Source: Syntrophomonadaceae bacterium
Lineage (GTDB): Bacteria > Bacillota > Dethiobacteria > DTU022 > PWGO01
Length of the DNA: 35,014 nucleotides
Direction: 5' to 3'
Assembly (NCBI GenBank): GCA_003550565.1
Contig: PUKQ01000063.1
Location: forward strand, 1-35,014
Numbering within the stretch: the stretch's first letter is position 1; every line of letters begins with the position of its first letter. Below are positions 1-35,014 of the stretch, in pieces. Below the pieces are notes generated by a model, which had not been told where the DNA came from, searched no databases, and worked only from the letters and a program-made list of their open reading frames with translations. Both the position numbers and the translations under genes were made by a program.

Positions 1-645
1 CATCTTTTTTTAAGGCATGCGGAGCGTAATTTAATGCTTTTGCACCTGGTGGATGTTTCTGAAAATGCTTCTGTGGAACCTACCGAAGCTTTTATGCAGT
101 TTAATAAAGAAATTTCTTTTTACAGTCCCGAATTCTTTAAAAAGCCGCAGTTGGTTGTTGGAAGCAAAACGGATCTTCCCGGTGCGACAGAAAACCTGGA
201 AAAATTGCGCCGCCGGGTAGAAGAATTCCAAAGCACTGAAAATGTGGAAATAGTGGGGGAAGTTATGGGCATTTCTGCTTTTACCGGTGAGAATATAGAT
301 CAGCTTACCTGGTATTTATCCGCTAAAATAAAAGAACTTCGCCGGGCAAAAAAAATGCAGGAATTTAGCAGTGAAAAAGAGAAAGAAATCTTTGAAATTA
401 AACCGCAGGCAAGAAAAAAAGAAGAGCTGCATATTCAAAAAGAAGGGAAAGCATACCGGGTAAGTGGTGAAAAAATTGAAGAATTGATAGGCCGCACCGA
501 TTTCAACAATGAAGAAGCATTACAGCGTTTTCACCGGGCTTGCCGGCGATTTGGCTTGGATGAAAAATTAAAAGAAAAAGGTGCTCGTACAGGAGATACC
601 ATTAAGATAGCTGATTACGAGTTTATTTTTGAAGAGGATAGCTAA
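1..645 (+). CDS. obg: GTPase Obg, 3' part (5' end outside window)
   Basis: The reading frame is open from base 1, so the gene starts upstream of the window. The first residues read HLFLRHAERN followed by LHLVDVS, which matches the conserved Obg stretch of the type HxFLRHxERxxxLxHxxD in the G domain. The NKxD-like position appears as VVGSKTDLP, followed by the G5-like ISAFTGENID. The last 90 or so residues resemble the Obg C-terminal (OCT) domain and end in an acidic FEEDS tail. Obg is an essential GTPase of late 50S assembly and stress control. In Firmicutes it commonly lies just upstream of nadD, as here. Only about 214 residues are visible, so the N-terminal glycine-rich Obg fold and the P-loop cannot be checked. 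Confidence 0.93.
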   Translation, partial: HLFLRHAERNLMLLHLVDVSENASVEPTEAFMQFNKEISFYSPEFFKKPQLVVGSKTDLPGATENLEKLRRRVEEFQSTENVEIVGEVMGISAFTGENIDQLTWYLSAKIKELRRAKKMQEFSSEKEKEIFEIKPQARKKEELHIQKEGKAYRVSGEKIEELIGRTDFNNEEALQRFHRACRRFGLDEKLKEKGARTGDTIKIADYEFIFEEDS

Positions 646-823
646 AAATTATGTAACACTACTCAGAGTGGTAGTAAAATAGGATAAGAGGCGAACTGTG
701 ACGGCCTAAATAGTTACAAAATTATTAATTAATATGAGGAGAGAAATTTATCAGCACGGAAAAGATGCTTTTGTCTTCAAAAACCTGAAAAAGGCTAAGA
801 GGGAGGAGAAAGCAATAAACCGA

Positions 824-1474
824 ATGATAACTGAAAAACAATCTACCCGTAAAGACGGTTCCTCTAATTTTAATGTCGGTTTAATGGGCGGCACTTTTGA
901 TCCTGTTCATATTGGCCACTTGGTAACTGCTGAAGAAGCCTGGCAGCAGTTCAATCTGGATAAAGTAATATTTATTCCCGTGGGACTTCCTCCCCATAAA
1001 AAAGTCGAGGGGATCAGTGATGCGGAACATCGCTATATGATGACTTTGTTGGCTGTTATTAACAATTCACGTTTTGAAGTTTCCCGTTATGAAATTGATA
1101 AAACTACTCCATCCTACACCATAGATACGATAAAGTATTTTAAGGATTTTTTCGGCAAGGAAGCAAATATATTTTTTATTACCGGTACTGATGCCGTGTT
1201 GGAAATTCTCACCTGGAAAAATTATGAAGATTTGCTGGATGTGTGTACTTTTATTGCGGCTTCCCGTCCGGGCTATTCCTTGGAAAAGCTTCACCAAAGA
1301 GTAGAAGGGTATTACCCACAAACAATGAACAAAATACACTTGTTGGAAAACCCTGCCATGTCAGTATCTTCAACATTTATCAGGGAAAGGGTTCGGGAGA
1401 ATAAAACTATCAAATATTTGACTACGGAGGCGGTGGAACATTATATATACAAGTACGAACTTTATATTCATTAA
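824..1474 (+). CDS. nadD: Nicotinate-nucleotide adenylyltransferase NadD
   Basis: This enzyme transfers AMP from ATP to nicotinate mononucleotide to give deamido-NAD in NAD synthesis. The nucleotidyltransferase motif GGTFDPVHIGH is at residues 22-32 and the second signature SSTFIR at 182-187. The frame is open back to an ATG at 734, but that start has no Shine-Dalgarno. The ATG at 824 follows GGGAGGAG (801-808), although the 15-base gap is long. It gives 216 residues, close to the family's usual 190-220, still with about 15 extra residues before the core. It is followed, after a small RRM gene, by yqeK and rsfS, the usual partners. The family assignment is sure; the start is not. Confidence 0.93.
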   Translation: MITEKQSTRKDGSSNFNVGLMGGTFDPVHIGHLVTAEEAWQQFNLDKVIFIPVGLPPHKKVEGISDAEHRYMMTLLAVINNSRFEVSRYEIDKTTPSYTIDTIKYFKDFFGKEANIFFITGTDAVLEILTWKNYEDLLDVCTFIAASRPGYSLEKLHQRVEGYYPQTMNKIHLLENPAMSVSSTFIRERVRENKTIKYLTTEAVEHYIYKYELYIH

Positions 1475-1662
1475 TAACTAATTTTGCTTTTGTATAAGCC
1501 TGCTTGGCCAAAGAATTTTAGCGGTGCAGATTAGATGGTTTGTTTTCCTGTCTTGTTTTAACTTGTAAATGATGTTAGGCTAATGTTACGTTTAGTGATT
1601 TGTTTTATTTTGTCGAGAGTGCTGGTGTATAATAAGGATGATATTGGAAATCGGATGTTATC

Positions 1663-1669
1663 AAGGAGG
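1663..1669 (+). promoter_or_regulatory. Shine-Dalgarno that fixes a GTG start
   Basis: AAGGAGG lies 12 bases before the GTG at 1682 and supports that non-ATG start. A TATAAT at 1628-1633 just upstream may be a -10 box, but no good -35 lies at 16-18 bases, so I do not call a promoter. Confidence 0.6.
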
Positions 1670-1681
1670 TGAAATTTTTAA

Positions 1682-1933
1682 GTGATTAAGACTTTTTATG
1701 TGGGTAATATTCCCTGGTCAACTACAGAGGAAGAACTGCAGCAAATATTTGCTCAACATGGAGAAATTGTGGCCTGCCGGATTATAACGGAAAAAGCTAC
1801 CGGCAAATCCAAGGGATACGGCTTTGTAGAGGTAAAAGAAGAAGATGCAGAACGCCTGCAAGAAAAAACCAACGGAATGGAACTGGAAGGGAGACAGCTG
1901 GTAGTAAACGAAGCAAGGCCAAGAGAAACTTAG
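1682..1933 (+). CDS. Small RRM-domain RNA-binding protein
   Basis: This 83-residue protein is a single RNA recognition motif. RNP2 is FYVGNI (residues 5-10) and RNP1 is KGYGFVEV (44-51), with aromatic residues at the usual RNA-stacking positions. Only a few residues flank the domain, so it is a minimal RRM protein like the Rbp proteins of cyanobacteria and other bacteria. It starts at GTG behind a strong AAGGAGG. It interrupts the usual nadD-yqeK adjacency, with over 150 bases on each side, so it may be its own transcription unit. Its RNA targets cannot be read from the sequence. Cold-responsive expression is known for cyanobacterial relatives, but nothing visible here shows it. Confidence 0.9.
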   Translation: MIKTFYVGNIPWSTTEEELQQIFAQHGEIVACRIITEKATGKSKGYGFVEVKEEDAERLQEKTNGMELEGRQLVVNEARPRET

Positions 1934-2087
1934 TGATAGTATTGTCTGCTAATATTAATGTATATTAATTGCAAATGGCACAGCAAGCAGGAATAAATTA
2001 ATTTATGATTTACTGTTGTTGAAGGGTTGGGAGATACAGAATTTTTTCAAGTACTACCGTGATTCTGGACGTTTTTGGGGATAATAG

Positions 2088-2660
2088 ATGAAAAAGCATG
2101 GAAATTTGGAAATGTTGCGGAAAGAATTAGGCCGCCGTCTTTTTAGACACAGCCTCGGTGTAGCCAGTATGGCTCATCGTTTGGCCGGTGCTCATGGTTT
2201 GGATCAAGAAGCAGCTGTTGTAGCAGGGATATGGCATGATTACGGTAAGGCGTTCACACCTGAGGAGCTGCGCGAAAAGGCTCGCGCAATGAACCTGGAA
2301 CTCGATGAAATTACCCGGCTTTCCCCACCTTTGCTTCATGCTCCGGTAGGGGCGGCTTTGTTGAAACAAGAGATAGGGTTAAAAGATGAGTGGATATTGC
2401 GGGCAGTTAAATTTCATACTACAGGCGCAGCAGGGCTTAATGGCTTGGAAAAAATTATTTATCTTGCAGATGCCATTGAAGTAGGACGTAGATATCCGGG
2501 AGTTCTTAGTTTAAGGCATCTGGCCATGAAAGATGTGGATGCTGCTTTAAGGGTTGTGGTGGATAATTCCTTGCAAATTGTGCTGCAGAAAGGTGATTTG
2601 CTGCATCCTGACTCTGTGGCTTTTAGAAATGAGCTTATAATGACCACCCGAAGGGGATAA
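2088..2660 (+). CDS. yqeK: YqeK-type HD-domain hydrolase
   Basis: YqeK family proteins are HD-domain hydrolases; characterised members split diadenosine tetraphosphate symmetrically into ADP. The metal-binding residues are visible in order: H21 in RLFRHSLGV, H50-D51 in IWHDYGK, H84 in LLHAPVG, H110 in KFHTTG and D128 in YLADAIE, followed by the conserved GRRYPGV. The length of 190 residues is normal. The Shine-Dalgarno before the ATG is weak (TTGGGGA). The gene sits in the common nadD-yqeK-rsfS order, 16 bases upstream of rsfS, so the two are very likely co-transcribed. Confidence 0.93.
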   Translation: MKKHGNLEMLRKELGRRLFRHSLGVASMAHRLAGAHGLDQEAAVVAGIWHDYGKAFTPEELREKARAMNLELDEITRLSPPLLHAPVGAALLKQEIGLKDEWILRAVKFHTTGAAGLNGLEKIIYLADAIEVGRRYPGVLSLRHLAMKDVDAALRVVVDNSLQIVLQKGDLLHPDSVAFRNELIMTTRRG

Positions 2661-2676
2661 AAGGAGGTGACGCTTT

Positions 2677-3057
2677 TTGGTTCAGGAACGGGATAATGGT
2701 TCCCGGCAAATAGCCTTAAAGGCTACAAGTTTTGTTGAAGATAAAAAAGGATTGGACCAGGTTTTGCTGGAGGTGAGCAGTCTTACTTACCTTGCCGATT
2801 ATTTTCTCATTTGTACCGGCACTTCTACCCAGCATGTGCAAACCTTATCTGATTACCTTATGGAAAAATTAAAAGAGTCAGAAGTGCCCTTATTGCACAT
2901 GGAAGGTTATCATGATGGCAGGTGGGTTTTAATGGATTTTGGCATGCTCATAATCCACATATTCCAATCCGCAGAAAGAGAATTTTACAACCTGGAAAGG
3001 TTATGGAGCAAGGCACCTTTAGTTAGTACAACTTCGGAAAACTACACATACAGGTGA
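2677..3057 (+). CDS. rsfS: Ribosomal silencing factor RsfS
   Basis: RsfS binds uL14 on the large ribosomal subunit and blocks subunit joining when nutrients are scarce. The family's core is clear: a DYFLICTGTSTQHV stretch near residues 44-57 and a C-terminal half with EGYHDGRWVLMDFG and REFYNLERLW. At 126 residues it is a little longer than the usual 110-118. The start is TTG at 2677, set by AAGGAGGTGA (2661-2670); no ATG fits. It follows yqeK by 16 bases. Confidence 0.95.
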   Translation: MVQERDNGSRQIALKATSFVEDKKGLDQVLLEVSSLTYLADYFLICTGTSTQHVQTLSDYLMEKLKESEVPLLHMEGYHDGRWVLMDFGMLIIHIFQSAEREFYNLERLWSKAPLVSTTSENYTYR

Positions 3058-3110
3058 TTACTAAGCGGGAATATGAGGTAGCTGTTAATTTTTCTAAACA
3101 CAATTGTTTT

Positions 3111-3139
3111 TTTACTTGAGTTACGGGTAAAAATATATA
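3111..3139 (+). promoter_or_regulatory. Possible promoter for the ThiF-like gene
   Basis: TTTACT (3111-3116) and TATATA (3134-3139) are separated by 17 bases, each matching four of six sigma-A consensus positions. The match is weak and the region is AT-rich. Confidence 0.3.
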
Positions 3140-3165
3140 AGTCAACTATCCCTGTCTGTGGGGTG

Positions 3166-3221
3166 AGGGCTTGTGAAAGCCCTTAATTAAGTAGCCTAAG
3201 CTCTTCGAGAACTACGTTCTC
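3166..3221 (+). other. Two perfect hairpins between rsfS and the ThiF-like gene
   Basis: AGGGCTT (3166-3172) and AAGCCCT (3177-3183) form a 7-bp stem with loop GTGA. GAGAAC (3207-3212) and GTTCTC (3216-3221) form a second stem with a 3-base loop, followed by TTGTTTC. The second could end the rsfS transcript, or both could belong to a structured leader of the next gene. I recognise no known riboswitch here. Confidence 0.4.
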
Positions 3222-3330
3222 TTGTTTCTGTTAAAATTGAATAATGAGTGAAATATGAAATTCAACATGTTTTTGGGGATATAAAAATGCCAGGGAAGCT
3301 AACTCAAAGCGGAAGGCTGATGAAAGCGTC

Positions 3331-4209
3331 ATGGCGAGCAAAGATAATTTAGAAGAAGTTCTTTACCGGGCTGCTAAGAATAAAGAAACACCGGCGGGGG
3401 ATAAGTATCTTTCCCTGGGAATGGCCGAAGCAGCAGAAATTGCCGGGGCATTTGAGGAATCGCTGCGCTCTATCGAGATTTCTGCTTTAGAACATCAAAT
3501 AGTGCCCGAACGTTATCAGCGTAATATGGGGACTATAGGGCTCACAGGGCAAATAAAACTTTTGTCTTCCCGGGTGGCGGTAATTGGCTTGGGCGGGCTG
3601 GGTGGCATAGTGACGGAACTGTTGGCACGCTCGGGTGTGGGAAGTATGCTGTTGATAGATGGTGACAATTTTTCCGAGAACAACTTGAATCGTCAGATTG
3701 TTGCACACGAGCTAAATATTCACCAGCAGAAAACAGCTGAAACAAAGCGCAGGGTCGAAATTATAAATGGAGCGGTAGAGGTCATTTCCTATTCCGGCTT
3801 TGTAGATAATAATGATCTGGTGGAATTATTGGAAGATGTCCATCTGGCTATTGATTGTTTGGACAATATGCAGACTCGCTTTGATCTGGAGTTTGCCTGC
3901 CAGTCATTAGAAATACCAATGGTGCATGGGGCAATTGCCGGTAATGCCGGACAAATTGCTGTAATTTGGCCCGGTAACCCTCTTTTGTCTGTCATTTACG
4001 GCAAAAGTGAGGCGGCAGATGATGCGGCTTCATTTCCCGGTCAGGGGGTTGAAATAGTACTGGGTAATCCGGCGGTGACGCCTGCATTGTTAGGTGCTTG
4101 GGAAGTCAGTGAGGCCATTAAAGTTTTGTTGGGTCGGGAGGAAGCTTTAAAAGATGAGCTTCTTCATGTTGACCTGCAGCATAACGAAATCGTGCGTGTG
4201 CCGCTGTAA
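3331..4209 (+). CDS. ThiF/MoeB/HesA family adenylyltransferase (E1-like)
   Basis: These enzymes adenylate the C-terminal glycine of a ubiquitin-like sulfur carrier (ThiS, MoaD) or another substrate. A helical extension of about 60 residues precedes the Rossmann fold. The nucleotide motif GLGGLG is at residues 86-91, followed by LLIDGD (107-112), LNRQ (119-122), a KTAETKRR stretch and IDCLDNMQTR (174-183), all typical of the family. The two zinc CxxC pairs of classical MoeB and ThiF are missing; only C176 and C190 occur. This suggests a HesA/TcdA-like or divergent member. No moaD or thiS gene lies next to it, although a Moco operon is 8 kb away. The start is the first ATG with GGAAGG upstream. 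Confidence 0.85.
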   Translation: MASKDNLEEVLYRAAKNKETPAGDKYLSLGMAEAAEIAGAFEESLRSIEISALEHQIVPERYQRNMGTIGLTGQIKLLSSRVAVIGLGGLGGIVTELLARSGVGSMLLIDGDNFSENNLNRQIVAHELNIHQQKTAETKRRVEIINGAVEVISYSGFVDNNDLVELLEDVHLAIDCLDNMQTRFDLEFACQSLEIPMVHGAIAGNAGQIAVIWPGNPLLSVIYGKSEAADDAASFPGQGVEIVLGNPAVTPALLGAWEVSEAIKVLLGREEALKDELLHVDLQHNEIVRVPL

Positions 4210-4259
4210 GTGAGATTAACAACAAGTGTTTGTCGGATTTGTTTAATCAGATTTAATTG

Positions 4260-4288
4260 TTGACAAAAGGGCTTATAGTTTCTATAAT
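4260..4288 (+). promoter_or_regulatory. Consensus sigma-A promoter of the leuS leader/tRNA-Ala unit
   Basis: TTGACA (4260-4265) and TATAAT (4283-4288) are both perfect consensus hexamers with an ideal 17-base spacer. Transcription should begin near 4295, about 45 bases before T-box stem I. Such strength suits a stable-RNA gene. Confidence 0.9.
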
Positions 4289-4499
4289 TAACCATGTGTG
4301 AAAGGGAAAAATAATTATTATGCAAACTAATAAAATTGCCTGATGAGGGGAAATAGTAGACAGGAATGCTTTTACCAGAGAGTCGGTGGGTGCTGCAAAC
4401 CGGTATGCGGATCTGTTGAACTCGTCCCGGAAGATCGATTGTGAAAGTTTTGAGAGACCACTAGCAATCGACGCCTGTCGGCGTTAAGGGCGGCAAGAG

Positions 4500-4604
4500 G
4501 GTAAAGGAAAAACTACATGGGGCTGTGGCGCAGTGGGAGCGCGCTTCCTTGGCATGGAAGAGGCCGCGGGTTCGACTCCCGCCAGCTCCACCATTATCTT
4601 TACC
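4500..4604 (+). other. Helix that closes around the embedded tRNA
   Basis: GGTAAAG (4500-4506) is exactly complementary to CTTTACC (4598-4604), and a G-U pair at 4507/4597 extends it to eight pairs. Linkers of 11 bases on the 5' side and 3 bases on the 3' side connect it to the tRNA. The tRNA would thus sit as a side domain on a leader stem. The pairing is seen in the sequence; that it forms is inference. Confidence 0.6.
4519..4593 (+). tRNA. tRNA-Ala, anticodon GGC, inside the leuS T-box leader
   Basis: The cloverleaf is complete. The acceptor GGGGCTG (4519-4525) pairs with CAGCTCC (4583-4589) and includes the G3-U70 wobble that is the main alanine identity element. The D stem is GCGC/GCGC (4528-4531 with 4539-4542). 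The anticodon stem CTTCC/GGAAG (4544-4548 with 4556-4560) closes a TTGGCAT loop with anticodon GGC at 4551-4553. The T stem GCGGG/CCCGC (4566-4570 with 4578-4582) closes a TTCGACT loop. The discriminator A and an encoded CCA follow. No mismatch is visible in any stem, so it looks functional. It shares the strong promoter at 4260 and lies before the leuS attenuator, so it should be transcribed regardless of the leucine state. Confidence 0.96.
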
Positions 4605-4627
4605 AATAAGGGTGGTAACGCGGGTAA

Positions 4628-4658
4628 AAGCTCGTCCCTGAGGGGACGGGCTTATTTT
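4628..4658 (+). terminator. T-box attenuator terminator before leuS
   Basis: AAGCTCGTCCC (4628-4638) and GGGACGGGCTT (4643-4653) form an 11-bp stem with loop TGAG, followed by ATTTT. The upstream arm overlaps the CCCT (4636-4639) that would pair with AGGG (4609-4612) in the antiterminator. The two structures are therefore mutually exclusive, as in other T-boxes. Confidence 0.88.
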
Positions 4659-4678
4659 AACTTGGAGGGGATCATTAA

Positions 4679-7180
4679 ATGCAAGATTACAGGCCTGAAA
4701 TCATTGAACCAAAGTGGCAAAAATGCTGGGCGGAAAGCGACTTTTACCATTCTGCGAAAGACGAATCACGCCCCAAGTATTACGTCCTGGAAATGTTTCC
4801 GTATCCTTCGGGGAAACTTCACATGGGCCACATGAGGGTTTATTCCATCGGAGACGTGTTGGCCCGGTTTTTAAGGATGCGAGGTTATAATGTGCTTCAT
4901 CCCATGGGATGGGATGCTTTTGGCTTGCCGGCGGAGAACGCCGCCATTGCTCACGGTGTAAACCCTGCTTCCTGGACCATGGAAAACATCAAACACATGA
5001 AAGATCAGCAGAATCAACTGGGGCTCAGTTATGATTGGAACCGGGAAATAACCACCTGTGCTCCCGACTATTACCGCTGGACCCAGTGGTTGTTTTTGCT
5101 CCTCTATGAACAGGGATTGGCGTACCGCCGTAAAGCCACTATTAATTGGTGTGCTGATTGCCAGACGGTGTTGGCTAATGAACAGGTGGAAGGAGGAGCT
5201 TGCTGGAGATGTGGGCAAGATGTGGAACCAAAAGAATTGGAACAGTGGTTTTTACGGATTACTGCTTATGCGGATCGCCTCCTGGACGACCTGGAGGATC
5301 TGCAAGATTGGCCGGAAAGGGTCAAGATTATGCAGCAGAACTGGATTGGCCGCAGTGAAGGGGCTGAAATCGTTTTTCCCTTAAAAGAATTCCCCGGAGA
5401 AGTAGTGCATACCTTTACCACGCGCCCCGACACTCTTTACGGAGTAACTTACATGGTCTTGGCTCCAGAGCATCCCCTGGTAGGCCGTTTGGTAGAAGGG
5501 ACTTCCCGGGAAGAAGAGATATTGTCATTTGTAGAAAAAACGAAGGGGAAAAGTGAGATTGAGAGGACTTCTGCGGAAACGGAAAAAATTGGCCTTTTTA
5601 CCGGGCGCCATGCCGTTAACCCCATTAATGGCGAAGAAGTCCCTATCCTGGTGGCCAATTACGTGTTAATGGCGTATGGAACAGGTGCGGTCATGGGTGT
5701 GCCTGCGCATGATGAAAGAGATTTCCAATTTGCCCGCAAGTACGAACTGCCCATACGGGTAGTTATTCAACCCGGGGAAAACGAAAGCCTGGATGATTCC
5801 CTTATGGAGGGGGCATATGAGGGCCCCGGTTACATGGTTAATTCCGGCTCTTTTGATGGGTTATATTTTGAGGAAGGTAAGAAAAGAATTACTGAATACC
5901 TGGCAGATAATCAACAAGGTAAGTTTACCACTTCATACCGTCTTCGTGACTGGCTTATTTCTCGGCAGCGTTATTGGGGGGCTCCCATTCCCATTATTTA
6001 TTGTGATCAGTGCGGCATATTGCCGGTCTCGAAGGAAGATTTGCCGGTTTTGCTTCCGGAAGATGTGGAGCTTTCCGGTGATCGGGTCCCTTCCCTTGCG
6101 GCAAATTCCTCTTTTCTTCACACCACCTGCCCCGAATGTGGTGGAAATGCCCAGCGGGAAACGGATACCATGGATACCTTCATGTGTTCTTCCTGGTATT
6201 TTTTGCGGTTTACTGACCCTCTTAATGTGAATGTTCCTTTTGACCGGGAAATTGCCAACTACTGGATGCCTGTGGATCAATATATAGGGGGCATCGAACA
6301 TGCGGTTCTGCATCTTCTTTACGCCCGTTTTTTTACCAAAGCATTATCAGATGCCGGTTTGATTGATACCGGTGAACCTTTTAAACGTTTGTTAGCCCAG
6401 GGCATGGTTTATAAGGACGGGGCCAAAATGTCTAAATCCCTGGGAAATGTGGTTACCCCCGATGAGATTATCAGGAATTACGGCGCGGATACGGGGCGCC
6501 TCTTTATTCTTTTCGGAGCTCCGCCGGAGAAAGATCTGGAGTGGAATGAACAGGGAGTGGAAGGATGTTATCGTTTTTTAAGGCGGGTGTGGCGGTTGAT
6601 TGAAGAAAACGGCTCCTTAGTCCGGGAAAATGAAGGGGAGCAAGATACTACTGCTCCCGGCAAAAATGAAAAAGAACTGCAGCGAGCAGTACATGCTGCC
6701 ATCAAAAAAGTAACTGCAGACATTGAAGAAAGGTTCAATTTTAATACGGCCATCAGTGCCATTATGGAAATGGTTAACTCAATTACAGATTATATTAAAA
6801 AAGTTAATGAGGAAGAGAGCGGGGGGCAAGTTTCGCGTCAGGCATTAAGGGAAGCCTTGGAAACCATGGTAGTTTTGCTTAGCCCCTTTGCGCCTCACCT
6901 GGGGGAAGAATGCTGGCGTAAGCTTGGCTACACGGATAGTGTGCACCTGCTACCCTGGCCGCGGTATGATGAAAAATTCCTCTGGGTGGAAGAAGTAGAA
7001 ATTGCTGTGCAGGTAAACGGAAAAGTAAGAGCCCGGATAATGGCTCCCGCTGAAATTTCCAAGGATGAGCTTTTAGAGGCTGCCCGTGCTGACGCAAAAG
7101 TGCAGGAGTATGTAGGTGGAAAGGAAATAGTTAAGGCGGTAGCTGTCCCCGGCAAGTTGGTAAACCTGGTAGTCAAGTAA
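4679..7180 (+). CDS. leuS: Leucyl-tRNA synthetase
   Basis: This class-I aminoacyl-tRNA synthetase charges tRNA-Leu. The HIGH motif appears as HMGH (residues 48-51) after the conserved [13 protein letters not shown] is at 583-587. A zinc ribbon-like CADC...CWRC follows the first catalytic half. The CP1 editing domain carries TTRPDTLYG and [15 protein letters not shown], both typical of post-transfer editing. A second CDQC...CPEC cluster lies in the later insert. The length of 833 residues is normal for bacterial LeuRS. ATG follows GGAGGGG (4664-4670) at 8 bases. Expression is governed by the leucine T-box leader directly upstream. Confidence 0.98.
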
Positions 7181-7277
7181 TAGAGTCATGAGGTTTGCTT
7201 AAAAACTGCAAAATAGTTATTTGAAAAAAAGGAATAACAGATCAGAGGCGAATATTAACAGATAAGGAGGATAAAAA

Positions 7278-7742
7278 ATGAATGGAGAAAAAAAGGAAGA
7301 GAAGCAGGACGAAGTAGTGATTAAAAGTAACGAAAACGGTGATGGTGTGGATACCACCCGTTTATCCACGGAAGTAATCGCCACCCTGGTAGGTGTAACT
7401 GCAGGCGAAGTGCCGGGAATTGCCGGCATGAGCGGCGGCATAGTGGGAGGCATTGCTGAAAAGCTGGGACGTAAGGATTTGACGCGGGGCATAAAAGTGA
7501 ATCTAGAAGAAAATAACCGGGTTAAAATTGATCTTTACATCATAGTAGAATACGGTGTTAGCATTGCAGAAGTATCTCGCCAATTGATAAACATGGTAAG
7601 GGAAAACATAGAGTTTACTACGGGCTTGGCTGTGGAAAGTGTCAATGTAAATGTACAGGGTGTTAGTTTGAGTGAAGAAAAAGACAAGCGTAAGGATGTG
7701 CAGGGACAAACAGAAGAAGAAGCAGAAGAAGAGGCGCCATAA
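7278..7742 (+). CDS. Asp23/Gls24 family envelope stress protein
   Basis: This 154-residue protein has the Asp23 (DUF322) core: TRLSTEVIATLVGVTAGEVPGI near residues 27-48, the glycine-rich MSGGIVGG, and IDLYIIVEYGVSIAEVSRQL followed by a VESVNVNVQGV strand. The N-terminus is charged and the C-terminal 25 residues are acidic and glutamate-rich, probably disordered. Family members help in cell-envelope stress or act as scaffolds at the membrane; the exact role here is unknown. A strong AAGGAGG lies before the ATG. comEA begins about 27 bases after its stop, so the two may be co-transcribed. Confidence 0.88.
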   Translation: MNGEKKEEKQDEVVIKSNENGDGVDTTRLSTEVIATLVGVTAGEVPGIAGMSGGIVGGIAEKLGRKDLTRGIKVNLEENNRVKIDLYIIVEYGVSIAEVSRQLINMVRENIEFTTGLAVESVNVNVQGVSLSEEKDKRKDVQGQTEEEAEEEAP

Positions 7743-7769
7743 AATAAAGAAACGGCAGGTGGAGTGGTT

Positions 7770-8381
7770 GTGGGTAGGCGGGAAAAAATTTTAATTGCTG
7801 TGCTGGCAGTTTTGCTTATTGGGGGAGTGGTGTTGCGATTTACGGGTGTTTTTTCGGGAATGGAAGAGGTGCCCGCTAATAATGCGGAAGGAGACATTAT
7901 CTTCAGTGAAGATAATCTTGAAACTGCAGACATCGAAACAGTAGATGCAGAAAAAAAGCTTATTACCGTACATGTGGTTGGCTCTGTGAGCAATCCCGGA
8001 GTTTATCATCTTCCCGAGGACTCACGGGTGGATGATGCAATTTTAAAAGCGGGTGGTTTTACCCCAGATGCTGATATGGAACGGATAAATCTTGCCCGTC
8101 CTTTAATTGACGGTGAACAGATATTGGTGCCTGAAATGCTTAAAAATGGTGAAGATATTGATTTGTCGACTGCTCCCGAAGAAACCGGCATGGTGAATAT
8201 TAACAGAGCCTCGGTGAGTGAATTGGAAACCTTGAGTGGAATAGGGGAAACCAGGGGTCGGGCAATTGTGCAGTACCGGGAAGAAAATGGCCCTTTTGCC
8301 AGTATAGAAGATATAATGGAAGTGCCTAATATAGGAGCTGGCATATTTGAGGGCATAAAGGACCAAATAACTGTTTTTTAA
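7770..8381 (+). CDS. comEA: Competence protein ComEA
   Basis: ComEA is the membrane-anchored DNA receptor of the uptake machine. This protein has one N-terminal membrane segment (about residues 5-25), then an SLBB domain (HVVGSVSNPGVYHLP and later NLARPLIDGEQILVPE). A double helix-hairpin-helix domain ends it, starting MVNINRASVSELETLSGIGETRG. That is the classical ComEA order, at 203 residues. The frame can start at GTG 7764, but the GTG at 7770 is 6 bases after GGTGGAG (7757-7763) and is preferred. comEC lies 10 kb downstream instead of adjacent, and no comEB is visible. Confidence 0.93.
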   Translation: MGRREKILIAVLAVLLIGGVVLRFTGVFSGMEEVPANNAEGDIIFSEDNLETADIETVDAEKKLITVHVVGSVSNPGVYHLPEDSRVDDAILKAGGFTPDADMERINLARPLIDGEQILVPEMLKNGEDIDLSTAPEETGMVNINRASVSELETLSGIGETRGRAIVQYREENGPFASIEDIMEVPNIGAGIFEGIKDQITVF

Positions 8382-8453
8382 CTCATTTTGTAACTACTCA
8401 GGCCAAGACGACTCGGTTAAGACAGTATTATATACTAGAGTAGTTATAATCGA

Positions 8454-8488
8454 CATGGAAATGCTTTTTGAAAGCTCTTCATGTTTTT
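8454..8488 (+). terminator. Possible terminator after comEA
   Basis: An imperfect stem of roughly 12 pairs runs from CATGGAAA...GCTTT (8454-8467) to AAAGC...TTCATG (8470-8483), followed by five T. The T run overlaps the -35 hexamer of the next promoter. Confidence 0.5.
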
Positions 8489-8515
8489 GACAAGTTATCC
8501 CGCTTATAATAAAAT
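8487..8515 (+). promoter_or_regulatory. Promoter of the UPF0182 gene
   Basis: TTGACA (8487-8492) is a perfect -35 and TAAAAT (8510-8515) lies 17 bases downstream as -10. An overlapping TATAAT at 8505 is only 12 bases from the -35 and is less likely to be used. Confidence 0.7.
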
Positions 8516-8573
8516 ATGCTTATGTTAACTATAAGAGACAGGTAATTTACAATATTTTTTGGGGAGGACGGTA

Positions 8574-11357
8574 ATGAAAAAGTCATCGGTTATTTTATTA
8601 GTTGTATTATTTTTAATTATTGTGCTTGTATCCATCGGAACTAACCTTTATATAGATTATCTCTGGTTTCTGGACATTGATCTGGAAGAGGTATTTTGGG
8701 TAACCCACCTTTCGGAATGGGGCTTGCGGCTTGCTGCCATAGTTTTCTTTTTCCTGTTTTTCTGGATTAACCTCATGTTCACCCGCAAGCATATTTTAAG
8801 GATACCCAGCCTTAACTTAAAGTTAAGGGAAGAACTTTTCAACCGGGGCATCCTGCGTTATTTAACCGGCCGTTGGCTTACATTTTTCTTTTTCCTGGGA
8901 GGATTATTCCTTGCATTCATTTTTGCCTCTTATGCCGGGGCCTATTGGATGGAGATGCAGCAGTTTTTTAATGCAACTTCTTTTCAATTGAGTGATCCCA
9001 TTTTTGGGCAGGACGCCTCCTTTTACGTGTTCCAGGTGCCCTTTTTACGTTTTCTTTATGGCTTTTTAATGATGACTTTTGTTATTACGCTCATAGCGCT
9101 TATTCTAATCTATCTGGTTTTGACTCCCCCCGAGCAGGTGGGGCGTCGCTGGTATGCTTTTTCTTTCCCCGGTCTGGGCCATATTTCTGTGATTGCCGGT
9201 TTAATCTTTTTGCTGAAATCCGTGGATTATCGTCTGCAGATGTGGGAACTTTTAACCAACCCCGGCGGTTATGCCTTTGGTGCCGGATATACCGATGTGA
9301 ATGTTAATTTGAACGTGCTGTGGATTCTTTTCTTCTTAGCGCTTTTTTTTGGGGTACTCTTTTTATTGAATGCTTATTTCAAGCGCACACAAATTCTGGT
9401 ATTCGGGTTTATAACCGTGGTAGTTGTGTCTTTCGTGGGAGGGGGTATTGTTCCCGGAGTAGTGCAAAGTTTATTTGTCCAGCCTTCCGAGTTCACTTAT
9501 GAAAGGCCTTATCTGGAACACAACATTGAATTTACCCGTTATGCTTATGGATTGGACCAATTTGAAACTCACGATTACCCTGCGGATGAAACCCTAACCT
9601 GGGAAGATGTGGAAGCTAATGCCGGCACGTTTGATAACGTCAGGCTTTGGGACTACCGCCCCATGCAAACGACTTTAAATGAAAGGCAGGCTATCCGTCC
9701 TTATTATCGTTTCCAGGATGTAGATATTGACCGCTATGAAGTGGAAGGAGATTACCGCCAGGTAATGCTTTCGGCCAGGGAGCTGGATCAAGATCGTTTT
9801 GGTGAAGCAGCGCGCACCTGGGTCAACCAGCATTTACAATATACACATGGTTACGGTGTAGCCATGTCGCCCGTGAATGAGGTTTCTGCGGAAGGTCTTC
9901 CCAATTATTTTGTAAAAGATTTGCCACCGGTCACCGCGGAAGGAATAGAACTGGATAACCCCGCCATTTATTACGGCGAACTAACTCGTGAATACGTGTT
10001 TACCAATACCGGGATGAAGGAGTTCGATTACCCCAGTGGGGATGAAAATGTCTACACGGTTTATGACGGCGATGGGGGCATTCCACTGGGTAATTTAGGG
10101 CGCCGCCTCTTAATGGCCCTTCGTTTTGGAGATTACCGCATCCTTATTTCCGGGGAGTTAAGTTCGGAAAGCCGTATCAAATTTGATCGCACGATTCGCG
10201 AAAGGGTCAACAAGGTTGCGCCCTTCCTGGAGTATGATGGCGATCCTTATGTGGTGGTCAATGACGGACGCCTGTTCTGGATCCAGGACGCGTATACCGT
10301 AAGCAACAACTTCCCTTACTCGGAGCCTCAACGTAACAAGAACTATATCCGCAATTCGGTAAAAGTTGTAGTGGATGCTTTTCATGGGTCGGTAGATATG
10401 TATATTGCCGAACCGGAAGATCCTGTAGTGCAAACTTACCATAATATTTTTCCCGGGCTGTTTCAGCCTATGGAGGATATGCCCGATGGTTTGAGAAGTC
10501 ATATCCGTTATCCCGAAGAGCTGTTTACTACTCAAGCAGAGGTTTACCGGCTTTATCATATTACCGATCCCAATATATTCTATAACCGGGAAGATCTCTG
10601 GGAAATCCCCATGGAAAAATATAGAGGCGAGGAACAGCGGGTGGAACCTTACTACGTTATGCTTCAGCTCCCCGGGGAAACCGAAGAGGAATTTGTGCTT
10701 ATTCAACCATTTACCCCTTATCGACGCAACAACATGATTTCCTGGATGGCGGCAAGGTGTGATGGGGAAAACTATGGCGAAATGAAAGTTTATAACTTCC
10801 CCCGCGGCAGGGTTATCTATGGGCCGCGTCAAATAGATAACCGCATCGACCAGAGTACAGAAATATCGGAGCTGTTATCCTTATGGGATCAACGTGGATC
10901 TAATGTTATTAGAGGCAACTTGCTGGTAATACCAGTTAATGATGCTATTGTTTATGTAGAACCGGTATTTTTGGAAGCGGAAGCGGGCGGCTTGCCCGAA
11001 TTGGCGCGGGTTATAGTTTTCTTTGACGGCCAGGTCGTTATGGCTCCTACCCTGGAAGATGGATTGCTGCAGGTACTGGGGGAAAGGGATGACCCGCCGC
11101 CGGATGATGATATTATTGTTGAGGAACCGGATGTTCCTGATGAAGAGCCTGATTTAGAACCGGAAGAACCGGAAGTGGATCCAGAAGAACCGCTGCCAGA
11201 GAGAGAACCTATTGAAGATGCTGATATGGAAGAATTGATTCAGCGGGCAAACGAGGTTTTTGAAGAGGCCCAGCAGCGTCTGCAGGATGGGGACTGGTCA
11301 GGCTATGGTGAAAAAATCAATGAACTGGAAGAAATATTACAGAATTTAGGCAGCTAA
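8574..11357 (+). CDS. UPF0182 (COG1615) family membrane protein
   Basis: This large integral membrane protein has unknown function. Hydrophobic segments lie near residues 5-27, 45-65, 100-125, 155-180, 200-218, 245-265 and 275-295, seven in all. They are followed by a soluble domain of about 500 residues, probably outside the cell, with the family's tyrosine-rich stretches (for example WDYRPMQTTLNERQAIRPYY). The tail from about residue 840 is a run of acidic and proline residues, then a short predicted helix (EELIQRANEVFEEAQQRL). At 927 residues the length is normal. An earlier in-frame TTG at 8559 exists, but the ATG at 8574 follows GGGGAGG directly and is preferred. It has its own promoter. 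Confidence 0.9.
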   Translation: MKKSSVILLVVLFLIIVLVSIGTNLYIDYLWFLDIDLEEVFWVTHLSEWGLRLAAIVFFFLFFWINLMFTRKHILRIPSLNLKLREELFNRGILRYLTGRWLTFFFFLGGLFLAFIFASYAGAYWMEMQQFFNATSFQLSDPIFGQDASFYVFQVPFLRFLYGFLMMTFVITLIALILIYLVLTPPEQVGRRWYAFSFPGLGHISVIAGLIFLLKSVDYRLQMWELLTNPGGYAFGAGYTDVNVNLNVLWILFFLALFFGVLFLLNAYFKRTQILVFGFITVVVVSFVGGGIVPGVVQSLFVQPSEFTYERPYLEHNIEFTRYAYGLDQFETHDYPADETLTWEDVEANAGTFDNVRLWDYRPMQTTLNERQAIRPYYRFQDVDIDRYEVEGDYRQVMLSARELDQDRFGEAARTWVNQHLQYTHGYGVAMSPVNEVSAEGLPNYFVKDLPPVTAEGIELDNPAIYYGELTREYVFTNTGMKEFDYPSGDENVYTVYDGDGGIPLGNLGRRLLMALRFGDYRILISGELSSESRIKFDRTIRERVNKVAPFLEYDGDPYVVVNDGRLFWIQDAYTVSNNFPYSEPQRNKNYIRNSVKVVVDAFHGSVDMYIAEPEDPVVQTYHNIFPGLFQPMEDMPDGLRSHIRYPEELFTTQAEVYRLYHITDPNIFYNREDLWEIPMEKYRGEEQRVEPYYVMLQLPGETEEEFVLIQPFTPYRRNNMISWMAARCDGENYGEMKVYNFPRGRVIYGPRQIDNRIDQSTEISELLSLWDQRGSNVIRGNLLVIPVNDAIVYVEPVFLEAEAGGLPELARVIVFFDGQVVMAPTLEDGLLQVLGERDDPPPDDDIIVEEPDVPDEEPDLEPEEPEVDPEEPLPEREPIEDADMEELIQRANEVFEEAQQRLQDGDWSGYGEKINELEEILQNLGS

Positions 11358-11399
11358 GTATGCAGGAGAGACTGCAGTAAAAAACGTAGGAGTATTTAA

Positions 11400-11840
11400 A
11401 TGGGAGAATCTAAAAAAGTGATAGTATACACTGACGGCGCCTGCTCAGGCAATCCCGGTCCGGGTGGATGGGCGGCGCTGCTTATTATTAATGGAGAAGA
11501 AATTGAGCTCACCGGGGGTGAGCAAAATACCACCAACCAGCGCATGGAAATGACTGCTCCTTTGGAAGCGCTGCGTACTTTGGAAAAACCGGCGTTGGTA
11601 GAAATATATTCGGACAGCGCTTACCTGGTAAATGCTTTCAACCGGGGGTGGATCACGAAATGGCAGCAAAATGGCTGGACTACCGTAAAAGGGGAACCGG
11701 TGAAAAACAGGGATCTTTGGGAAGGCCTCCTGGAAATGACCCGTTATCATCGGGTTTCGTGGTTTAAAGTAAAAGGGCATGACACCGATGAATATAACAA
11801 GAGGTGCGACCGCCTGGCTAAAGAAACCATCCCCCAGTAA
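11400..11840 (+). CDS. rnhA: Ribonuclease HI
   Basis: RNase HI cuts the RNA strand of RNA-DNA hybrids, such as R-loops and primers. All catalytic residues are present: D12 in YTDGACSGNPG, E50 in QRMEMTAPLEAL, D72 in YSDSAYL and D137 in RCDRLAKE, with the helper H127 in KGHDTD. The length of 146 residues matches E. coli RNase HI without an N-terminal hybrid-binding domain. The basic handle helix (RGWITKWQQNGW) is also present. GTAGGAG precedes the ATG. It converges on the Moco operon. Confidence 0.96.
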   Translation: MGESKKVIVYTDGACSGNPGPGGWAALLIINGEEIELTGGEQNTTNQRMEMTAPLEALRTLEKPALVEIYSDSAYLVNAFNRGWITKWQQNGWTTVKGEPVKNRDLWEGLLEMTRYHRVSWFKVKGHDTDEYNKRCDRLAKETIPQ

Positions 11841-11855
11841 GAATGATATTTTGTT

Positions 11856-11872
11856 CCCGCCTTTTTAGCGGG
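11856..11872. terminator. Short hairpin between convergent rnhA and the Moco operon
   Basis: CCCGC (11856-11860) and GCGGG (11868-11872) form a 5-bp stem with a T-rich loop. It overlaps the last bases of the minus-strand gene. There is no good T tract after it, so it is a weak terminator candidate. Confidence 0.3.
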
Positions 11873-12779
11873 CGCAATCAGCGCCGCGGCCGGTTAAAGT
11901 TTCCAGGGCATGCTCCAATATGGGCAAAATTACTTCCAGGCATTCTTCCACAGCTTTGCGGCTGCCGGGCAAATTAACGATCAGGGTTCTGCCGCGAATT
12001 CCGGCAACTCCCCGCGACAACATAGCCCGGGGAGTGGAACTGGCGGTTTCCCGCCGTATAGCCTCCGCTATTCCGGGTACCTGGCGGTCAATAACGTCCA
12101 GGGTGGCTTCGGGGGTAACATCTTGTGGGGAAAGTCCCGTGCCCCCGCTGCTGAATATAGCATCTATCCCCGAATCAGCTAATTGTTTCATAGAAGAAGA
12201 GAGAGCTTCCCGGTCGTCGGGAAGAATAATGTGCTCGGCCATTTCTCCGTAAGGACGAAGCATTTCGGCAATTTTAGGCCCGCTGCTGTCTTCTCTTTCA
12301 CCGACTGCGCCCTTACTGCTGGCAGTGATTATCCCAAATTTGTAAGAAGGTTTGCGTATCAATTCATGGCCGACAGCTACTTCTCCGCCTTTTATAACTT
12401 CCGCAAAGATGCCTTCCCGGGGCATGATGCAATCTCCCACCTGTTCGTAGATGGCGCAGCGATGGTGGCATTCCTTTCCTATCTGAGAAACACGTAAGAC
12501 AGCTTCCGGTCCTGCCTGCAAAAGGGCACCCACCGGCAGGGAAAGCAGGTCAATTCCCTGTGTAAGCAGGTTTTCTCCAAAGTCTCCGGGTTTTAGGTCT
12601 ACCCCTTTGTCCGGCATTTTTTGAATGCTTTCTGTGGCCAGAAGGCTAACCTGCCGGTGTTCAAAGCCGGCATGGGCATCTTCTTCGAGCCCCTGTGCTA
12701 TTATGAGCTTTCCCTTTTCCACGTTATTTTTCTTTTCTCCCTTGTTTTTACTCGTACAAACTGCCGTTATGGTTCCCAT
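11865..12779 (-). CDS. MOSC domain - MogA/MoaB molybdopterin adenylyltransferase fusion
   Basis: Two domains are joined. Residues 1-140 form a MOSC domain, with GLEEDAHAGFEHRQVSLL, DFGENLLTQGI and the cysteine-containing GKECHHRCAIYEQVGDCIMPREG. MOSC domains bind or transfer sulfur in Moco chemistry. Residues 145-304 form a MogA/MoaB domain, with the binding loop FSSGGTGLSPQDVTPEAT and RTLIVNLPGSRKAVEECLE. MogA adenylates molybdopterin before metal insertion by MoeA, and two moeA genes lie in this operon. This is the last gene of the operon, 5 bases after mobB-moaC. From memory such fusions occur in other Clostridia. Its GGAGAG site lies within the previous gene's end. Confidence 0.9.
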   Translation of the reverse strand: MGTITAVCTSKNKGEKKNNVEKGKLIIAQGLEEDAHAGFEHRQVSLLATESIQKMPDKGVDLKPGDFGENLLTQGIDLLSLPVGALLQAGPEAVLRVSQIGKECHHRCAIYEQVGDCIMPREGIFAEVIKGGEVAVGHELIRKPSYKFGIITASSKGAVGEREDSSGPKIAEMLRPYGEMAEHIILPDDREALSSSMKQLADSGIDAIFSSGGTGLSPQDVTPEATLDVIDRQVPGIAEAIRRETASSTPRAMLSRGVAGIRGRTLIVNLPGSRKAVEECLEVILPILEHALETLTGRGADCAR

Positions 12780-12784
12780 AATTG

Positions 12785-13819
12785 TTACTCTTCTCTCCGG
12801 TAATGACCGGAGCGCCCTCCTTTCTTCTCTTCCAATCTAATATTTTGAATAACCATACCTTTGTCTATGGCCTTGCACATATCGTATATGGTTAAAGCTG
12901 CCACACTTACACCTGTCAAGGCTTCCATTTCTACTCCCGTTTGCCCGCTAAGCTTAACTTTTACTCCGATTTCAACTTTATTTTCTCCTTCCGGGTAATT
13001 AAAATCTACTTCTACTGCGGAAACACCCAGAGGGTGGGCCATGGGAATTAAACGCCCTGTTTCCTTTACAGCCATCACCGCGGCTACCTGGGCTACGCTT
13101 TTAACATCCCCCTTGGCCACGGTTCCTTCTTTTATGCGTTCCAGGGTAGCGGCATTCATAATTATTTCTCCCCTGGCATAGGCTTCCCGGAAAGATGTTT
13201 CTTTGGAACTCACATCTACCATGCGGGGCTGTCCTTTCGGATCAAAGTGAGTTAAAGATTCTGCTGCCCCGACGGTTGTTTTGGTAGTGTTTTCCCCGTT
13301 AGGGGTGAAAAAATGCTTAAAAATAAAATCGGCAATTTCAGTGGTATGATCGGGTTTAAAAACCGGAATATCGGCGCTGAAAATGTCTTCTGCGCCTCTA
13401 ACCTCCTCATTGCTCACCAGGGCGATAACATTGGCGGCGCCGGTTGGCCCCGAGGGGGAATTATCTTGCATAATTTCGATTTTGGGGTGATTACTTTTCT
13501 TGTCCCCTTCAATCAAAACCAAGTCTAACCCCCTGCATAACCGGGTGGCATTTTCCTTGATTTCCTGCTCATCGCTTGCGGTTCCGGTAATCATGTATTT
13601 TTCCGGAGTTATAATTCCTGCCATCTCTGCTCCAGCTTCCAGGTATCGCCAGGTATCTTTGCCCGGTTTATCCAGGTCAATTCTTTGGCTGTTCCCTTTG
13701 AGCACAGCTATTCGCAGGCCTTTGGAAATTAAGACCGGCACCAAATTTTCCAAAAGAGTGGTTTTGCCCGAATCCGAGGACGAAGCAATTATATTGAGCA
13801 CAACTGCTTTCCTTTCCAT
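12785..13819 (-). CDS. MobB - MoaC fusion protein
   Basis: The N-terminal part (to about residue 170) is MobB-like. It has the P-loop ASSSDSGKTTL (12-22), a middle VLIEGDKKSNHPKIEIM matching MobB's lysine-rich signature, and a nucleotide-binding fold. MobB binds GTP and helps build the guanine dinucleotide form of the cofactor. The C-terminal part (from about residue 198) is MoaC, cyclic pyranopterin monophosphate synthase. It has MVDVSSKETSFREA, LIPMAHPL with the conserved H262, VEMEALTGVSVAALTIYDMCKA with D313, and EKKGGRSGHY carrying the lysine that corresponds to E. coli K131. The usual CHPL reads AHPL, but that cysteine is not catalytic. It follows moaA by 30 bases, so MoaA and MoaC act in sequence. 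No mobA is visible. Confidence 0.9.
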   Translation of the reverse strand: MERKAVVLNIIASSSDSGKTTLLENLVPVLISKGLRIAVLKGNSQRIDLDKPGKDTWRYLEAGAEMAGIITPEKYMITGTASDEQEIKENATRLCRGLDLVLIEGDKKSNHPKIEIMQDNSPSGPTGAANVIALVSNEEVRGAEDIFSADIPVFKPDHTTEIADFIFKHFFTPNGENTTKTTVGAAESLTHFDPKGQPRMVDVSSKETSFREAYARGEIIMNAATLERIKEGTVAKGDVKSVAQVAAVMAVKETGRLIPMAHPLGVSAVEVDFNYPEGENKVEIGVKVKLSGQTGVEMEALTGVSVAALTIYDMCKAIDKGMVIQNIRLEEKKGGRSGHYRREE

Positions 13820-13849
13820 AAAAATTCTCCCCTTCTAATTTTTTTGGCA

Positions 13850-14848
13850 TTAACCGCCCGTGCGAGACATATTGCGCATGCTGCAGTGTTCTATTGCGCC
13901 CGGTTGGCTTTTATCCCCCATAAGGTGCTCTTTCGGTTTGCGCCGGATAATTTCCCGGAGCAGTGCTTTTAATGCAGCGGGATTGTCCAGGGCAGGGCGT
14001 GCTTGTTCTTCTTCCTGCCAGTAGAGGCAGGTTTTCAGCCTGCCGTCGGCGGTGAGCCTCAGCCGATTGCATTTTTCACAGAAATGTCCGCTGATAGAAG
14101 TAATCAACCCCACGGTCCCTTCATTATTTGCAAAGGAAAAATATTTGGCCGGCCCCGCACCCTTGGGGTTGTCAATGGGGATCAGCTTAAATCCCGCCTC
14201 ATGCGCGGTTTTTTTCACAAACTCCAGCGAAAGATAATTATTCTCGTATTCGTCGTCATGTTCCCCGATGGGCATGTATTCGATAAAGCGTACTTGAACA
14301 TGATGCCGGCGGGAAAACTCAAGAAAATTTAATACTTCTCTGTCATTAAAGTTTTTCATTAAAACAGTGTTTATTTTTACCGGTTTCAGCCCATGGGCCC
14401 GGGCTGCCTCTATACCTTCTAATACATCTTTGAGCTCGCCGTCACGGGTAATTTTTCGGTATGCATCCGGTTCCAGGGTGTCCAGGCTAACGTTCACCCG
14501 GTGTAAACCGGCTGTTTTAAGTTCTCCTGCCAGGCGGGGCAAAAGGATGCCGTTGGTGGTGAGGGAAAGGTCGTTTATGCCGGGCGTTTGAGCTATTTCT
14601 TTTATTAAGTAGGTGAGATCCTTGCGCACCAGGGGTTCCCCTCCGGTGATGCGAATTTTGCTAATTCCCATTTCTGCCCCGTATTTAACTACCTGGAGGA
14701 TTTCTTCGTAAGACAATATGTCCTTGTGAGGCACATGTGGAACTCCCTCTGGGCCCATGCAGTAAATGCATCGCAAGTTGCAGCGGTCCGTTACGGAAAT
14801 GCGCAGGTAATCATGAATGCGTCCGTAGCTGTCTTTTAACTGTTCCAT
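13850..14848 (-). CDS. moaA: GTP 3',8-cyclase MoaA
   Basis: This radical SAM enzyme converts GTP to 3',8-cyclo-GTP, the first step of molybdopterin synthesis. The SAM-cluster cysteines are C23, C27 and C30 in DRCNLRCIYC. The second cluster cysteines are C257, C260 and C274 in FCEKCNRLRLTADGRLKTC. ITGGEP (67-72) is the SAM-binding glycine motif. The protein ends in the double glycine that MoaA needs in its active site. The length of 332 residues is normal. A GAGGGG Shine-Dalgarno precedes the ATG. It lies 37 bases after the moeA fusion gene and 30 before mobB-moaC. Confidence 0.97.
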   Translation of the reverse strand: MEQLKDSYGRIHDYLRISVTDRCNLRCIYCMGPEGVPHVPHKDILSYEEILQVVKYGAEMGISKIRITGGEPLVRKDLTYLIKEIAQTPGINDLSLTTNGILLPRLAGELKTAGLHRVNVSLDTLEPDAYRKITRDGELKDVLEGIEAARAHGLKPVKINTVLMKNFNDREVLNFLEFSRRHHVQVRFIEYMPIGEHDDEYENNYLSLEFVKKTAHEAGFKLIPIDNPKGAGPAKYFSFANNEGTVGLITSISGHFCEKCNRLRLTADGRLKTCLYWQEEEQARPALDNPAALKALLREIIRRKPKEHLMGDKSQPGAIEHCSMRNMSRTGG

Positions 14849-14885
14849 AAAATTCCCCTCAACTTTTCTTTATGTTATCGTTATG

Positions 14886-16793
14886 CTAAAAACTTATTAA
14901 TGTGCCTGCTTCCCGCATGCTGTAGCCGCCCAAGGACTCTACTTCCTTTTGAAAATCAGGATGGGAAATAATATTTACCAGTGCCTGCCCTGCCTCTGAG
15001 TTATAAAAGTCTGTGCTCATGAGCAGATCGTAACGCTCTTCCCTCACCGGTAAAAAGTCCAGTCCAAAAGGTTTTGCTGCAGCAAGTATACCCAGTCCTA
15101 TGCGTGCAGTCCCCGAAGCTACGGCTGCGGCAACATTCAGGTGTGTGTGTTCTTCTCTCTCGTAACCGTAAATATCGGCAGCGGAAAGCCCGGCTTCTAA
15201 AAGCAGGTGGTCAAAGAGAAGGCGGGTGCCGGCACCCCTTTGACGGTTAACAAAAGCCGGTTTTTTGCGGGCCAGATCATGTATGTCTTCTATGCCGTCG
15301 GGATTTCCCGGCGGAACTATCCATCCCTGCATGCGATGAGCCAGGGTAACTAGCAAAATATCTTTCCCCTCAAGGAAGCGCTTCACATACGTGGTGTTAT
15401 AAGTGTCTGTTTCCGGGTCGAAAAGGTGGACACCGGCCAGGTGGGCCTGTTCTTTTTCTATGGCGGCAATGCCGCCCATACTGCCTAAATGGGTGGAAGA
15501 GAGGGTATAACTTGGGTAGCGTTCTTTTAAAGTGGTAGCCAGCAGATCTATTACCGGATCATGGCTCCCTCCGGCCAGGAGGTTGTTATAAAGAGTTTTT
15601 TGCGGGCGGTAAAGTTCAATTTCTACCGTATCTCCTTGTTCGCAACCCATGGCCTCTGCCGGAATTATCATCAGCCCATCGGCTTTTACCAATGACATGG
15701 TCACCCCTGCGCCCCTGGTGAGGGGAGTGGCAGTAAATCCCTCTTTTATATGGCCCACAGCCATGCGCACATGCTCTTCCGTTCCCACTTCCGAAAGAAC
15801 ACGGCGCCCCAGGGTTGCGCTAATTCTTTCCCTATCCGGTTCGGATTCCCGGTAATAATGGTAGACAAGGGGGCGAACAAACCACTCCAGGCTCAAATAG
15901 GCTGAAACAGGGTAACCGGGTAGCCCCACTGCAGGTTTGTCGCCTATTTTGCCCAGGATGGTAGGTTTCCCGGGGCGGGTGGCTATTCCGTGGACAAAGA
16001 CTTCGCCCTTTTCCTGCGCGGCAATACATGAGTATGTGTAATCTTTGCTTCCCGCCGATGACCCCGCAATAACAATCACAGCATCCGCATCTTTTGCGGC
16101 TTTTCGAATAGATTCTTTCATTTGCTCCGGTTCATCGGGAACGATGGGATAAATCTCCGGCACTGCCCCCCATTCGTATAGGTAAGCGGCAGTCACACTG
16201 CTGTTAAAATCGGGAACCTTCCCTTTTTCCCTGGGGGCATGAGGCGGAATAACCTCGGAACCGGTGGGGATAATGGCTATCCTGGGCTTTTTCAAAACTT
16301 CTATTTCGGTGATTCCCCCTGCCAGAAGCGCGCCTATGTCGGGAGGGCGAAGGCGGCGGCGGGCAGGCAAAAGGAGTTCGCCTGCTACCACATCTTCCCC
16401 CACGGCTCGGACATGCTGCCAGGGAGTGGCCGGGTTTAATATTTCTACCTGCCCTTCTGCCGGTTGGTGAATGTCTTCTATCTTGATCACCGCATCAAAT
16501 CCATCCGGAAGGGGCTTCCCTGTGTCCACGTATTTAAAAGATTCGTCTTCATGCAAAGTTAATGGTGTTTGGTCGGAAGCACCGAAAGTTGATTCTGCTT
16601 TTACGGCGATTCCGTCCATAGCAGCGGCGTGATAAGCGGGCATAGACAGGTTGGCAAAAACGGGAAAGACGTTAACCCGGCCCAATGCTTCAGCAACTTG
16701 TACCTGCTCGGTTTGGGTGGGTATTTCTACCTCGGAAAGAAATCTATCCCGCGCTTCCTGTCTTGGTATGTTTTCCAAATAAACCTTGCCCAT
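14886..16793 (-). CDS. MoeA with C-terminal periplasmic-binding-protein-like domain
   Basis: Residues 1-400 are MoeA, the molybdopterin molybdenumtransferase. They include PAYHAAAMDGIAV, DAVIKIEDI, RPPDIGALLAGG, VIVIAGSSAGSKDYT and GLPGYPVSAYL, all recognisable MoeA signatures. Residues from about 408 to 635 (LAGGSHDPVIDLLATTL..., GSMGGIAAIEKEQAHLAGVHL, FVNRQRGAGTRLLFDHLL) match the PBP-like domain fused to MoeA in many Clostridia and archaea, related to the substrate domain of ModE/LysR-type sensors. That domain may bind molybdate, tungstate or another ligand; this is inference. It follows the single-domain MoeA by 55 bases. A GAGGAGG site lies 7 bases before the ATG. Confidence 0.92.
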   Translation of the reverse strand: MGKVYLENIPRQEARDRFLSEVEIPTQTEQVQVAEALGRVNVFPVFANLSMPAYHAAAMDGIAVKAESTFGASDQTPLTLHEDESFKYVDTGKPLPDGFDAVIKIEDIHQPAEGQVEILNPATPWQHVRAVGEDVVAGELLLPARRRLRPPDIGALLAGGITEIEVLKKPRIAIIPTGSEVIPPHAPREKGKVPDFNSSVTAAYLYEWGAVPEIYPIVPDEPEQMKESIRKAAKDADAVIVIAGSSAGSKDYTYSCIAAQEKGEVFVHGIATRPGKPTILGKIGDKPAVGLPGYPVSAYLSLEWFVRPLVYHYYRESEPDRERISATLGRRVLSEVGTEEHVRMAVGHIKEGFTATPLTRGAGVTMSLVKADGLMIIPAEAMGCEQGDTVEIELYRPQKTLYNNLLAGGSHDPVIDLLATTLKERYPSYTLSSTHLGSMGGIAAIEKEQAHLAGVHLFDPETDTYNTTYVKRFLEGKDILLVTLAHRMQGWIVPPGNPDGIEDIHDLARKKPAFVNRQRGAGTRLLFDHLLLEAGLSAADIYGYEREEHTHLNVAAAVASGTARIGLGILAAAKPFGLDFLPVREERYDLLMSTDFYNSEAGQALVNIISHPDFQKEVESLGGYSMREAGTLISF

Positions 16794-16848
16794 GAGCAGC
16801 CTCCTCTCGCTTTGTAGCTTTCAATTTGCATCTACCTTCTGCCAACGA

Positions 16849-18084
16849 TTAATTCCAAAGGCGGACTTCCACCACCTCGCCTGTTTCCAGCCCTTCTTTT
16901 TCGGGGGCGATAACCGTAAATCCATCTGCTTCTGCCAGAGTGCGCAGCATTCCCGAACGCCCGAAAACGGGCGCGGCTGAAAATCCCTTTTCACTCTCTT
17001 GCAGTTTTACCCGCACATAGTCGGTGCGGCCGGAGCGCGAAGAAACGTTACGAGTTAGTGAAGCTTTTATAGTGGGTTGCACCTTCAAGGTTTCCCGTCC
17101 TGCCAGTTGGTGAAGGATGGCGGTTCCAAAAATGAAAAAAACGATCAGCGCCGATACGGGATGTCCGGGAAGGCCCATCACCGGTTTTCCTTCACAGTTG
17201 GCTACCAGGGTGGGTTTACCCGGTTGAATAGATATTCCTTCCACCAAAAGCCCCGGTTTGCCGAGTTCTTGGAGTGTGCGGGTGGTGAAATCGCGTGTGC
17301 CCACTGAACTGCCTCCGGAAAGAACCAAAAAATCCACCTGTGCCAGCATCTCACGGCTTTTTTGTAAAAATTCTTCATAATTATCGGGCAGGATGCCGCC
17401 GTTTATAACTTTTCCCGCGCCTTGCTGGCGGGCAAGGTGAATTAAGCCCGGGGTGTTACTGTCTCTAACCTGCCCCGGATCAAGGGAAGTGACTTCATGG
17501 GAGACGAGTTCGTCACCGGTAGAGAAAACCCCCATCACCGGTTGGCGGTAAGTTTTTACTTTTGCTGCTCCCATAGAGGCAAGGAAACTGATTTCCGCTG
17601 AGCGCAGGAGTTTTCCGGCGGAAAGGGCAGTGCTGCCGTTTTTGATGTCTTCTCCCTTCTGAATTACATTCTCACCGGGGGCTACCTGCCTGTATACGTG
17701 AATCACATTTTCCGTTACTTCCGTGTCTTCTACCATTACCACGGCATCTGCTTCCGCCGGCAGCATCCCGCCGGTGTGGACCAGAAAACACTGGCCGGAA
17801 ATAGAAGCAGCGGCAGGAGCTGCTTCTCCCATCAGAATTTCTCCGGCATATTCAAAGACAGCGGGAAAACCTTCACCTGCGCCGAAAGTTTCCCGGGCAA
17901 CAACGGCGTACCCATCCACTGTTGACCGGTTAAAGGCAGGCAGGTCTTCTTGGCAGACCACATCTTCTGCCAGGCAGCGACCACCTGCTTCTTTGATGTC
18001 AACTTCCTCTGCTTCCAGGGAAGAAAAATTCTGCCGAATAATATTAAAGACATCTTGTGGATCAGTTACTCTCATTAATTTCAC
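16849..18084 (-). CDS. moeA: Molybdopterin molybdenumtransferase MoeA
   Basis: MoeA inserts molybdate into adenylated molybdopterin. The visible signatures are LPAFNRSTVDGYAVVA near residue 50, DAVVMVEDTEV, SVGTRDFT and GLPGHPVSAL. A C-terminal barrel ends the 411-residue protein, which is the normal length. The GTG start at 18084 follows GGAGGT (18093-18098) by 8 bases, better placed than the ATG at 18075. It is the first gene of the operon, directly behind the riboswitch and its terminator. Two different MoeA copies in one operon may handle molybdenum and tungsten or two cofactor forms; the sequence does not show which. Confidence 0.95.
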   Translation of the reverse strand: MKLMRVTDPQDVFNIIRQNFSSLEAEEVDIKEAGGRCLAEDVVCQEDLPAFNRSTVDGYAVVARETFGAGEGFPAVFEYAGEILMGEAAPAAASISGQCFLVHTGGMLPAEADAVVMVEDTEVTENVIHVYRQVAPGENVIQKGEDIKNGSTALSAGKLLRSAEISFLASMGAAKVKTYRQPVMGVFSTGDELVSHEVTSLDPGQVRDSNTPGLIHLARQQGAGKVINGGILPDNYEEFLQKSREMLAQVDFLVLSGGSSVGTRDFTTRTLQELGKPGLLVEGISIQPGKPTLVANCEGKPVMGLPGHPVSALIVFFIFGTAILHQLAGRETLKVQPTIKASLTRNVSSRSGRTDYVRVKLQESEKGFSAAPVFGRSGMLRTLAEADGFTVIAPEKEGLETGEVVEVRLWN

Positions 18085-18101
18085 AAATACTTACCTCCAT
18101 C

Positions 18102-18137
18102 AAAAAAAGCCGTGCTTCCCGTATGTAAGGGCACGGC
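18102..18137 (-). terminator. Intrinsic terminator of the Moco riboswitch
   Basis: On the minus strand GCCGTGC (18137-18131) pairs with GCACGGC (18115-18109), with a partly paired interior, and seven T follow (18108-18102). It lies between the riboswitch and the moeA ribosome-binding site, so the switch can act by attenuation. Confidence 0.88.
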
Positions 18138-18163
18138 CTTTTAATGTGCAAAATAGCCGGCAA

Positions 18164-18260
18164 GTCTCCTTTCCAAGCACGGGAGGCGGGAGGATTTCTC
18201 CTCCAACCCTGACCTTCCGCCGTAGTTCCCTCGTGAACTGTAGGCGTAAAGGCTCGGAGC
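18164..18260 (-). promoter_or_regulatory. Molybdenum/tungsten cofactor (Moco) riboswitch
   Basis: Read on the minus strand, the leader shows the conserved blocks of the Moco RNA motif: CTCCGAGCC at its start, then GCCTAC, GGGAACTACGGC, a GGAGGA-GAAA-TCCTCC hairpin with a GNRA-type loop, CGCCTCCCGTG and finally AAAGGAG, which closes the outer helix with the opening CTCC. The motif usually sits before Moco genes, as here. A terminator follows, so bound cofactor should reduce expression of the operon. I cannot decide between the Moco and the proposed tungsten-cofactor variant without a structure alignment. Confidence 0.92.
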
Positions 18261-18286
18261 TACCTTTTTATTTTATTATCCCCTTC

Positions 18287-18314
18287 ATTATATCATTTTC
18301 CCTCCCATATGCAA
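18287..18314 (-). promoter_or_regulatory. Probable promoter of the Moco operon
   Basis: On the minus strand TATAAT (18292-18287) is a perfect -10, with TTGCAT (18314-18309) 16 bases upstream as a weak -35. Transcription would start about 20 bases before the riboswitch. Confidence 0.6.
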
Positions 18315-18491
18315 CCCGGGTAACAAAAACATTAAAAATTATGATTCTAAAAATTTGAAAAACGTGCTAAAATATTCCTTGTAAAGAAAAAAATAACACA
18401 GCAAATGAAAGCAGTCTTTGCCCTTAATTGCCCTAAAAAATGCGGCGCCAAAATAACCTTTGCCTGCTGCAAATAATAACGGAGTGGAGAA

Positions 18492-21158
18492 ATGACGTCA
18501 CGACCCCTGGTCACTGTTTCCCTTTTTTATGTAGCCGGCATTCTTGGAGCCAGGCTTTTGCTGGAAGATGCGTTTTTAGCTTATTTAATGCTGTCAATGT
18601 TTTTCCTGGCGGGGTTGGTGGCTCACTTATGGAGGTTAATTTCCGTATCGCTTTTTACGGCGGCGGTGCTGGTGGTAGTTTTTATGACCGGTGCTGCCGC
18701 TTTTTGGTTTGCCTCTTCACCCTCGCCGCATGCGGCAGCGGGGACCGGTATTTTAGAGTATGCGGGCCAAACTGTGACTATGAAAGGCACCGTGGTAGAG
18801 GAACCCCGTCATGAAGAAGCTTATACTGTTTACCGGGTGCGGTCTGAAATTGTAGATACAGGCTCGGAAAAGCAGGCGGTACACGGCGATCTTCAGGTGC
18901 GCATTTATCACAGCGATTACAGGGGAGAGAATCCAAGAGACAAGGCTTTAGAAGAGGGAGTTCTTGGAGAAAACGCGGTTTACTGGTACGGTGAACGTTT
19001 GCTCCTGGAAGGGGAGATAGTGGAGGCAAAAGGGAGGCGTAATCCCGGAGGCTTTGATTACCAATTTTATTTAAAAACCCTGGGGATAGACGCTCTTATG
19101 TATCTACAAACTGACCGGGCAAGTTCCCTGGGATATGGAGAAGTTAATTGGATGACTTCTTCGGCTTTTTCCCTCCGGGCCGGAATGATTGAGGGGATTG
19201 AGGCCAATTTGCCTTCACCTCATGCAGAATTGCTTACAGCGGTCCTTTTTGGCCAGCGCCAGCGCCTTCCCGCAGATATACAGGAGAGTTTTCACCGGGC
19301 CGGCACGGGGCATCTTATGGCTGTATCCGGCCTTCATATAGGTCTGGTGGCTGCTTTGATTTTGGGCCTCTGGAAAATTTTAAAGCTCAAAGGAGCGGCG
19401 CCCATTATTTTAGCCGTAATTCTGCTTTTTGCCTATGCTTACCTTACCGGCATGAGGCCGGCAGCTCTGCGCGCGGCTTTGATGTTTTCTATGGGGTTGG
19501 TGGCCTTGCTGGTAGGCCGAAAAAAAGACTTCCCTTCCGCCATCGCTTTGGCTGCCCTGGTGACTTTGTTATATAATCCCCTGCTTTTATTTAGCATCGG
19601 GTTCCAGCTTTCTTATTCTGCCACTTTGTCCATCTTTTATCTTTATCCTTTTCTTGCCGGGGAATTGCTCTACCGTTTTCCCCCCTACCTGAAGCAGCTG
19701 GTGGGAATAACCCTGGCTGCGCAGCTTGGTGTCCTTCCTCTCACGGCCTATTATTTTCAGCACCTTCCTCTCCTGGCCCTTTTCTTTAATATTTTGCTGC
19801 TGCCGGTTATGGCCGTGCTGGTTGGCGTGGGATTGGCCGGTAGTGTTCTCTACTTAATTTCCCCTTTTCTTTCTTCCGTTCTCCATTTATCTTCCTGGCC
19901 CATCCTTGAATATGTTTTAAGAATTTCCGCCCTGGCGGATGCTTCCTGGGTTTACCGGGAAGTAACCCCTCCCGGCATTGCGTGGTTGGTTCTATTTTAT
20001 TCCGGTCTGGCGTTGGCTATGGTGGCCTATTACCACTGGCGAAGGCGAAACGATGAGTCCTTGGAGCAAGAAAAGGAACAAGAACAGGAAAAGGAAAGCC
20101 GGGCAGAAAATACTTCAAAGGCGCTCCCTGCCGAATCAGGCCTGCAGGCACAAGAAAAATTAGTATCTGCCCTCAAAAATAAAGTGAGCCCCTTGCTTTT
20201 TCAGCTTGCTTCCCGGGAAAATTTTTCCGCTAATTTAAGTCGCTGCAAAGCTTGGAGCACCGTCAATAAAGGCAAAATAGCTGTAGGGGCTCTCCTAATA
20301 GGTGTTATTATTGCCTGGGCGGGAGCTTTTGGGGGGTCGTCCCCCGGATTAAATGTTTACTTTCTTGATGTGGGGCAGGGAGCTGCCGCTTACCTGGAGA
20401 CCTCCTGCGGCTTTAATATTTTGATTGACTCCGGGGGAGAACCGCCTTATGTAGATCCGGACAAGCAGGGGGATATTGGGGAAAAGGTTTTATTACCGTT
20501 TCTGCGCTATCGGGGAGCGGATGAACTGGACCTGGTAGTGATTTCCCACCCCCACGAAGATCATTTTGCCGGTTTTATTCCCGTAATGGAAAGAATACAG
20601 GTTAATTGCCTGATGATTTCCCCCGTGCCCGGACAAACAGATCTTTATGCAGAAATGCTTGCAATGGCTGAGTATCAAGAAATACCTGTAAAAGAAGTGC
20701 GGGAAGGCGATAACTTTACTTTGGGTGAGGATTTATCCATGGAAGTATTATTGCCACCCCTGGACGGGCTCTATCGAGGAACGGGGTGTGATCTGAACAA
20801 TAATTCCGTGGTAATGCGGGTAATTTATGAAGACGTGGAATTCATGTTTACGGGGGATATTGAAGAAGAAGCCATTAGCGATTTACTTCATGCAGAAGTG
20901 GACATTTCAGCTGATGTGCTTCTAATTCCCCATCACGGGGGTAATTTTTTGTCGGCAGATCCATTTTTGGAAGCGGTTTCACCGCGTGTTGCCGTGATCC
21001 AGGTAGGCAGAAACCCCTTTGGCCACCCTCACCCTGATGTAACAGAAGCACTGGAAAATGCCGACATCATTACCTACCGCAATGATCTCCACGGCGCAAT
21101 AATTTTACACACCGATGGAAAACATTTATGGCAAGAAACCATGCTCACCCCCAATTAA
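18492..21158 (+). CDS. comEC: DNA internalization channel protein ComEC/Rec2
   Basis: ComEC forms the membrane channel for single-stranded DNA uptake. All three expected parts are present. An N-terminal pair of membrane segments with an OB-like DUF4131 region comes first. The Competence domain follows, with GLLTA-like LLTAVLFGQRQRLP, GTGHLMAVSGLHIGLVAAL and many membrane segments (about residues 260-520). The C-terminal metallo-beta-lactamase domain has VYFLDVGQGAAAYLE, HPHEDH (686-691) and a late IPHHGG. A charged Q/E/K-rich linker and another membrane segment separate the last two. The length of 888 residues is slightly long but normal. The ATG follows GGAGTGGAG. comEA is 10 kb upstream because other genes have been inserted. 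Confidence 0.94.
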   Translation: MTSRPLVTVSLFYVAGILGARLLLEDAFLAYLMLSMFFLAGLVAHLWRLISVSLFTAAVLVVVFMTGAAAFWFASSPSPHAAAGTGILEYAGQTVTMKGTVVEEPRHEEAYTVYRVRSEIVDTGSEKQAVHGDLQVRIYHSDYRGENPRDKALEEGVLGENAVYWYGERLLLEGEIVEAKGRRNPGGFDYQFYLKTLGIDALMYLQTDRASSLGYGEVNWMTSSAFSLRAGMIEGIEANLPSPHAELLTAVLFGQRQRLPADIQESFHRAGTGHLMAVSGLHIGLVAALILGLWKILKLKGAAPIILAVILLFAYAYLTGMRPAALRAALMFSMGLVALLVGRKKDFPSAIALAALVTLLYNPLLLFSIGFQLSYSATLSIFYLYPFLAGELLYRFPPYLKQLVGITLAAQLGVLPLTAYYFQHLPLLALFFNILLLPVMAVLVGVGLAGSVLYLISPFLSSVLHLSSWPILEYVLRISALADASWVYREVTPPGIAWLVLFYSGLALAMVAYYHWRRRNDESLEQEKEQEQEKESRAENTSKALPAESGLQAQEKLVSALKNKVSPLLFQLASRENFSANLSRCKAWSTVNKGKIAVGALLIGVIIAWAGAFGGSSPGLNVYFLDVGQGAAAYLETSCGFNILIDSGGEPPYVDPDKQGDIGEKVLLPFLRYRGADELDLVVISHPHEDHFAGFIPVMERIQVNCLMISPVPGQTDLYAEMLAMAEYQEIPVKEVREGDNFTLGEDLSMEVLLPPLDGLYRGTGCDLNNNSVVMRVIYEDVEFMFTGDIEEEAISDLLHAEVDISADVLLIPHHGGNFLSADPFLEAVSPRVAVIQVGRNPFGHPHPDVTEALENADIITYRNDLHGAIILHTDGKHLWQETMLTPN

Positions 21159-21160
21159 CC

Positions 21161-21202
21161 AAAAAGGTGTCAAAAAAGGTGTCAGGCCTTGACATTGACA
21201 CA
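21161..21202. repeat. REP-like GGTGTCA palindrome
   Basis: GGTGTCA occurs twice (21166-21172 and 21178-21184). GTGTCA (21179-21184) is inverted as TGACAC (21196-21201), and the nested TGTCA-GGCCT-TGACA (21180-21194) is a second inverted pair. Such nested palindromes, from memory, are typical of REP-type dispersed elements in Clostridia. Confidence 0.55.
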
Positions 21203-21282
21203 AAATGAAAATTCCTGCAAAGACGTTGCTTCTTGACATTGCCGCAAAATTCTGGCGATATTCGTGCGTGCATCTAATAAAT

Positions 21283-21313
21283 ATGTAGCAGGTACCCCGT
21301 CCCCCTGCTACAT
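21283..21313. repeat. Perfect 10-bp inverted repeat before the sigma factor gene
   Basis: ATGTAGCAGG (21283-21292) and CCTGCTACAT (21304-21313) form a perfect stem with an 11-base loop. On the minus strand the centre contains GGGGACGG, the core of the repeat cluster at 33418-33822, so it may be a related REP-like element. It is not followed by a T tract on the plus strand. Confidence 0.6.
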
Positions 21314-21437
21314 TATTTGCAAGGGAATTCCTTTCTGGGTGAGTAAAATTAATCTGAGTAGTAGAGGGCAAAAAAGAGGAAACGAGAGGCGAACCTCCGA
21401 AATTAACTTGTTTACAAAAAAAGTTTTCCATTTTAAA

Positions 21438-22046
21438 ATGTTTAAAGTAGCTGAGAATAAATATAATTATTGGAGTGGATGCAAACTGGATCCTGCCAGG
21501 GTAGAACTATTGGTTAAAAATGCCGATGAGGATTCTAAAAAAGAACTCTTCGAGCTATTTTACAGCAAAACATTTGCCACGGTAATGGCGAAAGTCCGTC
21601 ACCGCGAATGGGCTGAAGATTTAACGCAGGAAGCGTTTATCCGTGCCTTTCGTAGTTTGCATAAGCTGCGAGAGCCGAAAAAATTTGGCGCCTGGCTGGC
21701 ATCCATAGCTGCTAATCTCGCCTGTGACGCTTTCAAAAAAGAGAAAAAGTATGTTTTGACTGCGGAACCTTACGAAAAGGAAACTTCCGCCTCAGACATA
21801 TCTGTGGAAGAACATGTGATGCAGCGTGAGCAATCGGCAGGAATGCGGGCATTGCTGCGTCAACTTCCTGCAGATCAATACCAGGTAGTTATACTTTTCT
21901 ACTATTACGATCAAAAGATTGAAGATATCGCCGGCGTATTAAACATAAATGTTGGCACGGTTAAATCACGCCTGCACAGGGCTCGCAGCAAGCTTAAAGA
22001 TTTATTACAGAAAAGGGAACAAAATGAGTCCACAGAAAGTCATTAA
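21438..22046 (+). CDS. RNA polymerase sigma factor, ECF subfamily
   Basis: ECF sigma factors direct polymerase to stress or envelope genes. Region 2 is clear: WAEDLTQEAFIRAFRSLHKLREPKKFGAWLASIAANLACDAFKK. Region 4 is LRQLPADQYQVVILFYYYDQKIEDIAGVLNINVGTVKSRLHRARSKLK, a standard helix-turn-helix. From the ATG at 21438 it has 202 residues. The frame is open to 21264, but that part is not sigma-like and overlaps the inverted repeat. No Shine-Dalgarno is well placed for any start, including a TTG at 21408, so the start is uncertain. It is followed by a one-membrane-segment protein, as expected for a sigma/anti-sigma pair. Confidence 0.9.
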   Translation: MFKVAENKYNYWSGCKLDPARVELLVKNADEDSKKELFELFYSKTFATVMAKVRHREWAEDLTQEAFIRAFRSLHKLREPKKFGAWLASIAANLACDAFKKEKKYVLTAEPYEKETSASDISVEEHVMQREQSAGMRALLRQLPADQYQVVILFYYYDQKIEDIAGVLNINVGTVKSRLHRARSKLKDLLQKREQNESTESH

Positions 22047-22249
22047 ATTAGAGGGATATTATATATAAATATGCAAATGATGAAGAATTTTGGTGAAAAA
22101 ATTTTTTCCCAAAATATGCAGGGAAAAAGAGAACCCAAGCTACAGCAGGCTCCCATAAAGAGGCAAAATGGGGGCTGTGGAAGTTAGAGCATTGTCGGAT
22201 GTGGAAAGCGAGAGGAAAGCCGAAGCAAGGAGAAAGGGGTGAATAAACA

Positions 22250-23041
22250 ATGAAAGATTCACGCCATAAACATAATAATAATTATAACGATATCCATGAG
22301 GGTGATGAAGAAGACATCACTATCCGAGAAGCTGTAAAAGCGGAATTGGAAAGTATTGAAGAACCGCCGACTGCCGAAGCCTGGGCAAAGTTTTCTGAAC
22401 GGTGGAAAAAAGAGGGCAGCGATGGAAATAATACAGGCAAAAGGCGTATTTCCGGATGGCTGCGCCCCGTTAGCATTGCGGCCTGCATATTACTGCTTAT
22501 CGGTGGTGGCTTATGGCTTGCAGAAACAGAATTTTCTTATCTGCAGGAAATTTCGCCGGAAGCGGAGCCCGATGATGCAGATGTCTTAATGACCGAGGAA
22601 GAAGTAAGAGAAGAAGAACATCCCGAAGAAGAATTGGACCTTCCCGAACCTCGGGAAGATGCGTATTTAGATATTTACGAGGAAGACGAAGAAGCCCCTG
22701 ATTACCTGCCGGAAACTCTAAACGGATTCAGGAGATATGAAAAGGGCAGAAGCGCGGATCCCCTGCGAGCTCCGTATTTTATTTTCAGGAAGGAAGATAA
22801 AGAGCTGTGGCTGGTAGAGCTGCGGTCTTTTGAGCATATGAATAAACTTTTACTGGGGGAAGACAACAGGTATATTCCGGGAGAATCCTTAGAGGATATT
22901 GATCCTGCTGCCCGAAACCTGGTCAAAGACAATCTGGATAAGCCGGTACTTATTTGGAGCGACGGCGAAAAGATATTTTTGTTATGGGCCCGCAGTGAAG
23001 GGATTATCGGCGAAGATCTTTTGGAATTACCAAAACCTTAG
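22250..23041 (+). CDS. Single-pass membrane protein, probable anti-sigma factor
   Basis: I recognise no named family. The 263-residue protein has an N-terminal cytoplasmic part of about 75 residues (ITIREAVKAELESIEEPPTAEAWAKF), rich in charged helix formers. One membrane segment follows (about 78-98, VSIAACILLLIGGGLWLA). Outside it has a strongly acidic stretch (residues 105-160) and a compact C-terminal domain with tryptophan and tyrosine residues. This layout, right behind an ECF sigma gene, fits an anti-sigma factor. The HxxxCxxC zinc motif of ZAS anti-sigmas is absent. An AAGGAG...GGGGTG site precedes the ATG. The function is inferred from context only. Confidence 0.6.
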   Translation: MKDSRHKHNNNYNDIHEGDEEDITIREAVKAELESIEEPPTAEAWAKFSERWKKEGSDGNNTGKRRISGWLRPVSIAACILLLIGGGLWLAETEFSYLQEISPEAEPDDADVLMTEEEVREEEHPEEELDLPEPREDAYLDIYEEDEEAPDYLPETLNGFRRYEKGRSADPLRAPYFIFRKEDKELWLVELRSFEHMNKLLLGEDNRYIPGESLEDIDPAARNLVKDNLDKPVLIWSDGEKIFLLWARSEGIIGEDLLELPKP

Positions 23042-23146
23042 CAGAATGACCGCGGAATTCCCGCGGATTTATCCATGGGGCAATTAAGTATGTAAGAAAA
23101 ACTGACAGCGAATCTACCTGCTCAAAGCCGAAGGAGAAAAGACATA

Positions 23147-24007
23147 ATGGACACAGCTGTAGAAACATGGGGGCTCACCAAAAAAGGACGTTCGGGAACT
23201 GCTGTCCTGGACAATGTCTACCTGCGCGTGCCTGCCGGCAAGGCCTTGGGTTTGCTGGGGCCGGAGGGAGCGGGGAAAACTACCCTTTTCAAAATATTGC
23301 TGGGTCTGCAAAAACCCACCACCGGGGGAGGCTTTTGCCTGGGTCTGGACCTTGTCACCGAGAGTATATTTATCCGTGACAGGGTTACCTATGCCGAGAA
23401 TAAGCCTCATCTTTATGAATACCTAATTGTTCAAGAAATGATTGACTTGACCCGAAAATTTTATTCCCACTGGAACTCCGCAGTTGCGGACAAATACCTG
23501 GATGTCTTTGAACTCCCCTTGCGGCAAAAGATCAAAAAGCTTTCTTTGCGCCGCAAGCAGATGCTGGCTTTAATTTTGGCCCTGGCCCCCGAACCGGATC
23601 TTTTGTTGCTGGATGAGCCTGCCCCTTCCCCGGCAAAAGAATCCCCCGGGCAGGAATTTTTCGACACGGTTACCACCGAAATACTCAACAAGGGACGAAC
23701 GGCTGTTGTGGCTGCTCGCCGTTTAGATGAAATAAAAATGATGGCTTCCGAAGTAACCCTTATATACCGGGGCAGAACCCGCGGCATATTTCCCCTTGCA
23801 GAAATAGAAGAAAAAGTAAAAGAAGAAGAAATACCTTCTGATGCGGGGCAGATATGCCCCCTATATTTTCCCGAGCCTTTTGAGGATCCCCGGAAGCCGG
23901 ATGCGCAGGAACCGAAAAATGGGGAGAAGCCGGAGAATTTGACCATACTGAAAGAGGAAAAAGAGGAGGCAGAAACGGAACCTGATCCGGAGGAGGAGAA
24001 CACTTGA
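23147..24007 (+). CDS. ABC transporter ATP-binding protein with degenerate motifs
   Basis: The 286-residue protein has Walker A GPEGAGKT (38-45 region) and Walker B LLLLDEP (152-158). The signature motif is LSLRRKQ (132-138) in place of LSGGQ. The switch histidine before the LDE of the H-loop is replaced (AARRLDEI where SSHxLDE is usual). The last 70 residues are a charged, E/K-rich tail not typical of the family. It ends overlapping the start of a membrane permease, so the two form an ABC-2 type exporter or regulator. Reduced ATP turnover is possible, but the Walker motifs are intact. A GAAGGAG site precedes the ATG. Confidence 0.88.
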   Translation: MDTAVETWGLTKKGRSGTAVLDNVYLRVPAGKALGLLGPEGAGKTTLFKILLGLQKPTTGGGFCLGLDLVTESIFIRDRVTYAENKPHLYEYLIVQEMIDLTRKFYSHWNSAVADKYLDVFELPLRQKIKKLSLRRKQMLALILALAPEPDLLLLDEPAPSPAKESPGQEFFDTVTTEILNKGRTAVVAARRLDEIKMMASEVTLIYRGRTRGIFPLAEIEEKVKEEEIPSDAGQICPLYFPEPFEDPRKPDAQEPKNGEKPENLTILKEEKEEAETEPDPEEENT

Positions 24008-24750
24008 TCCACGGCGGTTTATGGTCAAAAGAAGCAAGGGAGTACCGGCTGGTATTTATAATATGTCTGCTCATTACTATACTCGTGGGTGTCATTTCTC
24101 TTTATTTCCCTCACCTGGCAAGTGAATTTACAGGAAACTCCGCTGCCTGGAGCAGGTGGATGTCTTCTCCTTTTGTGGATGAGGCATGGCTGCAGTGGAA
24201 TTCCGTCATCTTATTACAGTTATCAGCTATTACCGCTTTCATATTGGGATTTTCCACATTGTCCGGGGAAGTTGGCGGAAACAACGCCGTAAGCTATCTT
24301 TTGAGCAAGCCTGTATCCAGGCGGGAGGTAGTAACCACCAAAGCATCGGCGGGGCTCACCTTCCTGGTTTTTTATGTTTACGGCAGTTCCTTTGTTTGGA
24401 GCGCCTTGGCCTGGCATGCCGGCCAACAACTGCCGGAATTCTCTGTTTTTTTCTTAAGCTCCACGGTTACCCTCAGCATGGCTGCCGTTATCTATATGAG
24501 CGCTGTATTTTTTTCCTCCTTGTTTTTCAGAACATGGCTGGCGGCATTATTTTCGATTATTACCTGGTTGGCTGTATTTACTCCTCAATTTGGGTTTGTA
24601 TCCCGTGACTACGCGGTATTTTTACATATGCAGGAGGCGGGTTTCTGGTTGGGCACTGAAACCTCGTTTATCCCCCTGGGTGTGGGCATAGTGATTGCCG
24701 GTATCTTTTATGAACTTGCGGTATTTTTCTGGGATAAAAGAGAATATTAA
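24004..24750 (+). CDS. ABC-2 type transporter permease
   Basis: The 248-residue protein has about six hydrophobic segments, beginning YRLVFIICLLITILVGVISLYF. Between the second and third it has the LLSKPVSRREVVTTKA loop typical of ABC-2 permeases of the NatB/CcmB-like group. The TTG start overlaps the ATPase stop (TTGATC) and is supported by GGAGGAGGAG just upstream, which means translational coupling. With the preceding ATPase it forms a two-gene exporter. Its substrate is unknown. Coming after an ECF sigma and a probable anti-sigma, it may be part of the same envelope response. Confidence 0.85.
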   Translation: MIHGGLWSKEAREYRLVFIICLLITILVGVISLYFPHLASEFTGNSAAWSRWMSSPFVDEAWLQWNSVILLQLSAITAFILGFSTLSGEVGGNNAVSYLLSKPVSRREVVTTKASAGLTFLVFYVYGSSFVWSALAWHAGQQLPEFSVFFLSSTVTLSMAAVIYMSAVFFSSLFFRTWLAALFSIITWLAVFTPQFGFVSRDYAVFLHMQEAGFWLGTETSFIPLGVGIVIAGIFYELAVFFWDKREY

Positions 24751-24816
24751 CCGGAAATGATTTCGGCATTAATAAAAAAGAGTAGCAGGCAAAGCAAACA
24801 ACTGAGAGGTAATTAA

Positions 24817-27453
24817 TTATCTTCTACTGCCGGAATATTCCTTTCGAAGGTTTTTTCTGGCTTTAATAACCGCATTCCACCTTTCTGCTGTAAGGGGAAG
24901 ATCAAAACTTTTTAAGGTGGCCAATTTAAACCCGTGTTTTTGAGCCAGTTTTTGAGTATAAAGAATGCTTTCCATGTTTATCCCCGAAGAACCGAGGCTC
25001 ATATGTCGGTAATCTTGCTCCAGGGCCAGCAGCATAGTTTCTGACATGCAGGCGTATGCCTGGCCTTCCTCAAAACCAAAATTCCACCCCAAAGAAGGAA
25101 GCCCGGGAATTTCTACCACTCCTCCTTCTATGACCAGTACATCGGGGCGGTTATGGATGACTTCTTTGCTAATATTAGAAGGTCTGGAAATATCGCATAC
25201 AAGGGCTCCCGGCTTAACAACGTCAGAAGTGATTAAAGAATTGGTGGTGTTGGTGGCGCTAATTATCACGTCTGCTTTTGGCAGTTCGGTGTAAAGATCT
25301 GTGGAAACTATTACCGGCAACCCGTTTTTCTGAGACCGGGCAAATTCTGTAAATTCTTTGGCAGGGGCATTTGCCGTCGGCAAATTTTCCATCCGCGAAA
25401 CTTTGTCTCCCAAAGAACCCGCAGCAAAAGTATGCCCTCCTTCGAGCATGGTCGATATATGCCTGTATATCTCAGCGGCGCTGTTAGCTAACCTGCTAAT
25501 GCTGGAGTCTCCATTTTGTGGGTTGCCGATGAGGATCAAACGGGCCGCTTTTTCTGCCATTAGGACGGCAGTTCCTTTCCCTATGGAACCGGCAGCTCCC
25601 ACAATGGCAACTTCAGCTTTCTCCGGCTCTTCGTTCATTTTTTGCAGTGCTTCCTTTACTGCTTCTACAGCGGAAACCACGGTGTAACTGTTACCCGTAG
25701 TTAGGGGCACGCCCATATTTTTTAAATAGAGCCCTCCCATGGATGCTACGGAAGTATATGCCCCCAGGCCCACAATTTGAGCTCCCCTCTCGTGAGCCAG
25801 GTTGATTGCTTCCTGGAGTTCTGCCAGCACTTCTTTGCGGGGCAAGGAAGCCAGTTCTTCTGCGGTCCGGGGAATGGCTATGAATTCTCCGTAAGCTTTG
25901 CTGCCGCATTTGGAAACAATACGGGTTCCGGAGATAACGAAAGGCTTGACCATATCATTCCATCGACCGGTCAGTTCTTCCAGTTCTTCAGCATTAAAAA
26001 CAGAAAGGCTTTCATCGAATTCATGGTAATTTTCCAGGTTCACGGGGTGTACCAGGAAAGCAAACCTTCCTTCATTTTCATCCCCCGTAGGAGCAACCTG
26101 CTTTTTGGGGACGGGCGGCTCGTACGTAGGGCACTCTTCTTGTTTTTTACCGATTAAAAATGCCAGCAGTTTGCCTGTATTGGCTTCTTCCAGAACCTGC
26201 AGCAAGTTTTCGATGCTCTCCAGAGCCTGCCGGCATTGTTCTTGCGTTATGTATAAGGGCGGCTCAATGCGGATCACCCTGTTTCCGTTAAGGGTGGGCG
26301 CTACCCGCAGATTTTCAACGTTTAGCAAGTAAGAAGATATAATGGGGGTTAGCAGTTCTTGCTCGGCCATAATACCCAGCAGACTGCCGGGAAACTTCTC
26401 CCGGGTAACGTCGAACTCTAATCCCAGCATTAAACCTTGTCCCCTCACCTGATAGATAATGCCCGGGTATTTTTCCTGCAGTCTGAGTAACCCCGATTTC
26501 AAGTAATCTCCGGTTGCTTTTATTTGCTGCAGCAATTTCTTGTTATCCTCAGTAAGAAGCTCCACCGCTTTGATACCTGCCCGGCAGGCGGGGGGATTGC
26601 CGGCAAAGGTGGATGAATGTTTATGGGCGAAATCTTCGTTATAAGCTTTATCCCCGCTGATGCAAGCGCCGATGGGTATAACTCCTCCGCTCAGGGCTTT
26701 AGCCAGTAGCAAAATGTCGGGGGAAATGCCTTCATTTTCGCAAACAAACATGGAACCGGTGCGTCCCAGCCCGGTTTGAATTTCATCTAGAACCAGCAGA
26801 ACACCGTAGCGGTCACATATATCCCTTACTTCCTGCAGGTACCCTTTCGGAGGCTCTACTATTCCTCCTTCTCCCTGGATAGGTTCCAGGAGAAATGCGG
26901 CATAATAATGGGGATTTTTCTCCAGTTCTGCTTCCAGGGCGGCTGCATCGCCAAACTTAACGGTATGGAAATTTTCCACCGGCGTGGCAAAAACATCCTG
27001 GTAGTTATGATTTCCCGTAGCGGAAAGCGCTCCCAGCGTTTTACCGTGGAAACTGTTTTCCGTGGAAAGAATGCCTTTCCTGCCGCTGGCAGATCTACAC
27101 ATTTTTATGGCTGCTTCTGCGGCTTCCGCGCAGCTGTTGGTAAAAGTAACATATTTAAGTTCTTCCGGGGTAATTTCAATTAATTTTTGGGCCAGTTCAC
27201 CGGCGGCGTTTAATTTGGAAGGCTGCACAAAACCGGGTTCCCTATTCTCATAAGCATCAATAATTGCCCCCCAGATATCCCGCGGGTTATGCCCAAACGG
27301 CAGGGCGCCATATGCGGCAATAAAATCAAGGTAGGCATTGCCTTCTTCATCGTAAAGATAACAACCTTCACCCCGGGTAAAACTTTTGTCCATCTTAATA
27401 TTTTCCAGCATTTCACCTAGATAAGGATTTACGTATTGAGTAAAAGGATGCAT
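24817..27453 (-). CDS. Class-III aminotransferase fused to an acyl-ACP reductase-like domain
   Basis: Residues 1-430 are a PLP-dependent class-III aminotransferase. They include VLDEIQTGLGRTG with D223, the Schiff-base lysine K252 in LLAKALSGG, and the STFAGNPPACRAG loop. Residues 462-850 resemble the cyanobacterial long-chain acyl-ACP reductase (AAR). They include FAFLVHPVNLENY at their start, the Rossmann loop GAAGSIG (619-625), TTGNSYTVVSAVEA, EGGVVEIPG, and YACMSETMLL with C802 at the position of the AAR acyl-binding cysteine (C294 in the Synechococcus enzyme). AAR reduces acyl thioesters to aldehydes, so the fused enzyme could make an amine from an acyl thioester. The substrate is not known. 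AGGAGG stands 8 bases before the ATG. It has its own promoter and does not share an operon. Confidence 0.9.
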   Translation of the reverse strand: MHPFTQYVNPYLGEMLENIKMDKSFTRGEGCYLYDEEGNAYLDFIAAYGALPFGHNPRDIWGAIIDAYENREPGFVQPSKLNAAGELAQKLIEITPEELKYVTFTNSCAEAAEAAIKMCRSASGRKGILSTENSFHGKTLGALSATGNHNYQDVFATPVENFHTVKFGDAAALEAELEKNPHYYAAFLLEPIQGEGGIVEPPKGYLQEVRDICDRYGVLLVLDEIQTGLGRTGSMFVCENEGISPDILLLAKALSGGVIPIGACISGDKAYNEDFAHKHSSTFAGNPPACRAGIKAVELLTEDNKKLLQQIKATGDYLKSGLLRLQEKYPGIIYQVRGQGLMLGLEFDVTREKFPGSLLGIMAEQELLTPIISSYLLNVENLRVAPTLNGNRVIRIEPPLYITQEQCRQALESIENLLQVLEEANTGKLLAFLIGKKQEECPTYEPPVPKKQVAPTGDENEGRFAFLVHPVNLENYHEFDESLSVFNAEELEELTGRWNDMVKPFVISGTRIVSKCGSKAYGEFIAIPRTAEELASLPRKEVLAELQEAINLAHERGAQIVGLGAYTSVASMGGLYLKNMGVPLTTGNSYTVVSAVEAVKEALQKMNEEPEKAEVAIVGAAGSIGKGTAVLMAEKAARLILIGNPQNGDSSISRLANSAAEIYRHISTMLEGGHTFAAGSLGDKVSRMENLPTANAPAKEFTEFARSQKNGLPVIVSTDLYTELPKADVIISATNTTNSLITSDVVKPGALVCDISRPSNISKEVIHNRPDVLVIEGGVVEIPGLPSLGWNFGFEEGQAYACMSETMLLALEQDYRHMSLGSSGINMESILYTQKLAQKHGFKLATLKSFDLPLTAERWNAVIKARKNLRKEYSGSRR

Positions 27454-27602
27454 AAAAAATTACCTCCTGCTTGTTACTGATTTTTAAACTATCAATTCAA
27501 AACCTTTCCTTTTCCCGCGGCCTTCCGGTTAAATTTAGCGCGCCAGAAAAAGTTAAAAGCCTTGATTATTATTGTGCTCATTTTTGTGCACACTCTAAGA
27601 GT

Positions 27603-27631
27603 ATTATATTCCCCTCAAAGGTAAAAATCAA
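27603..27631 (-). promoter_or_regulatory. Promoter of the aminotransferase-reductase gene
   Basis: On the minus strand TTGATT (27631-27626) and TATAAT (27608-27603) are separated by 17 bases. The transcript would have a leader of about 145 bases, in which I see no recognisable regulatory motif. Confidence 0.7.
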
Positions 27632-27882
27632 CCATAAATTTTCTATAAATTTTTCATAAATAAATAAATTTACCTTAAATCACCATATTCGAAAATTATA
27701 CTGTAAAAACTATTGTTTTAAATGAAATTATTATATAAAATAGCATATAGTGTATGTAAAAGAGTATTTTAAGTTATGAATAGATATAACCTGTAACGCC
27801 AAAAAATCTTCCCGGTGGGGAGTGCATTTACTTTGTCAATTGGGTGGAAGGCGGGAATGGTTTATTAAATTGCACCTAAGCA

Positions 27883-27911
27883 TTTAAAAATACTTTCATA
27901 TTATGTATAAT
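27883..27911 (+). promoter_or_regulatory. Possible promoter of trkA
   Basis: TATAAT (27906-27911) is a perfect -10, but the -35, TTTAAA (27883-27888), is weak. The 498-base gap between the divergent genes is AT-rich and holds no ORF, RNA gene or repeat that I can recognise beyond these two promoters. Confidence 0.45.
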
Positions 27912-27951
27912 GAATTACTTAATTAGTTGAAAAAGGACGGGGACAAACAGT

Positions 27952-29349
27952 ATGAATATTGTGATCATTGGTGGAGGCGGCGTCGGTTATGAACTGGCCC
28001 GCAATTTTTCGGGTAAAAATCAAGATGTAACTATCATTGAAAACGATCCGGAACGGGCAGCCATGCTCAGTGACCGCTTAGATGTGATGACCGTAACGGG
28101 CGATGGCGCCAATGTGGCAATTCTGGAAAAAGCAGGCATCAAAAAAGCGCAAATCGTTATTGCGGTAACCCAGGTAGATGAAGTCAACATAATTGCTTGC
28201 ATGGTAGCCAAACGCCTGGGTGTTAGCTTTACAGTGGCGCGCGTCCGGGATGTGGAATATTTGGAAAGGTCCCACGCCCTCATCCAGGAACAGATGGGCA
28301 TCGATTTCATCATTAACCCTGAAAGAGCGGCGGCTCTTGAAATGTCCAAGATGATCCATTTTCCCGATGCCAGTGAAATCGAATACTTTGCCCAGGGCAA
28401 AGTAATGATGGTGGGAGTTACCGTTGATGAAAGGGCAGGAATAACCAATCAGTCATTACTGGATCTTCCTCTCCCCACCGGCTGCATTATAGTGGGCATT
28501 AAGCGTCCCCAGGGTAAATTTATCGTTCCTGACGGCAGCGACATAATCAAACCCGGCGATAAAATATACCTGCAGGGAAAGTCGGATGTTCTACGCGATG
28601 TCAGCGGGCTTTTGCATCATGAGCATTTGGAAGTACAGAAAGTAACCATTTTAGGAGGAGGGATGACCGGTTATCAACTGGCTTCTATTTTGGAAGATAA
28701 AACCAAAGGCCGGCCCTTTACCGTTAAACTGGTAGAAAAAGATCCTGCCCGGTGTGACGAGTTAAGTTCTTGTCTTTCCCGCACTCTTGTTTTGCAGGGG
28801 GATGCCACCGATCTTTCCTTTTTTAGAGAGGAAGAGATAGAAGATGCCGACGTGTTGGTAGCAGCCACCCGTGACGATCGCACCAACCTTTTGGCCGGTG
28901 TCTTGGGCAAGCAATTGGGAGTCAAAAAAGTTATTTCCATCGTCAGCAATCTGGATTATTTGTCTATCTTTTCTACTCTGGGCATCGAAAGTGTGGTTAA
29001 CCCTCACGTTATAACTGCGGCACAGATACTGCGCTTTACCCGGACGGAAAATGTGGTTGCCCTTTCCGTGCTAAAGGATGAAAATGCGGAAGTTATGGAA
29101 TTGATTTTGCAGGAAAATGCCAAAGTAGTAGGTAAGAAAGTAAGCAAAGCCAATTTTCCTCGGGGCATGATCATTGGCGCCATTGTGCGGGATGAAGAAG
29201 TTATCGTGCCTCACGGCAATACAGTTTTAATGGCTAATGACCGGTTGATTGTATTTGCCCTTCCTCATATAAGCAGGAACCTGGATAGTTTTTTTGCCGG
29301 GAACCAAAAAAAACAGAACCACAAAAACCGGTTTTCCGGGGCACGTTAA
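27952..29349 (+). CDS. trkA: Trk potassium uptake protein TrkA
   Basis: TrkA is the cytoplasmic gating subunit of the Trk K+ system and binds nucleotides. Two RCK units are present: the first starts IVIIGGGGVGYELA with ENDPERA closing the NAD/ATP site; the second starts VTILGGGMTGYQLA (about residue 231). Each is followed by an RCK_C domain (residues 140-220 and 385-455). The length of 465 residues is normal for the double-unit form. It is followed by trkH 31 bases downstream, so the pair forms one uptake system. Confidence 0.95.
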   Translation: MNIVIIGGGGVGYELARNFSGKNQDVTIIENDPERAAMLSDRLDVMTVTGDGANVAILEKAGIKKAQIVIAVTQVDEVNIIACMVAKRLGVSFTVARVRDVEYLERSHALIQEQMGIDFIINPERAAALEMSKMIHFPDASEIEYFAQGKVMMVGVTVDERAGITNQSLLDLPLPTGCIIVGIKRPQGKFIVPDGSDIIKPGDKIYLQGKSDVLRDVSGLLHHEHLEVQKVTILGGGMTGYQLASILEDKTKGRPFTVKLVEKDPARCDELSSCLSRTLVLQGDATDLSFFREEEIEDADVLVAATRDDRTNLLAGVLGKQLGVKKVISIVSNLDYLSIFSTLGIESVVNPHVITAAQILRFTRTENVVALSVLKDENAEVMELILQENAKVVGKKVSKANFPRGMIIGAIVRDEEVIVPHGNTVLMANDRLIVFALPHISRNLDSFFAGNQKKQNHKNRFSGAR

Positions 29350-29380
29350 TTCAATCACTGTTGCTGGAGGATAACTAATA

Positions 29381-30823
29381 ATGCGCCGCCTGCATATAAT
29401 CCACCTGCTTGGTTACTTGTTAATTGCTTTATCACTGGTAATGCTTATATCCGCCATCTGGTCCCTGGTAGAAGGCGGGCCTGATTTGTACGCCCTTATT
29501 ATTTCAGCCCTGATTACAGCCGGGACGGGAGCGCTAATTTGCCTGATAACCCCTTTCAGAAGTGAGATCACCCTGGTGGAAAGTTTTGCCCTGGTAACAC
29601 TTGCCTGGTTTATAGCCGGCGCTTTTGGCGCCCTGCCGTATTATTTCTACGGTATTTTTGGCACTTATCTGGAATGCTATTTTGAATCTATTTCCGGTTT
29701 TACCACCACGGGTGCCACATTGATTGAAGATATTGAAGCCCTTCCCCGCGGTATACTCGTATGGCGCAGTTTTACCCAGTGGCTGGGCGGTATGGGCATT
29801 ATTGTCATGTTTGTGGCTCTTTTGCCCCGGTTGGGCTTTCGGGGTATGAACCTTTTCCGGGCGGAAATGCCCGGTGTTTTTACTGATCGAGTGGTCCCCC
29901 GCATTGCGGAAATGGCCAAAAAACTTTGGTTTATTTATATGGGGATGACGGCGACGCTCCTGGTATTTCTTCTGTTGGCCGGAGTTTCTTTTTTCCATGC
30001 TGTAACCCATGCCCTGACTACCCTGCCCACCGGCGGTTTTTCTCCTTTAAATGATAGTGTAGCGGGCTTACATAATCCTGCCGCGGAAATCATCATTATC
30101 TTTTTTATGCTGTTTGCGGGCATTAACTTTGCCCTTTATTACCAGCTGATTCAAGGTAAATTTCAGGATTTTTACCGGAACCCGGAGTTACGTTTTTACC
30201 TGGCGCTGGCTTTTATAGCTGTTATCCTGGTAAGTGTAAATATTTTTGCTTACTACGATTTAGGAGAAACCCTGCGCCGGGGTGCCTTTCAGGTGGTTTC
30301 CATTCTCACCACTACCGGTTATACCACGGCTGATTTTAATGCCTGGCCCGCTTTTAGTAGATTGTTACTGCTTATTTTTATGTTTCTTGGGGGCAGCGGA
30401 GGTTCTACCTCCGGGGCAATGAAACAGGTGCGGCTCATTTTGCTGCTTAAATTTGGCTACCGGGAAATTTACCGCTTAATTCACCCCACTGCCGTTACCA
30501 AGGTTAAATTGGGGGAGCGGCCCATTGCCGATGAAGTACTGCGAAATGTTCTTGGCTTTGTTTTCTTGTATATAATTTCTTTTATCCTGGCCAGCCTGGC
30601 TCTGAGCGGGATGGGGTTGGATGCGGAGACTGCTTATTCAGCAGTGGCGGCCACTATTGGTAACGTAGGACCGGGTCTGGGCCAAGTAGGGGCCGAGCAC
30701 ACATATCAGGTAGTGCCCCCCCTTGGGAAAGCCATCCTTAGTTTCATGATGGTCCTGGGGCGGTTGGAAATATACACGGTGCTGGTCTTTATCCTGGCGG
30801 AGTTTCGCCGGTACCGCCCGTAA
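29381..30823 (+). CDS. trkH: Trk potassium transporter membrane subunit TrkH
   Basis: TrkH forms the K+ channel of the Trk system. The four pore-loop repeats are visible: SGFTTTGAT, TLPTGGFSP, LTTTGYTT and ATIGNVGPG. These sit between the expected membrane segments. The filter glycines are all present, so the channel should work. The length of 480 residues is usual. A TGGAGG Shine-Dalgarno precedes the ATG. It pairs with the adjacent trkA. K+ uptake is an accessory insert here, since comEC and holA are usually neighbours in Firmicutes. Confidence 0.95.
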   Translation: MRRLHIIHLLGYLLIALSLVMLISAIWSLVEGGPDLYALIISALITAGTGALICLITPFRSEITLVESFALVTLAWFIAGAFGALPYYFYGIFGTYLECYFESISGFTTTGATLIEDIEALPRGILVWRSFTQWLGGMGIIVMFVALLPRLGFRGMNLFRAEMPGVFTDRVVPRIAEMAKKLWFIYMGMTATLLVFLLLAGVSFFHAVTHALTTLPTGGFSPLNDSVAGLHNPAAEIIIIFFMLFAGINFALYYQLIQGKFQDFYRNPELRFYLALAFIAVILVSVNIFAYYDLGETLRRGAFQVVSILTTTGYTTADFNAWPAFSRLLLLIFMFLGGSGGSTSGAMKQVRLILLLKFGYREIYRLIHPTAVTKVKLGERPIADEVLRNVLGFVFLYIISFILASLALSGMGLDAETAYSAVAATIGNVGPGLGQVGAEHTYQVVPPLGKAILSFMMVLGRLEIYTVLVFILAEFRRYRP

Positions 30824-30883
30824 CATTTTTTTAATGCATAACACCTGATTAATTACTAAATCTTTCAGGTAGGAGGCAATTTT

Positions 30884-32002
30884 ATGGTTGATTTAAATGA
30901 AGTCAGAAAAGAGGTAGAGGCGGGAAAATTCCATCCGGTTTACCTCCTGCTGGGCAGCGGCGCCCTGCGCAAAGAAAAATGGCTGGATTTGCTGGCAGAG
31001 AAATTTTTGGGAACAAAACGCTCTCAGGCCGACGGTTATCAACGGGTAGACGGACGTGCTCAAAGCTTACCCCACATAATAAACGAAATGCTTACTCCCA
31101 CCCTTTTTTCGGCAGGGAAGCAATTGGTGGTAATTGATGATCCCTCTTTCCTTTTAGCACCACGGGGAGGGAAGAAAAAGAAGGCTGCTGCAGAAGAGGA
31201 TGGCGCCGAAGAAGAAGAGGGTGCCAAAGCTGCTTCGTCAGAAGAAAAAAAACAGGCGGAAGCTTTTGAAGCTTTCTGGAAAACGGAGTCCGCCAAGGCG
31301 GAGCCGGAAAATATTATTGTTTTTTTGGTGGAAAAAGTAGACAAGCGCAAAAAATTTTACCGACAACAGAAAGAAAAAATGAGCATAACGGATTGTTCTC
31401 CTTTGAAAGGAAAAACCCTTCGTAAGTGGGTGTCGGATAATGTCAAAAAATATGGGAAAACCATTCCCGCCCCCGCCCTGGAAAAATTTATTTGGCTTAC
31501 TGATGGTGATATGTGGCGCCTGGAAAAAGAAATCGCCAAGATATGCACTTACCTACAGGATGACGAGGAAGTAGTTACCGAGGAGGTAGTGGAAAAACTA
31601 GTTTATGGAGGCCCCCAGGGCGATATATTCAAGCTGGTAGACGCCTTGGGGGAAGGAAATTTTGCCCGGGCTTACCGGTACCTGTGGGACCTGTTTGCTT
31701 TGCGGACAGAACCCGTATTCATTCTGTATATGATTACCCGCCAGTTTCGCCTTATCCTGCAAGCGTTGGATTTAAAAAAACAGGGCTATTCGGCTTCACA
31801 GGCACCGTCAAAACTGGGAGTCCAGCCTTTTGTGGCCCAAAAAATATACGGCCAGGCAGGCAGATACACTCGCGGGGAGTTAAGAGGTATTTATCAACTC
31901 TTACAGGAAACAGATCTGAATATAAAAAAAGGCAATATGGAGGGGCAGGTAGCTCTGGAAGTTCTACTCGGGCGTATATCCGCTTTAAAACAAGAAAGAT
32001 AA
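30884..32002 (+). CDS. holA: DNA polymerase III subunit delta
   Basis: The delta subunit opens the sliding clamp within the clamp loader. The fold is recognisable: an N-terminal FHPVYLLLGSG start, then LVVIDDP, the middle IWLTDGDMWRLEKEIAKICTY and the C-terminal DIFKLVDALGEGNFARAYRYL, which is strongly family-like, ending with NIKKGNMEGQVALEVLL. A lysine- and glutamate-rich low-complexity insert lies near residues 90-130 (GGKKKKAAAEEDG). The length of 372 residues is about 30 more than usual because of it. AGGAGG precedes the ATG. It sits upstream of rpsT, as in B. subtilis. Confidence 0.93.
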   Translation: MVDLNEVRKEVEAGKFHPVYLLLGSGALRKEKWLDLLAEKFLGTKRSQADGYQRVDGRAQSLPHIINEMLTPTLFSAGKQLVVIDDPSFLLAPRGGKKKKAAAEEDGAEEEEGAKAASSEEKKQAEAFEAFWKTESAKAEPENIIVFLVEKVDKRKKFYRQQKEKMSITDCSPLKGKTLRKWVSDNVKKYGKTIPAPALEKFIWLTDGDMWRLEKEIAKICTYLQDDEEVVTEEVVEKLVYGGPQGDIFKLVDALGEGNFARAYRYLWDLFALRTEPVFILYMITRQFRLILQALDLKKQGYSASQAPSKLGVQPFVAQKIYGQAGRYTRGELRGIYQLLQETDLNIKKGNMEGQVALEVLLGRISALKQER

Positions 32003-32023
32003 GCAAAATGAAGCACGAATAAA

Positions 32024-32055
32024 AAACCGGGCTCTCGTTACCCGGTTTCTTTTTC
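32024..32055. terminator. Bidirectional terminator between holA and the LiaF-like gene
   Basis: AAACCGGG (32024-32031) and CCCGGTTT (32041-32048) form a perfect 8-bp stem. CTTTTTC follows on the plus strand, and the minus strand has a T-rich run (TTTTTTATT), so it can serve both convergent genes. Confidence 0.88.
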
Positions 32056-32128
32056 TCCGCTACTTTTATTTAAACTTTACGAAAAGCAAAGCAGAAAGCC
32101 CACTGCTTTAGCTATGGGAGTATGTCAA

Positions 32129-32902
32129 TCATGTAAGTTTATTCTTCTGCTTTTTTTCCTTGATTTCTATGCCGCCCATGATAGCCCTACCCTGTATAAA
32201 GACCTTTTTATGAGCAGTGTCTTCCACATTGTGTTCAATTTTACGGCTGGCAATTATCCCGCCGTCTTCTTGCTCCAGGAAACTCACTCCCCCAAGGAAA
32301 GCGCTGCCTTCGTAGACTACCGGCAAATCCCGGGGAATTTTTACCTCGATGCCGCCCATTATGGCTGTGAGATCCAATACAGTAGTTCCCTCGGGTATTT
32401 TTGCGGTGGTCAGGTCCAGGTCAATCCCTCCCATAAAAGCCAGGTAGTTACCGTTTTCCAGGTTCCAGGGAGTTTTGCCCAGATCAAAACCGCCCATGAA
32501 AGCCACCCGGCTTCCGCCTTTACCGGCGCCCCTAATATTCCGCAGTAGGTTTAAGCCCAGCAAGATCAGCAAAATGGGGAACAGGGCACTCCAAAACTGC
32601 TGAATATAAGATTCATCAATAAAATCAAGGTTACGCCCTAAATATAAAACCCCGATAACTATCAAGATCAATGCGGAAATCAGTTGCCCCCAGGAAATGA
32701 AAACCCGGCGGCCTTCTCTGTTTTCGGGAGCGCTGAAAGTGGTGGCCAGCATGTTCAGGCCTATTATTAAAGGTATAAGGGGCCAATAAGCGAAAATATT
32801 GGCGACCTCGTATTCCACAAGATCAAGGTTTTGCAGGAGCCACAGTACTCCTACAGCTAAAACTACTAAACCCAGAATCATTCTACCGCTTAAAAAACGC
32901 AT
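32129..32902 (-). CDS. LiaF-like membrane protein with C-terminal beta-repeat domain
   Basis: The 257-residue protein has four hydrophobic segments in its first 110 residues (GRMILGLVVLAVGVLWLL and so on). They are followed by a repetitive domain with five recurring GG(F/I/V) turns (MGGFDL, MGGIDL, MGGIEV, LGGVSF, MGGIEI), as in the LiaF/DUF2154 family. LiaF proteins inhibit LiaRS-type cell-wall stress signalling. The ATG at 32902 is at the start of the first membrane segment, and AAAGGG lies just upstream. An earlier ATG at 32977 would add 25 non-homologous residues. It follows rpsT on the same strand. Confidence 0.8.
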   Translation of the reverse strand: MRFLSGRMILGLVVLAVGVLWLLQNLDLVEYEVANIFAYWPLIPLIIGLNMLATTFSAPENREGRRVFISWGQLISALILIVIGVLYLGRNLDFIDESYIQQFWSALFPILLILLGLNLLRNIRGAGKGGSRVAFMGGFDLGKTPWNLENGNYLAFMGGIDLDLTTAKIPEGTTVLDLTAIMGGIEVKIPRDLPVVYEGSAFLGGVSFLEQEDGGIIASRKIEHNVEDTAHKKVFIQGRAIMGGIEIKEKKQKNKLT

Positions 32903-33015
32903 TTTAAAGGCCCTTTCTTTTTGTAGAATATGAACCTTTTGGGTATTCTTCCAAACATCCTCCGGTTTGCTTTCCAAAAAGGGTGGGGAAGTGTGTTTCT
33001 ATCTTCTTGAAAACA

Positions 33016-33291
33016 CTATCCCAGTTTGTTTTGGTAGTCGCTGTAAAGCCTGGTAAGGTAAGACTTTTTACGGGCGGCTTTATTTTTATGGATAACCCCT
33101 TTAGAAGCGGCTTGATCAACAGTGCGGATTGCTTCTTTTAAGCGCGGATATATTGTATCATTGTCTTGATTTTCTATGGCATCTGTGAACCGGCGGGTTT
33201 TAGTTTTAATCTTACTTTTTATTTCCCGGTTGCGCGCGTACAGCTTAAGGGATTGGCGGTGCCTTTTTTTGGCAGATAGTGACGTTGGCAA
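33016..33291 (-). CDS. rpsT: 30S ribosomal protein S20
   Basis: S20 binds 16S rRNA in the small subunit. The 91-residue protein is rich in lysine and arginine, with the family pattern SAKKRHRQSLKLYARNREIKSKIKT and the conserved ASKGVIHKNKAARKKSYLTR. It starts with TTG at 33291, 5 bases after a strong AAGGAGGTG (33297-33305). The rare start may keep expression low. It lies next to holA in opposite orientation, as in other Firmicutes. Confidence 0.96.
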   Translation of the reverse strand: MPTSLSAKKRHRQSLKLYARNREIKSKIKTKTRRFTDAIENQDNDTIYPRLKEAIRTVDQAASKGVIHKNKAARKKSYLTRLYSDYQNKLG

Positions 33292-33410
33292 TTATAACAC
33301 CTCCTTGTAATCAATTTCTGAGCTAACAACATGAAAAGTTTATCACTTAAAAAAGGATAATGCAATATCTTGCACGGTTATCATTAAAAAATCTTCTCCG
33401 CAAGGCAAGC

Positions 33411-33850
33411 AAGGCACGGGGACGGTTCCTTTGCCTCAAAGGCAAGGGGACAAAGGCAAGGGGACGGTTCTTTTGCCTTTCAAAGGCAAGGGGACGGTTC
33501 TTTTGCCTTTTAAACCACACAGGCACGAGAACGCCAGGCTGCATGATAAATTCGCACCAAAAATATTTATCTCCAATTCTCCCTAATTTTATAAAGCAAT
33601 TTAGGGATTGTGATGTTAATATAGAGGCATTTTTTTGCATTGCTTTCCCACTTTTAGTACTTACAAATCCGAAAACATGGTTTATCACACAGACTTACGG
33701 TTCCATTGCCTTTGCGTGGCGACCTTTGCTTCGCTACGGGACGCTCGAATTGTTCACGTGGCTTACGAGGCAAAAGAACCGTCCCCCTGCCTGCGGGATA
33801 GTCAGGCAAAAGAACCGTCCCCTTGCCTTGCGGAGCGGCTTGCCGCCCCT
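33411..33850. repeat. REP-like repeat cluster with inverted arms
   Basis: GGGGACGGTTCYTTTGCC occurs three times on the plus strand (33418-33435, 33460-33477, 33490-33507). The last two lie in exact 30-bp tandem units (33451-33480 and 33481-33510). A partial copy is at 33447. Two complementary copies, GGCAAAAGAACCGTCCCC, are at 33769-33786 and 33805-33822. The arms flank about 260 bases that are AT-rich and show no convincing gene. From memory, similar GGGGACGG repeats occur in other Clostridia, often near REP-associated tyrosine transposases; none is visible here. The frames crossing the cluster are repeat translations, not genes. Confidence 0.85.
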
Positions 33851-33882
33851 TAATTTTTCCGGGGGAAAATTTCTTCCATATT

Positions 33883-33912
33883 TTGCGTTCATTATAAAAT
33901 ATAGGCTATAAT
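33883..33912 (+). promoter_or_regulatory. Promoter before nnr
   Basis: TATAAT (33907-33912) is a perfect -10, with TTGCGT (33883-33888) 18 bases upstream. It lies directly after the repeat cluster. The remaining bases up to the ATG at 34030 hold no other recognisable feature except the AAGGAGAGGG site at 34013. Confidence 0.6.
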
Positions 33913-34029
33913 GAAGAAAATTAATTTGAGCAAAAATTTTTGGAGGCAGAAAAATATTGGAGTTTACCTGATAATTCCGCACTTGTCCCATTTTATCAGG
34001 AAAAGACGGAAAAAGGAGAGGGATAGTTG

Positions 34030-35014
34030 ATGAAAATTATTTCGGCAGAAGCAATGCGTGAAGGTGATCGCCGCACCATCGAAGATTTGGGCTTTCCGGG
34101 GATAGTCCTTATGGAAAATGCCGGGATGAGGGTTACCGAAGCGGTAACTTCCATTAGCCCTTTGCCCGAGAAAATCGTTGTTTTAGCCGGCCCGGGCAAC
34201 AACGGTGGAGACGGCCTTGTAACTGCCCGCCAGCTTAACAGGTTGGGAATTTCCGTTTCTGTTTGGTGCACGGCATCCCCTCAATCATATAAGGGAGATG
34301 CGCTGGTAAATCATAATTTCCTGGAAAAGAAAGGATTTCCCTTAAATTATATAGAGGATGAGACGCGGATGAAAGAATTGCAGGAAGATATAAAAAGTGC
34401 GGATTTGCTAATAGATGCCCTCCTGGGGACCGGAACCGGTAGGCTTGTGGAAGGGGTGCTTGCCAATATTATTGCATTGGTAAATGCTGTTAAAGCCCCG
34501 GTTTTATCTGTAGACATTCCCTCGGGAATTGATGCCAATACGGGAAAAGTGCTGGGGATCGCTGTGAAAGCGAAATGGACGGTAACGCTGGCTTGTTTAA
34601 AGAGAGGTCACCTCCTTTATCCGGGCGCCGAATATGCCGGCAAGGTAACTGTTGCCGATATTATAGAATTAGTAAATGCTGCTAAAGCCCCGGTTTTATC
34701 TGTAGACATTCCCTCGGGTATTGATGCCAATACGGGAAAAGTGCTGGGGATAGCTGTGAAGGCGAAATGGACGGTAACGCTGGCTTGTTTAAAGAGAGGC
34801 CATCTCCTTTATCCGGGTGCTGAATATGCGGGCAAGGTAACTGTTGCCGATATTGATATTCCGGAAAGAGCGGTTCCATCAGAGGCCATGGAAGTCATTA
34901 CCCCCGAACGGGTAATGTCGCTGTTACCCCGCCGCCCCTTGAATGCCCATAAAGGAACTTTTGGGAGGGCTCTCATTGTGGCCGGGTCGCCGGGTATGAG
35001 CGGCGCAGCTTTGC
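34030..35014 (+). CDS. nnr: Bifunctional NAD(P)H-hydrate repair enzyme, 5' part with internal duplication
   Basis: This enzyme repairs hydrated NAD(P)H. Its N-terminal YjeF domain is an epimerase and its C-terminal domain an ADP-dependent dehydratase. The first has AMREGDRRTIEDLG, GPGNNGGDGLVTARQL and LLIDALLGTGTGR. The start of the second is HKGTFGRALIVAGSPGMSGAAL before the window ends. Residues 148-211 and 212-275 are copies of one another, each with VLSVDIPSGIDANTG and the KRGHLLYPGAEYAGKVTVADI stretch. Only one copy is expected in the YjeF fold. The gene continues beyond the window. ATG follows AAGGAGAGGG. Confidence 0.95.
   Translation, partial: MKIISAEAMREGDRRTIEDLGFPGIVLMENAGMRVTEAVTSISPLPEKIVVLAGPGNNGGDGLVTARQLNRLGISVSVWCTASPQSYKGDALVNHNFLEKKGFPLNYIEDETRMKELQEDIKSADLLIDALLGTGTGRLVEGVLANIIALVNAVKAPVLSVDIPSGIDANTGKVLGIAVKAKWTVTLACLKRGHLLYPGAEYAGKVTVADIIELVNAAKAPVLSVDIPSGIDANTGKVLGIAVKAKWTVTLACLKRGHLLYPGAEYAGKVTVADIDIPERAVPSEAMEVITPERVMSLLPRRPLNAHKGTFGRALIVAGSPGMSGAAL
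34471..34854 (+). repeat. 192-bp in-frame tandem duplication inside nnr
   Basis: Bases 34471-34662 and 34663-34854 are 64 codons each and match at about 94 percent. I count 12 base differences; 10 are synonymous and 2 (A/E and V/A) change the residue. The reading frame stays open throughout. Confidence 0.95.

Follow-up and report, generated by a model that had tools for sequence, protein, structure and literature searches.

A tRNA-Ala(GGC) gene nested within the leucine T-box leader of leuS in two bacterial phyla

Some bacterial tRNA genes are co-transcribed with mRNAs and freed from them by RNase P, and some T-box leaders are elaborated into tandem or two-codon forms whose further tRNA ligands act in trans. 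The leuS leader described here, from a Syntrophomonadaceae bacterium, resembles the former in that its tRNA would derive from a precursor that also holds an mRNA, and the latter in being an elaborated leader with more than one tRNA. It differs from the co-transcribed precursors in that the tRNA is nested in a regulatory structure upstream of the attenuator that decides on the mRNA, and from the tandem and two-codon T-boxes in that the gene for the second tRNA is part of the leader. With the transcriptional T-boxes of leucine leuS leaders (Rfam RF00230) it shares the AGAGAG of stem I, the CUC specifier, the succession of RRRNG, stem III and AA, the UGGN bulge, the terminator and a synthetase gene downstream, but its stem III hairpin loop consists of a whole tRNA gene, one whose specificity differs. 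The Zhang review (PMC7583486) notes T-boxes that carry domain insertions, of unexplained structure and function, in stem III or in helix A2; the leader is like them in having its insertion within the discriminator domain, stem III included, and unlike them in that the insert looks like a functional gene, one for a different RNA, and that the nested T-boxes belong to the transcriptional class and have a long stem I. The earlier sequence-only reading of this DNA was aware of no T-box on record whose sensor holds a tRNA gene of another specificity, in agreement with the open literature searched, a scope outside which the main T-box surveys (Vitreschak 2008; Gutierrez-Preciado 2009) fall, and which yielded no published description of a tRNA nested in a T-box. 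Searched by keyword, Wels 2008 (PMC2494555), TBDB (PMC7778990) and the Zhang review (PMC7583486) make no mention of a tRNA in stem III.

The leader lies on the forward strand of the window, the whole 35,014-nucleotide stretch of DNA that was analysed, and all of its features share that strand. It is preceded by a sigma-70-type promoter with 12/12 consensus letters (TTGACA, 17 nt, TATAAT; 4260–4288), as the sequence-only reading had proposed, and it matches the T-box model RF00230 over its full length (4334–4642; cmscan, 119.1 bits against a gathering score of 93, with model positions 1–219 covered). Sequence and covariance-model alignment place the specifier codon CUC (Leu) at 4421–4423, which fits the leuS product, and a tRNA-Leu(GAG) is present in the same genome (loci L281 and L282). 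The antiterminator T-box sequence GGGTGGTAACGCG (4610–4622, identified in the same two ways) includes a UGGU bulge at 4613–4616 complementary to the discriminator and CCA of the ligand, the last letter of UGGU having as its partner A73 of tRNA-Leu. An intrinsic terminator with an 11-bp stem and a T tail (called at 4628–4653, annotated as 4628–4658) forms the attenuator, and leuS itself (4679–7180) encodes a leucine--tRNA ligase of 833 aa (TIGR00396, 1101 bits, cut-off 548). The leucine T-box is thus intact in all the parts that had been claimed for it.

ARAGORN and Rfam agree on a full tRNA-Ala(GGC) gene inside this leader, again as first described. ARAGORN places it at 4519–4593 as the sole tRNA called in the window, and Rfam cmscan finds RF00005 at 4519–4590 with 68.9 bits; cloverleaf, GGC anticodon, G3:U70, A73 and an encoded CCA are all present. 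It had been placed between stem I and the antiterminator, where it does lie, but both the covariance-model alignment and folding show that it is not a loose spacer there: it forms the terminal loop of stem III. The order along the leader is AAGAG (4495–4499), the stem III 5' strand GGTAAAG (4500–4506), 12 nt, the tRNA, 4 nt, the stem III 3' strand CTTTACC (4598–4604), AA (4605–4606) and the T-box, so that stem III is flanked by both of its conserved motifs, AAGAG corresponding to the RRRNG described 5' of stem III in TBDB (PMC7778990). The alignment assigns 83 extra nucleotides to the stem III loop, and thermodynamic folding recovers the same stem III around the tRNA. The fold of the isolated 139-nt stretch is no better than that of shuffles (z 0.15) and shows no cloverleaf; failure to fold into a cloverleaf is common for unmodified tRNA sequences. 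The other eight T-boxes of this genome hold no tRNA. Elsewhere in the window, a molybdenum/tungsten cofactor riboswitch (RF01055, 58 bits, 18150–18271, reverse strand) lies upstream of a moeA-like gene (16849–18084), beyond which is a second moeA-type gene (14886–16793).

Other genomes were searched for a tRNA T-arm followed after 12–42 nt by a T-box, and the matches were checked with ARAGORN and for leuS. Chance co-occurrence is ruled out, as a tRNA 3' half at this distance from a T-box was never met in shuffles of the window, giving zero chance matches expected in it. In the window's phylum the pattern matched 70 of 399 genomes, 66 of which are true after the checks (one of them, G249, judged from the matched sequence only), and the nested tRNA is tRNA-Ala(GGC) in every one. 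The strict pattern finds the nested form in 22 families among these 399 genomes, and at least two further families (f33 and f67) carry it by eye, with variant T-box letters or longer spacing; because this relaxed reading adds families, the counts are a lower bound. A second sample consisted of 301 genomes from the phylum of a Thermomicrobiaceae MAG, Chloroflexota in GTDB, and here the nested form is true in 21, including large Ktedonobacteria-like genomes. Among the carriers with species names are Thermosyntropha lipolytica DSM 11003 and Desulfofundulus thermosubterraneus DSM 16057. The sequence-only reading had named absence from all close relatives and misassembly as grounds for refutation, and neither holds: the total comes to 111 non-redundant nested loci in two phyla, closed genomes included. 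A chimera of a tRNA locus and a T-box locus might be suspected in the window's own genome, since its assembly is a draft (279 contigs, 6.4% contamination), but the arrangement recurs in many independent genomes. In five of these (G053, G137, G308, G047 and G093) the locus sits on one contig of 2.4–3.1 Mb, which argues against an assembly artefact, and several copies are in closed genomes; we consider the probability of a chimera to be negligible.

The leuS gene is close downstream in 101/111 nested loci. Desulfofundulus-like and related lineages (L098, L215, L217, L218, L219, L220 and L296) have an ORF resembling an acyl-CoA synthetase, by eye, between the T-box–tRNA unit and leuS, and leuS is seen beyond it in L098 and L296. 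In genome G107 (L257 and L288) the two are separated by ~2.8 kb that is possibly a group II intron, also by eye. Several Ktedonobacteria-like genomes (L301, L305, L307–L312 and L320) have a tRNA-Ala(CGC) gene on the same strand roughly 300–700 bases upstream of the nested tRNA-Ala(GGC), and the leader in these genomes may therefore belong to a longer alanine tRNA unit. Among all pattern hits, other tRNAs appear only twice: L041, from Mycobacterium, has a tRNA-Leu and L251 a tRNA-His, both without leuS and judged to be chance matches.

Stem III is retained around the tRNA throughout, and its loop is the insertion site in all nested loci. A MAFFT alignment places the tRNA and antiterminator well but shifts the 5' strands of stem III relative to one another, and covariation was therefore counted with an anchored script in which the RRRNG and AA motifs, rather than pairing, fix the register of the stem. 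By this measure 74% of stem III cells are paired, compared with 59% (sd 1.5%, maximum 65%) in 1000 partner shuffles and 42–53% in slid registers, and several positions show G-C, A-T, T-A and C-G types, as expected of compensatory changes; swapping partners with close relatives left in gives only a modest pairing signal. The median stem length is 7 bp in nested loci versus 6 bp in ordinary T-boxes. The pairing and ordinary length together indicate that the tRNA takes the place of the hairpin loop without disturbing the discriminator.

The nested tRNA has the hallmarks of a gene in use. The GGC anticodon, G3:U70, A73 and seven acceptor pairs are present in 111/111 loci, and a full CCA is encoded in 94 of them, the other 17 being without. 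Exactly one tRNA-Ala(GGC) is found per genome in 63/66 carriers of the window's phylum, and it is likewise single copy in 12/12 further carriers, including those of the second phylum. Where the T-box has been lost, the tRNA is kept just upstream of leuS (L173, L175, L179, L260, L268 and others), usually followed by what is apparently the old T-box terminator, and it is still the sole copy in 8/8 such genomes checked. Its retention after T-box loss implies selection on the tRNA independent of the T-box. That the tRNA is a pseudogene or neutral insert, neither processed nor used, is therefore extremely unlikely: its identity elements are conserved without exception, it is usually the genome's only tRNA-Ala(GGC), and it outlasts the T-box around it. 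Judged from its sequence, the tRNA-Ala(GGC) is a working-looking gene and not a pseudogene. Two truncated tRNA-Ala remnants were also seen, one in L118 (near 1457–1518) with a T-box still behind it and one upstream of leuS in L181 with only a relict terminator behind it; these are possible stages of decay, or MAG errors. Upstream of leuS in L269 is a T-box that lacks a tRNA and whose structured stem III loop is unusually long; this loop may represent a different insertion or what is left of a tRNA.

The T-box likewise appears to be a working-looking switch in the nested loci. The specifier is CUC in 108/111, which rules out a T-box sensing alanine; the UGGN bulge reads UGGU in 107/111, the T-box sequence hardly varies, and in 104/111 it is followed by a terminator-like T-run. 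The Rfam gathering score is reached by 8/20 diverse nested loci, with the remaining ones below it. A different role for the insert would be as a ligand in cis, the 3' ACCA of the nested tRNA-Ala pairing with the UGGU bulge and holding the antiterminator until processing. An encoded ACCA is indeed near the bulge in 94/111 loci, the tRNA ends 9–29 nt from the T-box in 110/111, and UGGU suits the A73-CCA of Leu and Ala tRNAs alike, but the full encoded CCA is missing in 17/111, and the conserved CUC specifier and stem I would be pointless if a tRNA in cis set the switch. We consider cis-pairing very unlikely.

In a LeuS tree of 144 rows, the nested form occurs in Bacillota and Chloroflexota-type clades, interspersed with loci that have only the T-box, only the tRNA or a bare leuS, and by our reading there have been at least five separate T-box losses in which the tRNA was kept. 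That tRNA identity, T-box specificity and site of insertion are invariant points to a single origin of the arrangement, followed by losses of either part. Its presence in two phyla could reflect either descent or transfer of the locus. By all appearances this is an old, inherited nested gene and not an artefact.

We think it likely that these loci are two-product leaders, in which a constitutive tRNA-Ala(GGC) is made from inside a leucine-controlled attenuator of leuS. In the window, the leuS promoter at 4260–4288 would make one transcript, whose sensor arm (stem I with its CUC specifier) would read tRNA-Leu(GAG), and the choice between antiterminator and terminator would set whether RNA polymerase proceeds into leuS in a leucine-dependent manner. 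The tRNA-Ala(GGC) would fold independently while filling the stem III hairpin loop. With its place ahead of the attenuator, the tRNA should be present in terminated and read-through RNAs alike, in keeping with the earlier expectation of a tRNA in every transcript, and would be freed from both kinds by RNase P and 3' nucleases; the T-box terminator would serve also as the terminator of the tRNA gene. The tRNA may also have a promoter of its own within the leader. The geometry of the discriminator would be preserved because stem III keeps its ordinary length and pairing around the tRNA, and the arrangement would have become fixed because most of these genomes have no other tRNA-Ala(GGC).

The sequence-only reading further held that cleavage at the tRNA would separate stem I from the antiterminator. 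This overlooks stem III, which brackets the tRNA and could keep the halves together. In most species stem III would thereby keep the two leader halves paired after excision; it is weak (3–4 bp) in 8/111 loci, so that such holding together cannot be universal. Taken to its conclusion, the riboswitch would survive the excision of its own middle, with the tRNA cut from the stem III loop and stem III joining sensor and expression platform as a two-piece switch, so that a single RNA would supply the tRNA of one amino acid while sensing whether that of another is charged. This we put forward tentatively, as a possibility that we doubt more than we favor.

A more intimate relation would be one in which excision of tRNA-Ala by RNase P, or its failure, shifts the leuS decision, so that leuS expression would respond to the capacity for tRNA maturation or to demand for alanine tRNA. 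The pairing of one tRNA with one T-box is invariant over two phyla, as is insertion in the stem III loop, and in 61/111 loci the leader before the tRNA ends in GU or GG, which could put cleavage off until after the decision; GU and GG leader ends pair with RCCA in E. coli RNase P substrates and slow cleavage (PMC9433436). However, other tRNAs of the window's genome often have GU in front of them too (8/39), the window's own leader ends in the fast AU, and no sequence feature ties alanine to the switch. The enrichment of GU and GG, which is not universal, thus seems a mere hint of slow RNase P cleavage. T-box and tRNA have moreover been lost independently several times, which makes any coupling, including that of tRNA supply to synthetase control put forward in the sequence-only reading, at most optional rather than obligatory; because both parts are separable in evolution, active coupling between tRNA processing and leuS is possible but need not be assumed. 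Active coupling is accordingly unlikely in our view, and the two-product leader remains our preferred reading.

A tRNA gene kept within a tRNA-sensing riboswitch in two phyla would amount to gene nesting of a new kind, with two functional RNAs per transcript. It raises directly the question of whether a riboswitch still functions after RNase P cuts out its center, and of whether maturation of the tRNA and the choice at the switch compete. The nested tRNA offers a plausible role for one of the unexplained T-box stem III insertions and shows how far the stem III hairpin loop can extend, and annotation pipelines that list the tRNA and the T-box apart miss that they are one molecule.

Follow-up and report, generated by a model that had tools for sequence, protein, structure and literature searches.

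A Syntrophomonadaceae bacterium of the phylum Bacillota encodes a single protein in which a class III aminotransferase is followed by a thioester reductase of the acyl-ACP reductase (AAR) type. With a probability of roughly three in four, this protein is a bifunctional enzyme of the TamH type, which would convert an acyl thioester via an aldehyde to a primary amine, and one state of a widespread module. The other state would comprise a stand-alone AAR, accompanied in many genomes by a separate aminotransferase of class III. Both domains, their catalytic residues and the pattern of gene replacement are observed in the sequences. The gene lies on contig PUKQ01000063.1 (assembly GCA_003550565.1), positions 1 to 35,014 of which are here called the window.

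Domain layout and catalytic residues

The preliminary description gave the reading frame without its strand. The frame is real and lies on the minus strand, where it encodes 878 amino acids with no internal stop (Table 1); a plus-strand reading of the same interval contains stops. An AGGAGGT sequence a few bases 5' of the ATG provides a good ribosome-binding site.

Table 1. Features of the fusion gene, with positions in the window.
Feature	Position	Strand	Basis
Aminotransferase-AAR fusion gene, 878 aa	24817..27453; ATG at 27453, stop ends at 24817	-	ORF translation
Class III aminotransferase domain, residues 25-417	26203..27381	-	PF00202, E 1.6e-90
D223, aspartate of DEIQTG motif	26785..26787	-	Sequence position
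K252, presumed PLP lysine	26698..26700	-	Sequence position
Interdomain linker, residues 431-463, approximate limits	26065..26163	-	Gap between both domain matches
AAR-type thioester reductase domain, residues 464-863	24865..26064	-	TIGR04058, PigE, 4ppm and 6jzq matches; Foldseek
Dinucleotide loop GAAGSIG, GxxGxxG type, residues 619-625	25579..25599	-	Sequence; G619/G622/G625
N644, aligned with SeAAR R189 (NADPH phosphate)	25522..25524	-	Alignment column
Insertion of ~50 residues, ~646-695 (approximate), absent from stand-alone AARs	25369..25518	-	Alignment spacing
C802, acyl-binding cysteine, equivalent to SeAAR C294 and PtTamH C887	25048..25050	-	Alignment; PMC7089970, PMC9594044
S822, aligned with SeAAR R314 (NADPH phosphate)	24988..24990	-	Alignment column

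The N-terminal half is a class III aminotransferase with K252 and D223 placed as originally claimed, and Pfam Aminotran_3 (PF00202) covers most of it. The roles of D223 and of K252 as the PLP lysine are those usual in class III aminotransferases. The claimed likeness of the C-terminal half to AAR, including the Rossmann loop and C802, also stands. In NCBIfam its 441 residues match the N-terminal part of PigE (E 7.4e-47) and the AAR family TIGR04058 (E 7.1e-23; 81.5 bits, below the cut-off of 449.7 bits), the other listed matches showing weak Rossmann-fold likeness (best 9.4e-6). The best PDB sequence matches are PigE (4ppm, 7.1e-25) and a cyanobacterial AAR (6jzq, 1.8e-11). Membership of another dehydrogenase family had been named as the outcome that would speak against the assignment; profile, PDB and fold searches all favour AAR. 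For the whole protein the best NCBIfam match is PigE (NF053554; 556.2 bits, short of the equivalog cut-off of 850), in which the reductase comes first and the aminotransferase second, the reverse of the order found here. Putrescine aminotransferase families NF008570 and TIGR03372 scored 325.2 and 281.6 bits (cut-offs 612 and 658.65, not reached), and glutamyl-tRNA reductase TIGR01035 scored 16 bits against a cut-off of 209.55. On sequence grounds the resemblance of both domains is far beyond chance.

Of the features associated with TIGR04058, the cysteine equivalent to C294 and the dinucleotide loop are present, R189 and R314 are replaced, and R193 is unmapped in the fusion. The layout is that of TamH, with an N-terminal class III aminotransferase that carries the PLP lysine and, C-terminal to it, an AAR-like domain with a GxxGxxG motif and a catalytic cysteine. 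Neither tambjamine or prodiginine genes nor a TamA-like ligase-ACP protein were found among the named window neighbours. The cysteine is retained in all 63 aligned fusions of aminotransferase-first order (57/57 from Bacillota and 6/6 from Proteobacteria).

A structure model of the C-terminal half (pLDDT 62, pTM 0.62; of good quality nowhere but in the Rossmann part) may serve as support only. Foldseek placed AAR 6jzq first (5.7e-15), with low whole-chain TM scores of 0.37/0.46 and an rmsd of 17.5. Alignment to AAR 6jzy with VIA-align gave Z 18.4 and an rmsd of 2.4 A over 178 residues, compared with Z scores of 13-14 for unrelated dehydrogenases. The fold match next after AAR was the carmabin "TAD" domain (9e4s, 9e4u, 9e4x, 9e50, 9e56), an AAR-like fold solved with NAD(H), which weakly matches a stand-alone AAR in sequence and which its PDB title places in an amino-acid adenylation domain protein. 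A full-length AlphaFold2 model built from three alignment rows was discarded (pLDDT 49, pTM 0.41).

The cyanobacterial AAR structures (6jzq, 6jzu, 6jzy, 6jzz) share fold, loop and cysteine with the window domain and differ from it at the two arginine positions and in lacking the insertion, such that the distance from the loop to the second half of the domain is 110 aligned residues in the fusion and 60 in stand-alone AARs. In SeAAR the substrate is stearoyl, and R189, R193 and R314 bind the extra phosphate of NADPH (PMC7089970). Of 24 stand-alone AARs, 23 carry R and one K at the R189 position, where all 57 Bacillota fusions have N. At the R314 position the same number of stand-alone proteins have R (22) or K (2), and the 57 fusions have S (40), A (7) or other residues, never R or K. 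We predict that the stand-alone form uses NADPH and the fusion NADH, the latter because the phosphate-binding arginines are replaced and because PtTamH uses NADH only.

Related enzymes and the proposed reaction

The order of reactions first proposed, from acyl thioester through aldehyde to amine, is supported by precedent, and by the same precedent the protein is not a new kind of enzyme. The closest parallel is PtTamH of tambjamine YP1 synthesis in Pseudoalteromonas tunicata, for which PMC9594044 describes an N-terminal transaminase of class III and a C-terminal thioester reductase of the AAR type, with GxxGxxG and the catalytic cysteine, as in the window protein. Together with TamA, it takes C12 acid via C12-ACP to the C12 amine with NADH and Glu; aldehyde is detected when Glu is omitted, C12-CoA is not accepted and the enzyme is NADH-specific (PMC9594044). 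PtTamH is somewhat longer (941 aa with a linker of ~50 aa, compared with 878 aa and ~33 in the window protein), and its gene belongs to a pigment cluster that also encodes TamA, a ligase-ACP protein; the window gene has no such neighbours. NADH use, demonstrated for PtTamH, is inferred for the window protein. PigE, of the MAP branch of prodigiosin synthesis, shares both domains in reversed order and performs thioester reduction and transamination on a substituted octanoyl thioester, although reduction was seen in lysate and not with purified enzyme (PMC8341465). As PtTamH (same order) and PigE (reversed order) carry out this chemistry, the two-step mechanism within one protein is not new in kind. 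Distant homologues of similar make-up are named in Chitinimonas, Paucibacter and Streptomyces in PMC9594044; apart from these, no fusions of this type outside tambjamine and prodiginine work were found in searches of one open-access library. The setting described below looks new, in that no phylum-wide fusion substituting for separate genes was found in that literature. To our knowledge, such chemistry is familiar only from pigment antibiotics.

By analogy, the acyl chain would pass from the phosphopantetheine of ACP or CoA to C802 and there be reduced by NADH bound in the Rossmann fold, with release of the aldehyde. The PLP-dependent aminotransferase, through K252, would then use an amino acid as donor and turn the aldehyde into the primary amine. 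We infer these reactions and their direction together with the use of NADH and a fatty acyl substrate; direction and chain length are the least firm parts of the proposal. A fatty acyl chain is the likeliest substrate and a fatty amine the likeliest product, on the analogy of the kindred enzymes AAR, PigE and TamH and in view of the ligases that accompany two proteobacterial relatives; the long-chain or polyamine-like amines first suggested would be candidate products. One of these, the 1395-aa fusion of Leisingera, bears an AMP-binding ligase as a third domain on the same chain, and in Paraburkholderia phymatum a 676-aa AMP-binding frame lies directly downstream of the fusion, followed by a P450 (all assigned by Pfam); acid activation, reduction and amination thus appear to be brought together in both.

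It is unlikely, though by no means negligible, that both steps act instead on a short or functionalised acyl thioester, such as an aminoacyl or dicarboxylic mono-thioester, to give a diamine, an amino acid or another small amine. Among single-domain aminotransferases of the PDB a putrescine aminotransferase comes closest (4uox, 8.9e-76), and its NCBIfam family scores 325 bits; the E. coli enzyme YgjG is 37% identical to the window aminotransferase and has no reductase. AAR is also distantly similar to glutamyl-tRNA reductase, whose product passes to the PLP enzyme GSAM (PMC8341465). Against small substrates stand the medium to long chains used by the related reductases of known substrate, SeAAR (stearoyl), PtTamH (C12) and PigE (substituted octanoyl), and the AMP-binding ligases, as assigned by Pfam, of the proteobacterial relatives. 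The same resemblance to putrescine aminotransferase, joined with the putative NAD(H)-type pocket of the fusion, might suggest a catabolic enzyme running in reverse, from amine via aldehyde to acyl thioester, with the reductase as an NAD-dependent acylating dehydrogenase. This is improbable: PtTamH, SeAAR and PigE all work in the reducing direction in the sources cited, the ligases of the proteobacterial relatives supply acyl groups, and the stand-alone form has the NADPH arginines, yet is lost or decayed beside the fusion.

Distribution and origin of the fusion

The clostridial fusion is no isolated case; it proved to be widespread. With the whole protein as query (E<=1e-180), matches were found in 51 of 398 genomes drawn evenly from Bacillota, spread over 19 family codes, and 48 of these span from residue 8 or earlier to residue 845 or later. 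The match in G395 ends at residue 662. For G150 and G274 the match listed covers the aminotransferase half, and the reductase half appears as two pieces; G130, G280 and G456 are further diverged or split cases. Within the class of the window's genome the fusion is present in 39 of 97 genomes, in some interrupted by contig ends and in four (G028, G048, G062, G069) matched in pieces. Named carriers in Bacillota are a Dethiobacter sp. and a Syntrophomonadaceae bacterium. Fusions of the same order are borne on plasmids in P. phymatum (45% identical), Haematobacter, Pseudorhodobacter, Rhodovulum, Leisingera and Photobacterium. Also on plasmids, the PigE order occurs in Pseudoalteromonas xiamenensis (L071), where the gene adjoins PigD, and in Thioclava and, by match positions, seemingly in Methylocystis. 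An AAR-type reductase, stand-alone or fused, is encoded in 234 of the 398 genomes, which suggests that acyl carriers serve many Bacillota as the source of an aldehyde, and probably also of an amine, whose purpose is undescribed in the open-access literature searched. At the loci inspected these genes lie outside any recognisable pigment cluster.

In the aminotransferase tree, the fusion aminotransferases form one group (98/94), which includes the split case G456 and has the separate aminotransferases outside it. The AAR tree, built by a quick method, has a branch (97) that parts the fusions from every stand-alone and PigE row. The two PigE-order rows branch apart in both trees; PtTamH is in neither. 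As the fusion halves group together in both trees, a single fusion event is probable, the product of which may have been inherited or passed on afterwards and have settled in either of two gene slots.

Gene slots and replacement of the separate genes

The expectation that gene neighbours give no clue to the substrate held within the window but not among relatives. The window gene is isolated between an ABC transporter and trkA; the named neighbours (ABC transporter parts, a sigma factor, trkA, trkH and holA) gave no substrate clue in Pfam or NCBIfam, and no common pathway genes beyond the slot genes were seen around the fusion across 23 loci. In relatives, ligases accompany the fusion in two Proteobacteria, and Bacillota loci fall into conserved slots, which themselves give no substrate clue. 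The first (slot A) runs from an HTH protein (190 aa) through a 300-aa protein, possibly one called quinate 5-dehydrogenase, to a stand-alone AAR of ~375 aa, greA and lysS. This arrangement was found in 17 of the 20 loci first examined, the exceptions being two loci that end before greA (L043, L044) and one with a joined greA-lysS frame labelled lysS (L026). A separate aminotransferase of ~465 aa, 40-45% identical to that of the window, is present in 28 of the 97 class genomes within identity and length limits of our own choosing. Of 19 such loci, 17 have M16 peptidases and/or proS next to this gene (slot B, M16-M16-aminotransferase-proS).

The fusion occupies slot B, within 1.5 kb of M16 or proS, in 23 genomes of family f3, and adjoins the slot-A 300-aa protein and/or HTH gene in 8 genomes. 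In two of the latter it lies between the 300-aa protein and greA-lysS (G437, G304), in three after the HTH and 300-aa proteins with greA outside the stretch (G204, G433, G395), in two after the HTH gene alone (G104, G188), and in one (G300) just upstream of the 300-aa protein in a slot that still holds a decayed AAR. By the distance rule 40 fusion loci, including several duplicates and plasmid loci, fall outside both slots, as does the window's own copy.

Stand-alone AARs are largely missing where the fusion is present. In the class, a stand-alone match (E<=1e-20) was found in 2 of 39 fusion genomes and in 47 of 58 fusion-free genomes, the remaining 11 of which, mostly incomplete assemblies, have neither form. 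The Fisher p of 1e-14 ignores kinship, and the genome counts are not independent, since most fusions fall in one clade (f3). G063 and G064 carry a piece of fusion-type aminotransferase, 63% identical, at a contig end. When slot A was inspected in 26 fusion genomes, greA directly followed the 300-aa protein in 21, including the window's own genome (L105). In 20 of these the spacing, taken from marker labels, is 87-372 bases; the short locus of G061 was judged by eye. Other genes occupy the slot in G038 and G036 (by eye), a decayed AAR in G066 and G032, and G070 has no sequence there. In the phylum sample, a single AAR match (E<=1e-12) was found in 38 of the 51 fusion genomes.

Where a stand-alone AAR persists beside the fusion, its catalytic cysteine has usually been lost. 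By alignment column, which replaced a motif scan that gave false negatives (L064, L128, L167), the leftover AARs of 15 fusion genomes have lost the cysteine in 11, kept it in 3 (G085, G239, G276) and are unreadable in 1 (G007). The replacements are M in G066, T in G032, G in G074 and G300, D in G001, S in G204, W in G223, G106 and G014, and P in G016 and G024. In fusion-free genomes the cysteine was kept in 24 of 24, together with the glycine loop (11/14 losses versus 0/24; p 3e-7, ignoring kinship), and on the AAR tree the losses require five changes. Not counted here are G059 and G065, which lack the cysteine and in whose incomplete assemblies no fusion was found. In slot A of G299, G239, G282 and G439, AAR-like frames have decayed further (301-329 aa; profile E 1.8e-15 to 2.6e-11); the place of the cysteine in them, where alignable, is not Cys, the alignment stretch itself being insignificant. 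Slot-A frames of 357 and 301 aa in G193 and G255 have no recognisable match.

The stand-alone AAR is thus deleted in most f3 fusion genomes inspected, and elsewhere it is often a much changed frame. Such leftover frames are probably inactive and may have a second role. On a plain reading of this loss and decay, the fusion would take over the catalysis of the stand-alone AAR. An accidental fusion of enzymes from different pathways, which the isolated position of the window gene and the many AAR genomes without such an aminotransferase might suggest, is very improbable given that the domains have been joined in two opposite orders and that the fusion is kept across 19 family codes and occupies the slots of both separate genes.

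Returning to the bifunctional amine-forming enzyme, a broader picture can be put forward tentatively, at somewhat less than even odds. Much of Bacillota would possess an undescribed pathway that leads from acyl thioester via aldehyde to amine and has its enzymes either on unlinked genes (an NADPH-type AAR at greA-lysS and an aminotransferase at M16-proS) or in an NADH-type fusion that has repeatedly taken over and left dead AARs behind. Its product would perhaps be an alkylamine or aminolipid, a cell constituent rather than an antibiotic. The replacement pattern makes a two-gene pathway of the phylum directly testable, in that the fusion hints at which separately encoded enzymes cooperate, and the cysteine losses of leftover AARs amount to a natural knock-out experiment. 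Such enzymes are also candidate catalysts for the conversion of fatty acids to amines.

Two associations were rejected. No link with sporulation was found: the fusion is present, and a SpoIVA match absent, in the window's genome, G009 and G012, and of the 398 phylum genomes 334 have SpoIVA and 234 the AAR-type reductase. Obligate pairing of AAR with a separate aminotransferase fails because 21 of the 47 fusion-free AAR genomes have no full-length one within our limits, so AAR can occur without it; G049 has a contig-end piece of a separate aminotransferase. Fusion genomes also hold other aminotransferases, 37-41% identical, and two of these fall just outside the chosen limits, in G014 (40%, in a 712-aa frame) and G053 (41%, 448 aa), the former joining the separate-aminotransferase group in the tree with weak support. 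In G395 the fusion and a separate aminotransferase lie side by side.

Conserved 300-aa protein and reductase remnants

The 300-aa protein encoded beside the stand-alone AAR-type (acyl-ACP reductase) gene is found in 289 of the 398 sampled genomes of the phylum and in 86 of the 97 of the class. A scan of two of its members against Pfam and NCBIfam (E<=0.01) returned no match. In the loci read, the gene is adjoined by those for the HTH protein and greA-lysS, and loss of the AAR leaves it in place. Four genomes that carry the aminotransferase-AAR fusion (G239, G299, G439, and G282) retain, between the 300-aa protein and greA, strongly decayed AAR-like frames of 301-329 aa, which are perhaps pseudoenzymes with a non-catalytic role.

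Coordinates of the proteins and frames discussed
Feature	Location	Genome or replicon
300-aa protein	G000:C7:27787-28686 (L105)	window's own genome
300-aa protein relative, example	L030:5261-6157	
300-aa protein relative, example	L045:4755-5681	
Decayed AAR-like frame	L168:2775-3761	G239
Decayed AAR-like frame	L176:4331-5302	G299
Decayed AAR-like frame	L181:5032-5982	G439
Decayed AAR-like frame	L183:5145-6047	G282
Three-domain protein, 1395 aa	L070:9959-14143	Leisingera thetidis plasmid pBMJM1_4

Sporulation marker

SpoIVA was matched in 334 of the 398 phylum genomes, and no match to it was found in the window's own genome, a 96% complete draft. The organism is perhaps not spore-forming.

Arrangements of the aminotransferase and reductase

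The Leisingera thetidis protein combines the aminotransferase, the AAR-type reductase, and an AMP-binding ligase on one chain, and could possibly convert a fatty acid to an amine within that single polypeptide. Two genomes sharing a family code differ in arrangement: the reductase and aminotransferase occupy adjacent separate frames in G456 (L153, G456:C1:500000-513500), whereas they are fused in G280 (L152), a difference attributable to either a frameshift or gene fission. In a further genome (G395; L060, G395:C1:1859000-1875500) the fusion, a separate aminotransferase of the type mostly encoded beside M16 peptidase genes and/or proS, the 300-aa protein, and the HTH protein are direct neighbours. 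The fusion of G433 (L055) likewise adjoins the genes for the HTH protein and the 300-aa protein. On a plasmid of Haematobacter massiliensis, the fusion is followed by a gene of the glycine/sarcosine/betaine reductase selenoprotein B family (L068:10804-11730).
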